Shown: piece by piece, positions 1 to 64,000 of the stretch
How the letters are laid out: each line of letters starts with the position of its first letter
Position numbering within the stretch: position 1 is the stretch's first letter
From: Paraburkholderia sp. IMGN_8
GTDB lineage: Bacteria > Pseudomonadota > Gammaproteobacteria > Burkholderiales > Burkholderiaceae
Assembly: GCF_038050405.1 (NCBI RefSeq)
Contig: NZ_CP150900.1
Span: forward strand, 4,464,001-4,528,000
Direction of reading: 5' to 3'
Length of the DNA: 64,000 bases
The notes under the pieces: generated by a model
What the model saw: only the letters and a program-made list of their open reading frames with translations
The model's database searches: none
What the model was told of the DNA's origin: nothing
Translations under genes and position numbers: made by a program

Positions 1-80
1 ATGTCTCGCTCCGTGTGGTTATCGGAGCGATCATACCGTGACAATAACGCGGGGGTTGGATCGTACTGCTGGCCACAGCT

Positions 81-527
81 TCAGTCGCGGACCACGTCGG
101 CCCAGCAGTTCGGCGTCTCGAACAGACGCACCTTGTGCAGACGCAGATTCACGCCGTAGTGTGCGTCGTAGACGTTCGCGAGGATGTCGAACGCGACGGC
201 GGCGAGATTCTCGACTGTCGGAATGCGATCGAGCACGACTGTCTTATGCCCCGCCATGGTTTCCAGAAAGCAACGCACCTGCGTATCGCCTTCGTAGACG
301 AGGAATGCATGGTCCCATTTGTCCACCAGATGCTCGACGGCGAGCGCCTTCACGTCGGCGAAGTCCATCACCATGCCGCGATCGGGCGCACCTTCCGTAT
401 CGACCAGGTCGCCTTGCAGCGTGATTTCGAGCACATAGCGATGCCCGTGCAGATTACGGCACTGGCTGCGGTGGTCAGGGATGCGGTGACCCGCGTCGAA
501 TTCGAGTTTTCGTGTAATCGTCAGCAC
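81..527 (-). CDS. queD: 6-carboxy-5,6,7,8-tetrahydropterin synthase QueD
   Basis: Makes 6-carboxytetrahydropterin from dihydroneopterin triphosphate, the first committed step toward queuosine/7-deazaguanine; cytosolic zinc enzyme of the PTPS family. The 148-residue protein begins with the family's FDAGHRI stretch and continues with SQCRNLHGHRY, which supplies the zinc histidines and the catalytic cysteine; DRGMVMDF and the C-terminal ETPNCWADV are also typical. The start is GTG, with queE ending 6 bases upstream, so it is the last gene of a queC-queE-queD operon. Length matches the family. The assignment is secure. Confidence 0.95.
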   Translation of the reverse strand: MLTITRKLEFDAGHRIPDHRSQCRNLHGHRYVLEITLQGDLVDTEGAPDRGMVMDFADVKALAVEHLVDKWDHAFLVYEGDTQVRCFLETMAGHKTVVLDRIPTVENLAAVAFDILANVYDAHYGVNLRLHKVRLFETPNCWADVVRD

Positions 528-533
528 GGCAAA

Positions 534-1166
534 TCAGGGAATGTTCAGATACTTGTGGGTCTGCATCGACAGGCGCCATTGCGGATGGCGTTTGCACCAG
601 TCGATCGCGAGCTTGGTGTTGAGGTCGCGTGACGGGCCGTCCATCGGCTGGACGAGGAAATACTCGAAGTCGAGCTTCGCATAGTCGGACAGCCGCTGGT
701 TGTCCTGCGGAATCACGACCTTCAGTTCGTTGCCTTTGGTAACGACGAGCGGCGCGTCGGCCTTCGGGCTCACGCAGATCCAGTCGATCGTCTCGAGCAC
801 TGGCAGCGAGCCATTGGTTTCGATGGCGATTTCGAAACCGGCGGCATGCAGCGCATCGACGAACGGCTGATCGATTTGCAGCATCGGTTCGCCGCCCGTG
901 CACACCACGAAGCGTTCGCCCTCGCCTTCCGGCCACAGGGACGCAATCATCTGCACCAGCTCTTCGGCGGTGCGGTACTTGCCGCCGTTCTCGCCGTCGG
1001 TGCCGACGAAATCAGTATCGCAGAAGCGGCACACAGCCTCCCCGCGATCTTCTTCGCGGCCCGACCACAGATTGCAGCCGGCGAACCGGCAGAACACGGC
1101 CGGACGCCCGGCATTCGCGCCCTCGCCCTGTAATGTGTAGAAGATTTCCTTGACCGCGTACGTCAT
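534..1166 (-). CDS. queE: 7-carboxy-7-deazaguanine synthase QueE (radical SAM), Burkholderia type
   Basis: Radical-SAM enzyme converting 6-carboxytetrahydropterin to 7-carboxy-7-deazaguanine. I take the ATG at 1166 (protein MTYAVKEIFYTLQGEG, 210 residues); the frame stays open further upstream but those residues are low-complexity Arg/Ala without family similarity. The iron-sulfur motif is not the canonical CX3CX2C but CX14CX2C (Cys-Asn-Leu-Trp ... Cys-Arg-Phe-Cys), the expanded form known from Burkholderia QueE. VCTGGEPMLQ is the GGE SAM-binding motif. It lies 73 bp downstream of queC and 6 bp upstream of queD. Confidence 0.95.
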   Translation of the reverse strand: MTYAVKEIFYTLQGEGANAGRPAVFCRFAGCNLWSGREEDRGEAVCRFCDTDFVGTDGENGGKYRTAEELVQMIASLWPEGEGERFVVCTGGEPMLQIDQPFVDALHAAGFEIAIETNGSLPVLETIDWICVSPKADAPLVVTKGNELKVVIPQDNQRLSDYAKLDFEYFLVQPMDGPSRDLNTKLAIDWCKRHPQWRLSMQTHKYLNIP

Positions 1167-1239
1167 GCTGCTTTCTGCCTTGTGTTCCTGAAAATGATGG
1201 CCTGCGCGGCGTTCGTTGTGACGGCGCCGCGCCGAGCCG

Positions 1240-1971
1240 TCAAACCGGCTCGGTAACCTTCTCGCCGGCCAGATACGCTTCGTAGCCCCGCTTGCGCAAG
1301 CGGCACGCGGGGCATTCGCCGCAACCGAAGCCCCACGCATGCAATTCTGCGCGCTCGCCGAGGTAGCAGGTATGCGTTTCGACGCGCACCAGTTCAACCA
1401 GTTCGTCGCCGCCCAGCTCGTGCGCGAGACGCCACGTGTCGGCCTTGTCGAGCCACATCAGCGGCGTTTCGAGCAGGAAGCGCTTGTCCATGCCGAGGTT
1501 CAGCGTGACCTGCAATGCCTTCATCGTATCGTCGCGGCAATCGGGGTAGCCCGAGAAATCCGTCTCGCACATCCCGCCGACCAGCACCTGCAAGCCACGC
1601 CGATACGCGATGGCCGCGGCGATTGTCATGAACATCAGATTGCGGCCCGGCACGAACGTATTCGGCAAACCGTTCGCGGTGGCTTCGATCTCGATCTCAC
1701 GCGTCATCGCGGTATCGCTGATCGAACCGAGGACCGACAGATCGATCATGTGATCGTCGCCGAGGCGGTCGGCCCATGCTGGAAAAGCGCGCACCACAGC
1801 GTGACGAAAACCTTCGCGGCATTCGAGTTCGACCCGGTGCCGTTGACCGTAATCGAAGCCGAGCGTTTCGACCGTTTCATAACGTTCGAGCGCCCAGGCG
1901 AGGCACGTGGCGGAATCCTGGCCGCCGGAAAACAGCACCAGAGCGCTACGTTTAGCGTCTTTGCGGATCAC
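1240..1971 (-). CDS. queC: 7-cyano-7-deazaguanine synthase QueC
   Basis: ATP-dependent conversion of 7-carboxy-7-deazaguanine to preQ0. The protein (243 residues) opens with [16 protein letters not shown], the PP-loop SGGxDS ATP-pyrophosphatase motif, and closes with [17 protein letters not shown], the cysteine cluster that binds zinc. The start is GTG at 1971, chosen because a GGAG lies about 9 bases upstream and because residues before it in the open frame do not resemble the family. First gene of the que operon; together the three genes give preQ0, while later steps (queF, tgt, queA, queG) are not in view. Confidence 0.93.
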
Positions 1972-2353
1972 CGTGAAACTCCGTGAATGATGAGTGCCAC
2001 GTCGCGCTGCGCGAGGTGCGCCATGCAAGCAACGCGGCGCGACGCGTGCCGGCACTGCTGCCGGCCCAAACCAGTATAGGCCGCGCCTTCCGCATGCAGA
2101 GTCGCTGGGCGCTTATACCGTTAATCGTCGGACGCAGGGTTCGGCGTCTGCCGGAGACTGGCCGTTTGCAACCAGGATGCCTCACAAGGCCAGCGCCGGA
2201 AACACGAAAGGACTTGTCTGGCGCGGCGGCACTCAGGCACCACACTCGGCACCACACTCGCGTGCAAGTCCTTGAACTGTCGCGATTTTATCACGCGACG
2301 CCGAGCGTGCCGCACTCGCATCGTGCGCACAAGCCGGAACCGACGAATGCCCG
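1972..2353. other. Intergenic region upstream of queC
   Basis: About 380 bases between the queC start and the tRNA-Phe terminator. I looked for a preQ1 riboswitch ahead of queC and did not recognise one. A TATACT hexamer on the minus strand near 2072-2077 could be a -10 box for the que operon, but no good -35 partner is visible. No convincing gene. Confidence 0.4.
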
Positions 2354-2397
2354 TCAGAAAAGGAAAAGCCCCAGGAATCTTGCGATTTCCTGGGGCT
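2354..2397 (-). terminator. Rho-independent terminator after tRNA-Phe
   Basis: Perfect 11-bp inverted repeat AGCCCCAGGAA / TTCCTGGGGCT (2367-2377 and 2387-2397, 9-base loop). On the minus strand it is followed by a T-rich tract (TTTTCCTTTTC). It sits 7 bases beyond the 3' end of the tRNA-Phe gene. Confidence 0.9.
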
Positions 2398-2403
2398 GAA
2401 TCC

Positions 2404-2479
2404 TGGTGGCCTGGGACGGAATCGAACCATCGACACGCGGATTTTCAATCCGCTGCTCTACCAACTGAGCTACCGGGCC
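2404..2479 (-). tRNA. tRNA-Phe (anticodon GAA)
   Basis: 76-nt cloverleaf including an encoded CCA. Anticodon stem GCGGA/TCCGC encloses TTGAAAA, anticodon GAA. D-arm TAGCTCAGTTGGTAGAGC and T-loop TTCGATT are standard. The acceptor strands are GGCCCGG and CCAGGCC, leaving a C5:A68 mismatch where U5:A68 would be expected; this is reported separately. Otherwise all stems pair. Confidence 0.95.
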
Positions 2480-2575
2480 AACGAAGAACGAGATGATATC
2501 AAAGGGTCAGCAGCACGGCAAGCCCCTTCTCGAAAAAATCTGCCGGTGCAATATCTGCGCGCATGGCGCGGCCGT

Positions 2576-3265
2576 TCACTCCCCTTTGTTCTTGCCGAGA
2601 TCGACGCCGAGCTGCTTGAGCTTGCGATACAGGTGCGTGCGCTCCAAACCGGTCTTCTCCGCAACGCGCGTCATACTGCCGTTCTCACGTGCGAGGTGAT
2701 ATTCGAAGTACGCGCGCTCGAAAGCATCACGTGCATCGCGCAGCGGGATATCGAACGAGATCGACGCCGTTTGCGCAGCCAATGCGCCGCTGCCGATGCC
2801 GTCCGACGACAGCATCGGCAACGCCGCCGCTGAAGCCACTGCCGACGCATTGGTCGGCACGACCGGCTTGGCTGCCACGCCGCCCGGCGCACTTGCTGCA
2901 TTGCCACGCGCCAGCCCTTGCTCGACCGCCTTCAACAGCTTCTGCAACGCGATCGGTTTCTCGAGAAAATTGAGCGCGCCGATCTTGGTCGCTTCGACCG
3001 CCGTATCGATGGTTGCGTGGCCGGACATCATGATCACCGGCATGGTCAGTTGCCCTTGCGCGGCCCACTCCTTGAGCAAGGTCACGCCGTCGGTATCGGG
3101 CATCCAGATGTCGAGCAATACCAGATCGGGCGCCTGGCGCAAACGGAAATCGCGCGCCTCCTGCGCGTTTTCCGCGGCCTCCACGACATGCCCCTCGTCG
3201 CTCAGGATCTCCGAGAGCAATTCCCGGATGCCCATTTCATCATCTACCACCAGGATGGTTGCCAT
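2576..3265 (-). CDS. NtrX-like response regulator without an AAA+ domain
   Basis: Response regulator of the pair encoded with the adjacent kinase. Residues 1-120 form a receiver domain: acidic pair DDE at 9-11, phospho-acceptor Asp52 in LLDIWMPDTDG, Thr/Ser at MMSGHA and Lys in FLEKPI. An Ala/Pro-rich linker (about 125-180) leads to a Fis-type helix-turn-helix at the C-terminus (MTRVAEKTGLERTHLYRKLKQLGVDL). The sigma-54 ATPase module usual in NtrC/NtrX proteins is absent, so it probably binds DNA without opening sigma-54 promoters. Start ATG directly abuts the kinase stop. Confidence 0.88.
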   Translation of the reverse strand: MATILVVDDEMGIRELLSEILSDEGHVVEAAENAQEARDFRLRQAPDLVLLDIWMPDTDGVTLLKEWAAQGQLTMPVIMMSGHATIDTAVEATKIGALNFLEKPIALQKLLKAVEQGLARGNAASAPGGVAAKPVVPTNASAVASAAALPMLSSDGIGSGALAAQTASISFDIPLRDARDAFERAYFEYHLARENGSMTRVAEKTGLERTHLYRKLKQLGVDLGKNKGE

Positions 3266-5680
3266 TTACGCTGCCCTTGTCTGCACTGTTGCTTTTGTCG
3301 TTCCCTGCGACACACTGCTGTGCGCCGCCCGCGGCCCCGCTTCAGGTGCCGCAGCATCGTCTGCCAGTTGAAGGAAGAGGATCGAGATCTGCGCGCCTTC
3401 GATCACATCGCCCGCTTTCATGCGGTTGCGAATGTCGATCCGCGCGCCGTGTTCGTCGACGATCTTCTTGACCATCGCAAGACCGAGACCCGTACCTTTG
3501 GCCTTGGTCGTCACGTAAGGTTCGAATGCACGTGTCAGGATACGCGTAGGGAAGCCCGGTCCGTTATCCGACACCGTCAGACGCACCGCGACGCGTACTT
3601 TGCCTTCCGCGTCGGGGTCTCCGTATTCTACTGTCCTCGTCTCGAGCAACACACGTGGTTGCTCAACGTCGGCCACTGCATCCTGCGCGTTCTGCAGCAG
3701 GTTGTGAATCACCTGACGCAATTGCGTCGCGTCGCCGCGAATCACCGGAAGCTCCGCGAGTTCCACTTGAATCGCGCTCTTGCCTTCCTCGATACCGTAC
3801 AACGTGAGCACTTCGCTGACCAGATCGTTCAGTTGCAGATGCGCGAGCACCGCCGGCGGCGTACGCGCATAGTCGCGGAAATTGTCGACCATCTGCTTCA
3901 TCGCCGCGACCTGGTTCACGATCGTGGTCGCGCCACGCTTGAGCACGTCGGCGTCCGACGGCGACAGCTTGTCGGCGAGCTTCATCTGCAAGCGCTCAGC
4001 CGAGAGCTGGATCGGCGTGAGCGGATTCTTGATCTCATGCGCGAGCCGCCGCGCGACTTCGCCCCACGCGATCGAACGCTGCGCCGAGATCACGTCGGAG
4101 ATGTCGTCGAACACGACGACGTAGCCCGAGGTCTGCATGTCTTCGGCGTCGCGCTCGGTGGCGGACACGAGGCGCGCGCCGCGCACCAGCAAGGTGAGCG
4201 GCTCGGTTTCGTCGGGCACCTGCACCGAGAATTGCTGCTGCCAATGGCCGCGGTCGTCGTGACCGTCGCCGCTTGCCGCTTCACGATCGGCAAAGGCCTT
4301 GCGCACCATGCCGCCGAATTCGCTCAACACGCCGATCTGTTCGAGCGCCGAACCCAACACCTCCTGGAACGGTTGACGGAAGATCCGCTCGGCGCCGCGG
4401 TTCGCGGTGGTGAGGCGGAACTGCCGGTCGAATACGAACACGCCCGCGGTCAGGTTCGCGAGAATGCTTTCGAGATATGCCTTCGAATGCTCGAGCGCGA
4501 TGCGGTTGTTCTCGACCGCCGCGCGTGCTTCGGAAAGCTGCCGCGTCATCGCGTTGAACGACTGCGTGAGGAAGCCCAGTTCGTCGCGCGACTTGATTTC
4601 GCGCTTCGGCGTGTAGTCGCCCTCGGTCACTTCCTTGGTGCCCTGCGCGAGCAGGAACAACGGCCGCGCAAGCTGATTGCCGAGCGCGAGCGCCAGCATC
4701 ATCGCGATGAAGGTCGCGAGGAACAGCGCAAGCGTCAGTGTGCCGATGTACATCTTGCGCAAGCCGGTGCGGCCCAGCGCCTTCTCCTGGTACTCGCGAT
4801 ACGCGCGCTGCACCGCATCGGCATTGCGTGCGAGCGACGGCGAGACCGGCTGCGTCAGTTGCAGGAAGCGTTCGGTGGGCTGTAACAGCGACGCGTTCGA
4901 ATCCGGAATGCGCTGCACGACGCGCAGCCGCAATGCGCCCTTGCTGCCATGCGCGTGCGGATCGCCGTCCACTTCGCCTTCGATCGCCGCATAGCCACGT
5001 CCGCGCGCCTGGTCGATCATCAGCGGTGTGGGCAAATCGTTCGGCACCAGCGTCGCGAAATTGCCGGATGCCTGCGCGACCACATGCATATCCGGCGTCG
5101 CGCCCGACATGCTGCGCGTAGGTTCGACGATCGTCGCGTCCTGCACGCCGAACTGATCGCGCAAGCGCAAGAGCGTGAGCGTCGTGCCGGCCGCATCCGC
5201 GCTCGCCAGCTGCTCGGACATCAAACGGCCCTTGGTCTGCAGATCCGACAGCGACGCGTCGAGCATGCCGCGGCCGAGGTTCAGCCCCGAGGTCAGTGCG
5301 GTTTCAACGTTCACGTCAAACCACGATTCGATACTGCGCGACACGAACTGATACGACACGACGTAAATGATCCCGCCCGGCACCACGCCGACCAGCGCCA
5401 TGAAGAACGCGAGTTTCGCGAGCAGCCGCGTGCCGAATTTGCCCTTGCGAAGCCGGGCAATGATGATGATGACGAGCGTCGCCACCACCAGCAAAAAGAT
5501 CATCGCAACGGCGAGATTGGCTGCATACAGCCACTGGTAATAACGGTCGAAGAATTCGGTGTTCGCGCTCGCGGCCGCGAGCAGCACGAGCAGCAGCACG
5601 GCCGTCACGGCGACCGTAGTCACCAGCACGCGCACGACGATGCTGCTGACACTGGTGGCGCGGCGCACTCTATTTAGCAC
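3266..5680 (-). CDS. NtrY-like sensor histidine kinase
   Basis: Inner-membrane kinase of 804 residues, cognate to the NtrX-like regulator. Transmembrane segments are at roughly 12-37, 50-76, 88-112 and 311-334, with a large periplasmic domain between 113 and 310. A HAMP linker (about 335-390), a PAS domain (about 400-530), a HisKA box with His548 in RRLAHEIKNPLTPIQ, and an HATPase domain (NDNGPGF-type box, then GTGLGLAMVKKI) follow in that order. The start is GTG at 5680, overlapping the DUF4390 gene by 11 bases, so the two are translationally coupled. The stimulus cannot be read from the sequence; NtrY relatives act in nitrogen and redox control. Confidence 0.9.
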   Translation of the reverse strand: MLNRVRRATSVSSIVVRVLVTTVAVTAVLLLVLLAAASANTEFFDRYYQWLYAANLAVAMIFLLVVATLVIIIIARLRKGKFGTRLLAKLAFFMALVGVVPGGIIYVVSYQFVSRSIESWFDVNVETALTSGLNLGRGMLDASLSDLQTKGRLMSEQLASADAAGTTLTLLRLRDQFGVQDATIVEPTRSMSGATPDMHVVAQASGNFATLVPNDLPTPLMIDQARGRGYAAIEGEVDGDPHAHGSKGALRLRVVQRIPDSNASLLQPTERFLQLTQPVSPSLARNADAVQRAYREYQEKALGRTGLRKMYIGTLTLALFLATFIAMMLALALGNQLARPLFLLAQGTKEVTEGDYTPKREIKSRDELGFLTQSFNAMTRQLSEARAAVENNRIALEHSKAYLESILANLTAGVFVFDRQFRLTTANRGAERIFRQPFQEVLGSALEQIGVLSEFGGMVRKAFADREAASGDGHDDRGHWQQQFSVQVPDETEPLTLLVRGARLVSATERDAEDMQTSGYVVVFDDISDVISAQRSIAWGEVARRLAHEIKNPLTPIQLSAERLQMKLADKLSPSDADVLKRGATTIVNQVAAMKQMVDNFRDYARTPPAVLAHLQLNDLVSEVLTLYGIEEGKSAIQVELAELPVIRGDATQLRQVIHNLLQNAQDAVADVEQPRVLLETRTVEYGDPDAEGKVRVAVRLTVSDNGPGFPTRILTRAFEPYVTTKAKGTGLGLAMVKKIVDEHGARIDIRNRMKAGDVIEGAQISILFLQLADDAAAPEAGPRAAHSSVSQGTTKATVQTRAA

Positions 5681-6269
5681 GTTCGGTCACCGTGAAGGTA
5701 AAGCGCTTCCATTCAGATGAGAGATTCCAGTCGCGGTTGTTCACAGCGTCGATCTGGAACGGCTTGGGCATCAGCGCGATGTCGAGTTGCATGCGCACGG
5801 AGGCGTTGTAAGTCTCGCCGGTATGCACCTGATTGCGGTCGATCACATGCCACGAGGTGACGTGCTTGATCACCGCGAGTGCGTCTTTGAGCGTAGTGAA
5901 GCCGAGCTGCAAACCGCCCGACGACACGCTCGACACGCGGTACTCACGCGTGAGCGGCTGGAACGACAGGCGGATGCTCTGCGACACGCTCACCGGCTGC
6001 TCGTCGAACCAGTACCAGCGCGGCCGGCTCAGTTCGAAATCGGTCGTGAAGTAAAGCGGAATGCCTTTATTGACAGCGTCTTCGAGGTTGCTGTTCAGAT
6101 CGAAGTCAAAGCGCGCGTCGAGGTTCCAGCCGGTACCGTCGGATTGCAGCGACGCACGCTGCACCGCGATCGAGTCAGCGTGCGCCACGCCCGGTGCGGC
6201 AAGCCATACGGCCAGCGCGATCCAGAGCACGGCTGCGAGCCGAAGCGGGAAGAAGCGTTTGATGGTCAC
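5670..6269 (-). CDS. DUF4390 secreted/periplasmic protein
   Basis: 199-residue protein of the DUF4390 family, function unknown. An N-terminal signal peptide (RFFPLRLAAVLWIALAVWLA, cleavage likely after GVAHA) precedes a beta-rich domain containing WNLDARFDFDLNSNLEDAVNKGIPLYFTT-type sequence. GTG start at 6269 overlaps the rsmB stop codon (GTGA), and its own end overlaps the NtrY-like start by 11 bases. This tight coupling suggests that it supplies or senses something in the periplasm for the kinase; that link is inference from position only. Confidence 0.85.
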   Translation of the reverse strand: MTIKRFFPLRLAAVLWIALAVWLAAPGVAHADSIAVQRASLQSDGTGWNLDARFDFDLNSNLEDAVNKGIPLYFTTDFELSRPRWYWFDEQPVSVSQSIRLSFQPLTREYRVSSVSSGGLQLGFTTLKDALAVIKHVTSWHVIDRNQVHTGETYNASVRMQLDIALMPKPFQIDAVNNRDWNLSSEWKRFTFTVTERAK

Positions 6270-7705
6270 CGTTTCTGAAAGCGCGCGTAGAAAAATCCGT
6301 CGTGGTCTGAGTTCGAGCCGGCGCCATCTTCAGCGGCATGTCCGGCATAGGAATCGGCCGATGTGTCGGCGGGCGCGCGGGAAACTGTGGGTAAAAGTTG
6401 CCCCGGCGCGTCCAATCGTACCGCATCCTGGTACTTGTCTCCAAACCACTGTGCCTGCAACTCGCCTTCTTCGGGGAAGATCGAACACGTAACGTAGAGC
6501 AACTCGCCGCCCGGCTTCACGAGCGGCCACAGCGCGTCGAGAATGCGGCGCTGTTCGGCGACCAGCGCGGGAATATCGGACGCGCGACGCAGCCAGCGAA
6601 TATCCGGATGACGCCGCACGATGCCCGATGCGGAACACGGCACGTCGGCAAGAATACGGTCGAAGGGCTGGTCGATGTCGTCATGCCATTTTGACGGCTG
6701 GCCCGCATCGCCGATGCGCACTTCTGCTTCGAGCTTCAGCCGCTGCAAATTTTCGCCGATGCGACGTGCGCGCGACGCGTCGCTTTCGAGCGCGATGAGC
6801 TGAAGGTTGGCGAGTTCGAGCAAATGACCGGTCTTGCCGCCCGGCGCCGCGCACGCATCGAGCACGCGCATGCCGTCGCGCACGCCGAGCAGTTGCGCCG
6901 CGAGTTGCGCGCCGGCATCCTGCACGGACACGACGCCGTCGCTGAAGCCGGGAATCCGGTCGACCGGCATCGGCGTGGTCAACTTGACCGCGTAGTCGCC
7001 GGCCTTGCTCGCGGCGATGTGACGGTCTTGCAGCACTTGAAGATACGCGTCGACTGTCGAGTGGCGTGCGTTCACGCGCAGCGTCAGCGGGCCTTGCGTG
7101 TTGCCGGCGGCGAGCACCGCTTGCCACGCGTCGGGCCAGGCGCGCTTGACTGCGTCGATCCACCACGCCGGGTAATTCCAGCGCGCCACTTCGTCGGCCT
7201 GCAATGCGCTCAGCAGCGTCTCACGCTCGCGTAGGAAATTGCGCAGCACGGCGTTGACGAGCCCCTTCGCGAACGCGAATTCACGACGTGCGGCGATTGC
7301 GCTGACGGCCTGATCGACGACGGTGAACGGCGCGTAAGCGGCACTCGCTTCATCGTCGACGAGCAAGGCCAGCGCGCACGCGAGCACGTGACCGACGTGC
7401 GGCGGCGGCGCCTTCTTCACCAGCTTCGCGATCAGCCATTCGGCGGTCGCCAGACGCCGCATCGTGCGGTACGCGATGTCCTGCACGGCGCCGCGCGCAG
7501 CGGCGGCGCTGCCCTCAGGCGCTGACACGAACACGGATTGCAGGGCGGCCGGCAAGGCGGCGCCGAGGCGCACGGCGCCGACGGCCTGGCCCGCGCAATC
7601 GAGCGCAAAACCAAGCGATTCGGGCGCGAGATGCAGCATCGACAGACGTGATTCGCGCGGACGCGCCGATTGGGAAGCAGAACGCGAAGAAGGCTTTGGA
7701 GTCAT
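6266..7705 (-). CDS. rsmB: 16S rRNA (cytosine-967-C5)-methyltransferase RsmB
   Basis: Methylates C967 of 16S rRNA using SAM. I place the start at ATG 7705 (479 residues), since the longer open frame adds only Arg/Ala-rich residues. An NusB-like N-terminal domain contains WLIAKLVKKAPPPHVGHVLACALALL and FVNAVLRNFLRE-like sequence. The Rossmann methyltransferase domain shows DACAAPGGKTGHLLE (SAM site), LADVPCSASGIVRRHPDI (motif IV with the PC cysteine) and YVTCSIFPEE (motif VI TCS catalytic cysteine). It overlaps the DUF4390 start by four bases. Confidence 0.95.
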   Translation of the reverse strand: MTPKPSSRSASQSARPRESRLSMLHLAPESLGFALDCAGQAVGAVRLGAALPAALQSVFVSAPEGSAAAARGAVQDIAYRTMRRLATAEWLIAKLVKKAPPPHVGHVLACALALLVDDEASAAYAPFTVVDQAVSAIAARREFAFAKGLVNAVLRNFLRERETLLSALQADEVARWNYPAWWIDAVKRAWPDAWQAVLAAGNTQGPLTLRVNARHSTVDAYLQVLQDRHIAASKAGDYAVKLTTPMPVDRIPGFSDGVVSVQDAGAQLAAQLLGVRDGMRVLDACAAPGGKTGHLLELANLQLIALESDASRARRIGENLQRLKLEAEVRIGDAGQPSKWHDDIDQPFDRILADVPCSASGIVRRHPDIRWLRRASDIPALVAEQRRILDALWPLVKPGGELLYVTCSIFPEEGELQAQWFGDKYQDAVRLDAPGQLLPTVSRAPADTSADSYAGHAAEDGAGSNSDHDGFFYARFQKR

Positions 7706-7822
7706 GAAAGAGGCAAAGGCAGGCCGCGCGGTGCGCGCGACACAAACAACACATTGTAGCGTGGCGCGGCTTGGGGCTTCTGCGGCAGGGCCGCGGCCGC
7801 CACGCGCGATCCTCGCGGGTCG

Positions 7823-7853
7823 AATAAAAAAGGCGAGCCCGCTGACTCGCCTT
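7823..7853 (-). terminator. Rho-independent terminator after htpX
   Basis: Inverted repeat GGCGAG / CTCGCC (7832-7837, 7846-7851) extended by A/T pairs. On the minus strand it is followed by TTTTTTATT. It lies 30 bases past the htpX stop and ahead of rsmB. Confidence 0.85.
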
Positions 7854-7882
7854 TCATCACACAACGTTAGCGCCGCGCGCCG

Positions 7883-8740
7883 TTATTCGAAGCGCCCGGT
7901 GCGCGCCATTTCCATCAACCGGGCGATCCGTTCCTCGGTGGCCGGGTGCGTCGAAAACAGATTCGCGATGCCGCCGCCCGACAGCGGATTCATGATCATC
8001 ATCTGAGCGGTGGCCGGATGCTGCTCGGCTGTCGGAAACGGAATGCCGCTTGCATAGCGATGAATCTTGTCGAGCGCCGACGCGAGCGCCTGCGGGTCGC
8101 CGGAAATCTGCGCGCCGCCGCGGTCCGCTTCGAATTCACGCGCGCGCGAAATCGCCATCTGGATCAGGGCGCCGGCGATCGGCGCGAGCAACGCGACGGC
8201 AATGCTCGCGATCGGATTCGACGGACGGCCGTTTTCATCGCGGCCACCGAAGAACATCGCAAAGTTCGCCAGCGCGGAAATGGCGCCGGCCATGGTTGCC
8301 GAGACGGTCGAAATCAGGATGTCGCGGTGCTTCACGTGCGCCAGTTCGTGTGCCATCACGCCGCGCATTTCGCGCTCGGACAGCACCCGTAGGATGCCGG
8401 TGGTCGCGGCAACCGCCGCGTGCTCCGGATTGCGGCCGGTGGCGAACGCGTTTGGCGCGTCTTCGTTGATCAGGTAGACGCGCGGCATCGGCAGGCCGGC
8501 ACGCGTGGAAAGCTCGCGCACCATCCGGTAGAACTGCGGCGCGCTGGCTTCGTCGACTTCCTGCGCGTTGTACATGCGCAGGACCATCTTGTCCGAGAAC
8601 CAGTACGAGAAGAAATTCATTCCAAGGGCGATCACGAGCGCGATCGTCATGCCGCGCGACCCGCCGATCATCCCGCCGATCACGATGAAAAGGGCCGTGA
8701 TCGCGGCCATCAACATCGCGGTTTTGACCCAATTAAACAT
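7883..8740 (-). CDS. htpX: Membrane-bound zinc protease HtpX
   Basis: Inner-membrane metalloprotease of the M48 family that takes part in quality control of membrane proteins together with FtsH in other bacteria. Start ATG 8740 (285 residues) is preceded by AAGGAG at good spacing. Two N-terminal membrane helices (about 7-27 and 30-48) are followed by the active site HELAH at 131-135; more hydrophobic segments at about 148-165 and 176-195; and the third zinc ligand Glu in [10 protein letters not shown] single-gene unit with its own terminator. Confidence 0.95.
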
Positions 8741-8843
8741 GTCTGCTACTCCTTGCCCGAGCGCGGGTTCATATCTGCGCCGCGTCATCGCGGCGACTGA
8801 TTGTAAGCGAAATGTTAGATATGGGCGCGCAGGGAAAATTCAA

Positions 8844-9485
8844 TCATCTCGATGCGGTGGCGAGCTTGATGCCCAAGCCGACGAATGCGCTACCGACGCC
8901 GCGATCCAGCCACTTCTTCACCGACGGCTTGCCGGAAAAGCGCCGCGTCACACTGCCCGCGATCCACGCGACAAAACTGTTCCAGATCATGCTCATCACG
9001 ACGAACACCACGCCGAGCGTGAGGAAGGCGAGCGCTTTGTGGTCGCTGCCGGTCGTCACGAACTGCGGGAAAAACGACACGAAAAACAGCACCACTTTCG
9101 GATTCAGCACGTTGGTCCAGAAGCCTTGCAGGAACAACTGACGCAGCGATTTCGGCGCACCCGCAGCACGTGCTTCGCCAGCCGCTGCGTCTGCCGCTGG
9201 TTTCGCGAAAATCAACCGCACGCCCAGATAGATCAGATAAATAGCGCCGACAAACTTGATGACGGTGAACGCGGTGGCCGACGCGGCCAGCAGCGCCGTC
9301 AAACCGAACGCGCAGGCAAGCGAATGAACGCAGCAACCGGCGGAGATACCAAGCGCGGACATCAGGCCCGCGCCACGGCCCTGCGCGACGCTGCGCCCGA
9401 CGATATAGGCCGTATCCGGCCCGGGCGTCACGTTCAGCAGAAAGACGGCGACGACAAAAAACTCGAAATGGGTGATGCCGAACAT
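8844..9485 (-). CDS. LysE/RhtB family amino-acid exporter
   Basis: 213-residue inner-membrane exporter. The family signature NVTPGPDTAYIVGRSVAQGR lies at the end of the first helix; five further hydrophobic segments and the conserved FWTNVLNPKVVLFFVSF stretch are present. ATG 9485 was chosen because the first helix begins right after it. The substrate (homoserine, threonine or another amino acid) cannot be told. It stands alone between htpX and fmt. Confidence 0.9.
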   Translation of the reverse strand: MFGITHFEFFVVAVFLLNVTPGPDTAYIVGRSVAQGRGAGLMSALGISAGCCVHSLACAFGLTALLAASATAFTVIKFVGAIYLIYLGVRLIFAKPAADAAAGEARAAGAPKSLRQLFLQGFWTNVLNPKVVLFFVSFFPQFVTTGSDHKALAFLTLGVVFVVMSMIWNSFVAWIAGSVTRRFSGKPSVKKWLDRGVGSAFVGLGIKLATASR

Positions 9486-9598
9486 GGGAATCCTCGAAAA
9501 CTGGGCTGTTGCATGGAGGATTCTAACGCGCCGCAGGGCTGCGGCGGGGGTGTTGAACATCGGCCGAACGGACAATGTTCAGGGCATGTGGACGGCTG

Positions 9599-10585
9599 TT
9601 ATTGCCCTTCGGGAAGCTGGAAACGCTGCCCCGCGGCCAGCGTCGCGCCGGCCAGGAATTCGCGCACCGGCAAGCGCTTGCCGCCAGGTTTCTGCAATTG
9701 CGTGAGACGCAGCGCGCCTTCTCCGCAGGCCACGACCACGCCTTCGGGCGAAACATCGGTGATCGTGCCGGGCGCGCTGTTGCCTTGCGTCTCTACGGGA
9801 GCCGCCGCCCAGATCTTCGCTGACGTGCCGTCGTCCAGCGTGGCCACGCCGCCGGGAAACGGGTCGAATGCGCGCACCTGGCGCGCGAGAACGTCGGCCG
9901 GCTTGCGCCAGTCGAGCGCGGCCTCATGTTTGCCGATCTTTTCCGCGTACGTCGCGCCTTCGGCCGGTTGCGGGGTTGCCGGCAGCTTGCCGTTGCGCTC
10001 GAGCTCGATCAACGCGTCGACGATCAGCTTCGCGCCGTCTTGCGCAAGCCGGTCGTGCAAGGTGGCCGTGGTGTCGTCTTCGGAGATCGACGTGCGCGCT
10101 TCGGAGATCATCGCGCCGGTGTCGAGGCCGACATCCATTTGCATCAGCGTGATGCCTGTTTCCGCGTCACCCGCTTCGATCGCCCGATGGATCGGCGCGG
10201 CGCCGCGCCAGCGCGGCAACAACGATGCGTGAATGTTGATACAGCCATACGGCGGGATATCCAGCACTTCCTGCGGCAGGATCAGGCCATAAGCGGCCAC
10301 CACCATCACGTCGTGCGGTGTAGCGCACAGCAGGTCGATGGCGGCGGCGGCTTCGGCCGGAAATTTGCCGGCGCGGCGCAGCGAAGGCGGCTGCGCGACA
10401 GCGAGCCCATGCTCCTGCGCATAGCGCTTCACCGGGCTCGCCTGCAATTTCATCCCGCGTCCGGCGGGCCGGTCGGGCTGGGTCAGCACGAGCGGCACCG
10501 AAAAACCGGCGCTGTGGATCGCGGCCAGCGCGGCCGCGGCGAACTCCGGTGTACCGGCAAAGATGACGCGCAACGAATGACTCAT
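9599..10585 (-). CDS. fmt: Methionyl-tRNA formyltransferase
   Basis: Formylates initiator Met-tRNA with 10-formyl-THF. The 328-residue protein starts [16 protein letters not shown] and contains [14 protein letters not shown] (the HPSLLP/RG-type substrate region, with Asn/His in [10 protein letters not shown]) and MDVGLDTG (the catalytic Asp region); a C-terminal tRNA-binding OB domain follows. Partner gene def lies 31 bases upstream on the same strand, the usual fmt-def pairing, here in the order def then fmt. Confidence 0.97.
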
Positions 10586-10616
10586 GAACGAGGGAAGTAG
10601 GCGAGGTGGACGCGTA

Positions 10617-11120
10617 TTACATCGCGTGGGCGAGCTTCTTCATCTTGCTCTTGATACGCGTCTGCTTCAGCGACGACAGGTACTCGACGAACACGCGGCC
10701 TATCAGGTGATCCATTTCGTGCTGGATGCAGACCGCGAGCAAGCCTTCGCAGTCCATCTCGAAGGTTTCGCCCTTCTCGTTCAGCGCCCGCACGCGCACT
10801 TTCTCGGCGCGCTCGACGTTGTCGTAAATGCCAGGCACCGAAAGACAGCCTTCTTCCGAAAGCTTCCTCTCGTCGCTCGACCAGATGATTTCCGGGTTGA
10901 TGAAGGCGAGCAGTTCGTCGTGCGCGTCCGACACGTCGATCACGACCACGCGCTCGTGCACGTCCACCTGGGTCGCGGCGAGACCGACGCCGGGCGCGGC
11001 GTACATCGTTTCGGCCATGTCGGCGACAAGCCGGCGGATGCGGTCGTTGACCACTTCGACCGGCTTCGCGATCTTGTGCAGCCGTTTGTCCGGGTAATTG
11101 ATGATGTTCAGTAAAGCCAT
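10617..11120 (-). CDS. def: Peptide deformylase
   Basis: Removes the N-formyl group from nascent proteins; metal-dependent. The 167-residue protein starting at ATG 11120 has all three family motifs: GVGLAATQ (44-51), EGCLSVP (90-96, metal-binding cysteine) and QHEMDHL (133-139, the HEXXH helix). The open frame continues upstream, but only this ATG gives the family N-terminus [14 protein letters not shown]. Co-transcribed with fmt. Confidence 0.97.
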
Positions 11121-11362
11121 GATCTTGAAGTCGATTTGAGGCGCCGCTGACCGGTGGAAGGTTCGCGTTGGCCATTCGGCCAGGTTGTGAGCCCGTCGCG
11201 TTACGCAGAGGATAGATGGTGTCGAACCGGTTCGATTCAACGCGCTACTTGCGCTAGACAACGAGCCCGCGCGGGTGGGCGCGGCGCTGCGGTTATTTCG
11301 GATGATGAAAATTTTAGCATGGCGCCCGCCTGCCCGCTGGCCCTGTACGAGGATCGACCGCA

Positions 11363-12544
11363 ATGCACACCTTGCCCGCAACGGATATTGAACTCGCCGC
11401 CTGGTTGCGGCTGTCGCTCGCGCCGGGGCTGAAACCCGCCGCGCTGCGCTTGCTTCTGAGCGCTTTTGGACTGCCGGAAGCGATCTTTGAGCAATCGCCC
11501 GAGGCGCTCGCCGGCATCGCCGGCGAGGCTGCGGCGCGCGCCGTGCTGGCCCCGACCAGTCCCGAATTTGACGCGCAGTTCGCTACGGTGATTGCGTGGC
11601 GCGAGCTGCCCGGCAACCATCTGGTCGCGCTCGACGACCCCGCCTATCCGCCAACACTGCTGACCATGCCCGATCCGCCACCGCTGCTATATATAAAGGG
11701 TCGGCTGGATCTGCTGCATACGAGGGCGATCGCCGTGGTGGGCAGCCGCAGCGCCACGCCGCAAGGTGTCGAGGACGCGGAGCGTTTTGCGCGTGAGCTT
11801 TCAGTGGCGGGCGTGACGATCGTGTCGGGGCTGGCACTGGGCATCGACGGCGCCGCGCATCGCGGCGGTCTGGAAGGCGCCGGCGGCACGGTAGCGGTCA
11901 TCGGCACCGGCGCGGACCTCGTGTACCCATCGGCGCATCACGCCCTGGCTCGGCAGATCGCGGTACAAGGGGCGATTGTCTCGGAATGGCCGCTCGGCAC
12001 GCCTGCGCGTGCCGCCAATTTTCCGCAGCGTAACCGGCTGATTGCCGGCCTCGTTAGCGGCGTTCTGATTGTCGAGGCAGCAATGCGCTCAGGCTCGCTG
12101 ATCACCGCGCGGCTCGCCAATGAAATGGGGCGCGATATCTTTGCGTTGCCGGGGTCGGTCCATGCGCCGCTATCGCGTGGCTGTCATCGGATGATCAAAC
12201 AAGGTGCCAAGCTGGTCGAAACGCCCGATGAGGTGCTCGAGGAACTCGGCTTCGCCAAACCGTCGGCGGCTGCGTCCGCTTGCGCATCGCCAGTGCCGCG
12301 CGACGGTGAGGTTCGGGCGGATTCGGCACCGGCGGCGGCATCCGCAGTAGCCTCGTCAGCGATCACGGCAGAAGGTCAGCGACTGCTCGCCGCGCTCGGC
12401 CACGCGCCAACCACACTTGAAATTCTTGCCACCCGCACCGAGATGGAGGGCGCAGTATTACAAAACACGCTGCTGCAACTCGAACTCGCTGGCCGACTGA
12501 CCGTCCTGCCTGGCGGCCGCTTCATGCGGGCAAGCCACGGCTAA
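11363..12544 (+). CDS. dprA: DNA-processing protein DprA
   Basis: Loads RecA on incoming single-stranded DNA during natural transformation. 393 residues: an N-terminal helical/SAM-like part, the Rossmann-fold core with [41 protein letters not shown] and [15 protein letters not shown], then a variable Ala-rich linker (about 300-330) and a C-terminal winged-helix domain. Divergent from def across 242 bases. Only dprA of the competence genes is in view. Confidence 0.95.
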
Positions 12545-12633
12545 CCCTGCATTGACCAAGGTTGACCACGACTCGTGATCGGCCATGCTACATTCGCGCC
12601 AAAGCACCTGACAAAAGTACGCAAGGAACCACC

Positions 12634-13011
12634 ATGCCCGCGCTGAATCTCGACACCGACCAAGACCGGATCGCCGAGCGCGTCAACGAACCCGAGACGC
12701 TGTTCGTTGCCTGCTTGTGCGCGGAGTGGTGCGGAACCTGCCGTGACTATCGGGAAGCTTTCGACCGGCTGGCGGACAAGCACCCGGACATCTGTTTCGC
12801 ATGGATCGACATTGAAACCCACGCCGACCGCTTCGACGACCTGGACGTCGAGAATTTCCCGACCATCCTGATCGAGGACTCGGTAACGACACGTTTTTTT
12901 GGCACGGTTTTACCGCAGGCTGCGATTGTCGAGCGGATGCTGGCCGACCTGACTGCCGTGCCCGGCATCAGCGGGGCGCCAAAACTGCGGCCCGCGCTGG
13001 CGGTCGCCTGA
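12634..13011 (+). CDS. Thioredoxin-fold protein (WCGTC active site)
   Basis: 125-residue cytosolic thioredoxin-like protein. ATG 12634 has AAGGAA upstream. The active site is WCGTC rather than the usual WCGPC, and a cis-proline loop follows at NFPTILI. It has no signal peptide. It lies 89 bases after dprA and could be co-transcribed. It probably exchanges disulfides with an unknown partner; the Pro-to-Thr change usually alters redox potential. Confidence 0.85.
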   Translation: MPALNLDTDQDRIAERVNEPETLFVACLCAEWCGTCRDYREAFDRLADKHPDICFAWIDIETHADRFDDLDVENFPTILIEDSVTTRFFGTVLPQAAIVERMLADLTAVPGISGAPKLRPALAVA

Positions 13012-13262
13012 AGCGTAGCTGCCAGCCCCGCAGCCTTGCGGCACGGGCGTTGCGGGCTGTGCACAGTGCACTTGCCGGCGCTTCTTCAAGCGCTGGGCAC
13101 AACATTATATTGGTCCGCTTTTTTATGGCACTTGACGCGCCGCTCTCGCGCCGTGTGCTATAAAGCGGTCGTTATTGGGTCACAAAGGTCACAAACGAGG
13201 GTCGCGCTAAAGAAAGCGCACTCAAGGCCACCAACCCGAATCTACCAACCTCACATCGAGTC

Positions 13263-15926
13263 ATGTCCAAAGCACTGATCATCGCCGAAAAGCCTTCCGT
13301 CGCGAACGACATCGCGCGCGCTTTGGGCGGTTTTACCAAGCATGACGAATACTACGAAAGCGACGACTACGTCCTTTCCTCGGCAGTCGGCCATCTGCTG
13401 GAAATCGCCGCGCCCGAAGATTATGAAGTCAAGCGCGGCAAGTGGAGTTTCGCCAATCTGCCCGTCATTCCGCCACATTTCGACCTCAACCCGATCGCAA
13501 AAAGCGAGTCGCGCCTGAAGGTGCTGACCAAGCTGCTCAAGCGCAAAGACGTCGACCGGCTCATCAACGCATGTGACGCGGGGCGCGAGGGCGAGCTGAT
13601 TTTCCGCCTGATCGCGCAGCACGCAAAAGCCAGGCAACCGGTTCAACGCCTGTGGTTGCAATCCATGACGGCGGGCGCCATTCGCGACGGCTTTGCCAGT
13701 CTGCGCAGCGACGAAGAAATGCAACCGCTCGCCGATGCGGCGCGTTGCCGCTCAGAAGCGGACTGGCTGGTCGGCATCAACGGCACGCGCGCGATGACCG
13801 CGTTCAACAGCAAGGGCGGCGGTTTCTTCCTGACCACGGTCGGGCGGGTGCAGACGCCGACACTGTCGATCGTCGTCGAGCGTGAAGAGAAAATTCGCCG
13901 CTTCGTGCCGCGCGATTACTGGGAAGTGAAGGCGGAGTTCGTCTGCGCAGCCGGCTTCTATGAAGGCCGCTGGTTCGATCCGAAATTCAAGCGCGACGAG
14001 TTCGATCCGGAAAAACGCGACTCGCGACTGTGGGCGCTGCCCGCCGCCGAAACCATCGTCGCCGCCTGCCGCGGGCAAATCGGCACAGTAACCGAAGAAT
14101 CGAAGCCGTCCACACAACTGTCGCCGGCGTTGTTCGATCTGACCAGCTTGCAGCGCGAGGCCAACGGCCGCTTCGGCTTCTCGGCCAAAAACACGCTCGG
14201 TCTCGCTCAGGCTCTGTACGAGAAGCACAAGGTGCTGACCTATCCCCGGACCGACGCACGCGCGTTGCCGGAAGACTATATGGATACGGTCAAGCAAACG
14301 CTCGGCATGCTCAAGGAGAGCAATAACTATCTGCCGTTTGCCAAGCAGGTGCTCGACAAGGGCTGGGTGAAGCCGAACAAGCGCATCTTCGATAATTCGA
14401 AGATCAGCGATCACTTCGCAATCATCCCGACGCTGCAGGCGCCGAAGAATCTGTCCGAACCGGAACAGAAGCTCTACGACCTGGTCGTGAAGCGCTTCCT
14501 GTCGGTGTTCTTCCCGGCCGCTGAATACCGGGTGACGACGCGGATCACGGAAGTGGTCGGCCACCATTTCAAGACTGAAGGCAAGGTGCTGGTCGAACCG
14601 GGCTGGTTGCAGATCTACGGCCGTGAAATCAGCGGCGAAGACGCGAACCTCGTGCCGGTGCAAAAGGACGAGAAGGTCAAGACCGACAAGATCGCCGCGC
14701 AGCAACTGGTGACGAAACCACCCGCACGCTACAACGAAGCGACCTTGCTGTCGGCAATGGAAGGCGCGGGCAAGCTCGTCGAGGACGACGAACTGCGCGA
14801 AGCCATGGCAGCCAAGGGTCTGGGCACGCCGGCCACACGCGCCGCCATCATCGAAGGGCTGCTCGGTGAAAAGTATCTGATTCGCGAGGGCCGCGATCTG
14901 ATTCCGACCGCCAAGGCGTTCCAGCTGATGACGCTGTTGCGCGGCCTCGGCGTGAAGGAATTGACCGCACCGGAACTGACCGGCGAGTGGGAATACAAGC
15001 TCTCGCAGATGGAGCGCGGCAACCTGCCGCGCGACGCGTTCATGCAGGAGATCGCGCGCATGACGCAGACTATCGTCAAGCGCGCGAAGGAATACGATTC
15101 CGACACGATCCCGGGCGATTACGCGACGTTGCAGACGCCGTGTCCGAATTGCGGCGGTCAGGTGAAGGAAAACTACCGGCGCTTTGCGTGCTCGAAGTGC
15201 GAGTTCTCGATTTCGAAAATTCCGGGCGGACGTCAGTTCGAAATTCCGGAAGTCGAAGAGTTGTTGCAGAACAAGACGATCGGACCGCTGTCCGGTTTCC
15301 GCAGCAAGATGGGCCGGCCGTTCTCGGCAATCCTGAAGCTCTCGCTCGACGACGAGATCAAGAACTACAAGCTCGAGTTCGACTTCGGTCAGGATTCGGG
15401 CGGCGAAGATGGCGAACCGCCTGACTTCTCCGACCAGCAGCCGGTCGGCGCATGCCCGAAATGCAAGGGTCGCGTGTTCGAGCACGGCATGAGCTATGTC
15501 TGCGAAAACTCGGTCGCAAGTCCGAAGACGTGCGACTTCCGCTCGGGCAAGGTGATCTTGCAGCAGGAAATCGCCCGCGAGCAGATGGCGAAACTGTTGG
15601 AAGAAGGACGCACCGACCTGCTGACGAACTTCAAATCGTCGCGCACCGGCCGTAACTTCAAGGCGTTCCTCGTCAAGCAGAACGACGGCAAGATCGGCTT
15701 CGAGTTCGAGAAGAAGGAGCCGTCGGCGAAAACCGCTGCGAAGACTGCGGCGGCGAAGTCGGCAGCCAGCGCGGCGCCGGAACCGGATGACGAAGAAGCG
15801 GCAGTCGCTGTGAAGGCGGCGCCGGCGGCCAAAAAGGCGGCAGCGAAGAAAGCACCCGCCACCAAGACCGCGGCGGCCAAGAAGGCGCCCGCTAAAAAAG
15901 CAGTAGCGCGCAAGACCGGTTCGTAA
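13263..15926 (+). CDS. topB: DNA topoisomerase III with histone-like Lys/Ala tail
   Basis: Type IA topoisomerase of 887 residues. The Toprim domain opens the protein (SKALIIAEKPSVANDIARAL, with NACDAGREGELIF holding the acidic cluster). The catalytic tyrosine is Tyr327 in VLTYPRTDARALPEDYM. Two cysteine zinc-ribbon modules follow (CPNCGG...CSKCEF and CPKCKG...C). The last about 65 residues are Lys/Ala/Pro repeats (AAKKAAAKKAPATKTAAAKK), like the tails of bacterial H1-type proteins, probably binding DNA non-specifically. ATG start; upstream region 13012-13262 holds a possible TTGACG/TATAAA promoter with over-long spacing. Confidence 0.93.
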   Translation: MSKALIIAEKPSVANDIARALGGFTKHDEYYESDDYVLSSAVGHLLEIAAPEDYEVKRGKWSFANLPVIPPHFDLNPIAKSESRLKVLTKLLKRKDVDRLINACDAGREGELIFRLIAQHAKARQPVQRLWLQSMTAGAIRDGFASLRSDEEMQPLADAARCRSEADWLVGINGTRAMTAFNSKGGGFFLTTVGRVQTPTLSIVVEREEKIRRFVPRDYWEVKAEFVCAAGFYEGRWFDPKFKRDEFDPEKRDSRLWALPAAETIVAACRGQIGTVTEESKPSTQLSPALFDLTSLQREANGRFGFSAKNTLGLAQALYEKHKVLTYPRTDARALPEDYMDTVKQTLGMLKESNNYLPFAKQVLDKGWVKPNKRIFDNSKISDHFAIIPTLQAPKNLSEPEQKLYDLVVKRFLSVFFPAAEYRVTTRITEVVGHHFKTEGKVLVEPGWLQIYGREISGEDANLVPVQKDEKVKTDKIAAQQLVTKPPARYNEATLLSAMEGAGKLVEDDELREAMAAKGLGTPATRAAIIEGLLGEKYLIREGRDLIPTAKAFQLMTLLRGLGVKELTAPELTGEWEYKLSQMERGNLPRDAFMQEIARMTQTIVKRAKEYDSDTIPGDYATLQTPCPNCGGQVKENYRRFACSKCEFSISKIPGGRQFEIPEVEELLQNKTIGPLSGFRSKMGRPFSAILKLSLDDEIKNYKLEFDFGQDSGGEDGEPPDFSDQQPVGACPKCKGRVFEHGMSYVCENSVASPKTCDFRSGKVILQQEIAREQMAKLLEEGRTDLLTNFKSSRTGRNFKAFLVKQNDGKIGFEFEKKEPSAKTAAKTAAAKSAASAAPEPDDEEAAVAVKAAPAAKKAAAKKAPATKTAAAKKAPAKKAVARKTGS

Positions 15927-15980
15927 TTGGAGCCGGCGGCCGGGAGGTCACTCGCGTCCGGCCAGCTTCGCGCTTGCGAT

Positions 15981-16018
15981 AAAAAAGGCGCAGTCACATG
16001 AAGTGACTGCGCCTTTTT
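15981..16018. terminator. Bidirectional terminator between topB and the LysR gene
   Basis: 11-bp perfect stem GGCGCAGTCAC / GTGACTGCGCC (15987-15997, 16003-16013) with a run of A before it and TTTTT after it, so it can stop both convergent transcripts. Confidence 0.92.
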
Positions 16019-16086
16019 ATTTGCCTACCAGACTGCGCTTACCACCGCGCTCCCCGGCTAGTACGTGAGCTCACCTCAAGCTCAGT

Positions 16087-17175
16087 TCACAGCGGCGACA
16101 AAGCCGTCGGCCGCGAGCGATTCGATGTCCTCGGCACGGGCGACAACTCGCTGTCGAGGAGACGTGACAGCGGCTCAGCGCCGTCGAACGCTTCCGGCGG
16201 GGTGATCTCGGCGGAATCCAAAGCGGTCGCCGTGGCAGGCCGCACAAGGCCATCCTTGATCCACTGCTCACCGAGCAGGCTGTTCGGCGTCTGGCTGAAA
16301 TGCTCGACCAGGTGATCGATGAACGTGCGCACCTTCGCCGGCAAGTGGCGGCGGCTCGGATACGCAATGTTGATCTCCACCTGCGGCAAACGGTAATCGC
16401 CGAGCAGACGCACGAGCCTGCCGCGCGTCATGTCGCGCCCGATCAGATAGCTCGGCAGAATCGCGATGCCCATGCCGAGCAGCGCAAACTGCCGCAGCAT
16501 TTCCGTGTTGTTCGCCACGATCACGTTCGACGGACGCACCCGCACCTCGCCTTCCGGCCCCGTGAACACGCGCTCGTCGCCCCAATACTCGGACGGCAAG
16601 CTCAGGCACGGGTGCTCGAGCAGGTGCTCAGGACGTGTGGGCATGCCGTGCTTTTCCAGATACGCAGGCGTCGCGCACACCGTCATGCAACCGGTGGTCA
16701 AACGCCGCGTGACAATGCTCGCGCTGCGCATCTGCCGCGCGATAACGACGCCGACGTCGAAACCTTCTTCGACCAGATCGACCTGCCGATCCACCAGCGT
16801 GACATCGGGAATGACTTTCGGATAACGCTCCGCATAGGTCTGGAGCACCGGCGCCAAGTTATGCAACCCGAACACGACCGGTGCGACTATCCGCAACGTG
16901 CCAACGGGTTCGTGATTTCGCGCGACCACCATTTGCTCGACGTCTTCCAATTCGTCGAGAATCTGGCGCGCACGCTCAAGATAAACCTGGCCTGATTCGG
17001 TCAGCGACAAGCTGCGGGTTGTGCGATTGAGCAGCCGCGTGCCAAGGCGGCCTTCGAGATCGGCAACGTGGCGGGTCGCGACTGCGTTGGAAATATCCAT
17101 CGCGCTTGCAGCGCGGGCAAAACTGCCGAGATCCGCCACTTTGACGAAAACTCGCATCGACTGCAAATGATCCAT
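16087..17175 (-). CDS. LysR-family transcriptional regulator
   Basis: 362 residues, longer than the usual 290-310 because of a C-terminal extension of about 55 residues of low complexity. The N-terminal winged helix-turn-helix is clear (MRVFVKVADLGSFARAASAM ... LGTRLLNRTTRSLSLTESG) and is followed by a substrate-binding domain (GTLRIVAPVVFG ... GMGIAILPSYLIG). It is not next to an obvious target: pckG lies upstream in the same direction. Target and ligand unknown. Confidence 0.9.
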   Translation of the reverse strand: MDHLQSMRVFVKVADLGSFARAASAMDISNAVATRHVADLEGRLGTRLLNRTTRSLSLTESGQVYLERARQILDELEDVEQMVVARNHEPVGTLRIVAPVVFGLHNLAPVLQTYAERYPKVIPDVTLVDRQVDLVEEGFDVGVVIARQMRSASIVTRRLTTGCMTVCATPAYLEKHGMPTRPEHLLEHPCLSLPSEYWGDERVFTGPEGEVRVRPSNVIVANNTEMLRQFALLGMGIAILPSYLIGRDMTRGRLVRLLGDYRLPQVEINIAYPSRRHLPAKVRTFIDHLVEHFSQTPNSLLGEQWIKDGLVRPATATALDSAEITPPEAFDGAEPLSRLLDSELSPVPRTSNRSRPTALSPL

Positions 17176-17451
17176 AGGACTACTCCTGCCGTGTTACAGC
17201 TTCCTGAAAAGCAGTGAAGCGAACTTGGAATTCTCCTACGACTCGCGAAATCATGCAGAAGTTGCCCGTCAAAGCGGAAATATTGCCAATATTTGTGCCA
17301 CTGTGTTCCCCAGTGTGGGGCATGAACGCTCATTGTTCCCGAAAGAGAAACAATCTGCTGCACTGCAGCTTGCACTGTCTTTTTTGTTCGAACAGATGCA
17401 ACGGTCGCGCGGGCATTGCTGAATCAGCAAATGTGTTATGGGGTCGAATCA

Positions 17452-17479
17452 GAAAACAAAAAACCGCCCGAAGGCGGCT
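17452..17479 (-). terminator. Rho-independent terminator after pckG
   Basis: Hairpin with tetraloop, CCGCC-CGAA-GGCGG (about 17464-17477). On the minus strand it runs into TTTTTTGTTTTC. It lies 28 bases beyond the pckG stop. The 276 bases from here to the LysR start show no gene. Confidence 0.85.
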
Positions 17480-17506
17480 TTCCGTTCGAAGTGAATACTC
17501 ACATGA

Positions 17507-19363
17507 TCAGACCGCGAGTTTTCCTTCCAAGGCTGCTTTGGCCTGAGTCAGAGCCGGTGGCAACCCATGCTGCAGTGTGTCAAACAACTCGGCATGCAGA
17601 GCGAGTTCATCGCGCCAGGCAGCGTCGTCCACCGAGATCACCTGCTGGAATTGCTCGCGGCTGAAATCGAGCCCGCTCCAATCGAGGTCTTCATAGTGCG
17701 GCGACACGCCAAATGCATGTTCCTCGCCTTGCGCCGAGCCTTCAATGCGGCCGACCATCCAGCTCAACACACGCATGTTCTCGCCGAAACCCGGCCAGAC
17801 GAACTTGCCGTCCGCGCCCTTGCGGAACCAGTTCACGCAGAAGATTTTCGGCAGCTTCGCGTTCAATTTCTCGAGGCGCTCGCCGGTTTTGAGCCAGTGA
17901 CCGAAGTAGTCGCTCATGTTGTAGCCGCAGAACGGCAGCATGGCAAACGGGTCGCGGCGCACCACGCCCTGCTGGCCGGCGGCAGCGGCGGTCGTTTCCG
18001 AGCCCATGGTCGCGGCCATGTAGACGCCTTCGACCCAGTTACGCGCCTCGGTGACGAGCGGCACCGTGGTCGAACGGCGGCCACCGAAGATGAACGCGTC
18101 GATCGCGACGCCCGCCGGGTTCTCCCACTCAGCATCGATCGACGGACATTGCGAGGCCGGCGCCGTGAAGCGCGCGTTCGGGTGCGCCGCCTTGCGTCCG
18201 CTTTCTTTCGCGATCGCCGGCGTCCAGTCCTTGCGCTGCCAGTCGATCAGGTGTGCGGGCGGCTCGTCGGTCATGCCTTCCCACCAGACATCGCCGTCGT
18301 CGGTCAGCGCAACGTTCGTGAAGATGACGTTTTCCTTCAGCGTGGCCATTGCATTGAAGTTGGTCTTCTCGCTGGTGCCCGGCGCGACGCCGAAATAGCC
18401 CGCTTCCGGATTGATCGCGTACAGGCGGCCGTCCTTGCCCGGCTTGATCCATGCAATGTCGTCGCCGATTGTCGAGATTTTCCAGCCGTTCAGGCCTTTC
18501 GGCGGAATCAGCATCGCGAAGTTGGTCTTGCCGCAGGCCGACGGAAACGCGGCGGCGACGTGGTGCTTGCGCCCTTCCGGCGACGTCACGCCGAGAATCA
18601 GCATGTGTTCGGCGAGCCAGCCTTCGTCGCGGCCCATGGTCGACGCAATGCGCAGCGCAAAGCACTTCTTGCCGAGCAGCGCGTTGCCGCCGTAGCCTGA
18701 ACCGTAGCTCCAGATTTCACGCGATTCGGGGAAGTGAACGATGTATTTGGTGTCGTTGCACGGCCACGGCACGTCATTAGCACCCGTAGCGAGCGGCGCG
18801 CCGACCGAATGCACGCACGGCACGAACTCGCCGTCGGCACCCAGCACGTCGTACACCTTGCGGCCCATGCGCGTCATGATGCGCATGTTGGTCACCACGT
18901 ACGGGCTATCGGTCAACTCGACGCCGATGTGAGCAATCGGCGAACCGAGCGGTCCCATCGAGAACGGCACGACGTACATCGTGCGGCCGCGCATGGCGCC
19001 GTCGAACAGGCCGTCGAGCGTCGAACGCATTTCGGCTGGGGCGATCCAGTTGTTCGTTGGCCCGGCGTCTTCACGACGCTGCGAGCAGATAAAGGTGCGG
19101 TCTTCAACACGAGCCACGTCCGACGGATCGGACCACGCCAGATACGAATTCGGACGTTTGGCGGGATTGAGTTTCCTGAGGGTGCCGGCTTCGACCATCT
19201 GCGCGCACAGGCGGTCGTACTCCTCCTGCGAACCGTCGCACCAGACAACCTGATCCGGCTTGGTCAACGCCGCGACGCGCTCGACCCACTCGACCAGTTT
19301 TCGGTGTTTGACCCATGCGGGCACCTCGAAGGTGGGCTGTCCTTCGAATGAGGGATGATTCAT
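17507..19363 (-). CDS. pckG: Phosphoenolpyruvate carboxykinase (GTP)
   Basis: Converts oxaloacetate and GTP to PEP at the entry to gluconeogenesis. 618 residues, the normal size of the GTP-dependent class. Visible landmarks: the PEPCK P-loop [13 protein letters not shown] (around residues 275-285, with the reactive cysteine), [23 protein letters not shown], and [13 protein letters not shown] sequence near the C-terminus. ATG start at 19363, own terminator downstream. Needed for growth on acetate, amino acids or ethanolamine-derived acetyl-CoA. Confidence 0.97.
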
Positions 19364-19746
19364 CGACCTGTCTCCGTTTTGATAGCAATAGAAAAACGGT
19401 ACAAGCCCAGCGACGCTGCATGCGAGAGGCGTTCAATCCATCACGTCGGCATTCCTACGACTCGACGCGCAATTCGATTGTGCAGGTCATCGTGGGCTAC
19501 ACACAGCCCGTTGCGCGGAGGCGTCCGCCGACAGCCTTCTGAAACCGTCTGTAAAGCGGCTTGCCTCAACACCCAACAAACTGTTAAAAACGATGTCAAT
19601 CGGCGTTGCCGTGGTGCTGCTGTTCTTCGCGGCAGCTTCTACTGTAAAGCATCCATCCAGACCAACGTGTGACCTGGGTCACATGATGGGACAGCCAGCA
19701 TAACACTCCGTTCCGCACCGCCATGGTGCGCCGCAAGACACATACC
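19364..19746. other. Divergent intergenic region, pckG / hydroxyacid dehydrogenase
   Basis: 383 bases between two divergent genes. It presumably carries both promoters, but I see no convincing -35/-10 pair, operator palindrome or small gene. Confidence 0.4.
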
Positions 19747-20760
19747 ATGAAGATTGCCATCCTCGACGATTACCAGGACGCCGTTCGCAAGCTCGACTGC
19801 TTTCAATTGCTGGCCGACCATGAGGTCAAGGTTTTCAACAACACTGTCCGTGGTTTGGGCCAGTTGGCGAGCCGTCTTTCCGAAGTCGACGCGCTGGTCC
19901 TGATTCGCGAACGTACCCGCATCAACTCGCAACTGCTCGACAAGTTGCCGCGTTTGCGCATGATCAGCCAAACCGGCAAGGTGTCGAGCCATATCGACCT
20001 GCCGGCGTGTACCGAGCGCGGCATCGCCGTGCTGGAAGGCAGCGGCTCGCCGTTCGCGCCGGCCGAATTGACGTGGGCACTCATCATGGCTGCCCAACGG
20101 CGGATTCCGCAATACGTAGCAAACCTTAAGCAAGGTGCCTGGCAACAGTCGGGTTTGAAAACGTCGGCACTGCCGCCGAACTTCGGTTTGGGTCAGGTAT
20201 TGCGCGGCCAGACGCTGGGGATTTGGGGCTATGGCAAGATCGGGCGGCTGGTTGCCGGATACGGCAAGGCGTTCGGCATGAACGTGCTGATCTGGGGCCG
20301 CGAACATTCGCGCGAAGCGGCGCGCGTCGACGGCTTCGGCGTCGCCGAAAGCCGCGAAGCGTTGTTCGAGCAGAGCGATGTGCTATCGCTGCACCTGCGT
20401 TTGCATGACGACACGCGCGGCATTGTCAAGCAGGAAGATCTGATGCGGATGAAGCCGACCGCGTTGCTCGTGAACACGAGCCGGGCCGAACTGCTCGACG
20501 AAAACGCGCTGGTGAGCGCGCTGTCGCGCAACCGTCCGGGGATGGTCGCGATCGACGTCTACGAAAGCGAGCCGATTCTGCAGGGCTACAGCCTGCTGCG
20601 GATGGAAAACGTGATCTGCACGCCGCACATCGGCTATGTCGAGCGCGAGAGCTACGAGTCGTACTTCACCGCGGCGTTCAAGAACATTCTGGCTTTCGAC
20701 GCCGGCGATACGGCCAGCGTGGCGAATCCGGAAGCGTTGCAGGGCGGTCGGCGGCGTTAA
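19747..20760 (+). CDS. D-2-hydroxyacid dehydrogenase family protein
   Basis: NAD-dependent D-isomer 2-hydroxyacid dehydrogenase, 337 residues from ATG 19747 (MKIAILDDYQDAVRKLDCF). The nucleotide-binding loop is GIWGYGKIGRLVAGYGKAFG; catalytic Arg sits in LLVNTSRAELLDE, Glu in VDVYESEPI, and His in CTPHIGYVERESYESYF. The family covers phosphoglycerate, glycerate, lactate and other substrates; the sequence alone does not settle which. It is usually annotated 3-phosphoglycerate dehydrogenase-like, but lacks a C-terminal ACT domain. Confidence 0.88.
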   Translation: MKIAILDDYQDAVRKLDCFQLLADHEVKVFNNTVRGLGQLASRLSEVDALVLIRERTRINSQLLDKLPRLRMISQTGKVSSHIDLPACTERGIAVLEGSGSPFAPAELTWALIMAAQRRIPQYVANLKQGAWQQSGLKTSALPPNFGLGQVLRGQTLGIWGYGKIGRLVAGYGKAFGMNVLIWGREHSREAARVDGFGVAESREALFEQSDVLSLHLRLHDDTRGIVKQEDLMRMKPTALLVNTSRAELLDENALVSALSRNRPGMVAIDVYESEPILQGYSLLRMENVICTPHIGYVERESYESYFTAAFKNILAFDAGDTASVANPEALQGGRRR

Positions 20761-20834
20761 ACGCGGGCTTGAGGCTCGGCGCGCGGAGGCGCTCAACGAA
20801 AAGAAACTCCGAAGCGAAACCGCGCCGCCGCTGC

Positions 20835-21710
20835 TCAGCGCGCTTCGTGCGCGGCGGCTTCCCACAGATCCGGCATGCGTTCCAGGAAGATCTCGCCGTC
20901 GGCGCGGCCGAGGTTATACGCGTGCACCATCTGCGAAGGGCTCGTGTAATCCCAGCTTGAAATCGGCACCTTGCGCGACGGCTGCACGTAGAGCCGTTGC
21001 TGCACGCCATGCGGCACGACGAACATCTGCGGACGCGGATAGAGACGCGTGACCATCACCAGCACGTTGCCTGGCGCGTCGGCATCGAGCGCGCCGACCG
21101 GCACGTTATCGACCATCCCGCCATCCAGCACCGGCCGGCCGTTGCGGCGTAGAACCGGCGTGAACGGCGGCGTACTCGACGATTGCAGAATCAGATCCGC
21201 GAGGTCCTCGACAGTCGCGCAATCCTGCGCGCGCACGAATTCCGGATGGAAACCGAGCGTCTGACCAAGCGTCGGATGCAGCGTCTTGCGCACGTACTTT
21301 TCGATGTTGTACGCGATCAGCCCCGCGGCGACCGCGCTGCGCGCGCCGAGCCAGCGCGGCAGATGCGACACGCCGATGCGGATTTCCGGCGCCTGTGCGA
21401 GCGTCGAGAACTTGTCGCCATAGATGTCGAGCAGAGCCTGCCGGTAGATGCGGTAATGCGGAAACACCGATTCGCCGCGCAGCAGGTTGCCCCAGTACGC
21501 GTTGCGGGTGTTGTGACGCAGCGCGTCTTGGTAATAGCGCATCACCCAGTCGGAATCGCGCGTGTAGAGCATGCACGCGGTGGCGGCGCCGGCCGAAATG
21601 CCGGCGATGACGCGCGGACGGATATGCAGCTCCGGCTGCACGACGTCCCAGAATCCCGCCTGCCACCAGCAGCGATTGCCGCCACCGGCGAATACGACCT
21701 GATCGAACAT
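20835..21710 (-). CDS. Patatin-like phospholipase
   Basis: 291-residue lipid hydrolase with a Ser-Asp dyad. The nucleophile is in GISAG near residue 41, the oxyanion glycines in FAGGGNRCW at the N-terminus, and the acid in LDGGMVDNVP. No signal peptide or membrane helix, so probably cytoplasmic unless exported by another route. It precedes the thioesterase gene convergent to nothing obvious; the substrate is unknown. Confidence 0.88.
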   Translation of the reverse strand: MFDQVVFAGGGNRCWWQAGFWDVVQPELHIRPRVIAGISAGAATACMLYTRDSDWVMRYYQDALRHNTRNAYWGNLLRGESVFPHYRIYRQALLDIYGDKFSTLAQAPEIRIGVSHLPRWLGARSAVAAGLIAYNIEKYVRKTLHPTLGQTLGFHPEFVRAQDCATVEDLADLILQSSSTPPFTPVLRRNGRPVLDGGMVDNVPVGALDADAPGNVLVMVTRLYPRPQMFVVPHGVQQRLYVQPSRKVPISSWDYTSPSQMVHAYNLGRADGEIFLERMPDLWEAAAHEAR

Positions 21711-21759
21711 CTTGGCTTTTTCCTCTAATGCGGCGTGCGGAGTGTCGTTTTAAGTCGAT

Positions 21760-22164
21760 TTAGTCGAGTAGCGCGTAGGTCGTGGTGGCGTGGACGGCCA
21801 TGTTGCCGGTTTCATCGAACAACTCGACTTCGCCGAACACCAGATTACGGCCCATGCGCAACACGCGCGCGGTGATCAGCACATCGCCCTTACGGACCGA
21901 GCGCATGAAACTGATGTTGAGAGAGACCGTGCTCATCGGCTTGAAGCCGCCGAGCGCGGCTGAAATCGCGACGATCATCGCTGTGTCGGCGGCCGCCATG
22001 AACACCTGACCGCAGATCACGCCACCCGAATGACGCAGTTCGCCGGAAAACGGCAGGCGCAGCGTCGCGCGCTCTTCGTCGACCTTGACCGGAGTCAGCA
22101 TGAGCGTACGTACCCAAGGCGCCAAGATGCGGTCGAGCAGCTCGAGAATCGCTTTGTCATCCAT
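21760..22164 (-). CDS. PaaI-type hotdog thioesterase
   Basis: 134-residue acyl-CoA thioesterase-like protein, ATG 22164 (MDDKAILELLDRILAPW). The HSGGVICGQVFMAAADTAM segment is the hotdog helix with the family's HGG-like/Asp active region, and STVSLNISFMRSV is the central strand. It lies just upstream of the patatin gene on the same strand, with 49 bases between, so the two may form a small lipid-handling operon. Confidence 0.85.
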   Translation of the reverse strand: MDDKAILELLDRILAPWVRTLMLTPVKVDEERATLRLPFSGELRHSGGVICGQVFMAAADTAMIVAISAALGGFKPMSTVSLNISFMRSVRKGDVLITARVLRMGRNLVFGEVELFDETGNMAVHATTTYALLD

Positions 22165-22364
22165 GTCTGTCCCCGGTCGATCGTCGCGCGACGATTCGCG
22201 CGGTATGGTGTCGCGACATGATACCGGGACGGCGAGCTCAACGTCTTTCTGGCGAGGACCGGCCTGCTGGGAGGACCCGTGGTGGCCGCCACAAATATTT
22301 TTAAGAAAGTTGCGAAAGGGACTTGGCAATCTCGGAAAGTTACTGCATAATTTCGCTTCTGTTT

Positions 22365-22440
22365 GGGGCGTTAGCTCAGTTGGTAGAGCAGCGGACTCTT
22401 AATCCGTAGGTCGAGTGTTCGAGTCACTCACGCCCCACCA
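22365..22440 (+). tRNA. tRNA-Lys (anticodon CTT)
   Basis: 76-nt cloverleaf with encoded CCA. Acceptor GGGGCGT pairs fully with ACGCCCC; anticodon loop CTCTTAA gives CTT; T-loop TTCGAGT. All stems are intact. Confidence 0.97.
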
Positions 22441-22462
22441 CCGAATTTAGCAGTAGGAAATC

Positions 22463-22495
22463 AAGCACTTGCGAGCGATCGCGGTGCTTTTTTTT
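22463..22495 (+). terminator. Rho-independent terminator after tRNA-Lys
   Basis: Outer stem AAGCAC/GTGCTT with inner GCGA/TCGC pairs, followed by eight T. It starts 23 bases past the tRNA. The next 260 bases up to the phosphatase gene show nothing recognisable. Confidence 0.85.
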
Positions 22496-22758
22496 CGTCT
22501 GTAGCCCGCGTGCGCAGGCGTCAAAAACTGGCCTTTGCCGGAAATCTGCCGGAACGGAAAAAATCGGCCAACAACAAGAACCTGTTAGCGTTCAAACACT
22601 CCTGGCGCAGCCCCGGGTCCGGTAGGCACTTCGGCCTATGGTTGGACTTCCCTCGGAACGGTAGACAGATTCCAGCCTCACGCCGAGGCAAATTCAAAGG
22701 CTTCAGGACCGCCGTCGAGCGTGCAGACGCAAGCGCGCTCGTGGTCACTCAAAAGAAT

Positions 22759-23511
22759 TTACGGCAGCAAATCCACCAGCCCCGGCAGCCCTGCGCGAAT
22801 CGCGTAGCCGTTATCGACCGGCTTCAGGTCCAACCGCAGCCCGGCCTCGCGCACAATCACCACGCCCGCCATCACATCCCACGCGTTGATATGCGCCTCG
22901 ACGTAGCCATCGAACCGGCCTGCCGCGACATATGCAAGACCGAGCGCAGCCGACCCGAGACGACGATGCTCGATGCCCTTCAGGTAAAGCTGTTCGATGG
23001 TACTCAGGTACGTCGACAACGCCGTACGCGCCGAATAGCCGATATTCACAAGCCCTGCCCCGGCCTGCAGCTTGCGGCCTTGCAGACGCGCCTCGTTCAG
23101 GTAAGCCCCTTCGCCCTTGCAGGCATGAAACAGCTCGTCGTTGACCGGATCGAAGATCACACCGAGCACCGGCTCGTCGGCGACAACGTAGGCAATCGAC
23201 ACGCACCAGTGCCGGTGCTGGCGCAGATAGTTGCTGGTCCCATCGATCGGATCAACGATCCACATGCCGGCCTGGCCTTCGGTACGTCCTGTTTCCTCGC
23301 CAAGAAACCCGTCTTCCGGAAACTGCGTGGTCAGCACGTCGCGGATCAGCCGCTCGGTTGCCCGGTCAGCCTCGCTGACGAAGTCCTGCGGCCCCTTCTC
23401 GACGATTACGAGATCGTCGCGCTTCAGTCGTTCCTGAAACGACAGCGCGAGCGCACCGGCGTCCCGCGCAAGCTGCCTGGCCACCGCCAGGCGCTGATGT
23501 AATGAATCCAT
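22759..23511 (-). CDS. Inositol-monophosphatase family phosphatase
   Basis: 250-residue Mg-dependent phosphatase of the IMPase/CysQ superfamily. Metal-site motifs are present: GEETG (about 66-70), WIVDPIDGTSNYL (about 83-95) and AWDVMAGVVIVREAG (about 211-225). It is the last gene of a long operon and lies 21 bases after the LacI gene. Given the phosphodiesterase and sugar-type transporter upstream, I infer that it dephosphorylates the polyol or sugar phosphate released from the imported phosphodiester, as AccG does for agrocinopine in Agrobacterium. It is not the housekeeping suhB copy by context. Confidence 0.9.
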   Translation of the reverse strand: MDSLHQRLAVARQLARDAGALALSFQERLKRDDLVIVEKGPQDFVSEADRATERLIRDVLTTQFPEDGFLGEETGRTEGQAGMWIVDPIDGTSNYLRQHRHWCVSIAYVVADEPVLGVIFDPVNDELFHACKGEGAYLNEARLQGRKLQAGAGLVNIGYSARTALSTYLSTIEQLYLKGIEHRRLGSAALGLAYVAAGRFDGYVEAHINAWDVMAGVVIVREAGLRLDLKPVDNGYAIRAGLPGLVDLLP

Positions 23512-23532
23512 GGATAACGTTCGGAGAGTGGG

Positions 23533-24519
23533 TCACTGGCGCACGATCAGTTGCACGTCGATCGTCTCGGTCTGCGCGTCGCGCTCCGGGTGATCGATAC
23601 GCCGTTTTAGCAGACCGACGGCGGCATCCGCCAGCTCGCGCGTCGATTGCCGGACCGTGGTGAGCTGGTAGCCGAGCCAACTGGCCTGGGGAATGTCGTC
23701 GAAGCCCGCGATGCGCAGTTTCCGGAACCGCGCGGCGCTCAGCTTCTGCCGGAGATGGTCGATCAGTCCGAGCGCAAGGTAATCGTTGGTACAGAACACG
23801 CCATCCGGCAGGGCCTCGGCCTCGAGCAGTTCGCGTGCCGCCATGCCACCGCCCTGGTAGTGATGCCGAGGCACGTGGACCCGCGAGGTCCGCATACCTA
23901 GCGCCGCGGCCTGCTTCACGAACAGCCGCTCACGCGTCTGGATGCTGTAGGAACCATCTTCCGCAGCAACAACCGCAACATGCCGGCAGTCGGCCTGACG
24001 GAAGAAATCCGCAAGCAGTGAGATGCCCTTCGCGTTGTCGCACAACACGCGGTCGACCATGGGAGGCTGATCCGCCTTGTTGATCAGAACCACCGGCACC
24101 TCGTGGTGAATGCACCTCCGGTAGATCTCGGCGGGCGGTGTATCGGACGTAATGATGACGCCCGATACCGCATAGCGCATCAGCATGTCGATCACCTGCG
24201 CACTGTCGCGGCCTTCCGCGGTCGGGATCAGCAACGGGCGGAACTGCTGCTCGAGCAGTGCCTCGCTGAGGTCCTTCAGTTGCAGGGCGCGAAACGGGTT
24301 GTCGATATCGGCCACCACCAGGCCAACCAGATCGGAACGCTGCATGTTCAGGCCACGCGCGAGATGGTTCACGCGATAGCCGAGCGTATCCGCCGCCTTG
24401 AGCACCTTCCGCCGCGTTTCCTCCGACACGTAGCCGCTATTGGAAAAGGTCCGCGACACCGCGGAACGGGAAACCCCCGCCGCTTCCGCCACTTCCTGGG
24501 CTGTTACCTGTTTAAGCAT
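23533..24519 (-). CDS. LacI-family transcriptional regulator
   Basis: 328 residues from ATG 24519. Helix-turn-helix TAQEVAEAAGVSRSAVSRTFSNSGYVSEETRRKVLKAA and hinge helix NHLARGLNMQRS at the N-terminus; a periplasmic-binding-protein-like effector domain follows (VGLVVADIDNPFRA ... IAGFDDIPQASWLGYQLTTV). Its first bases overlap the end of the GDPD gene. A LacI dimer should bind a CG-centred palindrome; three copies of TGCACACGTGTKCA are found ahead of the operon and the divergent porin, so these are its likely operators. Confidence 0.92.
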   Translation of the reverse strand: MLKQVTAQEVAEAAGVSRSAVSRTFSNSGYVSEETRRKVLKAADTLGYRVNHLARGLNMQRSDLVGLVVADIDNPFRALQLKDLSEALLEQQFRPLLIPTAEGRDSAQVIDMLMRYAVSGVIITSDTPPAEIYRRCIHHEVPVVLINKADQPPMVDRVLCDNAKGISLLADFFRQADCRHVAVVAAEDGSYSIQTRERLFVKQAAALGMRTSRVHVPRHHYQGGGMAARELLEAEALPDGVFCTNDYLALGLIDHLRQKLSAARFRKLRIAGFDDIPQASWLGYQLTTVRQSTRELADAAVGLLKRRIDHPERDAQTETIDVQLIVRQ

Positions 24520-26032
24520 CCGTATTCGTACCCGTATTCGTATCTGCGGTCCGGCCCGCTTCGCTCTGCAGCCAGGCATCATAGGCGCGGCTGAACACGA
24601 ACGGATCGTCAATATTCACCATATCGGGCTTCAGCGCAATCAGCGCCCGGGCATCGTCGGGGACTTCCGAGAAGAAGCGCACCATGATCCGTGCGCCCGC
24701 CGCACGCGCGCGTGCGAACTCCGACAGATCGTCGATACGGTAATCGTATTCGATAACATACGGCTTTCCGGCTGCCAGCAGCGCGTCGAGACTCGGGAAA
24801 TCCTGGCGGCGGCGCATCGTGCGCGCCTGCGGATAGCCCGCTTGGATCCGGTCGATCACGGCGCTGTCTTCGCACCAGAAAAAGCAGTACGTCCATGCAT
24901 CGTGCGCCGCCACTTCTTCCATGACCCGGCGCACTTCCGCCGCCTTGATTTCGACGAAGAGTCCGCCACGGTGCTTCGCAAGGGAGAGGTAATCGCCGAG
25001 CTCGCTCACGACCTCGCCCGCATAGCGTGCATGGAACCACGAACCCGCGTCGCAGTGCGTCAGTTCTTCCTGGGTGCGGTTGGCCACCGGGCCGTCAAGG
25101 TTCGTCGTGCGTGCGAGCGTGTCGTCATGAATCACGACCAGCCTCCCGTCCGAACTCGTGCGCACATCGAGCTCGACCCGCTGCGCGCCCATCCGATACG
25201 CGAGTGCCGCACCGGCCAGCGTGTTCTCGGGCGCAACGGTATTTGCGCCGCGATGGCAGACGATCTCGATCGGATTGTCCTTGCGCGGGCGGTACCCACT
25301 GATCATTTCCGGCAGATCGCTGCAGATCGCCAGGATCGGCAATTTGCGGAGCGCGGCAATCTCACGCTCACGCTCTTCGTGCCAGGCGACGATCGGCAGG
25401 TCGCGCCTGCCTGCCTCGGCCATCAGTTCGTCTGTCAGTAGTTCGTGCGGCGCATCCGACGCGCGCTCCCAGCACAGGTGGATCATGTCGGCCCCTGCGG
25501 CTTCCGCCAGCACAAACGGATCCGCCCCGACCGGCACCAGCACCGACAGCGGATACGGGCATGCCGCCTCGGCCAGCTCGGCCACCTGCGCGATATCGAA
25601 CGAGCCGAGCACGGCACGGTCGAACCGCATGGCCTCGAGCAGTGCGACGACCTTGGGCCCGCTGCCCTTCGCCTTCAGTTCGACATACAGGCCGCACCCG
25701 GTACGTTGCGCAAGCTCGATCACTTCGCGCACGCTCGGCACGGGCTCGCCGTTATTCAGCTTGTATTTGCGCAGTTCGTCGAATGTGAATTGCGCGATTT
25801 CGACATCGACGCCCGCATGCTTGAGCAGATTGGCGTCATGACTCACCACGCAGATGCCATCGGCAGTGAGATGGACATCGATCTCCCACATGTCGGCGTT
25901 CAGGTGCGCGGCGAGCGCGAAGGCTTCGAGTGTATTCTCGAGTCGGTGGCCACTTGCGCCACGATGGGCGACACAGAGCGGCTCTGGGCGAGCCAGCGCG
26001 GCGATGGCCTGGCGGACGTGTTCACGCGACAT
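24512..26032 (-). CDS. Tandem-domain glycerophosphodiester phosphodiesterase
   Basis: 506-residue protein holding two complete GDPD domains. Domain 1 (about 15-235) has AHRGASGHRLENTLEAF, EIDVHLT and VSHDANL; domain 2 (about 258-480) has CHRGANTVAPENTL, ELDVRTS and VIHDDTLARTTN. Both keep the catalytic HRGA histidine, ENT and E-x-D metal ligands and the second histidine, so both look active. No signal peptide: it acts in the cytoplasm on an imported phosphodiester. I use ATG 26032, which has GGAG nine bases upstream and overlaps the ATPase gene by 11 bases. The C-terminus encodes a short repeat (TNTGTNTDA) from a 12-base DNA repeat and overlaps the LacI start. Confidence 0.9.
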   Translation of the reverse strand: MSREHVRQAIAALARPEPLCVAHRGASGHRLENTLEAFALAAHLNADMWEIDVHLTADGICVVSHDANLLKHAGVDVEIAQFTFDELRKYKLNNGEPVPSVREVIELAQRTGCGLYVELKAKGSGPKVVALLEAMRFDRAVLGSFDIAQVAELAEAACPYPLSVLVPVGADPFVLAEAAGADMIHLCWERASDAPHELLTDELMAEAGRRDLPIVAWHEEREREIAALRKLPILAICSDLPEMISGYRPRKDNPIEIVCHRGANTVAPENTLAGAALAYRMGAQRVELDVRTSSDGRLVVIHDDTLARTTNLDGPVANRTQEELTHCDAGSWFHARYAGEVVSELGDYLSLAKHRGGLFVEIKAAEVRRVMEEVAAHDAWTYCFFWCEDSAVIDRIQAGYPQARTMRRRQDFPSLDALLAAGKPYVIEYDYRIDDLSEFARARAAGARIMVRFFSEVPDDARALIALKPDMVNIDDPFVFSRAYDAWLQSEAGRTADTNTGTNTDA

Positions 26033-27080
26033 GCAGACGGTCTCCGAGTGCATCGAAAAACAGGACGTCGTTCGCTTCGATATGCCACTGCACCGCTTCA
26101 CCCGCCTTCAGCACCGCCCCGCCGGATTGCAGCGTACGAATGATGTCGCCATTGGCCAATTGCAGGTCGTACAGGATCTCGCGCCCCTGATGCTCGACAA
26201 AACTCACGGTCGCGGGATTCCCGCCCTCGGATACGAGCGTCACATGCTCGGGACGCAACCCGGCGCGCGCGGGACCCTGCGCCACCGCGCGCGTCCCGCC
26301 AAGCGCGATCCGCGCGCCGCCGCTCACGAACTGCTGCGCATCCACACTGCCGCCGATAAACGAGATCGGCGGATTGCCGAGAAAGCCGGCCACGAATTCG
26401 GTGCGCGGATTGCGATACATTTGTACCGGCGTATCGACCTGCACGATCCGGCCATGCTGCATGATTGCGATGCGATCGCACATGCTCATCGCCTCGACCT
26501 GGTCGTGCGTAACGAGAATCGCAGTGATGCCCGATTCCCGCTGGATGCGGCGGATCTCCGCGCGCATGGCCATGCGCAGGCTCGCGTCGAGGTTGGCGAG
26601 TGGTTCGTCCATCAGCAGCACATCCGGACGGCGGATAATCGCCCGCGCGAGCGACGCGCGCTGCTGTTGACCGCCCGACAGCTCGGCGGGCTTGCGGTGC
26701 AGCAGCGAGTCGATCCGCACGAGTGCAGCGATCTCGGCCACCTTGCGTTTGATCTCTCGGGGCGGTTCGCCGCGCACCTTTAGCGGAAAGCCGACGTTCT
26801 GCTCAACAGTCATGTGCGGATACAGCGCATAGGATTGGAAGGTCACGCCCACATTGCGTGTCTGCGGCGGTTCCTGCGTCACATCGCGTCCGCCGATCAG
26901 GATCTGCCCCTCGTCGGCGCGATGAATGCCGCTGACCGCGAACAGCGTGGTGGACTTGCCGCAACCCGACGGGCCGAGCAGTGCGATCATCTCGCCCTGC
27001 GCGATATCGACGTTGAGATTGTCGATGACGAGGGTTTCGCCAAAGCGCTTGGTGAGATTGAGAATCCGGATGCCACTCAT
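26022..27080 (-). CDS. ABC transporter ATPase, UgpC/MalK type
   Basis: 352 residues, CUT1-class ATPase. Walker A GPSGCGKST, Q-loop FQSYALYPHMTV, signature LSGGQQQR, Walker B VLLMDEPLANLD, H-loop VTHDQ, then a C-terminal TOBE/OB regulatory region (from about 240). Overlaps the permease gene by four bases. Energises import by the two permeases and binding protein upstream. Confidence 0.93.
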   Translation of the reverse strand: MSGIRILNLTKRFGETLVIDNLNVDIAQGEMIALLGPSGCGKSTTLFAVSGIHRADEGQILIGGRDVTQEPPQTRNVGVTFQSYALYPHMTVEQNVGFPLKVRGEPPREIKRKVAEIAALVRIDSLLHRKPAELSGGQQQRASLARAIIRRPDVLLMDEPLANLDASLRMAMRAEIRRIQRESGITAILVTHDQVEAMSMCDRIAIMQHGRIVQVDTPVQMYRNPRTEFVAGFLGNPPISFIGGSVDAQQFVSGGARIALGGTRAVAQGPARAGLRPEHVTLVSEGGNPATVSFVEHQGREILYDLQLANGDIIRTLQSGGAVLKAGEAVQWHIEANDVLFFDALGDRLHVA

Positions 27081-27910
27081 CCCTTGTTCCCCCCGCTATA
27101 CATGTTCATCAGTTGCTTCTGGAATACGATGAAGAGAATCATGACCGGCGCAGCGTAGAACAGTCCCACTGCCTTGAAGGTGGCCATGTCGTAGTTGTTG
27201 TCGTCAGCGATCAGGCCGGCGAGATAGACGGACAGCACCTGGGCATGATTGCCAGGTGCCAGCACCTGCGGCAGCAGATACTCGCTCCAACCTGCCAGGA
27301 ACGAGAATATCGCGAGCGGCAACAGCGCCGGCCGCACCAGCGGCAGTACGATCTCACGCCAGACGCGGAAACGGCTCGCCCCATCCTGGATGGCGGCCAT
27401 TTCGATTTCCCAAGGTACCTGGTCGTAGAAACCCTTGAGAATCCAGATGCCGAACGGCAGTTCGAGCGAAGCCTTGACGAGAATCACGCCCGGCAGCGTG
27501 TCATAGAGCCCGATGTACTGCAGGATCAGAAACGTTGCGATCAGCAGCGTGACGGTCGGAAACGCATGCAGCACCATCACGCCGCCAAGGAAGAAGCCGC
27601 GCAACGGGATATCCATGCGCGACAGCGTGTAGGCTGCCGCCGACGAGATAACGACTACCAGCAAGGTGGTCGTGCTCGCAAACAGCAACGTGTTCAGCGC
27701 AACTGTCCAAATATTTGGACGGCCCGGCAGGTCCTGCCACAGGAAATGCCAGTGCGCGAGCGTGAACGCGTGCGGCAGCCACTCGCCCGCACGCGTGTCG
27801 GTGAATGTATCGACCAGCAGGTACACATACATCAGCACGAGCGGCACACTCGCCAAACCAAGCAGAATGGTGACCACAAGCAGCAGCACGTTCGATGGTT
27901 TATTGCTCAT
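27077..27910 (-). CDS. ABC transporter permease, MalG/UgpE type
   Basis: 277 residues, six membrane helices, with the cytoplasmic EAA loop EIEMAAIQDGASRFRVWREIVLPL that docks onto the ATPase. Start is nine bases after the preceding permease stop. Ends overlapping the ATPase start (ATGA). Confidence 0.92.
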   Translation of the reverse strand: MSNKPSNVLLLVVTILLGLASVPLVLMYVYLLVDTFTDTRAGEWLPHAFTLAHWHFLWQDLPGRPNIWTVALNTLLFASTTTLLVVVISSAAAYTLSRMDIPLRGFFLGGVMVLHAFPTVTLLIATFLILQYIGLYDTLPGVILVKASLELPFGIWILKGFYDQVPWEIEMAAIQDGASRFRVWREIVLPLVRPALLPLAIFSFLAGWSEYLLPQVLAPGNHAQVLSVYLAGLIADDNNYDMATFKAVGLFYAAPVMILFIVFQKQLMNMYSGGNKG

Positions 27911-27919
27911 CGTCGGCTC

Positions 27920-29239
27920 CTAGATTTCAATGCGTGGCCGAACCACGAGCTTCGTGAAGCCAAACAGCTTCAGGTAGAGGCAGGACAGCACGAGGCCGAT
28001 GCCGACCAGCACCATCGCGAGTGCTGAGCCATAGCCGTACTGCAGGTTGCCCGCATAGTTGTGCAGCGCGACGTGGAAAGCGCTCAGCGCCCAGACTTCG
28101 GTCGAGCCGCCGGGACCGCCGTCGGTCGCGAGCAGAATATATTCAAACGAGGTCAGCAGCGACAACGTCTGGTAGCACGTGACAAACAGCAGCGGCCAGC
28201 GCAGTTGCGGCAACACGATATAGCGGATCTGCTGCCAGCGGCTCGCACCGTCCACGTCGCTCGCCCAGAAATGGCTCTTGGGAATGGCGGCCAGTGCCGA
28301 TGAAAAGATCAGCATGCCCATCGAGGCGCCCACCACACCATTGATCAGGAACACGAATATCCAGGCATTCGTGGCGGAATCGAGCATCCAGTTGCGCGCC
28401 GGTACGCCGAAAGCCGACATCATCATCGAGATGAAACCGGTGTCCCAAGCCAGCCACTTCCACAGCAGCACATACAGCACAGAAGGCGTAATGCGCGGCA
28501 ACAGCCAGATCGCGCGCAGACCGCCCGCCAGCCGGGCCGGCATGTAGTGCGTTGCAAGCGCGAGCACGAGCGCAAAGCCGATATTGAACAGGCTGAGCGT
28601 ACCGAACACGTAAAACAGCGTGTTGCCGAGCACTTTCCAGGTGCCGGGCGAAGACACCATCCGCGCATAGTTGTCGACAGACAGGGTCCAGCCTGTATAG
28701 CTGGCCTTGACCACGGCCTGCTGCTGTTCGGGCGTCAGGAATTGCCCAGCGTCGGACACCGCAGCGAGCAGGCTGCCAGCACTGTCGTACTTGCCGTCGC
28801 CCGCTGACTGCAGGAACGCGTCTGCATCGCGCTTGAGCACGAACACCTCGTCCGGCCGCCCCGGAAGCACGCGCAACGCGGACACGAGATCGTCGCGCGG
28901 CCCGTAGCTGCGGCCCATGAGTTGTGCGGCAATCGCATCGACAAAAGCACTGGGCGCACCATTGGCCTTGAGTCTATCGATGCCGTGCGCATCGACCCTA
29001 TATCCGGCCTGCCCAAGACGGGTGGCGAGGTCAGGTTGTTTGAACTCATTCGACAGGCGGGACAGGGCCACGGGAGTCAACTGGTACGTCCCGCGGCCAA
29101 TCCCGGTGGCCGTGCTCATGTCCGTCATCGAGAACACTGCTGTCATCACGACCGGCAGCAGGAAGAAGAGCGACAGGAGAATCAGGGCCGGCGCGAGCAT
29201 CGCCGGCCCCAGGGTGCGCGACCGATTTAGCACGCTCAT
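27920..29239 (-). CDS. ABC transporter permease, MalF/UgpA type with large periplasmic loop
   Basis: 439 residues; a typical UgpA is about 295. The excess is a roughly 165-residue hydrophilic stretch between the first helix (MLAPALILLSLFFLLPVVM) and the conserved DNYARMVSS region, recalling the P2 loop of MalF. The remaining core has five helices and an EAA loop ASDVDGASRWQQIRYIVLPQL. ATG 29239 overlaps the binding-protein stop codon (TAATG). Confidence 0.9.
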   Translation of the reverse strand: MSVLNRSRTLGPAMLAPALILLSLFFLLPVVMTAVFSMTDMSTATGIGRGTYQLTPVALSRLSNEFKQPDLATRLGQAGYRVDAHGIDRLKANGAPSAFVDAIAAQLMGRSYGPRDDLVSALRVLPGRPDEVFVLKRDADAFLQSAGDGKYDSAGSLLAAVSDAGQFLTPEQQQAVVKASYTGWTLSVDNYARMVSSPGTWKVLGNTLFYVFGTLSLFNIGFALVLALATHYMPARLAGGLRAIWLLPRITPSVLYVLLWKWLAWDTGFISMMMSAFGVPARNWMLDSATNAWIFVFLINGVVGASMGMLIFSSALAAIPKSHFWASDVDGASRWQQIRYIVLPQLRWPLLFVTCYQTLSLLTSFEYILLATDGGPGGSTEVWALSAFHVALHNYAGNLQYGYGSALAMVLVGIGLVLSCLYLKLFGFTKLVVRPRIEI

Positions 29240-30597
29240 TACCGGACTTCGACCTTGCTGGCGAAACTGCTGGCACGCACTTCCTTCTCGGCGTCGGCAG
29301 CGGCTTCTTCCGGCGACTTCGAACCCGTCCATGCGGCCTCAAGACCCTTCCAGTAGATGTTCCAAAGATTGCCGAGGTCACTGTCGTTCGGCATCGCGTA
29401 CGCGTACGGCATCAGTCGCTCCGTGGCTTCGGTGGACCAGCGGTCGGCGCGGTAGGCTTCGACGTTCGTCTCCGCCGGGCTGATGCCGAGGTGCGCCGAC
29501 TTGAGCGCATGCAGCGCATTGATGCGCGGCTCGGAAGCGATTTCGATCAGCCTGGCTTCGATCGCCTTCTGCTTGTCGCTGCCCTGTTTCGTGATCAGAT
29601 ACACGAGCGGGTGCGTGAGGGTATTCGCCTTGCCGGTCTTGTCGCCTGCCGGGATCATCGAGTAGTCGACGTTACCGAAGAAATCCTTCAGGCCCTCCTT
29701 GCCCGTGTAGCGCACATAGTGCCAGGTGCCGCCCTGCCAGAACACCGCCTTGCCGGCCGCCACTTCGTGATACCACTGGTCCCACGGCGTGCCAATCATG
29801 TTCTTGCGAGTCACGCCCATCTTCACTGCGTCAGCAAAGAACTGATAAGTCTTGCGGATCGCCTGCTTGTCGAACACGAGCTTGCCGGTCTTCGGATTCT
29901 GCATCTGGCCGCCGAAGCTCACGTAGTACTGCCAGTAGTCAGGGCCGGCCGACGGACGCGGATAGAAACCGTAGCCCGGCGCGACGAGACCCTTGTCCTG
30001 TGCCTTCTTCGCATCGGCGAGCATGTCGTAGAGCGTGTATTCGCCGGACTTGATCTTGCCCGGAAGCGCATCGATCTGCTTGTCGCTATAGCCGATCGCG
30101 CGCAGGCTGCTCCTCCACATGAACATCGTGCGGGCTTCCGCGTCCTGCGGCACGCCATACAGCTTGCCGTTGTACGAGGCAACCTTCATCAGGTTCGGGT
30201 AGATGCCCTTGATCGACGGGGCCGAGGTCTCGAGGTAATCCTCGATCGGCACGATGATGCCCGACTGCGACCACGGTGCGATGTCTTCATGGCCAGTCAC
30301 CACAATGTTCGGCGCGTTGCCCGATTCGGCCGACAGCGTGACTGCCTGCTTGAAGCTGTCCCAGTCGGAATAGCTGCGCTTTTTCACCGTGATCTTCAGA
30401 TGCTCGCCCTTCGCGACGGCCTGCTTCATCAGCACGTCGGCGGCTATTTCGATCGCGTCGGTACGATAAGTGTCGTTCGGACCCGAGCCGCCAGCCACCA
30501 CCGAGATCGTGTAGTCCGCAGCCAGTGCGTGGCCTGCGAACGCCAGCGCGGCAACCATCAGGCCGCGCTTGAAAACCCGCTTCGTCGATTTGCTCAT
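29239..30597 (-). CDS. Extracellular solute-binding protein, family 1 (UgpB-like)
   Basis: 452 residues with a signal peptide (KRGLMVAALAFAGHALA, cleavage after ALA). The mature protein looks like CUT1 sugar/glycerol-phosphate binding proteins (ISVVAGGSGPND ... AWSQSGIIVPIEDYLET ... GVPQDAEARTMFMWRSSL). ATG 30597 follows AGGGGA. First gene of the operon; a LacI-type operator lies 65 bases upstream of the start. Ligand not readable, but the downstream GDPD and phosphatase point to a phosphodiester such as glycerophosphoinositol. Confidence 0.9.
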   Translation of the reverse strand: MSKSTKRVFKRGLMVAALAFAGHALAADYTISVVAGGSGPNDTYRTDAIEIAADVLMKQAVAKGEHLKITVKKRSYSDWDSFKQAVTLSAESGNAPNIVVTGHEDIAPWSQSGIIVPIEDYLETSAPSIKGIYPNLMKVASYNGKLYGVPQDAEARTMFMWRSSLRAIGYSDKQIDALPGKIKSGEYTLYDMLADAKKAQDKGLVAPGYGFYPRPSAGPDYWQYYVSFGGQMQNPKTGKLVFDKQAIRKTYQFFADAVKMGVTRKNMIGTPWDQWYHEVAAGKAVFWQGGTWHYVRYTGKEGLKDFFGNVDYSMIPAGDKTGKANTLTHPLVYLITKQGSDKQKAIEARLIEIASEPRINALHALKSAHLGISPAETNVEAYRADRWSTEATERLMPYAYAMPNDSDLGNLWNIYWKGLEAAWTGSKSPEEAAADAEKEVRASSFASKVEVR

Positions 30598-30661
30598 TTC
30601 CCCTGTCCCTTCAACCATGTCGAGATTGTCCCGGCACACTCGGCATCGCTATCGACCGATG

Positions 30662-30675
30662 TGCACACGTGTTCA
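30662..30675. promoter_or_regulatory. LacI-type operator 1 (ABC operon)
   Basis: TGCACACGTGTTCA, a CG-centred near-palindrome 65 bases upstream of the binding-protein start. Same sequence recurs at 31060-31073 and as a perfect palindrome at 31145-31158. Confidence 0.75.
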
Positions 30676-30967
30676 TAGCGGGCATTATTCGGGCGTTCCG
30701 TGAAAGATTTGTGATAGTGCGCCAGATTTTTTCCACATCCTCCCCAGTACCCGGGCAACGTCCCGGCAGCCATGCCTGTTGACGGGCGATCACGCGGCTA
30801 TCCAACGGCATCCTCCGCAAGTGGATCGATCCGCCACATCGCAACCGGCGCATGCCCCGGAATTCCCGTGTTTTCACGCTGTTTCCCCAAGGTCAATGTG
30901 ATGAGGAATACGATTCATCGAAGATTTCTTCGTTCCTGTCACACACGCTTCATCGACTGACGTGAGA

Positions 30968-31049
30968 CTGCGAACCGTTCCGGAACCGGATCACCTGACG
31001 GCGTCACGCCGACAGGTCGCAGAAAGGGGGCAAACCGCCCCCAATTTTT
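30968..31049 (+). ncRNA. Candidate structured RNA with terminator
   Basis: Outer helix CTGCGA (30968-30973) / TCGCAG (31017-31022) encloses two hairpins: CCGTT-CCGG-AACCGG (30975-30989, one bulge) and a 9-of-10-bp stem at 30994-31003 / 31007-31016 with a TCA loop. This gives a three-way junction. Four bases later an intrinsic terminator follows (GGGGGC / GCCCCC, 31026-31042, then TTTTT). No ORF is associated. Could be a small RNA or a leader with a riboswitch-like fold; I do not recognise a known class. Confidence 0.4.
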
Positions 31050-31059
31050 ACAGCTGTTG

Positions 31060-31073
31060 TGCACACGTGTTCA
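31060..31073. promoter_or_regulatory. LacI-type operator 2 (porin side)
   Basis: TGCACACGTGTTCA, identical to operator 1. Its centre is 85 bases from operator 3, close to eight helical turns, so a looped repressor complex is possible. Confidence 0.75.
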
Positions 31074-31103
31074 GTTTTGACTGAAGAATGCCGTGAACGA
31101 TGT

Positions 31104-31132
31104 GGGGGCGATCGCTTTTTCGCCCCCTTTTT
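31104..31132 (+). terminator. Second intrinsic-terminator-like hairpin ahead of the porin
   Basis: Perfect 7-bp stem GGGGGCG / CGCCCCC (31104-31110, 31121-31127) with 10-base loop and a five-T run. It sits between operators 2 and 3 and points toward the porin, with no gene upstream to terminate. Confidence 0.6.
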
Positions 31133-31144
31133 CTGGCGAAAGAC

Positions 31145-31158
31145 TGCACACGTGTGCA
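31145..31158. promoter_or_regulatory. LacI-type operator 3 (porin)
   Basis: TGCACACGTGTGCA, a perfect 14-bp palindrome about 108 bases upstream of the porin ATG. Probably overlaps the porin promoter. Confidence 0.78.
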
Positions 31159-31265
31159 TATCCGCACGCACGGGGAGCGCACTGCCGGGGTGCAGCCGCA
31201 TCGATGGCTGCGCGCCGCAGGTTTTCCTCCATGAACGACAAAGGGAATCGGGAGTTAAAGAAACG

Positions 31266-32465
31266 ATGAAAAAGTCATGCTTCGCATTGCTCGCGCTCGG
31301 TGCGTTCGGCGCCGCCCATGCTCAGAGCAGCGTCACGCTGTACGGTGTGGTTGACGCCGGCCTCGGCTACACGAGCGGCCAGCGCGTCCTCGTCACCGCT
31401 GGCAAGGCCGGTCGCCCGGCCGTCTATCAGAACAAGCCGTTCTACGGCTTCGTCAGCGGCACGTGGTCCGGTCCTCGCTGGGGCCTCAAGGGTAGCGAGG
31501 ATCTCGGCGGCGGCCTGTCGGCGATCTTCCAGGTCGAAAGCGGTTTCAACATCGGCACCGGTCAGGGCTGGTCGGGCGACCGCCTGTTTGGCCGCCAGGC
31601 CTACATGGGCCTGTCGAGCGCGCAGTACGGCACGCTCACGCTCGGCCGCCAGTACGACCCGATCGTGATGTACGTGGCGTCGATCGGTCCGGGCTCGTTT
31701 ACGACCGGCGTGACCGCCCACCCGGGCGATCTCGACAACGAAGACAACCAGTCGCGCGTCAACAACGCGATTCTGTATCGCACGCCGACCTGGAACGGCA
31801 TGCAGTTCGGCGCGATGTACGGCTTCGGCAACCATGCGGGCAGCGTGAGGTCCGGCAGCTTGTGGAGCCTGGGCGGCAGCTACACCTACGGCCCGTTCGC
31901 CGTCGGCATGGCCTACCTCAATGCGACCAACAACGCCAGCCGTTCCAGTACCAGCACGTGGGACAGCGCGTACGACGGCTCGTTCGGCTCGTCGGTGACC
32001 GAGGGTTTCGCCTCCGCGAGGGACCTGCAGATCATCGCGGCGGACGCGACTTACAAGGTCGGCAACGCGCGCTTCGGCTTGAACTACGGCAATACGCAAT
32101 ACACGCCTGACGGCGACTCCCTGTTCACGCATAAGGAGACGTTCAATGCGGTCGGCGCGAACGCGGAATACAACTTCACGCCTTTCCTGCGCGTCGCGGT
32201 GGGCTACAACTACACACGCGGCGGCAAGATCGACGGCGCATCGGCGCCGGCGTACCACACCGTCGGCGCAGGCGCGTTCTACTCGTTGTCGAAGGCGACG
32301 CAGTTGTACCTGATCGGCGGCTACACGCACGCCACCGGCAAGACGCTCGACCGCTACGGCAATCAGGTCGACGCCACGGCGACGATCGGCGACTTCACGA
32401 GCAGCACGTCGTCGGCCACGCCGACGCAGACCGTCGTTCGCGTCGGCATGCGTCACTCGTTCTAA
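31266..32465 (+). CDS. Gram-negative general porin
   Basis: 399 residues, outer-membrane trimeric porin of the Burkholderia OpcP/Omp38-like family. Signal peptide KKSCFALLALGAFGAAHA, mature start QSSVTLYGVVDAGLGY, many alternating beta strands and a C-terminal Phe (VRVGMRHSF) needed for BAM-dependent assembly. ATG 31266 follows GGAG. Divergent from the phosphodiester transport operon and sharing its operator sequence, so probably the matching outer-membrane entry route. Confidence 0.93.
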   Translation: MKKSCFALLALGAFGAAHAQSSVTLYGVVDAGLGYTSGQRVLVTAGKAGRPAVYQNKPFYGFVSGTWSGPRWGLKGSEDLGGGLSAIFQVESGFNIGTGQGWSGDRLFGRQAYMGLSSAQYGTLTLGRQYDPIVMYVASIGPGSFTTGVTAHPGDLDNEDNQSRVNNAILYRTPTWNGMQFGAMYGFGNHAGSVRSGSLWSLGGSYTYGPFAVGMAYLNATNNASRSSTSTWDSAYDGSFGSSVTEGFASARDLQIIAADATYKVGNARFGLNYGNTQYTPDGDSLFTHKETFNAVGANAEYNFTPFLRVAVGYNYTRGGKIDGASAPAYHTVGAGAFYSLSKATQLYLIGGYTHATGKTLDRYGNQVDATATIGDFTSSTSSATPTQTVVRVGMRHSF

Positions 32466-32556
32466 GCACGACGAAAGCCGGTTCCCACGACCGGATCGTC
32501 ACGCAATCCGGCGCGGCCGCGCACTCGTGCGCCCGCGCCGTCCTCATTCTTGCGAC

Positions 32557-32826
32557 ATGGCCCCGCTTTTCAAACTGCTGACCCAGCCGATCGGCTATCT
32601 CGCCGCGATCTGCACCACGGCCGCGTTCGTGCCCCAGGTGGTCCTGACCTGGCGCACCCGGTCCGCCAAGGGTGTGTCGTTCGGCATGTATGCGGTGTTC
32701 GTCACGGGCATCGCGCTCTGGCTCGCCTACGGCGTACTGACCGGCAACCGGCCGGTGATCGTGGCGAACGCCGTCACGCTTGCGCTCGCGGTGTGCATCC
32801 TCGCGATGAAACTACGCTATGACTGA
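32557..32826 (+). CDS. SemiSWEET-type sugar transporter
   Basis: 89 residues with three helices and the PQ-loop signature: IGYLAAICTTAAFVPQVVLTWRTRSAKGVSFGMY. SemiSWEETs dimerise to move sugars across the inner membrane. ATG 32557 chosen because the first helix begins at residue 11. Lies 91 bases after the porin on the same strand and may be read through from it. Confidence 0.88.
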   Translation: MAPLFKLLTQPIGYLAAICTTAAFVPQVVLTWRTRSAKGVSFGMYAVFVTGIALWLAYGVLTGNRPVIVANAVTLALAVCILAMKLRYD

Positions 32827-33757
32827 AGCCACGCGACCGTTACGCGGATGCTTTTGCGAGCTCGGCCCCCTGTAACCATCAACGCAATGTCCCCAACGCC
32901 CGGTAGCGTCGCCGGTGCCAACTCAATCTGGCCATCTGATAAACACCGGCGACAGCTACCCGTCTTCATGCGCCAGATCAGGAAATCAGCGCTCGCGGCG
33001 GTGCACCTTCTCATTTTTGCGACGTTTTCGGCGCGTACATCCATGACGCGGATGAACACCGCTCTCACTCGCCAGCTGCGGCAAAAACCGGCCTGTCATA
33101 GCACCGAAGTCGACCGGGTTGGTACCGCCGCTTCCGCTCAGGAGCGTTACAGGATTGAAACCGTTTGTGCCGGCATGGAGCTTTGGAGAAACTGCCGTCG
33201 CCCCTGCCTCAAATGCTCGCCTTGGGAAATCGGGGGGTGGCCCGCTATTTGCGTCGGCATGCTACAGACCATCAAGACGCTGCATCGAGCAAATTCAATA
33301 CAGCAGCACAAGCAGTAAAAAGGCAATGCGCGAACCGGGGGAGAACCATGTCCATACACGCCGGCTGCCGTCATGGCGGCTCAGCAATCCGTTTCTTATC
33401 GCCGCGTCGGACCACAGACGCAACAAACCCGTTCGATGACGCTCTGGATAAACGCGTCACAAGGTTGGTAACGCGTCATTCGCATTTCTCGCAGGACGGG
33501 AAACGAAAATACGTCTCGCGTCCTCAACGTGATCTTTGTCACTTAGTCTCTCGCGTCAAGCGCGACGATTGAAAGGCTGGAACCGCGAGCGCTATCAGCG
33601 CGGCGTGATCGCGGTCGACATGGGTGAGGATGGTGTGATGCGCTCGGGGTATCAGGATAGTGCTGCGCAGGGTGCGTTATTTCGAGCGCGCGCCCCTCAC
33701 CGACAGCGAATGAACGGTTGGTTTCTATCCTGCAATCAATTGCAACGGGGGAAAACG
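32827..33757. other. Gene-poor region
   Basis: About 930 bases without a convincing gene. Short frames exist on both strands but lack family similarity, start sites and consistent codon usage. A stretch around 33570-33690 (frame reading RERYQRGVIAVDMGEDG) looks protein-like and could be decayed coding sequence. Confidence 0.4.
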
Positions 33758-33919
33758 ATGGAATTCTTACTTGGCTTTGGAGTGGGGGGATCCTTTGGCG
33801 CGTGCCTTGGTCTGCTGGTCGCAGCAATGCTTCGAGCAAGCAAGGACGACGCGCTAGAGACACGGTTCACGGAGCCGGACCGAGCAGCGCTGTGCAAAGC
33901 CGCAGAGTCGCCGAATTGA
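33758..33919 (+). CDS. Small single-span membrane protein
   Basis: 53 residues (MEFLLGFGVGGSFGACLG...). Residues 4-25 form one glycine-rich hydrophobic helix, with a charged tail ending AAESPN. ATG is preceded by CGGGGGA at about seven bases, a good ribosome site. It resembles small phage/host membrane proteins of the DUF3789 kind in layout only; function unknown. Confidence 0.5.
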   Translation: MEFLLGFGVGGSFGACLGLLVAAMLRASKDDALETRFTEPDRAALCKAAESPN

Positions 33920-34245
33920 CAGTCGAGTCCTCTCAGGAGAACAGGCACGAGGCCGGTCATTCCGAAATGACAACACTTGCTTGGACTGTCACATGGCGAT
34001 GACCGCACGGATGTGATGGAGGACGTTCAGAGGTCGGGCGGCAAGTGGCGTGCCGCGCTCGACTCGCTTGCGCTGAATCGAAACCGAGCCGCTCGCGGGT
34101 AGGTTCGCGCGCCAAGTCAAATGCACCAATTCCACGAGCAATTCTTGGGAAACCGAAGGATGATTGGTATCAGACAGATTGGCAGTTGCGCGGGTACTCA
34201 CGCAGCATCGACTACTTGATTCCCCGCCGCCGAGCCGTCCACTAG

Positions 34246-34365
34246 CAGAAGCTCGCCACCACGATCCAACGCACCGAACCCAAGATCGGCCTCAATGAGC
34301 CGTGCTCGTCTGGCAGCGGCAAGAAATTCAAGAAATACTGCGACGCTGTGGAAACGCGTCACTGA
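34246..34365 (+). pseudogene. Remnant of a SEC-C motif protein
   Basis: In one frame ending at 34365 the sequence reads PKIGLNEPCSSGSGKKFKKY-C, clearly derived from the SEC-C zinc motif (normally IGRNEPCPCGSGKKFKKCC). Two of the metal-binding cysteines have become Ser and Tyr, and an in-frame stop lies at 34243-34245 just upstream. No intact gene precedes it, so this is the decayed 3' end of a SEC-C protein. The stretch 33920-34245 holds no other recognisable gene. Confidence 0.6.
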
Positions 34366-34546
34366 TGCGCCGATAAGGCTGACACCCAATTTTGCGCCAC
34401 AGGAGCCAGGTCACTCACGGCTCGCGAGCAAGCGCCACCTGCCCTTCCCCATCAGTTGAAGAGCAATTTCCTTCAATACACCCCACCCTGTCGCCCGATA
34501 CCGTTGGCCGTCGCAAATCCTGCGCACCCACTTGTCGAGGCATCAG

Positions 34547-35134
34547 ATGACCGTATTACTCTCCATGGCCGCCTTTGCGTTGGCCTCGTCGATCTCACCC
34601 GGCCCAGTCAATGTCGTTGCGCTCAGCGCCGGCGCCCAGCACGGACTCGCCGCGAGCATGCGGCATGTCACCGGGGCGACCGTCGGCTTCACGCTGCTAC
34701 TTCTGCTCATCGGCCTGGGTCTACGTGAACTGCTCGCTCATTTCCCCAACCTGATCACAGTCGTCCGATGGGCCGGCGTCGGCTTCCTGCTTTACATGGC
34801 CTACAAACTCGCCGCCGACGACGGCAAGCTCGGCGCTGACAAGCCCACCCGAGGCCCGTCCTTCGCATATGGCGCCGCCATGCAATGGCTCAATCCGAAA
34901 GCATGGCTCGCGTCGCTGGCCGGCATGGGCGCCTACGCAGCCGACGGCGACGGCAGGCTCGTCTGGCAGTTCACCGTCGTGTACTTCGTGATTTGCTATG
35001 TGTCGATTGCCAGCTGGGCGTATGCCGGTACGTTCCTGCGTCGATACTTGCAGGAACCGAAGCGCGTGAGGCTATTCAATCGTGTAATGGCGGCTTTGCT
35101 CGCCACTAGCGCGCTGTGTCTGCTAATAGCGTGA
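34547..35134 (+). CDS. LysE/RhtB family exporter
   Basis: 195-residue inner-membrane exporter with SSISPGPVNVVALSAGAQHG near the first helix, and AMQWLNPKAWLASLAG as the conserved NPK segment. ATG 34547 follows GAGG. Convergent with, and 39 bases from, the AraC gene that may regulate it. Substrate unknown. Confidence 0.9.
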   Translation: MTVLLSMAAFALASSISPGPVNVVALSAGAQHGLAASMRHVTGATVGFTLLLLLIGLGLRELLAHFPNLITVVRWAGVGFLLYMAYKLAADDGKLGADKPTRGPSFAYGAAMQWLNPKAWLASLAGMGAYAADGDGRLVWQFTVVYFVICYVSIASWAYAGTFLRRYLQEPKRVRLFNRVMAALLATSALCLLIA

Positions 35135-35173
35135 CACGCACAGCAGAACGCACCTCCACGCGCGCCGTTTGCT

Positions 35174-36019
35174 TCAACTGCGATACTGCCCCGGCGTCGC
35201 CGCAACCAGTCGCTTGAAGGTCCGCTGCAAATGCGCTTGGTCGGCAAAGCCGGCATCGAGTGCGACGTCCGCAATCAGACGGCCTTGCCTGAGTTGCGCA
35301 CGGCTGTACTGGATGCGCCGATTGATCAGATATGCATGCGGCGTCATGCCGTAGCGCTTTTTGAACGCGCGGATCAGATGCGAGGCGGAAAGATCGGCTG
35401 CCTTGCAGACCTCCTCCAGCTTCAGCGGACGCGTGCAGTTTTCGGCAATAAATTCAGCGGCGCGCGTGAGTTGGCGGCTGGCATCGTCATCCGGCAAGGG
35501 TGCCGGATTGAGGCTCTGCTGTACTTCAGAAAAGAATGTGACCGCAGCGCTTTCCTTGCGCAAGGTCTCGGCCTCGTCGTCGACGAGAATCGCGTGCAAA
35601 CAGTTCAACCCGTTATACAACGCAGGCGCCGTCGTCATGGTTTGCGAGAAAGCGCGGAACGCGTGGTTGTCGCTGAAACCCAAGTCATGTTGCAGACCGG
35701 TAAGCCACGCGACATCGACATGCAGCATCCGATACGACCAGCGTTCGTCGGCAATCGGATTACACGCGTGCACGTCGTCCGGGTTCATCAAGACAACCGC
35801 ACCGGCGCCGACCCACTCGCGCGCGTTGCGATTCAGATACACACTGCGCCCGCCGGTCACAGCGCCGATCGAGAACGTTTCATGTGAGTGTTTGGCGTAG
35901 CAGACCTGGCGGCCGTCCTCAATGGAACGCGCCTCGATGAATGGCAACGCGTCATCTCGCCAGAACTTCGGTGCAGCAGCACGCTTAGCTGTCGTTGCCG
36001 ATTCCGTCGTCTCGCTCAT
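35174..36019 (-). CDS. AraC-family regulator
   Basis: 281 residues. N-terminal cupin-like sensing domain (YAKHSHETFSIGAVTGG), C-terminal double helix-turn-helix (LKLEEVCKAADLSASHLIRAFKKRYGMTPHAYLINRRI ... IADVALDAGFADQAHLQRTFKRLVAATPGQYR). AraC proteins next to LysE exporters commonly control them; here that is inferred from position. Confidence 0.9.
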   Translation of the reverse strand: MSETTESATTAKRAAAPKFWRDDALPFIEARSIEDGRQVCYAKHSHETFSIGAVTGGRSVYLNRNAREWVGAGAVVLMNPDDVHACNPIADERWSYRMLHVDVAWLTGLQHDLGFSDNHAFRAFSQTMTTAPALYNGLNCLHAILVDDEAETLRKESAAVTFFSEVQQSLNPAPLPDDDASRQLTRAAEFIAENCTRPLKLEEVCKAADLSASHLIRAFKKRYGMTPHAYLINRRIQYSRAQLRQGRLIADVALDAGFADQAHLQRTFKRLVAATPGQYRS

Positions 36020-36146
36020 CTATGCGCTCTCCGATTTTCGCGTCAGCCTCGCTGCGGCGACGCCCACGTATCGTAGCCGTCAAAGACGCCGCCAACAAGC
36101 AAGCTAACGGACTTCGGCGGCACAGCGCATCTGATGTCCAGACGAG

Positions 36147-36941
36147 TTACTTCGGCGTTATGTCGATATTCCCAAGATACTTCGCCGCCAGCGTCTTCAC
36201 CGTGCCATCGGCCTGCACCTTCGCGATCGCCGCATTCAACTGATCGCGCAGCGCGGTATCGCCCTTGCGAATGCCGTATGCAATACCGCTGCCGAGGATC
36301 TTGTCGTCGCGCACCGGCTGGCCGACGAAGGCGTAATCCTTGCCGTTAGGCTTCGACAGAAAACCCGTCTCTCCTGCCGGCGCCAGAACCAGCGTCGCGT
36401 CCAAACGACCCGCGACGAGATCCGTATAGACCTGGTTCTGATCCTGATACGGCACGACGGTGACGCCCGCCGCTTCCCAATGCGCCTTCGCGAACGTCTC
36501 CTGAATCGACGCCTGCAACACGCCAACGCGTTTGCCCTTCAACGATTCGGGGGTCGGCAGCAGACCGCTGTCGCGCTTCGCGATCAGTTGCGTCGGCACG
36601 CGATACACGACGGTGGTGAAATCGATTGCCTGACGGCGCTGCTCGGTCGCGTTCATGGCCGAATTGATGGCGTCGAACTTGCGGCCCTGCAATGCGGGAA
36701 TCAAACCGTCGAACGAAGTTTCGACCCATTTACACGTCATATGCGCGGCGGCGCAGACGGCATTACCGACATCGATATCGAGGCCTTGCAGCTCACCGTT
36801 CGGCCCTTTCGATTCGAACGGCGGGTACTGCGCTTCGAGTCCGAAACGCAGCGTCGATGTATCGGCGGCAATGGCGACAGACGACGCTGCCACCGATGCC
36901 AATGCGCAAGCCAGCGCCAGTAGAGGTTTGAGCAACTTCAT
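36147..36941 (-). CDS. Amino-acid ABC transporter substrate-binding protein (His/Arg/Lys/Orn type)
   Basis: 264 residues, signal peptide LLKPLLALACALASVAASSVAIA. SBP family 3: LRFGLEAQYPPFESKGPNGELQGLDIDVGNAVC, then RKFDAINSAMNATEQRRQAIDFT. The Lys-Arg-Orn-binding-like Phe/Asp/Arg pattern suggests a basic amino acid. No permease or ATPase genes are adjacent, so it either works with a transporter encoded elsewhere or as an orphan receptor. An aminotransferase gene ends 95 bases upstream. Confidence 0.88.
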   Translation of the reverse strand: MKLLKPLLALACALASVAASSVAIAADTSTLRFGLEAQYPPFESKGPNGELQGLDIDVGNAVCAAAHMTCKWVETSFDGLIPALQGRKFDAINSAMNATEQRRQAIDFTTVVYRVPTQLIAKRDSGLLPTPESLKGKRVGVLQASIQETFAKAHWEAAGVTVVPYQDQNQVYTDLVAGRLDATLVLAPAGETGFLSKPNGKDYAFVGQPVRDDKILGSGIAYGIRKGDTALRDQLNAAIAKVQADGTVKTLAAKYLGNIDITPK

Positions 36942-37036
36942 AGCAGGTCCCTTTCCCTTGAATTTATTGTGACGGCGAGCACGCAGCGCGACGATCATAC
37001 TGCGGCCAAAAAAGCCGCCGACTCGTGCAACGCCCA

Positions 37037-38191
37037 TCAGATTTCGCACAAACGCCGCGCACCTTCGATCAGCGTCGCGTCGTCCTTCGAGAAGCTGAGG
37101 CGGATCAAGCCCGCATCCGTGCCGTCGGTATAAAACGCCGACAGCGGAATCGTCGCGACGCGCGCATCGCGAATCAGGCGCAGCACGAAATCGCTGTCGC
37201 TTTCATCGGAGAAGCCGCGAAAGCGCGCGAGCATGAAGAAGCTGCCTTCGCTCGGCAGCAACTCGAAGCGCGACTCGCGCAGCGCATGCGCCAGCAGATC
37301 GCGCTTCTTCTGATAGAACGCGGACAGGCCAAGAAAGCTTTCGCGATTCGCTAGCGCGTCGACGAACGCGTATTGCATCGGCGTATCGGCGGAAAACACC
37401 ATGAACTGATGGACCTTGCGGATCTCTTGCATCAGCGCGGCGGGCGCAAGGCAATAGCCGACGCGCCAACCGGTCACGTGATACGACTTGCCGAACGACG
37501 ACACGATCACGCTGCGCTCCGCAAGTTCGGCGTCGCAGGCCATGCTTTGATGTTTGGCACCGTCGAACACCACATGTTCGTAGACTTCGTCGGCGAGGAT
37601 CACGATATCGGTGTTGCGCGTGATGGCCTTCAACCGGGCGATGTCGGCCTCGCTGAACACAGTCGCGGTCGGATTGTGCGGCGTGTTGATGATGATCATG
37701 CGCGTCTTCGGCGTGATCGCGGCAGCGACCTCATCCCAGTCCACACGGAAATCGGCGAGCGCCAGTTTGATCGGAATCGGCTTCGCGCCTTGCAGGCGCA
37801 CGATCGGCCCGTAGCTGTCGAACGAAGGCTCGAAGTAGATCACTTCGTCGCCGGGATGCACCAGCGCGCTGATCGTCGAGTACAGACCTTCGCTGGCACT
37901 GGCGATCACGGTCACTTCGCCGGCCGGGTCGTAACGCACGCCGTATAGCGTCTCGACCTTGTCGGCGAGCGCGTCGCGCAGCGCGCCGATGCCGGCCATC
38001 GGGGCATACTGGTTGTGGCCGGCGCGCATGGCTTGCGCGACGCCGTCGATCAGCTTCGCATCCGGCGCAAAATTCGGCGCGCCTTGCGACAGGTTCAACG
38101 CGTCGTATTGCGCGGCCAATTGACCGATCACGGTAAAAATCGTCGTGCCTACGTCAGGCAATTTCGAGCGGGCTTGCAAGGCGCTCTGCAT
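37037..38191 (-). CDS. PLP-dependent aminotransferase (methionine aminotransferase-like)
   Basis: 384-residue fold-type I enzyme, class I/II, resembling YbdL-type methionine aminotransferases. PLP Lys lies in SSFGKSYHVTGWRVGY; NTPHNPTATVF and LADEVYEHVVFDG are the Asn and Asp/Tyr cofactor contacts; RLSFSKDDATL carries the substrate Arg. ATG 38191 follows GGAG. Upstream of the amino-acid binding protein on the same strand. Confidence 0.9.
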   Translation of the reverse strand: MQSALQARSKLPDVGTTIFTVIGQLAAQYDALNLSQGAPNFAPDAKLIDGVAQAMRAGHNQYAPMAGIGALRDALADKVETLYGVRYDPAGEVTVIASASEGLYSTISALVHPGDEVIYFEPSFDSYGPIVRLQGAKPIPIKLALADFRVDWDEVAAAITPKTRMIIINTPHNPTATVFSEADIARLKAITRNTDIVILADEVYEHVVFDGAKHQSMACDAELAERSVIVSSFGKSYHVTGWRVGYCLAPAALMQEIRKVHQFMVFSADTPMQYAFVDALANRESFLGLSAFYQKKRDLLAHALRESRFELLPSEGSFFMLARFRGFSDESDSDFVLRLIRDARVATIPLSAFYTDGTDAGLIRLSFSKDDATLIEGARRLCEI

Positions 38192-38448
38192 AAGGCGTTC
38201 TCCATCGGGCGGCGGATTCGCGGACAGCCAGGTGCGCGGCGGTCCCATCCGGTTCGATGATTAGGCATCAGCCAAAGAACCGTCACAATCGAAACTTTGT
38301 CATGCGCGGCATGCGTTTACGTCATGGCTGGCGCAATGCCGCGCCGGAGCGGGCTAAGCCAATGAAATTGGGGCTTTGAAGGAAGAAATGAAGCCGCGTG
38401 GAGAACGCGGAAAACGGCAGAGGTATGACGTAATGTGATGAATGCGGG

Positions 38449-38474
38449 CGGCTGCGACCGGGCGATCGCAGCCG
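38449..38474. other. Strong hairpin downstream of dbpA
   Basis: Perfect 9-bp inverted repeat CGGCTGCGA / TCGCAGCCG with an 8-base loop, 12 bases past the dbpA stop. Only TTT follows on the plus strand and no T-run on the minus, so a weak terminator at best. Confidence 0.5.
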
Positions 38475-38486
38475 TTTGAAGCAGAA

Positions 38487-39887
38487 TTACTCGTCCATCA
38501 AGCGGACTTTGACCTTCTTGCCCTTCACCTTGCCGGCACTGAGCTTGCGCACCGCGTCACGCGCGACACTGCGCTCCACGGCCACATAGGTCGACATTTC
38601 TGTCACGTTGATCTTGCCGATCTGCGAACCGGCGAAACCCGCTTCGCCGGTCAGCGCGCCGAGCACGTCGCCGGGGCGGATCTTTTCCTTGCGGCCGCCG
38701 AGAATCTGCAGCGTTTCCATCGGCGGCAGCAGCGGCTCGCTGCTGGCGGGCTTCAGATCCGCCAGCTTGTGCCACTCGACATCGCGCTTATGCGCCTGTT
38801 CGAGGCTGCCCACGCGGCCCATCTCGTTCATGCTCGCGAGGCTCAGCGCCCAGCCTTCCTGATCGGCGCGACCCGTGCGGCCGATGCGGTGCACGTGCAC
38901 TTCCGGGTCCGGCGTCACGTCGACGTTGATCACCGCTTCGAGTTGTGCGATGTCGAGGCCGCGCGCGGCGACGTCGGTGGCGACCAGCACCGAGCAGCTA
39001 CGGTTCGCGAACTGGATCAGCACCTGATCGCGTTCACGCTGATCAAGTTCGCCATGCAACGCAAGCGCATGAAAACCTTGCGCGCGCAGCACGTCGAGCA
39101 GATCGCGGCATTGCTGCTTGGTGTTGCAAAACGCCAGCGTGCTCACCGGACGATAGTGATTCAGCAGCATACCGACCGCATGCAGACGCTCATCCTCGGT
39201 CACTTCATAGAAGCGCTGACGGATCTTGGTGTTGTCGTGCCGCTCGGCGAGCTTCACTTCCTTCGGATTGCGCAGGAATTGCTGGCTGAGTTTGACGATG
39301 CCTTCGGGGTAGGTCGCGGAGAACAGCAGCGTCTGGCGCTCTTTCGGACATTGCCGCACTACCGTGGCGATATCGTCGAAGAAACCCATGTCGAGCATGC
39401 GGTCGGCTTCGTCGAGCACCAGCGTGTTCAGCGCCTGCAACGGCAGGCTGCCGCGCTCGAGGTGATCCATGATCCGGCCCGGCGTGCCGACCACGATGTG
39501 CGCGCCGTGTTCGAGGCTGGCTGTCTGCGGACGCATCGGCGTGCCGCCGCACAGCGTGAGCACCTTGATGTTTTCTTCGGCGCGCGCGAGGCGCCGGATT
39601 TCCTGCGTGACCTGGTCGGCGAGTTCGCGCGTCGGGCACAGCACCATCGCCTGCACGGCGAAGTTGCGTACGTCGAGGCGCGCGAGCAGCGCCAGCGAAA
39701 ACGCCGCGGTCTTGCCGCTGCCGGTTTTCGCCTGGGCAATCAGATCGTGGCCGGCCAGCGCGATCGGCAAGCTGGCGGCCTGGATCGGCGTCATCTCGAC
39801 GTAGCCGAGCTGCGTCAGATTGGCGAGCGTCGCGGGCGGTAAGGGAAGCTCGCTGAACGGCGCGCCGGCTGTGGTGGGACTGTTCAT
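38487..39887 (-). CDS. dbpA: ATP-dependent RNA helicase DbpA
   Basis: 466-residue DEAD-box helicase that remodels 23S rRNA during 50S assembly. Motifs in order: AKTGSGKT (I), PTRELADQV (Ia), TPGR (Ib), LDEADRMLDMG (II), SAT (III), ATDVAARGLD (V), HRIGRTGR (VI). The last about 75 residues form the DbpA RNA-binding domain (RPGDVLGALTGEAGFAGSQIGKINV), which separates it from RhlE and SrmB. Confidence 0.93.
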   Translation of the reverse strand: MNSPTTAGAPFSELPLPPATLANLTQLGYVEMTPIQAASLPIALAGHDLIAQAKTGSGKTAAFSLALLARLDVRNFAVQAMVLCPTRELADQVTQEIRRLARAEENIKVLTLCGGTPMRPQTASLEHGAHIVVGTPGRIMDHLERGSLPLQALNTLVLDEADRMLDMGFFDDIATVVRQCPKERQTLLFSATYPEGIVKLSQQFLRNPKEVKLAERHDNTKIRQRFYEVTEDERLHAVGMLLNHYRPVSTLAFCNTKQQCRDLLDVLRAQGFHALALHGELDQRERDQVLIQFANRSCSVLVATDVAARGLDIAQLEAVINVDVTPDPEVHVHRIGRTGRADQEGWALSLASMNEMGRVGSLEQAHKRDVEWHKLADLKPASSEPLLPPMETLQILGGRKEKIRPGDVLGALTGEAGFAGSQIGKINVTEMSTYVAVERSVARDAVRKLSAGKVKGKKVKVRLMDE

Positions 39888-39923
39888 ATTCTCGATGGCT
39901 CGCTAAAGGCTGAAGGCTAAGGA

Positions 39924-40124
39924 CTAATCGGCCATGGGGCCAAGGGTTGGACGGCCTTCGATCTGCTCGTAAAGCACCGAGCCATCGTCCGCGTCGAAAC
40001 GCTCGACGTAATTGCGCGCGCCGCACATCGGGCAACGGAACAGGAGCCCCTGCCCCTCGTTCTTGATGACGACGTCCGACTGCTCCCACTGCGCGCCGCA
40101 GGACTGGTTTCTACAGGTAAACAC
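39924..40124 (-). CDS. Small zinc-ribbon protein
   Basis: 66 residues with two cysteine pairs, CRNQSC near the N-terminus and CPMCG at about 31-35, typical of a rubredoxin-like/zinc-ribbon knuckle. ATG 40124. It lies 36 bases upstream of dbpA on the same strand. Function unknown. Confidence 0.75.
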   Translation of the reverse strand: MFTCRNQSCGAQWEQSDVVIKNEGQGLLFRCPMCGARNYVERFDADDGSVLYEQIEGRPTLGPMAD

Positions 40125-40259
40125 GTTGATTCTCCAACTGGATTCGATTGTTTATTGGGCGGGCCGTACGAGCGGCCCAGCCGTGAATGGGGTCACTACC
40201 GAGGACACTGCCGAGGTCACCACCGACGTCACTGCCGCAATGGCTACGAATAAAACGCT

Positions 40260-40691
40260 TTAGCCCAGATGCGTATGCCGTGCTCGTGTCGCGCTCACTT
40301 CCATACCGGTGAGGCCCTGAACGATGCCGCAGTCTTCGACCGCCTGCTCGCCATGGCATTGCTCGCGCAACGTGGTCAGTTGCACTTTCAGTTGCTTCAG
40401 TTCGTCGATGCGCGTGTCGACATGCGCGATGTGCTCGTCGATCAATGCATTGATGCCGCCGCAGCCGTCCGCCGGTGCGTCGGTCAGACGCAGCAATGCA
40501 CGGATTTCGTCGTGGGTCATGTCGAGCGCACGGCAATTCCGGATGAAACGCAGCCGTTCGACGTGCTTTGCCGTATAGCTGCGGTAATTCGCCTCGGTGC
40601 GCTCCGCTTCGGGCAACAGGCCCTCTTTTTCGTAGAAACGGATGGTTTCGGTCGTGCAATGGGCGATTTTCGCCAGTTCGCCGATTTTCAT
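40260..40691 (-). CDS. MerR-family heavy-metal regulator (CadR/PbrR-like)
   Basis: 143 residues from ATG 40691: MKIGELAKIAHCTTETIRFYEKEGLLPEAERTEANYRSYT is the MerR winged helix with the FYE-type wing, then a dimerisation helix and a metal-binding C-terminus with cysteines in DGCGG and in QCHGEQAVEDCGI, plus a His-containing end. Divergent from the P1B-ATPase; the operator between the two matches this subfamily. Likely ligand Cd, Pb or Zn. Confidence 0.92.
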   Translation of the reverse strand: MKIGELAKIAHCTTETIRFYEKEGLLPEAERTEANYRSYTAKHVERLRFIRNCRALDMTHDEIRALLRLTDAPADGCGGINALIDEHIAHVDTRIDELKQLKVQLTTLREQCHGEQAVEDCGIVQGLTGMEVSATRARHTHLG

Positions 40692-40711
40692 GGAGCCTCC
40701 AGATTGCGGCC

Positions 40712-40742
40712 TTGACCTTATAGTGGCTTCAAGGTGTTTACT
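40712..40742 (+). promoter_or_regulatory. MerR-type promoter/operator for the metal ATPase
   Basis: -35 TTGACC (40712-40717) and -10 about TTTACT (40737-40742) separated by 19 bases, the over-long spacer that MerR proteins correct by twisting. The spacer carries the 21-bp dyad at 40715-40735 (ACCTTATAG ... TTCAAGGT), close to known cad/pbr operators. Confidence 0.8.
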
Positions 40743-40770
40743 AGACCACAAATCGAACCAGGAAGCCACC

Positions 40771-43209
40771 ATGCCGTACGCCAGCCATGCCGAAGCAGAA
40801 CGTCACGAACACGGTGAAGCCTGTGCCCACGGGCATAAAGCGCGTGCTCGTGAGCACGCCCATGAGCACGATCACAGCCACAGCCATGGCGAAACCTGCA
40901 GCCACGACCACGCAGCGCATGCTCATGAGCGTGGACAGGTTCAAAGCCACAGCCACAGCCACGGCGAAACCTGCAGCCACGGCCACGAAGCGCATGCTCA
41001 CGAGCATGGAGACGCTCATAGCCACGCCGACGCCGCCTGCTGCGGGAGTGCGTCCGTTTTGCCGTTACCGAGCCGGCTCCCACAATCCGAAAGCGTCGGC
41101 AGCGACGTACGCACCGCCATCCGCATCATGCAGATGGACTGTCCGACCGAAGAAGCCCTGATCCGCAAGAAATTCAGCCGCATGCCGGCCGTGCGCAGCA
41201 TGGATTTCAACCTGATGCAGCGGGTGCTGACGGTCGTGCACGCGCCCGACGCGCTCGGCACCATCCTTGCCGCGCTGCGCTCGCTCGACTTCACGCCTGA
41301 ACTCGCCGACGCCAATCCAAACGCAGACGCAGGGCCCGCCGCGCCTCACGCGCCGTCCAGGCCGTGGTGGCCGCTGGCGCTGGCAGGCCTCGCCGCAGTG
41401 GGCTCAGAGGCCGCCAGTTGGCTCGGCGCGCCCGTCTGGCTGGCGGCGGGTCTGGCGATCCTCGCGATCGTCTCCTGCGGCCTGACAACGTACAGGAAAG
41501 GCTGGCTCGCGATCCGCAACGGCAACCTCAACATCAACGCGCTGATGAGCATTGCGGTGACCGGCGCGCTGATCCTGCGCCAGTGGCCGGAAGCCGCCAT
41601 GGTGATGGTCCTCTTCACGATCGCTGAATTGATCGAGGCGAAGTCGCTCGACCGTGCCCGCAACGCGATCAAAGGCCTGATGCAGCTGACGCCCGACCAG
41701 GCGAGCGTGCAGCAAGCCGACGGCAGTTGGCGCTCGCTGGCGCTCAAATCGATCGCGCTCGGTGCTTTGGTTCGCGTGAAGCCGGGTGAGCGCATCGCGC
41801 TCGACGGCGAAATCGTCGCGGGCCGTTCGAGCGTGGACCAGGCGCCGATCACCGGCGAAAGCCTGCCGGTCGACAAAACCGTTGGCGACGCCGTGTTCGC
41901 CGGCACGATCAACCAGACCGGTTCCTTCGACTATCGCGTGACGGCCGCGGCCAGCAACACGACGCTCGCCCGCATCATCCACGCAGTCGAAGAAGCGCAA
42001 GGCACCAAAGCGCCGACGCAACGTTTCGTCGATCAGTTCGCGCGCGTCTATACGCCGATCGTGTTCGCGACCGCGCTTGCCGTCGCGGTGCTGCCGCCGC
42101 TGCTGTTCAGTGGTCTGTGGCACGAGTGGATCTACAAGGCGCTGGTGATGCTGGTGATCGCCTGTCCGTGCGCATTGGTGATCTCGACGCCGGTGACGAT
42201 CGTCAGCGGCCTCGCCGCGGCCGCCCGCCACGGCATCCTGATCAAAGGCGGCGCCTACCTCGAACAGGGCCGCAAGCTGGCGTGGCTCGCGCTCGACAAA
42301 ACCGGCACGATCACGCACGGCAAGCCCGTGCAAACGGAGTTCGCATCGCTGGCCGACGTCGATGCCGCCCGCTGCCGGTCGCTCGCGGCGAGTCTCGCGG
42401 GCCGCTCGGATCATCCGGTGTCGATGGCGATTGCCGCAGCGGCCAAAGCCGAAGACGTCGCGAGCACGACAGTCGATGCATTCGAAGCGCTGACGGGACG
42501 CGGCGTACGCGGCGACATCGACGGCTCGCCGTATTGGCTCGGCAACCATCGGCTGGTCGAAGAACTCGGCCGCTGTTCGGCATCGCTGGAAGCACGCCTC
42601 GATGCGCTCGAACGGCAAGGCAAAACGGTCGTGATGCTAGTGGATGCCGAACGCGTGCTGGCGTTGTTCGCCGTCGCCGATACGGTGAAGGACACGAGCC
42701 GCGCCGCCATCGCCGATTTACATCGCATCGGCGTGCGTACCGCGATGCTCACCGGCGACAACCCGCACACAGCGGAGGCGATCGCGCAGCAGGTCGGCAT
42801 CGACGAAACGCGCGGCGATCAGTTGCCGGAAGACAAGCTGAACGCGGTGGCAAGCTGGTCGAAGGACGGTACCGTGGTCGGCATGGTCGGCGACGGTATC
42901 AATGACGCGCCGGCGCTCGCGCGCGCCGATATCGGTTTCGCGATGGGCGCGATGGGCACCGACACTGCGATCGAAACCGCCGACGTCGCGCTGATGGACG
43001 ACGACCTGCGCAAGATTCCACTGTTCGTGCGGCTCTCGAAGGCGACGCGTTCCGTGCTGGTTCAGAACATTACGTTGGCGCTGGGCATCAAGTCCGTTTT
43101 CCTCGTGCTGACGCTAATGGGCCTAGGCACGATGTGGATGGCGGTGTTCGCCGATGTGGGCGCGAGCTTGCTGGTGGTGGCGAACGGATTGCGGTTGTTG
43201 CGTCAATAA
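40771..43209 (+). CDS. Zn/Cd/Pb-translocating P1B-type ATPase (CadA/ZntA-like)
   Basis: 812-residue metal-efflux pump. ATG 40771 follows AGGAAG. The first about 90 residues are His/Cys-rich with duplicated HSHSHGETCSH units. An HMA-like domain follows with MDCPTEEALIRKKF (DCPTEE in place of CXXC, typical of CadA/ZntA). Then eight membrane helices, TGES (actuator), the ion-site CPC in ACPCALVIS, phosphorylation site DKTGTITHG, HP in SDHPVSMAI, and GDGINDAPALARAD. Controlled by the divergent MerR gene. Confidence 0.95.
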   Translation: MPYASHAEAERHEHGEACAHGHKARAREHAHEHDHSHSHGETCSHDHAAHAHERGQVQSHSHSHGETCSHGHEAHAHEHGDAHSHADAACCGSASVLPLPSRLPQSESVGSDVRTAIRIMQMDCPTEEALIRKKFSRMPAVRSMDFNLMQRVLTVVHAPDALGTILAALRSLDFTPELADANPNADAGPAAPHAPSRPWWPLALAGLAAVGSEAASWLGAPVWLAAGLAILAIVSCGLTTYRKGWLAIRNGNLNINALMSIAVTGALILRQWPEAAMVMVLFTIAELIEAKSLDRARNAIKGLMQLTPDQASVQQADGSWRSLALKSIALGALVRVKPGERIALDGEIVAGRSSVDQAPITGESLPVDKTVGDAVFAGTINQTGSFDYRVTAAASNTTLARIIHAVEEAQGTKAPTQRFVDQFARVYTPIVFATALAVAVLPPLLFSGLWHEWIYKALVMLVIACPCALVISTPVTIVSGLAAAARHGILIKGGAYLEQGRKLAWLALDKTGTITHGKPVQTEFASLADVDAARCRSLAASLAGRSDHPVSMAIAAAAKAEDVASTTVDAFEALTGRGVRGDIDGSPYWLGNHRLVEELGRCSASLEARLDALERQGKTVVMLVDAERVLALFAVADTVKDTSRAAIADLHRIGVRTAMLTGDNPHTAEAIAQQVGIDETRGDQLPEDKLNAVASWSKDGTVVGMVGDGINDAPALARADIGFAMGAMGTDTAIETADVALMDDDLRKIPLFVRLSKATRSVLVQNITLALGIKSVFLVLTLMGLGTMWMAVFADVGASLLVVANGLRLLRQ
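40873..41009 (+). repeat. In-frame direct repeat in the metal-binding N-terminus
   Basis: A segment of about 62 bp (40873-40934) recurs at 40948-41009 with few changes, period 75 bp = 25 codons. Each copy encodes HSHSHGETCSHxHxAHAHE. A recent duplication by the look of the high nucleotide identity. Confidence 0.8.
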
Positions 43210-43236
43210 ACGCCGGCCGCGCGTCACGCTAAAGCG

Positions 43237-44280
43237 CTAATGAGCGAACGAATAGGCGTGTTCTTCGGCACGTCCGTTGGCGGCGGCCTTCAAGGTATCA
43301 GAAGGCCGCATGCCGAACAGTTTCCGATAATCGGTGGCGAACTGGCTCAGATGCCAGAAGCCCCACGTCGCGGCAACATCCTGCACTGAACGCGACTCGC
43401 GCCACGCGCTGCATAAATCACGGCGCGCGCCGTTCAGCCGGATCGTGCGCAGATACGTGGCGGGCGCCATGCCGAGCACATCCTGGAAGCAGTATTGCAA
43501 GGTGCGCCGGCTCACATGCAGCCGTTCGCACAACTCCGGCACATTGACCGCGCGATCGCGATTCGCCAGCACATATTCGCGCGCTTCCGAGACGATCGAC
43601 TGCCGGCGTGGACGCGCAGGCATCGCAACCTGCTCCGAGCCGGGCAACGCGCCCACGTCGAATAGCGACGCCAGCACCGACGCCTGCAAATTGTTGCGCG
43701 CGAACGAGGACAGCGGCGCGGCGCTCGCCGCACCGTCGTCGAGAAGCTGCCGCAGCGAAGCGCACAGCCGCTCCTTTCTCGCCATGCCGATCGGCACGAC
43801 CTCCGTATTCGGCACATGATCCGCCAAACCGACGCGCTCCACTTCGGCCGCGTAACGGCGCAACACTTCGCCTTTCACCACCACGCCGAAAATCTCGTAA
43901 CCCGACGACGTCAGCAGTTCGAATTCGATCCCGCCCGGACGAAATGCGAGCGCATCGCCTGCGATCACCTGCGCGTCGATACGCCCGGAGCCTTCAGGAC
44001 AAGTGGGAATGCCGAACCAGTAAGCGTCGTCCTGCACTTCGCAAGTCTGCCTTAGCGTGTGGCTGGTCGTTTCGACGAACACCTGCATGTGATCGAGACA
44101 CAACTCCGTCAACCCGCCGACAAAGCGGCCAGCGGTCAACTGGTCATAAGTCTGGCTCCAGCCGTGAAGGTTGCGCGCCTGTTCGTCGGCATCGTGGGCG
44201 ACACAGGTGTGCACGCAAAAGCTCGGCTGCGGCGCTGCGGGCCGATCAGTGAAGCTGTCGCTTTGGAGTTCGATCGTCAT
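43237..44280 (-). CDS. AraC-family regulator (EutR-like)
   Basis: 347 residues from ATG 44280. C-terminal AraC helix-turn-helix pair (VNVPELCERLHVSRRTLQYCFQDVLGMAPATYLRTIRLNGARRDL ... VQDVAATWGFWHLSQFATDYRKLFGMRPSDTL), the layout of EutR/OruR relatives. Divergent from the acetaldehyde dehydrogenase gene and close to eutBC, so a likely activator of ethanolamine catabolism; this rests on context and overall similarity. Confidence 0.85.
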   Translation of the reverse strand: MTIELQSDSFTDRPAAPQPSFCVHTCVAHDADEQARNLHGWSQTYDQLTAGRFVGGLTELCLDHMQVFVETTSHTLRQTCEVQDDAYWFGIPTCPEGSGRIDAQVIAGDALAFRPGGIEFELLTSSGYEIFGVVVKGEVLRRYAAEVERVGLADHVPNTEVVPIGMARKERLCASLRQLLDDGAASAAPLSSFARNNLQASVLASLFDVGALPGSEQVAMPARPRRQSIVSEAREYVLANRDRAVNVPELCERLHVSRRTLQYCFQDVLGMAPATYLRTIRLNGARRDLCSAWRESRSVQDVAATWGFWHLSQFATDYRKLFGMRPSDTLKAAANGRAEEHAYSFAH

Positions 44281-44607
44281 ACCGGGTCGGCGAAAAAAGG
44301 AACATGAGCGGAATATTGAGGGAAAAAAGAAGGCAATTCCCATGCCGAACGCATTCATTGCGTGCGGGGCCGACACGCGCCCATGCCCTGTTCAATTGAT
44401 GAACAACACTGCGCACACTGATCAGAAACGGGACGTTCATCCCTGTTGCAGGTTGAACAGCTGATCGTGCGATGCGTCGCAACGGTGCTTGTTACGCATG
44501 CACAGCTCACCAGCGCGGTGCATTGGCACACTTCTGGCTCTAGCCTCTCGCGGCCAAGCGAAATATCGCGCCGAATACAGCCCATTCAACATGTGAGGAG
44601 CACACAG
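44281..44607. other. Divergent regulatory region, regulator / acetaldehyde dehydrogenase
   Basis: 327 bases without a gene. Besides the sigma-54-like element reported separately, it contains GACGTTCATCCCTG-like short dyads that I cannot assign. The ribosome site of the dehydrogenase (TGAGGAG) is at its right end. Confidence 0.45.
44524..44539 (+). promoter_or_regulatory. Candidate sigma-54 promoter
   Basis: TGGCACACTTCTGGCT: a full -24 box TGGCAC and a -12 GC with exactly the required 10 bases between the GG and GC doublets. The -12 box reads TGGC instead of TTGC. Lies 69 bases ahead of the dehydrogenase start. Sigma-54 control is known for acoD-type dehydrogenases in Cupriavidus. Confidence 0.4.
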
Positions 44608-46128
44608 ATGAACCACGCAGAGATGCAATTTCTGACCACCGAATTCCCGTACAAAAAGCAGTATGCGAATTTTATCGGCGGTGAATGGGTCAAGCCCGTC
44701 GGAGGCGAGTACTTCGACAATGTCTCGCCGATCACCGGCGAGCCGTTCACGTCGATCCCGCGCTCACGTGAGGCCGATATCGAACTCGCGCTCGACGCCG
44801 CCCATCGCGCGAAAGCCGCCTGGGGCAAGACCTCGACCACCGACCGCGCCAACATTCTGAACCGTATCGCCGACCGGATGGAAGCGAATCTGCAACGACT
44901 CGCAGTCGCCGAAACGATCGACAACGGCAAGCCGCTGCGCGAAACCATGGCCGCCGACATTCCGCTGGCGATTGACCACTTCCGCTATTTCGCCGGCGCC
45001 GTGCGCGCGCAGGAAGGCTCCATCTCCGAGATCGACGACGACACCGTCGCTTATCACTTTCACGAACCGCTCGGCGTAGTCGGCCAGATCATTCCGTGGA
45101 ATTTCCCGATCCTGATGGCGGTCTGGAAACTCGCACCTGCACTGGCCGCCGGCAATTGCATCGTGCTGAAGCCGGCTGAACAGACGCCGGCATCGATACT
45201 CGTGCTGCTCGAATTGATTCAGGACTTGCTGCCGGCGGGCGTGCTGAACGTGGTGAACGGTTTCGGCCTCGAAGCCGGCAAGCCGCTCGCATCGAACAAG
45301 CGCATCGCGAAGATTGCCTTCACCGGTGAGACCACGACCGGCCGCCTGATCATGCAGTACGCGAGCCAGAACATCATTCCGGTGACACTCGAACTCGGCG
45401 GCAAGAGCCCGAACATTTTCTTCGCCGACGTGATGGATCAGGACGACAGCTACTTCGACAAGGCGCTCGAAGGCTTTGCCATGTTCGCGTTGAATCAGGG
45501 TGAAGTGTGTACGTGCCCGTCGCGCGTGCTGATCGACGAAAAGATCTACGACCGCTTCATGGAGCGCGCTTTGAAACGCGTTGCCGCGATCACGCAGGGC
45601 CATCCTCTCGATACGAAGACCATGATCGGCGCGCAGGCTTCGCAGGAACAGCTCGAAAAAATCCTCTCGTATGTCGATCTCGGCAAGCAGGAAGGCGCCG
45701 AATGTCTGATCGGCGGCGAACGCAATACGCTCGACGGCGAACTGAGCAAGGGCTACTACGTGAAGCCGACAGTGTTCCGCGGCCACAACAAGATGCGCAT
45801 CTTCCAGGAAGAAATCTTCGGACCAGTGGTGTCGGTCACGACCTTCAAGACCGAAGACGAAGCGCTGGAGATTGCCAACGATACGCTCTACGGTCTGGGC
45901 GCCGGCGTATGGACACGCGATGGCACGCGCGCTTATCGTTTCGGCCGGCAGATCCAGGCGGGCCGCGTGTGGACGAACTGCTATCACGCGTATCCGGCAC
46001 ATGCGGCGTTCGGTGGCTACAAGCAATCGGGCATTGGCCGCGAAAATCACAAGATGATGCTCGATCACTATCAGCAAACCAAGAACCTGCTCGTCAGCTA
46101 TAGCCAGAAGCCGCTCGGCTTCTTCTAA
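44608..46128 (+). CDS. Acetaldehyde dehydrogenase, AcoD/ExaC-like
   Basis: 506-residue NAD-dependent aldehyde dehydrogenase. Catalytic Cys in [11 protein letters not shown], general base Glu in [16 protein letters not shown] contacts in [23 protein letters not shown] and [13 protein letters not shown] 44608 follows TGAGGAG. Size and N-terminus match AcoD/ExaC enzymes, which oxidise acetaldehyde to acetate. Acetaldehyde would come from EutBC encoded next door on the other strand. Confidence 0.92.
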
Positions 46129-46146
46129 GCGTAGCGATCCTGTTCA

Positions 46147-46176
46147 AGCGGGCCGCGTCGTGCGACCCGCTTTTTT
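46147..46176 (+). terminator. Terminator after the aldehyde dehydrogenase gene
   Basis: AGCGGG / CCCGCT outer stem with inner CGC/GCG pairs (46147-46171) followed by TTTTTT. It lies 18 bases after the stop and just before the DUF779 gene, so read-through may be limited. Confidence 0.8.
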
Positions 46177-46191
46177 CAGCGAGGGCATGTG

Positions 46192-46587
46192 ATGGCCGAT
46201 GAAAAGGAAGTCGCACGCGTCATTGCGACGCCTGCCGCGGTGACGTTGATCGACACGCTGCGTGCCGAGCATGGCGCCGTGATTTTTCACCAATCCGGTG
46301 GATGTTGCGACGGCAGCGCACCCATGATGTTTTCGCAAGCCGAATTCATGGTCGGCTCATCCGACGTGAAGCTCGGGACGATCGCCGGCGTACCGTTCTA
46401 CATGAGCGAGTCGCAGTTCGAGTATTGGCAGCACACGCAACTGATCATCGACGTGGTGCCGGGCAACGGCGGCATGTTTTCTTTGGAACGACCCAGTGGA
46501 TTGCGATTTTTGACGCGCTCGCGACTCTTCGAGGACGACGAGAACGCGTGGCTGGACACGCATCCGGTGGAACGGGCGGATGCGTGA
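46192..46587 (+). CDS. DUF779 protein
   Basis: 131 residues, DUF779 family. Contains HQSGGCCDGSAPMM (paired cysteines) and IIDVVPGNGGMFSLE. DUF779 genes regularly follow acetaldehyde dehydrogenase genes in proteobacteria, as here, but the role is unknown. I use ATG 46192; a GTG just before it is in the same frame. Convergent with eutC, four bases apart. Confidence 0.85.
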   Translation: MADEKEVARVIATPAAVTLIDTLRAEHGAVIFHQSGGCCDGSAPMMFSQAEFMVGSSDVKLGTIAGVPFYMSESQFEYWQHTQLIIDVVPGNGGMFSLERPSGLRFLTRSRLFEDDENAWLDTHPVERADA

Positions 46588-46591
46588 TTTC

Positions 46592-47389
46592 TCAGGCGGC
46601 GCTTGGGTTCGAATCGTCGCCGACCGCGGGTGCTGAGGGCGTACTCGCCAGCGACGCGTCGCTATCGTCTTTGAGACCGACACCGGTGAGTCCCAATCGC
46701 CGTGCATGCGTCAGCAGGTAATGCAATTTGTGCGCAGCCAACGCGTAGTTCAAACCTTCAGGCCGCACGTTCGAAATGCAGTTGCGCTGCGCATCGCTAC
46801 AGCCCACTTTCGGCGCGTACGTCAGATAGATGCCGAGACTGTCGGGCGAACTCAAACCGGGCCGCTCGCCGATCAAAATCACCACCAGCTTCGCGCCTAA
46901 CAACTCGCCGATTTCGTCGCCGAGCGCGACACGTGCCTGCCGCGCGACCACCACCGGGCCGATTTTCCAATCCGTGAGTTTCGGACAGACAGCTTGTAAA
47001 AACGGAATCGATTGCTTCGATGCGGCGAACGCCGAAAGACCGTCACCGATCACAAACACCACATCGGGTGAATCGACCGGAACCTGTGCGAGCGCTGTGC
47101 GGCTCTCTTCCGACAAGCGCCTGCCGAGATCGGGACGCCGCAAGTAATGCTCGCGATCGGGCGCGGCGCTATGCACGTCGAGCGTGCTGAAATTCTGCGC
47201 GCGCAACTGTTCATGCAACACATCGGTATCGAGCGGATGATGCACCGCGTCGCGTGCTTGCGCATGCGACAGGTTGAACGCCAGCAACGGCGCGGTCGGC
47301 AAGCTGCTGCCCGCGCGTCCCAACGCGATGCGCGCATTGGTGAACTGGCGCAGCGCGTTCCATGGATTTTTTTCGAGGAAGTCGCTCAT
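46592..47389 (-). CDS. eutC: Ethanolamine ammonia-lyase small subunit
   Basis: 265-residue light subunit of the adenosylcobalamin enzyme that splits ethanolamine to acetaldehyde and ammonia. ATG 47389 overlaps the eutB stop (ATGA). Recognisable parts: NPWNALRQFTNARIALGRAG at the N-terminus, DVVFVIGDGLSAFA, LIGERPGLSSPDSLGIYLTYAP and the cobalamin-side RNCISNVRPEGL. Confidence 0.95.
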   Translation of the reverse strand: MSDFLEKNPWNALRQFTNARIALGRAGSSLPTAPLLAFNLSHAQARDAVHHPLDTDVLHEQLRAQNFSTLDVHSAAPDREHYLRRPDLGRRLSEESRTALAQVPVDSPDVVFVIGDGLSAFAASKQSIPFLQAVCPKLTDWKIGPVVVARQARVALGDEIGELLGAKLVVILIGERPGLSSPDSLGIYLTYAPKVGCSDAQRNCISNVRPEGLNYALAAHKLHYLLTHARRLGLTGVGLKDDSDASLASTPSAPAVGDDSNPSAA

Positions 47390-48780
47390 GCGATGCCCAT
47401 CCAGTCGCGCGCGCCTTCCAGCAGCGGTTGTTGAGTCGATGCGCTGAGCAATGCGCCGCGCGCGTCGGTGATCTGCATCGACTCCAGCCATTCTTCGAAT
47501 TCAGGTGCGCGGCGCAAGCCGAGCACGTCGCGCACATACAGCGCGTCGTGAAATGACGTGCTTTGATAGTTGAGCATCACGTCGTCCGCGCCCGGAATGC
47601 CCATGATGAAGTTGATGCCCGCCACGCCCAGCAGTGTGAGCAAGTTGTCCATGTCGTCCTGATCGGCCTCGGCGTGATTCGTGTAGCAGATGTCGCAACC
47701 CATCGGCACGCCGAGCAGCTTGCCGCAGAAGTGATCTTCGAGACCCGCGCGGGTGATCTGCTTGCCGTCGTACAAATATTCCGGTCCGATGAAACCGACC
47801 ACCGTGTTGACCAGAAACGGATTGAACTTGCGCGCGACCGCATAGGCGCGCACTTCGCAGGTTTGTTGATCGACGCCGTGATGCGCGTTGGCTGACAACG
47901 CGCTGCCCTGCCCGGTTTCGAAATACATCAGGTTATTGCCGACCGTGCCGCGTTTGAGCGACAAGCCCGCTTCATACGCTTCCTGCAGCAGCGCGAGCGA
48001 AATGCCGAATCCTGCGTTCGCCTTCTCCGTACCGGCAATCGACTGAAACACCAGATCGACCGGCGCGCCTTTTTCGATCGCGGCGATCGTGTTGGTGACG
48101 TGGGTCAGTACGCACGATTGCGTCGGCACCTGATAGCGCTGGCGAAAGTCGTCAATCATCACGAGCAGTGTGGTGATCGCGGCGAGATTGTCGCTGGCGG
48201 GGTTGATGCCGATCATCGCGTCGCCGCAGCCGTACATCAGGCCGTCGAGCATCGACGCGGCGATGCCTTTGACGTCGTCGGTCGGATGATTCGGTTGCAG
48301 ACGCACCGACATGTGGCCCGGCAAGCCGACCGTATTGCGAAAGCGCGTGACCACCGGACGCTTGCGCGCCGCCGCGATCAGGTCCTGATTGCGCATCAGC
48401 TTCGACACCGCCGCAACCATCTCCGGCGTAAGGCCGGCGGTGATACGTGTGAGCGCGTCGGCATCGGTCGTGCTGCTGAGCAGCCAGTTGCGGAAATCGC
48501 CTACCGTCAGATGCGCGATCTCGGCGAAGGCTTGCGGCGAGTGATCGTCGATCACGAGGCGCGTGACCTCGTCGCTTTCGTACGGGATCAGCGCTTCGTT
48601 GAGGAAAGTGCGCAGCGGCACTTGGGCAAGCGCCATCTTGGCTGCGACGCGTTCTTCTTCGCTGGCCGCGGCGACGCCCGCGAGTTGATCGCCCGAACGC
48701 TGCGGACTCGCTTTCGCCAGCAGCGTTTTGAGGTCGGCGAAACGATAGGTGCGGCTGCCGATTGTCTCGGTGTAGCTCAT
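47386..48780 (-). CDS. eutB: Ethanolamine ammonia-lyase large subunit
   Basis: 464-residue TIM-barrel catalytic subunit. Conserved segments include GLPGHMSVRLQPNHPTDDVKGI, DAMIGINPASD, FQSIAGTEKANAGFGISL and FIGPEYLYDGKQ. Normal length. Lies between the permease gene (43 bases upstream) and eutC. No eutA reactivase and no shell-protein genes are in the window. Confidence 0.96.
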   Translation of the reverse strand: MSYTETIGSRTYRFADLKTLLAKASPQRSGDQLAGVAAASEEERVAAKMALAQVPLRTFLNEALIPYESDEVTRLVIDDHSPQAFAEIAHLTVGDFRNWLLSSTTDADALTRITAGLTPEMVAAVSKLMRNQDLIAAARKRPVVTRFRNTVGLPGHMSVRLQPNHPTDDVKGIAASMLDGLMYGCGDAMIGINPASDNLAAITTLLVMIDDFRQRYQVPTQSCVLTHVTNTIAAIEKGAPVDLVFQSIAGTEKANAGFGISLALLQEAYEAGLSLKRGTVGNNLMYFETGQGSALSANAHHGVDQQTCEVRAYAVARKFNPFLVNTVVGFIGPEYLYDGKQITRAGLEDHFCGKLLGVPMGCDICYTNHAEADQDDMDNLLTLLGVAGINFIMGIPGADDVMLNYQSTSFHDALYVRDVLGLRRAPEFEEWLESMQITDARGALLSASTQQPLLEGARDWMGIA

Positions 48781-48823
48781 CTTTACGACTCCATCGCCGC
48801 TGCTTGCGCAGCGGCTCGATCCG

Positions 48824-50227
48824 TCATTCTTCGAGCAAAGTGTCCGCCGGCGCCGTTTCGCGTTGATGGCGCGTCAGCAGGAAGTAGACGTAGCCCAGCG
48901 CGAGGAAGATCGCGAACACGATGGCCACCAGAAAATTGAAGTAGACCATCGTCGCCAGACAAATCACCGCGGCCACCAGCGCGAACGCCGGAAAGAACGG
49001 AAACAGCGGCGCGCGGAACGGGCGCTCCATGTTCGGGTCCGAGCGGCGCAGCTTGAACAGCGACAACATGCTGATGATATACATCACGATAGCGCCAAAT
49101 ACGGACATCGTCACGATGTTCGCCGTCAGCGTCTGGCCGCCGAACTGGATCAGCTCATCGCTGTAAATCGCGGCAATGCCGACCACGCCACCCGCGAGAA
49201 TCGCGCGATGCGGCGTCTTGAAGCGCGGATGCACTGTCGAGAGCCACTCCGGCAGATAACCCGCGCGGGCCAGCGCGAAAATTTGCCGCGAATAGCCGAG
49301 GATGATGCCGTGAAACGACGCGACGAGCCCGAACAGGCCGAGCCACACCAGCATGTGCATCCAGCCGCTATGTTCGCCGACAATGAACTTCATCGCTTGC
49401 GGCAGCGGGTCGTTGATGTTCGACAGCTTGGTCCAGTCGCCCGCCGCGCCCGCAAACACCATCACACCGATGGCGAGCACCACCAGCGTCAGAATGCCGG
49501 CGACGTAGGCGATCGGAATCGAGCGCTTCGGGTTCTTCGCTTCCTCGGCGGCCATCGCGACGCCTTCGATCGCGAGAAAGAACCAGATCGCGAACGGGAT
49601 CGCCGCGAACATGCCATGGAACGAGCCCATGCTGAAGGTGTCCGCGCCCGACCAGCCGCCCTTCGTGAAGTTGGACCACTGGAAACCTGGCGAGACGACG
49701 CCCATGAACACCAGCAGTTCGAAGATCGCGAGCAGCGTCACACACAACTCGAAGGCCGCGGCGATCTGCACGCCGACGATATTCAGCGCCATGAAGACGA
49801 GATACGCTCCCATTGCCGCGTGCTTCGGTTCGAGGCCGGGAAACTGCACATGCAGATACGCGCCGATTGCGAGCGCAATGGCCGGTGGCGCAAACACGAA
49901 TTCGACGAGCGTCGCCGCACCAGCCAGATAACCGCCGGTCGGGCCGAACGCATGCCGTGCGTAGGCGAACGGGCCACCCGCATGCGGGATCGACGTGGTG
50001 AGTTCGGTGAAACTGAAGATGAAGGTGGTGTACATCGCTGCGATAAACACCGCCGTGACGACGAAGCCGAGCGTGCCGGCGCTTGCCCAGCCGTAGCTCC
50101 AGCCGAAGTACTCGCCCGAAATGACGAGACCGACCGCGATTCCCCACAGTTGCCACGTGCCGAGCGTCTGTTTCAACTCGTGATGCGTGACCTTGCCGAC
50201 GTGCTGACTTTTGGACTCTGATTTCAT
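48824..50227 (-). CDS. Ethanolamine permease (APC superfamily)
   Basis: 467 residues, about 12 membrane helices. LGTWQLWGIAVGLVISGEYFGWSYGWASAG opens the first helix as in ethanolamine permeases of the Eat group. ATG 50227 follows GGAG. First gene of the eat-eutB-eutC operon. Confidence 0.9.
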   Translation of the reverse strand: MKSESKSQHVGKVTHHELKQTLGTWQLWGIAVGLVISGEYFGWSYGWASAGTLGFVVTAVFIAAMYTTFIFSFTELTTSIPHAGGPFAYARHAFGPTGGYLAGAATLVEFVFAPPAIALAIGAYLHVQFPGLEPKHAAMGAYLVFMALNIVGVQIAAAFELCVTLLAIFELLVFMGVVSPGFQWSNFTKGGWSGADTFSMGSFHGMFAAIPFAIWFFLAIEGVAMAAEEAKNPKRSIPIAYVAGILTLVVLAIGVMVFAGAAGDWTKLSNINDPLPQAMKFIVGEHSGWMHMLVWLGLFGLVASFHGIILGYSRQIFALARAGYLPEWLSTVHPRFKTPHRAILAGGVVGIAAIYSDELIQFGGQTLTANIVTMSVFGAIVMYIISMLSLFKLRRSDPNMERPFRAPLFPFFPAFALVAAVICLATMVYFNFLVAIVFAIFLALGYVYFLLTRHQRETAPADTLLEE

Positions 50228-50482
50228 CGGGGGCTCCCTGATGTTGTCGCTTGCTTTATGCCGCAAGGTGTTGCGGTGCATGGGCGGACAGGCTTCAGCC
50301 GATGGTAGTGAGCCATTAATCGAGGTGTTATCGAAATTCGGCAATTTTCGGCTGCAGATGTGTCAGCGAGCGCTTAAATGTGCCGACGCTCGGTGCGTGA
50401 AATTCGCAGGATTTGGTAAATGGGGACGTGGTACTTTGGTTTGCATCCATTCGGCAAACTTCTGTTGATTAGCCACTCACTC

Positions 50483-51349
50483 ATGAACCAATCGGACAAT
50501 CGGTCGCGCTACGAAGCTCGGCTGGGCCGCGTGCTCGACCATATTTACGATCATCTGGACGAACCGCTGGATATAGACCGTCTGGCGGAAATCGCCTGTT
50601 TGTCGCCGTATCACTGGCATCGAATCTACCAGGCGATGTACGGCGAGACCGTGGCGACGACGGTGCGCCGCTTGCGGCTGCATCGTGCGGCTGGATACCT
50701 CGCGAATGGCACGATGCCAATCGCAGAAATTGCCGAGCGCTCGGGCTACAGCAGTTTGCAGTCTTTCTCGCGCACCTTTCGCGCGGCGTTTGGTGTTCCA
50801 CCGGCGCAGTATCGCAAGCAGGGCACACATAGCCGGTTTCGTCCGGCGCTTTCAGGAGACAAGCAAATGACGATGCGTGAAGTGGTGATTCGTGACGTAG
50901 AGGCGATGGAGGTTCTGTCGGTGGATCACGTTGGGCCGTACATGCAGATCGGCAAGGCGTTCGACGGTTTGTTCGGTTGGCTGGCGAAACACAATCTGCT
51001 GGCAGCGCAGATGCGGATGATCGGGATTTACTACGACGATCCGGGTGTGGTTGCGGAGAACGAATTGCGGTCGAAAGCTGGCGTGTTGTTGCCGCATCCG
51101 ATTCAGGCGGCTGTGACGGTGAGCGCGCCGGTTTCGGTGGCTCATGTGAAGGGTGGTCAATATGCGGTGCTGCGGCACAAGGGGCCGTATAGCGATATGC
51201 GTGCGGCGTATGAGTGGCTGTATGGAACGTGGCTGGTGCAGTCGGGACGTGAAGCTGCGGATGCGCCGGTGTTCGAGGAATATCTGAATAGCCCGAAGGA
51301 GACGGCGCCTGCGGATCTGGTCACAGAGATCTGTTTGCCGTTGGTTTGA
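50483..51349 (+). CDS. AraC regulator with GyrI-like effector domain
   Basis: 288 residues from ATG 50483. AraC helix-turn-helix pair at the N-terminus (DIDRLAEIACLSPYHWHRIYQAMYGETV ... IAEIAERSGYSSLQSFSRTFRAAFGVPPAQYR) and a GyrI-like small-molecule-binding domain in the C-terminal half (REVVIRDVEAMEVLSVDHVGPY ... GGQYAVLRHKGPYSDMRAAYEWL), the Rob/SbmC layout. Divergent from the permease across 255 bases with nothing else visible. Confidence 0.92.
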   Translation: MNQSDNRSRYEARLGRVLDHIYDHLDEPLDIDRLAEIACLSPYHWHRIYQAMYGETVATTVRRLRLHRAAGYLANGTMPIAEIAERSGYSSLQSFSRTFRAAFGVPPAQYRKQGTHSRFRPALSGDKQMTMREVVIRDVEAMEVLSVDHVGPYMQIGKAFDGLFGWLAKHNLLAAQMRMIGIYYDDPGVVAENELRSKAGVLLPHPIQAAVTVSAPVSVAHVKGGQYAVLRHKGPYSDMRAAYEWLYGTWLVQSGREAADAPVFEEYLNSPKETAPADLVTEICLPLV

Positions 51350-51871
51350 TGTTTTGTCTGCTCTGTGCTCGCTTGTGCAGCGCGGTTCACTACTGCCTCT
51401 CTGGTTTTTATAGTCTTTGTATATGTATACGTAGTAATAGTTAACAAGCAGCGCGCCTGGCTGTGGATAACTTGAATCTTCTTTTACGGATCAAAGGTCT
51501 GCGGAATCGATAACCCTGCGGAGCGTAGACGGACAGTGGCAGGGAGCCGGGGAAAACTTTTGCGCGATTTAGTGGGGCCGCGCTTTTATCAAAGTTTCAC
51601 CCACAGTGTGTCAGGTGGCTTTTACAAAAGTTATCCAGAGGAGGCTGTGGATAAGTGGGGTCGCTTATGTCACGCTCAATCCGCCAACTCGTACGACGTG
51701 CTGCGCCCCCTGCTGCTGATTTTTTCAACACCTCTAATGCCAGCAGTTCGCTGATGTCGCGCAACGCGGTATCCGCTAGCCGAGCCCCACGAGCCCTCGT
51801 CGACCAACGACGTGGACTATCATCGACGTTTCGGACACTGCGGTCGCTTCAGCCTTTCCAACGCCTGCCTC
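51350..51871. other. Non-coding region with DnaA-box-like sites upstream of Wadjet
   Basis: About 520 bases, partly AT-rich (51410-51450). It contains two exact copies of TGTGGATAA (reverse complement of the DnaA box TTATCCACA) at 51462-51470 and 51646-51654, and a near-copy TTATCCAGA at 51631-51639. No gene is convincing. It marks the border between the ethanolamine region and the accessory island. Confidence 0.5.
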
Positions 51872-53326
51872 ATGAACTTCGACTATTCCACGCTGGACCT
51901 GTTGCGCCAGAACCATCCCGCATGGCGCCTGCTACGCTCGGATCACGCACCGCTCGTCGCGAGCTTCCTGCAGCGAACTTTCACGGCGCCCAACGTGCGG
52001 GTAATCGCGCAAGCGGATCTGGCCGAAGCCCTCGAAGACGAACTGTTTGCATTGCGCGAACAACTCGGTCCCTTCGCCTTTCCCAAAGCGGCTTCGGACT
52101 ATCTGAACGACTGGGCGGCTAACGATAAAGGCTGGCTGCGCAAGTTCTATGGCCCGGATTCGGATGAACCGCATTTCGATCTCACGCCCGCTACCGAGAA
52201 GGCCATCGCATGGCTTGGCACATTGACTGAACGCAGTTTCGTCGGCACGGAATCGCGCCTGCTCACGCTGTTCGAATTGCTCAAGCAAATGAGCGAAGGC
52301 AGCGAGCGGGACCCCGAGGCGCGCCTTGCCGAACTTCATAAGCGCCGTGCGGAGATTGACGCAGAGATCGCGCGTGCGGAGGCCGGCGACATTCCTATCA
52401 TGGACGACACCGCGCTGAAAGACCGCTTCCAGCAATTCACCGCCATTGCGCGTGAACTACTGACCGACTTCCGCGAGGTGGAGCACAATTTCCGCGGCCT
52501 CGACCGTCGAGTGCGCGAACGCATTGCGCTATGGGACGGTGCAAAGGGCGAACTGCTGGAAGAAATCATGGGCGAACGCGATACGATCGCCGACTCGGAT
52601 CAGGGCCGCAGCTTTCGCGCATTCTGGGACTTTCTGATGTCGAGTCGTCGTCAGGAAGAACTGACCGCCTTGCTCGACCGCGTGCTCGCCCTTCCGCCTG
52701 TGGCCGAACTCAAGCCCGATGCGCGCACCCGGCGAGTCCACTATGACTGGCTCGAAGCCGGCGAGCACACGCAGCGCACGGTCGCCTTTTTGTCGCAGCA
52801 GCTGCGGCGCTTTCTCGACGACCAGGCGTGGCTCGAGAACCGCCGGATCATGGACATCTTGCGCGGTGTCGAGGCTAAAGCGCTGGCATTGCGGGACACG
52901 CCGCCGTCCGGTGAAATAATGACGATCGCCGATACGGCCGCCGACATCGAATTGCCGATGGAGCGCCCCCTCTATTCAGCTGCGCTGAAACCGCGCATCG
53001 CGTCGATTTCGATCGAGGCGGGTGACGCCGACATCGATGCGGCGGCGTTGTATGCACAAGTCGTCGTCGACAAAGCCAGACTGACCTGGCACATCCGTCA
53101 TGTCCTGCAGGATCGCTCACAAGTGACGCTGCGCGAACTGTGCGAGATGCAGCCGCTGCAGCAGGGTTTGGCCGAACTGGTCGCCTACCTGCAACTTGCC
53201 GGCGACACCTTCAGCAGCGTGGTGGACGAACAGTCCAGTGAGACGATCATGTGGCGCAGCGTGAAAGAAGGCGGCGAACACCAGACCCGGCAGGCAAGCC
53301 TGCCGCGCGTCATTTTCGTGAGATGA
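51872..53326 (+). CDS. jetA: Wadjet protein JetA (DUF3375, MukF-like kleisin)
   Basis: 484 residues from ATG 51872 (MNFDYSTLDLLRQNHPAWRLLRSDHAPLVA, the DUF3375 N-terminus). JetA is the kleisin that links two JetC motors; the N-terminal winged-helix part, a long helical middle (about 110-300, LAELHKRRAEIDAEIARAE) and a C-terminal winged helix are visible. Operon with jetB, jetC and jetD; its stop overlaps the jetB start. Wadjet recognises and cuts small circular plasmids. Confidence 0.92.
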   Translation: MNFDYSTLDLLRQNHPAWRLLRSDHAPLVASFLQRTFTAPNVRVIAQADLAEALEDELFALREQLGPFAFPKAASDYLNDWAANDKGWLRKFYGPDSDEPHFDLTPATEKAIAWLGTLTERSFVGTESRLLTLFELLKQMSEGSERDPEARLAELHKRRAEIDAEIARAEAGDIPIMDDTALKDRFQQFTAIARELLTDFREVEHNFRGLDRRVRERIALWDGAKGELLEEIMGERDTIADSDQGRSFRAFWDFLMSSRRQEELTALLDRVLALPPVAELKPDARTRRVHYDWLEAGEHTQRTVAFLSQQLRRFLDDQAWLENRRIMDILRGVEAKALALRDTPPSGEIMTIADTAADIELPMERPLYSAALKPRIASISIEAGDADIDAAALYAQVVVDKARLTWHIRHVLQDRSQVTLRELCEMQPLQQGLAELVAYLQLAGDTFSSVVDEQSSETIMWRSVKEGGEHQTRQASLPRVIFVR

Positions 53327-53970
53327 ACATGCTGGAACCCGAACAAGACGCCACGGCGTCGATGCACGATCTGTCGAGCCTTCTGATTCCTTTGCTCAAA
53401 GGGGTCATTTACCGGGACGCGGATACGGCACTGTGGAGCGCGTTGCTCGACCTGCAAGCCCGCGTCCGCGACTACGTCACGGTCCTGAACCTCGAGTTGG
53501 TACTCGACGAAGCCGAAGGCTACGCATTTCTGCGCTCACGCCCCGAGAACGGCGACGATGCTCCCGCTCTGCCGAGGCTCGTGGCAAGACGTCCGTTATC
53601 GTTTCCCGTGAGCCTGTTGCTGGCGTTGCTGCGCAAGAAGCTCGCCGAGTCCGATGCCAGCGGCGGTGAGACACGCCTCATTCTCGTGCGGGAGCAGATC
53701 GTCGACATGGTCCGGGTGTTCCTGCCCACCGGCAGCAACGAGGCCAAACTGACCGATCAGATCGATACCCACATCAACAAGATCGTCGAACTCGGCTTTT
53801 TGCGCAAACTCAAGCCGGTCGCCGGCAAGCGCGACGGGCAAGCTGCCGCGTTCGAAGTGCAGCGCATCCTCAAAGCGTTTGTCGATGCACAGTGGCTGGC
53901 CGATTTCGATGCGCGGCTCGCTGGTTATCAGGCGCAACTCGGGGCAGCAGCAGGGAGCGCCGATGACTGA
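53323..53970 (+). CDS. jetB: Wadjet protein JetB (DUF4194, KITE subunit)
   Basis: 215 residues from ATG 53323 (alternative ATG at 53329). MukE/KITE-like winged-helix protein that clamps the JetA kleisin. The [28 protein letters not shown] start and [17 protein letters not shown] middle are family features. Overlaps jetA by four and jetC by eight bases. Confidence 0.92.
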
Positions 53971-56900
53971 CATGCAATTGCCCGGACTCGATTTTGTCGC
54001 CGACGACGCCCTGTCCGGTTTTCGCCTGCATCAGCTGGAAGTCTTCAATTGGGGGACATTCGACGGGCGGGTGTGGACACTGAAACCGGACGGCAAAAAT
54101 GCGCTGCTGACAGGCGATATCGGCTCCGGAAAGTCGACACTCGTCGATGCCGTGACCACGCTGCTGGTGCCCGCGCATCGCATCGCGTACAACAAGGCAG
54201 CGGGTGCCGACAGCAAGGAGCGCACACTGCGCTCGTACGTGCTCGGCCATTACAAATCGGAACGCAATGAGTCCAGCGGGACAGCCAAGCCCGTGGCGCT
54301 GCGAGATCACAACAGCTATTCGGTGATTCTCGGACGGTTCCACAATGCCGGCTACGACCAGACCATCACCCTTGCGCAGGTGTTCTGGATGAAGGATCCG
54401 CACGGGCAGCCCGGGCGGCTGTTCGTTGGCGCGGAACGGGCGTTATCGATTGCTGCTGACTTCGCCGGGTTTGGCCCCGACATCTCCGGCCTGCGCAAAA
54501 AGCTGCGCGCGGCCGGTGCGGAGGTGTTCGACAGTTTCCCGCCTTACGGTGCGTGGTTCCGCCGCCGCTTCGGCATCGAGAATGATCAGGCGCTGGAATT
54601 GTTTCATCAAACGGTGTCGATGAAGTCAGTGGGCAATCTGACGGATTTTGTCCGCAGTCACATGCTCGAACCGTTCGATGTTGCGCCACGTATGACCGCG
54701 CTGATCGGCCACTTCGACGACCTGAACCGCGCGCATGAGGCGGTGTTAAAGGCCAAGAGGCAGATGGAGCGGCTCAATCCGCTCGTCGACGATTGCGAGC
54801 GGCACGCGCTGCTCGTGTCGCAAGTCGACGATCTGCGTGCCTGTCGGGAAGCGCTCCGCTCCTATGCCGCCGACCTCAAACTCGGATTGCTCGACAAACG
54901 CATTGAGAATCTCGCCGCGGAATGGGAGCGACAGGACGCTCATGTGAAGCGGCTCGACGCGACACGCTCCGCTCAACGAATCCAGGAGAGCGAACTGCGG
55001 CGCCATATTGCCGACAACGGAGGCGATCGGCTGGAGCGGCTCGAAGCCGAGATTCGCTCGAAGGATCAGGAGTGCGCGGGACGTAAGCACAAGGCACAGC
55101 GCTACGATGAACTCGCGAAGATTATCGGCGAGCCGCTTGCGCAAGACGAACTCGGCTTTCTCGCGCTCCGGCGGCGCCTACCGGAACTTATCGAAAGCGC
55201 GCGATCGGACGATGACCGCCTGCAGAACGACCTGACCGAACACGGCGTCAGTTTCCGCACGGGCAAACAGGAGCATGACGCGCTGCTGGCCGAGATCGGC
55301 AGTCTGAAGAGCCGGCGCAGCAATATCCCGGCGGAACAGATCGCCATGCGTGCAGCGTTATGCAACGCACTTGCGCTGCCCGAAGCCGATCTATGCTTTG
55401 CCGGCGAACTGCTACAAGTCCGCGATGACGAACACGATTGGGAGGGCGCCGCCGAGCGTCTGTTGCGCAATTTTGGCCTGTCCCTGCTGGTCTCTGACGA
55501 GCACTACGCCGCCGTCGCCGAATGGGTCGATAGAACCCATCTGAAGGGGCGGCTGGTCTATTTTCGAATCCGGCAATCTGCGCGACGCGAACGCGCCGAA
55601 TTGCACCGTGACTCGCTGGCACGAAAGATTTCCGTCAAACCCGACTCGCCGTTTTACGACTGGCTCGAGTGCGAAGTGGCGCAGCGCTTCAATGTGGTGT
55701 GCTGCGAGACGCAGGAACAATTCCGCCGCGAGACGCGCGCCATTACACGAGCCGGTCAGATCAAAGCGCCGGGCGAGCGGCACGAAAAGGACGATCGACA
55801 TAGACTGGACGACCGCCGGCGTTACGTATTGGGTTGGACCAACACCGCCAAAATCCAGGCGCTTGAAGCGCAATCCGCTCAGTTGGCCGCGCAACTGCAA
55901 GATCTCGGTGCGCAGATCGGCAGGATTCAGGATCGGCAGAGCGCATTGAAGACGCGCCTGAACGCATTGTCGTTGCTCTCTGAACATGCAGACTACCGCG
56001 AGCTCGACTGGGGCACGCTCGCGACGGAGGTCGCCGAGTTGCGCGGCGAGAAAGCACGTTTGGAATCCGCATCCAACCTGTTGCAACAGCTGACGGAACG
56101 TCTGAATCAGGTCACCGCCGCGCTTGCCGATGTCGAGACGCAACTCGATGGACATAAAGCAGAGCGCACACGTACTGAAGAGCGGCAGCGCATCGCTGAC
56201 GATCTTCACGCGCAAACCCGGACGATTCTGGATGATCAGGCTTACGCCGGTCATGTCGCTTACTTCGCCCGGCTCGCGGCGTTGTGGCCCGAGGTGCTGG
56301 GTAAGCACCAGTTGACCGTCGAGTCTTGCGACAATCGCGAGAGCGATATGCGCAAGTGGTTGCAAGACAATATCGATGCCGAAGAAAAAAAGGTCTCACG
56401 CCAGCGCGACAAGATCATCGATGCCATGCGGGCCTACTGCGTGGCGTTCCCGCTGGAGACCCAGGAAGTGGATGTCGCGATCGAGGCAGCGGCAGAATAT
56501 CGCACCATGCTCGACACGTTGAAAGCCGACGATTTGCCGCGTTTCGAGGCCCGCTTCAAAGACCTGCTCAACGAAAATACCATCCGCGAGGTAGCCAACT
56601 TCCAGTCGCAGTTGGCTCGCGAGCGCGAGACGATCCGCGAGCGGATCGAGCTGATCAATGGGTCGCTTACGCAGATCGACTACAACGCCGGGCGCTACAT
56701 CGTTCTCGAAGCGCAGTTGAGCCAGGATGCGGAGATTCGCGACTTTCAGAGCGACCTACGGTCGTGTACCGAAGGCACGCTCACCGGCTCGGAAGACGTG
56801 CAATATTCCGAGGCCAAGTTTCTCCAGGTCAAGCAGATCATCGAGCGCTTTCGCGGCCGAGAAGGATTGACTGAGCAGGATCGCCGCTGGTCGGCCAAGG

Positions 56901-57337
56901 TCACCGACGTGCGCAACTGGTTTGGGTTTGCGGCCAGTGAACGTTGGCGTGAAGACGGCAGTGAGCACGAGCACTATTCCGACTCGGGCGGCAAATCGGG
57001 CGGGCAGAAAGAGAAACTCGCCTATACGATTCTGGCGGCCAGCCTCGCGTATCAATTCGGTCTTGAATGGGGGGCGGTGCGTTCGCGCTCGTTCCGCTTT
57101 GTGGTGATCGACGAAGCCTTCGGACGCGGTTCGGATGAGTCCGCGCAATACGGTTTGCGGCTGTTCGCGCAGTTGAACCTGCAATTGCTGATCGTCACCC
57201 CATTGCAGAAGATTTACATCATTGAGCCGTTTGTTGCCAGCGTTGGTTTTGTCGATAACAAGGAAGGACGGGAGTCGCGGCTGCGTAATCTGTCGATTGA
57301 AGCGTACCGCGCGGAAAAAGCCAGGAGCGAAACGTGA
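53963..57337 (+). CDS. jetC: Wadjet SMC-like ATPase JetC
   Basis: 1124-residue MukB-like motor. Walker [15 protein letters not shown] at 51-64; two coiled-coil arms (about 260-480 and 700-900, rich in Arg/Glu/Gln heptads) around a hinge; ABC signature [11 protein letters not shown] at about 1010-1020 and Walker [16 protein letters not shown] at about 1046-1060. ATG 53963 overlaps jetB. Full length with all ATPase motifs, so ATP-driven DNA extrusion should still work. Confidence 0.93.
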
Positions 57338-57909
57338 GTTGGACCACTGCGGCCGATCTCCGCGCACAGGTGAACCGGCTCTGGGAACGTGGCGAACTGC
57401 TTGCCAACGTGGCAGTGGATGCGCCTTCATTCCCGAAGCGTCTCGTCCTTAAAGGCCCCACGTCTACCGAGATCGCTGAGCGCTTCGAAGATATCCGTCA
57501 GTGGAGTAGTGCGCTCAGAGCCATGCCGCATTGCCGCCTGCACATGCGTGAGTTTCGACATCGCGTGTTCGGCGCGAATGCCTTGCCGAATGAGGCGTGG
57601 ATCGACTCTTTCGAGGACGCGGTTGCGTTGATCGGAAAGCAGCGCGACGCGGCGCGGTTTAGATCGTTGTTGAACATCACGCGCGTGCGCGAGCCACGCC
57701 TCGTTCCGTGGCTTGCCAAACGGCCGTTGCGGGCACTTGAACTCGCTGAGGTCTGGGAGCGTTTGCTGGACGTGTGTGTTTGGCTCGAGCAGCATCCGCG
57801 CCCCGGTGTGTATCTGCGGCAGATCGATATCGCAGACGTGCACACCAAATTTATCGAAGGCCATCGCAGTGTGCTTGCCTCGCACGCTCTTCACGCTTAC
57901 GGAAAGTGA
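57334..57909 (+). pseudogene. jetD: Truncated Wadjet nuclease subunit JetD
   Basis: Only 191 residues; JetD proteins are roughly twice that. The DUF3322 N-terminal domain is present ([23 protein letters not shown] ... VHTKFIEGHRSVLA, to residue 183). The sequence then departs into SHALHAYGK and stops. The C-terminal DUF2220/Toprim domain, which holds the metal-binding acidic residues that cut DNA, is missing, and no frame downstream to 58290 restores it. Start overlaps jetC by four bases. Cleavage by this Wadjet is therefore unlikely. Confidence 0.88.
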
Positions 57910-58105
57910 GGCAAAGCGTCGGGGCTGGGGAGAGGTGCACTTCGACAGTTACGCTGGCATTCTCGCCGAACTGGAACTTGCTTTGAACGACCAGAAACTG
58001 AACCCCGGCACTGGGGATCCCCGCGACTTGCCGGTGTGGACAGTCGCAAAGACGCTGAAAGACGCCGAAGGCCACGACGTATTGAAGGAATGCCTAACAA
58101 CATAA
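57881..58105 (+). pseudogene. 3'-end fragment of an unknown gene fused behind jetD
   Basis: In the +1 frame relative to jetD an open stretch begins around 57881 and ends at TAA 58103-58105: TLTESEAKRRGWGEVHFDSY ... LKECLTT, about 70 residues. It has protein-like composition, unlike the upstream part of the same frame inside jetD, so it looks like the tail of another gene joined by a deletion. I do not recognise the family; it has no start of its own. Confidence 0.5.
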
Positions 58106-58291
58106 CCGACGATCACGACGCGTTACGTTTATAAAGCATCACTGAACGATTGGCTCGTTGGAGGGAAGAAGAAGACGCGAAAGCGCCGAGCCGAGCATCA
58201 AGGAGAACGAGGAAGGAGATGAAGCGCGGGACGCGTGGGCTGCCACCCACACGACCCGCTGACCACAACCAGCTCTCTACAGGAGTTGATC

Positions 58292-58534
58292 ATGGCTGAC
58301 GCCAATCATAAAGCAGTTGCAGCTGTAACCCAACGCATCTTGACCATTTCGGCACAAAGACGGCCGCGGCCGATGAAGGTCTTAGGGCCTGAGAACTATG
58401 AGTTTTATAACGACTTGCCGCCGGCGCCTTGGATTCGGCTTTCGGGGAGATGGTTGGAGGAGGCGGGGTTTGAAATCGGGGTGAGGATTCGAGTAGGTGT
58501 CGAAAAGGGGAGGCTGATTATTACGCCAGTGTGA
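58292..58534 (+). CDS. SymE-like toxin-family protein
   Basis: 80 residues from ATG 58292, which follows AGGAG. The second half PWIRLSGRWLEEAGFEIGVR followed by IRVGVEKGRLIITPV is the SymE (AbrB-fold) signature. SymE of E. coli is an SOS-induced RNA-cleaving or nucleoid-compacting toxin held in check by the antisense RNA SymR. Whether an antisense RNA is encoded over the 58110-58290 leader cannot be told by eye. It sits directly behind the broken Wadjet. Confidence 0.85.
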   Translation: MADANHKAVAAVTQRILTISAQRRPRPMKVLGPENYEFYNDLPPAPWIRLSGRWLEEAGFEIGVRIRVGVEKGRLIITPV

Positions 58535-58753
58535 GACGGACATGCGGATTTCTGACCTTCAGTCCCGGCGCATTCGTAGCGACCAACGCTAAATTTTTTT
58601 GTTACTTGTCTTTAAATTAGATCCCGGTCTTCCGCGTAGTGACGTGCTCAAAGTTCGACGGCGACAGCTGGATCATTTCCCCGGTGGTAGGAAAATGGTC
58701 CAGCCTTCGCAAATTTACAAATTGTGCGACGCGTCTTGTTCCCTACAAGACTT

Positions 58754-58790
58754 TGGGCGGAGGAGGATCGAACTCCCGACCTTCCGCTCT
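58754..58790 (-). pseudogene. tRNA 3'-end fragment
   Basis: Read on the minus strand: part of a variable/anticodon region, a T-arm GGGAG-TTCGATC-CTCCT and acceptor strand CCGCCCA followed by A. No 5' half, D-arm or CCA is present. Such 3' fragments are what site-specific integrases leave when they use a tRNA gene as target. Which tRNA it derives from is unclear. Confidence 0.5.
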
Positions 58791-58927
58791 CGCTCTGCAA
58801 TAAGATCCCGTCTTGAATCAAGTCATTTATTTGTGAATCTTTTCAACTATTCTGAGACGCTACACTACCCTGTAGCGATACTCAAAACGTGAGATTTTTG
58901 GGCCCGTCAGACAAGGCTCTGCGGACT

Positions 58928-58937
58928 GTGCGACGCA
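58928..58937 (+). repeat. Candidate left flanking repeat GTGCGACGCA
   Basis: GTGCGACGCA followed three bases later by GATGAG. The same decamer, followed six bases later by GATGAG, lies at 63272-63281 just beyond the repB-like gene, in the same orientation. The pair brackets the four-gene module. Confidence 0.35.
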
Positions 58938-59261
58938 TCGGATGAGATTTGGGGAATCATCGCGTGAGATTTTTTTGCAGGCAGCTGAACCGGCATGACA
59001 ACGGGGTACCTTCCTGGCGAAGCTCTCCCATCGCCATCGCCCATAGGGCCGTCGTGAGCGACCCATCTCGATGCACGCCGGCGGTCAAGAAAGGTCCAAG
59101 TTTCTGAGACTGGCCTACTAACGCGCCAGGCAGACAGCGATGGCTGTTTAACGAAGCAGCTACCGAGTTAAACCCCTCTCTATTCCGTCTCAGACCAGCG
59201 GTGTCGGTGACTGGTCGAGGCGTCGGCGTCTGCCCGTCGCAACCCGACCTCGAGGGCACCC

Positions 59262-59705
59262 ATGAAATCCCCCCGCCTCTGTCTCGCCTGTGGCAACGCG
59301 TTCGTGCCGCTGCTGCATGTTCCTCGTCAGCGTTACTGCTCGTCGGAAGCGTGCCAGCGCGCCCGTCGACGCGACTGGCAGAACCACCGGCTCCGTGTCG
59401 ACCGTGACTATCGCGACAACCAGGCCCGTGCCCAGGCGAGATGGCGCGCAGGCCACTCCGACTATTGGCGCGAATATCGAGCTGCACATCCGGCGTACCG
59501 GGAGCGCAACAGCAGCATGCAGCGGATGCGCAATGCACGACGGAGTTTCAAGCCGATTGCAAAGATGGATGTCATCGAACTGCCCCGGCCGCTGGGCTCT
59601 GGCTTCTACGTGCTGTGTCATGCGGATGATGCCAGCGCTGCAAAAATGGACGCGTGGACCGTCCACATCGCCGTCCTGTCTGCGCCGCCAGCACCGCCCG
59701 TGTGA
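59262..59705 (+). CDS. Cys-rich zinc-ribbon protein of the recombinase module
   Basis: 147 residues. The N-terminus carries CLACG and, 18 residues on, YCSSEACQRARRR, a CXXC...CXXXXC zinc site with a basic tail. The middle (about 40-90) is Arg/Tyr/Trp-rich (RWRAGHSDYWREYRAAHPAYRERN), like a nucleic-acid-binding stretch. ATG follows GAGG. From memory, proteins of this kind are found just ahead of a similar serine recombinase in other proteobacteria (Bradyrhizobium-like). Function unknown; a DNA- or RNA-binding accessory factor is a reasonable guess. Confidence 0.75.
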   Translation: MKSPRLCLACGNAFVPLLHVPRQRYCSSEACQRARRRDWQNHRLRVDRDYRDNQARAQARWRAGHSDYWREYRAAHPAYRERNSSMQRMRNARRSFKPIAKMDVIELPRPLGSGFYVLCHADDASAAKMDAWTVHIAVLSAPPAPPV

Positions 59706-59874
59706 TTGCAAAGAGATGACGTGATACACATTGGCGTCTGGCCTGCTATGTTTGCCTTGTCACCGTTCGCTTTTAAACGCCACCGCCTGATGTGAAGCCG
59801 CGGCGTTCGCACTTTGGGGCTCCCCTTGCGCTCGGTGCCTGCCGCGTGTCTGTGTCTGAGTTGCGGAGCGGAGC

Positions 59875-61440
59875 ATGTCAATCAATAGCGCGGGTCCAGC
59901 AGTCGTCGCCGGCTCCATGGCAGGACGGGCGGCTGAGTACGTCCGCATGTCGACCGAGCACCAGCAGTATTCGACCGAGAACCAGCGCGACCGAATTCGG
60001 GACTACGCGACCCGCCGCGGATTCGAAATCGTCCGCACATATGCCGACGAGGGTAAAAGCGGTCTTCGAATCGACGGTCGCCGGGCACTTCAGAATCTCA
60101 TCTCCGATGTGGTCAACGGCAAAGCCGATTTCGGCGTAATCCTCGTCTATGACGTGAGTCGCTGGGGGCGATTCCAGGATGCCGACGAGAGCGCGTATTA
60201 CGAGTACATCTGCCGCCGTGCGGGCATCCAGGTGGCGTACTGCGCCGAGCAGTTCGAAAACGATGGGTCACCTGTCTCGACCATCGTGAAAGGGGTAAAG
60301 CGGGCAATGGCTGGCGAGTACAGCCGCGAATTGTCCGCGAAGGTTTTCGCGGGCCAGTGCCGTTTAATTGAGATGGGCTTTCGGCAAGGAGGCCCAGCCG
60401 GTTATGGCCTTCGCCGGGTAATGGTCGATGAGCACGGACTCATGAAGGCGGAGCTGTGCCGGGGCGAACATAAAAGCCTGCAGACGGACCGGGTAATCCT
60501 CATGCCGGGGCCGGAAAGCGAGGTGCGAACTGTCAATCTAATCTATAACTGGTTTATCGACGAGTCGCTCGACGAATACGACATCGCAGCTCGCCTGAAC
60601 GGCATGCACGTGCGGACCGACCTTGACCGGGAGTGGACTCGAGCCACGGTACGGGAGGTATTGACCAACGAGAAATACATCGGCAACAACGTATATAACC
60701 GTGTGTCGTTCAAGCTGAAAAAGATGAGGGTGGTCAACACGCCCGACATGTGGATTCGAAAGGAGGCGGCATTTCAGGCAATTGTGCCAGGCGAAACGTT
60801 CTACACCGCTCAGGGCATCATGAGAGCGAGAGCGCGGCATTACTCGAATGAGGAGCTAATCGAGCGACTGCGCAACCTGTTCCGCAGTCGCGGTTTTCTG
60901 TCCGGCGTAGTGATTGACGAAACAGATGGCATGCCTTCTACGTCGGTCTATGTGTACCGATTCGGCAGTTTGATTCGTGCCTATCAGACAGTCGGTTTTA
61001 CCCCCGGCCGAGATTATCGATACATTGAGACCAACCGCTTCCTGCGACAACTGCATCCGGAAATCATTGCGCAGACGGAGAGGAAAATCGCGGATTTGGG
61101 CGGCACGGTGATGCGCGACCCGGCAACCGACCTGCTGACGGTCAACGAAGAGTTCACGGCGTGCATCGTGCTCGCGCGCTGCCAGGCGCATGACAATGGC
61201 CGGAATCATTGGAAGGTGCGCTTCGATACAAGCCTCCTGCCGGATATAACGGTCGCGGTGCGGCTCGACCAGACGAATGCATCGACGCTGGACTACTATC
61301 TCTTGCCACGTCTGGATTTTGGACAACCGCGTATTCACCTCGCCGACCAGAATCCAGTCGAGTTTGAGAGTTATCGCTTTGATACGCTGGACTACCTCTA
61401 CGGCATGGCCGAGCGTGCCCGTCTCAGGAGAGTAGCGTGA
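59875..61440 (+). CDS. Large serine recombinase
   Basis: 521 residues. Resolvase catalytic domain at 18-170: nucleophile Ser26 in EYVRMSTEHQQYSTENQ, Arg motif in YDVSRWGRF (93-100), and GEYSRELSAKVFAG. A recombinase DNA-binding domain follows (about 190-300, GPAGYGLRR ... TVREVLTNEKYIGNNVYNR). The C-terminal 200 residues lack the cysteine zinc-ribbon and long coiled coil of phage integrases, and are instead specific to this subfamily. Stop overlaps the GTG start of the ParB-like gene. Probably moves or resolves the element. Confidence 0.9.
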   Translation: MSINSAGPAVVAGSMAGRAAEYVRMSTEHQQYSTENQRDRIRDYATRRGFEIVRTYADEGKSGLRIDGRRALQNLISDVVNGKADFGVILVYDVSRWGRFQDADESAYYEYICRRAGIQVAYCAEQFENDGSPVSTIVKGVKRAMAGEYSRELSAKVFAGQCRLIEMGFRQGGPAGYGLRRVMVDEHGLMKAELCRGEHKSLQTDRVILMPGPESEVRTVNLIYNWFIDESLDEYDIAARLNGMHVRTDLDREWTRATVREVLTNEKYIGNNVYNRVSFKLKKMRVVNTPDMWIRKEAAFQAIVPGETFYTAQGIMRARARHYSNEELIERLRNLFRSRGFLSGVVIDETDGMPSTSVYVYRFGSLIRAYQTVGFTPGRDYRYIETNRFLRQLHPEIIAQTERKIADLGGTVMRDPATDLLTVNEEFTACIVLARCQAHDNGRNHWKVRFDTSLLPDITVAVRLDQTNASTLDYYLLPRLDFGQPRIHLADQNPVEFESYRFDTLDYLYGMAERARLRRVA

Positions 61441-62339
61441 ACTCGCGGCAGCAGCCCGGAGAAATCCGGATGGTCCCCATCTCCCAGATTGAAGTCATCA
61501 ATCCGCGAGAACGCAACGGTCGGGTTTTCAATGAAATCGTCGACAACATCAAGGCCATCGGACTCAAGAAGCCTATCGTGGTCACGCCGCGGGCAACGGC
61601 CGGCGGCATAGAAAAATACCTGCTCGTGTGCGGCGAGGGGCGATTGAAGGCGTTCCGCACGCTCGGGGAAGCGACTATTCCCGCACTCGTGGTGAGCGTC
61701 AGCGATGAGGACGCGTTCGTCATGAGTCTGACGGAAAACATCGCGCGCAGACAGTGTCGCCCACTCGAACGGCTCGCCGGCATTCGGCAATTGCAGGAGC
61801 AGGGATATGCGCCGAAGGTCATTGCCGAAAAGACAGGTCTTACGCCGGCTTACGTTCACGGCATCCTCGCGCTGCTGCGCCCGGGAGAAGAGAGACTTGT
61901 CGTTGCGGTGGAGAAAGGCGTCGTTCCCCTGAATGCGGCCCTCATGATTGTTGGCGCCGGCGACGACGACGCTGAAATACAGGCAGCGCTCCAGGAGGCC
62001 TATGAGTCGGGAAAATTGCGGGGCAAGCAACTGATGAGCGCTCGCCGCGTCATCGAGCGCAGAAAGGCACTCGGGCGAAGCACGGCGCACAATATGACGA
62101 GCAAATCCGCCGCTGTCACCACATCGAGTCTTGTGCGGACGTATGAGCACGAGGTTGAACGTCAGAAGTCCATGGTGCGAAAGGCCGAGTTCACGCAACA
62201 GCGGTTGCTTTTTGTGGTCGGTGCATTGAGGCAACTGTTTGCCGATGAGAACTTCATCAACCTGTTGCGCGCGGAGGGACTGGCCAGCCTGCCGAAGTAT
62301 CTTGCCGAACGCGTTTGGCCAACCGGGAGTGCCACATGA
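61437..62339 (+). CDS. ParB/RepB-like protein 1
   Basis: 300 residues; GTG start at 61437 overlapping the recombinase stop, with CAGGAG upstream. ParB N-terminal domain at about 10-110: VPISQIEVINPRERNGRVFNE, VCGEGRLKAF (65-73, the equivalent of the CTP-binding GERR box but with Gly in place of the first Arg) and ENIARRQCRPLE (100-111). A helix-turn-helix lies near 125-145. A coiled, charged C-terminus follows. In plasmids such proteins bind parS and load as CTP clamps; no ParA is encoded here. Confidence 0.85.
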   Translation: MNSRQQPGEIRMVPISQIEVINPRERNGRVFNEIVDNIKAIGLKKPIVVTPRATAGGIEKYLLVCGEGRLKAFRTLGEATIPALVVSVSDEDAFVMSLTENIARRQCRPLERLAGIRQLQEQGYAPKVIAEKTGLTPAYVHGILALLRPGEERLVVAVEKGVVPLNAALMIVGAGDDDAEIQAALQEAYESGKLRGKQLMSARRVIERRKALGRSTAHNMTSKSAAVTTSSLVRTYEHEVERQKSMVRKAEFTQQRLLFVVGALRQLFADENFINLLRAEGLASLPKYLAERVWPTGSAT

Positions 62340-63238
62340 CTGGCGTCACTCTCGGATTCATCCCCGAGCCGTTGTCGGTGCCGGTCTCCTGCATCTTGCC
62401 ATCGCGGAGAATACCGGCGCCGGTGCTCGAGTCGCGCAAATTCAGGCAGATAAGAACTTCAATTGAGGAGGTAGGCCTCATCGAACCGCTTTCCGTAACG
62501 CCTGCGGACCAGTCTTCCGGGCAACATGTTCTGCTGGATGGGCATCTACGATTGCTCGCCATCCAGGACTTGGGCCACGAGCGGGCTGCCTGCCTTGTCG
62601 CGACCGATGACGAAAGCTACACCTATAACAACCGGGTCAATCGCCTCTCGACAATCCAGGAGCACTATATGATTCGGCGTGTAATCGACAGAGGCGTATC
62701 AGCCGAACGATTGGCAAAATCTCTTTCCGTGGACGTATCACAAATCATAAAGAAGGCGTCGCTGCTCGACGGCGTTTGCCCGGAAGCGGCTAAACTTCTC
62801 GCCGACCGGCAGTTCTCGCCGGAGCTCGTTCGCGCGATTCGCAAAATGAAGCCCACGCGGCAGGTCGAATGCGTTGAGCTGATGGTGGCCGCTAACAATG
62901 TGTCAGTCTCCTACGCCGAGGCATTGTTGGTAGCAACGCCTGCAGCGCGTCTTGTCGAGGGCAAGAAGCCACGCAAACTGACCGGCGTCAGCCCGGAGCA
63001 GATGGCGAAAATGGAGCGCGAAATGAGCAATCTGCAGGGGCAGTACAAGCTCGTGGAACAGACTTACGGTCAAGACGTGTTGAATCTGGTGCTTGCGAAA
63101 GGATATCTCGCCAAGCTCCTCGAAAACGATTCTGCACGGCAATACGTTGTTCAACACCATCCGGATTTGATGGCGGAGTTCGAGTCCATCATTGCAACCA
63201 TTTCCCTCGACCAGCAGCAATTCGGCACGGTCGTCTAG
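62336..63238 (+). CDS. RepB-like protein 2 (plasmid-partition RepB C-terminal family)
   Basis: 300 residues from ATG 62336, overlapping the previous stop (ATGA). ParB-like N-terminal domain with a diverged nucleotide box (LLDGHLRLLA, 66-75) and NNRVNRLSTIQEHYMI (98-113); helix-turn-helix around 115-145; and RepB C-terminal features RQVECVELMVAANNVSVSYAEALLVATPA. It is paralogous to the upstream gene but has lost more of the CTP-binding consensus. Last gene of the coupled trio. Confidence 0.85.
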   Translation: MTGVTLGFIPEPLSVPVSCILPSRRIPAPVLESRKFRQIRTSIEEVGLIEPLSVTPADQSSGQHVLLDGHLRLLAIQDLGHERAACLVATDDESYTYNNRVNRLSTIQEHYMIRRVIDRGVSAERLAKSLSVDVSQIIKKASLLDGVCPEAAKLLADRQFSPELVRAIRKMKPTRQVECVELMVAANNVSVSYAEALLVATPAARLVEGKKPRKLTGVSPEQMAKMEREMSNLQGQYKLVEQTYGQDVLNLVLAKGYLAKLLENDSARQYVVQHHPDLMAEFESIIATISLDQQQFGTVV

Positions 63239-63271
63239 CCGAACCCTGACATCGTGGCCGTAACACGCCGC

Positions 63272-63281
63272 GTGCGACGCA
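63272..63281 (+). repeat. Candidate right flanking repeat GTGCGACGCA
   Basis: Direct copy of the decamer at 58928-58937, 34 bases after the repB-like stop. The 235 bases between repB-like and the final gene otherwise show nothing. Confidence 0.35.
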
Positions 63282-63473
63282 CTGCGAGATGAGCGCCATC
63301 GCTGTGACGTCTGCGCCACGCAATGGCGATGCTGCATCTTTATCTGGTTTTTGCTCAGCGGCGACGCCGTTTTACATCGACAATATTATTTAGAAGCAGG
63401 CGACCTCGACGTCCGCGGGCCAAACGGGTTTGCGCCTTCCAAGGCCATTGCATGGGGTGGCATCCGTCGCCAG

Positions 63474-64000
63474 TCACACTTCCGCTACCACCGTTGGCCG
63501 GACGTTGTCGCAAGCTGCCTCGACGTCCTCCGGCCAATTCGGTTCACGAGATGTTAGCTGTGCAATGTAGTGAAGCACGGACAGCAAAAAAACCGGGACA
63601 CTGAGTACGAGGGAGAAAATGCGAAATCCCGCGCTAACACCGCCAAGGTCGCGCAGCCCATAGAACCAAAGGCTCATGGAGGCTCGAAGAGAGGGGCCGC
63701 GCGGCAGATACTTTTTCACAGGTGGCGGTGAATCTGGACCGCCTTCCATGTAGCGGCGAATGAACTCGAAGTTAGTCTGGACCTGATAAAGCACCTGTTT
63801 GCCGTAGCGGGTGGACTCTTTCGCCCCATTGACTGTCCGAAGCCCAAAGCTGAAGGTATCAACGATTTTCTTGCCCGAGTCGTCAAGAACGAAACAGCGC
63901 ATCAGGGTGGGTGCTCCGCCAAACGTGGCGTTGGAGGGCAACCGGTGTACAAAGAAGAATGCCTTATCCCATGAAACGGCGATGACACCGCCCGGGCCGC
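63474..64000 (-). CDS. DUF6708-like protein (partial, cut by window end)
   Basis: C-terminal 175 residues of a protein whose start lies beyond the window; the frame is open to 64000 (reading GGVIAVSWDKAFFFVHRLPSNATFGG). A hydrophobic segment (IFSLVLSVPVFLLSVLHYIAQL) is followed by the ending NWPEDVEAAC. This architecture resembles DUF6708 proteins, which occur beside type VI secretion VgrG/effector genes in Burkholderia. The family call rests on memory of that C-terminus. Confidence 0.6.
   Translation of the reverse strand, partial: GPGGVIAVSWDKAFFFVHRLPSNATFGGAPTLMRCFVLDDSGKKIVDTFSFGLRTVNGAKESTRYGKQVLYQVQTNFEFIRRYMEGGPDSPPPVKKYLPRGPSLRASMSLWFYGLRDLGGVSAGFRIFSLVLSVPVFLLSVLHYIAQLTSREPNWPEDVEAACDNVRPTVVAEV

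Follow-up and report, generated by a model that had tools for sequence, protein, structure and literature searches.

A serine recombinase and ParB-like gene module inside the left end of gyrB-targeting Tn7-like transposons in Paraburkholderia

Introduction

What role does a gene set have that encodes a serine recombinase, two ParB-like proteins, and a small cysteine-rich protein, with no ParA beside it? The question is raised by a 64,000-nucleotide stretch of the genome of Paraburkholderia sp. IMGN_8 (referred to as the window; positions given without a contig prefix are window positions, the genome is called G000, and C1 is its contig in G000 coordinates). The original prediction, made from the window, was that these genes form a compact mobile element. 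The link to mobile DNA has held up; the genes do not appear to be a compact element by themselves, however, and are an internal part of a Tn7-like transposon. From its anatomy and location, we are nearly certain that the gene set is the left-end module of that transposon. This finds a home for a widespread and unexplained gene set, describes a Tn7-like group with a gyrB target beside dnaN and dnaA, and gives strong evidence that a single accessory module has passed between transposon lineages whose transposases differ greatly.

The four genes and their products

The module lies on the forward strand and begins with a gene for a small Cys-rich protein of 147 aa without any Pfam family (59262 to 59705). 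This gene is followed by those for a large serine recombinase of 521 aa (59875 to 61440) and for two ParB/RepB-like proteins of 300 aa each, referred to as RepB1 (61437 to 62339) and RepB2 (62336 to 63238). The sequence bears out the four genes as originally delimited, together with the four-base overlaps GTGA and ATGA between the recombinase, RepB1, and RepB2 genes. The recombinase matches the Pfam families Resolvase (7e-24) and Recombinase (7e-20), and the residues that we take to be catalytic in serine recombinases are invariant in 60 sequences. The best fold matches of its model (mean pLDDT of 79.8) are serine integrases, with E values from 3e-14 to 1e-10; the TM-scores by query are only 0.2 to 0.3, indicating that the domains are placed differently. 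The protein is like the PhiC31 and Bxb1 integrases in its catalytic and recombinase domains and in these fold matches, but it differs from them in its C-terminal part, which is modeled as helices followed by a beta domain, and in that no zinc-ribbon Pfam domain was found in it at a threshold of 0.01.

RepB1 matches the Pfam families RepB (6e-17) and ParB_N (2.5e-11) and keeps the motifs G[EQ]GR and EN[IL]ARR, presumably the CTP-binding motifs of ParB proteins, which are both present in 13 of 13 diverse sequences. By motif comparison, the two motifs are degenerate in RepB2, which matches Pfam RepB (2e-45) and, both by sequence and by predicted model, the structures of Noc and Spo0J. The RepB2 model (mean pLDDT of 80.5; TM-score by query of about 0.3) has a Noc/ParB-like fold with a long C-terminal helix. 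The pair therefore resembles ParB, Noc, KorB, and the RepB of repABC systems in its ParB_N and RepB domains, in the CTP motifs of RepB1, and in the Noc/ParB fold of RepB2, whereas the presence of two paralogues, an element without ParA, and parS sites that are candidates only set it apart. The absence of a ParA partner, which distinguishes the module from a ParABS partition system and had been noted within the original gene neighborhood, extends to the whole transposon: ParA (PF13614) matches 18 places elsewhere in the G000 genome and none in C1:4522871-4591802.

Judging from the sequence, two stretches outside the genes are candidate parS sites. One of them, TGGC-N10-GCCA (59111 to 59128), was read by eye 5' of the small gene; it is kept in some relatives and absent in others and may be a regulator site. 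The other is a conserved non-coding stretch between the small gene and the recombinase gene (59740 to 59757), in which CTGCTA and, two bases on, TTT are invariant in 20 of 20 aligned modules, and which is a candidate promoter or operator. Identity with a known anti-phage defense system was considered and rejected, as the four module proteins matched 0 PADLOC families at 0.001.

A Tn7-like transposon at the gyrB locus

In G000, a transposon of 68,932 bp with TGTAG...CTACA ends (C1:4522871-4591802) carries the module 0.4 kb in from its left end. The left end was located where similarity to same-genus relatives begins at TGTAG (58871), the flanks being unrelated. On the forward strand, this end is made up of the terminal TGTAG and, at intervals, three copies of CA-N6-GAGATTT (58871 to 58972), which are candidate TnsB binding sites and have an inverted counterpart at the right end. 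On the left, the 5-bp target-site duplication reads TACCC (58866 to 58870); it recurs after CTACA at C1:4591803-4591807. The right end at C1:4591802 corresponds to a window coordinate of about 127,800, and its flank, which lies 64 kb outside the window, holds the gyrB 3' end, adjoining dnaN- and dnaA-like genes (gyrB, dnaN, and dnaA were assigned by reading translations). The gap between the transposon and the gyrB stop codon is seven bases. ARAGORN found no tRNA gene in the stretch that holds this right flank, and no Rfam match was found at the flank.

A tnsABCD-like operon lies outside the window on the opposite strand, about 18 to 24 kb from the repB2 end. Its products are a TniB/TnsC AAA+ protein (PF05621, 2.2e-24), a TniQ/TnsD target selector of 615 aa (PF06527, 3.3e-9), a TnsB-like protein matching TnsB in the PDB over residues 285 to 616 (3.8e-5; no Pfam match below 0.001), and a TnsA-like protein. 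The last has no Pfam match and a weak NCBIfam TnsA_like match (0.003) that falls below the cut-off; position and conservation suggest its identity, the gene being found in all seven elements of the G000-type tns family. Apart from the weak TnsA-like assignment, the host element has the hallmarks of a Tn7-like transposon. It is like Tn7, Tn6022, and the CASTs in its TnsB-like, TnsC/TniB, and TniQ/TnsD proteins, in its TGT...ACA ends with repeated motifs and a 5-bp duplication, and in its insertion just past a conserved gene, and it differs from them in its gyrB target and in the four-gene serine recombinase-ParB module inside its left end. Directly after the module, the cargo continues with a DUF6708 protein (63474 to 63998, running past the window end), and further cargo at L016:807-6820 encodes a VasX_N protein and VgrG, a type VI secretion cassette.

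Starting from modules, we tried to delimit 11 elements and succeeded for 8; for G082, G108, and G133, the gyrB side lay outside the stretches examined. The eight elements come from eight Paraburkholderia genomes and range from 16 to 69 kb. All lie at the gyrB 3' end and are bounded by a perfect 5-bp duplication: TACCC in G000 (68.9 kb), CAGGT in G124 (38.3 kb), TTACT in G011 (38.7 kb), AACGC in G009 (34.3 kb), ATGAC in G091 (16.0 kb), CCCAC in G093 (37.5 kb), GGGCC in G048 (22.8 kb), and CCTTT in G122 (30.3 kb). The small gene starts 256 to 714 bp from the left end in 8 of 8, followed by the genes for the recombinase, RepB1, and RepB2. The G122 element belongs to another tns family; its TnsC is 28% identical over part of its length, and its TnsB gave no match in the element comparison and a 26% match in a separate TnsB search. 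Elements of two distinct Tn7-like families share the gyrB target in this genus, adjoin there, and carry the same kind of module directly within the left end.

The association also holds when starting from the transposase: by a hand check, among the 16 genomes in which TnsB is matched strongly (E < 1e-80), 15 have a module or module fragment within 50 kb, the remaining one, G132, having none within that distance and its nearest 292 kb away. When the joined flanks of the G011 element were used as the query, the gyrB side matched in 140 of 144 genomes. Among the matches listed, the left flank is present in full only in G011 itself and no genome has both flanks contiguous as an empty site, so that mobility rests on the 5-bp duplications. 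One genome, G033, has 80% identity over positions 116 to 320 across the joined flanks.

Distribution of the module

Among 144 Paraburkholderia genomes, RepB2 was matched in 73 and the recombinase in 77 (threshold of 0.001). With short fragments and a broken copy in G123 left out, 88 recombinase matches were kept and fall into classes of at least 83% identity (26 matches), 75 to 82% (4 matches), 50 to 58% (14 matches), and 35 to 46% (44 matches). A TniB/TnsC-like gene lies within 50 kb of at least 20 of the 26 modules in the closest class (chance, 0.41) and, among the matches listed, of 0 of 4, 1 of 44, and 0 of 14 modules in the 75 to 82%, 35 to 46%, and 50 to 58% classes, respectively; the TniB cut-off was about E 2e-11, and all TniB counts are among the matches listed. 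The gyrB contig carries 21 of the 26 close modules, all 21 within 90 kb of the gyrB 3' end, and for the other five the gyrB match is on a different contig. Modules within 100 kb of gyrB number 0 of 4 (75 to 82%), 1 of 14 (50 to 58%), and 0 of 44 (35 to 46%) in the remaining classes. With TniB near 1 and gyrB near 1 of the 62 diverged modules, it is a single subfamily of this large gene family that has become established in Tn7-like elements targeting gyrB.

A scan of the genome collection gave 567 confirmed loci, and in 73 of the best 80 of these the recombinase, RepB1, and RepB2 genes occur in that order, with a small-protein homologue upstream in 68 of the 73. The gene order is not chance. 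A conserved gene set with counterparts in other proteobacteria had been anticipated from the window, and it does occur in many. Within the family, RepB1 is found at E 1e-40 in 51 of 398 genomes and 7 of 25 genera. TnsC-like genes are present in the examined flank of 11 of the best 80 of the 567 loci, on the minus strand downstream in 10 of the 11; five of these loci are from Burkholderia or Paraburkholderia and six are from Duganella, Undibacterium, or Rugamonas, and TniB, TniQ, and rve domains were confirmed on three of their proteins. Beyond the nearest genomes, a TniB match at 1e-8 is present somewhere in 19 of 49. Another branch has a gene directly 3' of repB2 in 19 of the 73 ordered loci; we had guessed a DUF3987-like protein, which was not borne out by Pfam, the one member tested having no match.

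Multiple gene sets can occur in one genome. A second, diverged recombinase-RepB1-RepB2 set in G000 (C1:4332594-4335911; L017) is 38 to 44% identical and is not near TniB. Two recombinase sets lie side by side in L105, L106, L107, and L108, and in L105 and L106 one of the sets has only a single, distant RepB-like partner.

Exchange of modules between transposon lineages

Compared with that of G000, the recombinase is 93 to 95% identical in G009, G011, G048, and G093, where TnsB is 42 to 47% identical, and 95 to 96% identical in G091 and G124, where TnsB is 84% identical. In these six other elements of the same tns family, RepB1 and RepB2 are 91 to 96% and the small protein is 78 to 95% identical to the G000 proteins. 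Recombinase identity of 93 to 95% despite TnsB identity of 42 to 47% argues strongly that the module has been exchanged between transposon lineages. At the DNA level, the module is similar from near 59052 in three elements to about the stop codon of repB2, past which the sequences are unrelated. G082 has a window-type left end (58757 to 59128, 88%) and a TnsB of 81% identity, yet its module is only 74% identical. By eye, G124 has the right end of G000 with a different left end, and G091 has the left end of G000 with a different right end; left- and right-end types appear not to go together. Modules also occur in tandem, with three in G012, the middle one truncated.

A candidate recombination site at the 3' end of repB2

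The shortest stretch common to the rearranged junctions that we compared is the last 81 bp of repB2 (63158 to 63238, forward strand), which we regard as a candidate recombination site. In G000, repB2 is followed by an 11-kb segment that encodes VgrG and a VasX_N protein, and beyond this segment there is a second copy of the repB2 3' end (221 bp, 83%); G026 has the same segment. The module of G133 is joined directly to the DNA that in G000 follows this second copy. We read an alignment of several genomes as showing five combinations of a left partner (the module, cargo X, or cargo Y) with one of two right partners. An insert in G091 begins with a tniQ fragment and is flanked by an 81-bp copy of the repB2 end that is 94% identical. 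Such duplications resemble what insertion at a gene end would leave if it restored the gene.

As a general feature, duplication of the repB2 end was rejected as rare. A self-repeat was found in only 3 of 24 sequences tested, and the wider loci gave one 18-bp, chance-like match in 152 (the 152 of 157 loci with at least 500 bp of downstream DNA, median of 9.9 kb). Synonymous-site constraint in the last eight repB2 codons is the highest in that gene (0.24, compared to a mean of 0.10 with an sd of 0.04). It is higher at the start of the recombinase gene (0.41), which makes codon constraint weak as proof of a recombination site in repB2.

Possible function of the module

Our leading reading, held tentatively and at a little less than an even chance, is that the module is a site-specific recombination device that acts on modules and cargo in arrays of transposons at gyrB. 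The large serine recombinase would have its target site within the 3' end of repB2 or close to it. RepB1, as a ParB-type CTP-switch protein, and RepB2, as a relative without the nucleotide motifs, would bind DNA around the recombination site or near the left end and would govern both the pairing of sites and its direction. As originally suggested, the two proteins may serve the recombinase as DNA-sliding clamps or synapsis factors. Where elements stand in tandem, one element would contribute its left end and module to the joined product, and another its cargo, tns genes, and right end; alternatively, cargo-carrying circles would be inserted beside the module. We have moderate confidence in the recombination mechanism, that is, in a serine recombinase working with ParB partners. 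It is supported by the module always being first inside the left end, in 8 of 8 elements and in two tns families, and this fixed position in two tns families speaks against a wholly ordinary reading, just as a recombination site that is still a candidate speaks against a bold one. Such hybrids could also arise by homologous recombination between modules that are repeated. Because diverged relatives sit outside Tn7-like elements, the original role of the genes may have been different.

A recombination device of this kind, if real, would account for the assembly and exchange of large cargo by Tn7-like elements (here the VgrG and VasX_N type VI secretion cassette), and ParB-type proteins would gain a role in steering a site-specific recombinase. 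It is possible, although doubtful, that the module is an undescribed recombination platform in which a serine integrase and a pair of ParB proteins, one CTP binding and one nucleotide free, swap left ends, cargo, and transposase sets among transposons that lie stacked at gyrB. By analogy, a recombination platform common to different Tn7-like transposons might be the counterpart of the integron for whole cargo blocks, which we hold to be similarly doubtful.

We consider it rather unlikely that the module is a passenger that serves another purpose, such as defense against mobile DNA or the stabilizing of circular forms, with its left-end position inherited and its exchange due to homologous recombination within tandem arrays. 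Other modules do occur on plasmids and prophage-like contigs, and some have Abi, Fic, toxin-antitoxin, and phosphorothioation genes as neighbors, which fits a passenger. Furthermore, in ten contexts of a diverged subfamily, conservation breaks off right at the outer stop codons or close to them, the pattern of an operon that has no ends of its own; the same border alignments tell against the element ends expected in the original prediction. However, the four proteins have no PADLOC match, a fixed place inside the left end in 8 of 8 elements (which were found from modules) would be unusual for cargo, and the position stays the same although module and tns type vary independently.

Clearly less probable is that the recombinase works as a resolvase in transposition or on dimers, that the ParB pair are topological accessory factors, and that the repB2-end joins are by-products. 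Elements of the Tn5053 type have a serine resolvase as a core part. The available part of Benler et al. 2021 (PMC8649781) describes serine resolvases without a clear role in tnsA-positive Tn7-like elements; those studied here likewise combine a serine-family recombinase with a Tn7-like element, one that has a TnsA-like gene. Nevertheless, this TnsA-like gene lies in the same operon (weak NCBIfam match of 0.003), so one would not expect cointegrates, and the recombinase is of the large integrase type and thus unlike a small resolvase. That the four genes are a compact, self-moving transposable element is very improbable: a block of about 3.8 to 4.2 kb with unrelated flanks does recur in many places, but the diverged subfamily has no conserved non-coding termini beyond the genes, the ends found in the close subfamily belong to the Tn7-like element, and the module is at the gyrB locus wherever this is determinable (21 of 21).

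Within the literature, ParB and gyrB are absent from the main text of PMC8649781, whose available part also makes no mention of a fixed left-end module. The available part of Faure et al. mentions no serine recombinases, ParB, or gyrB, and neither gyrB nor ParB occurs in that of the Burkholderia Tn7-like paper. In the available portions of the open-licence literature, including PMC8649781, PMC10293859, PMC10702557, and PMC12452197, neither Tn7-like elements with a serine recombinase-ParB module nor those with a gyrB target were found.

Neighboring sequences and viral relatives

To the left of the transposon, the window encodes a Wadjet JetC protein (PADLOC, E 0) followed by a DUF3322 protein (PF11795; 53879 to 58105 together), which we take to be of the JetD type and whose reading frame looks split near 57.9 kb. 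DNA similar to this Wadjet region lies beside the modules in G091 and G123. A SymE-like protein (PF08845, 1e-14; 58292 to 58531) is encoded between the Wadjet genes and the transposon. The apparent right end of a neighboring element (58757 to 58865), with its CTACA six bases before TGTAG, adjoins the transposon, and a tRNA-3'-like fragment was seen there by eye; similar DNA is present in G082 and G123. Relatives of RepB2 are also encoded by 78 contigs of the viral collection (L240 to L317), several of which have the gene at the very contig edge, as if phages insert adjacent to it.
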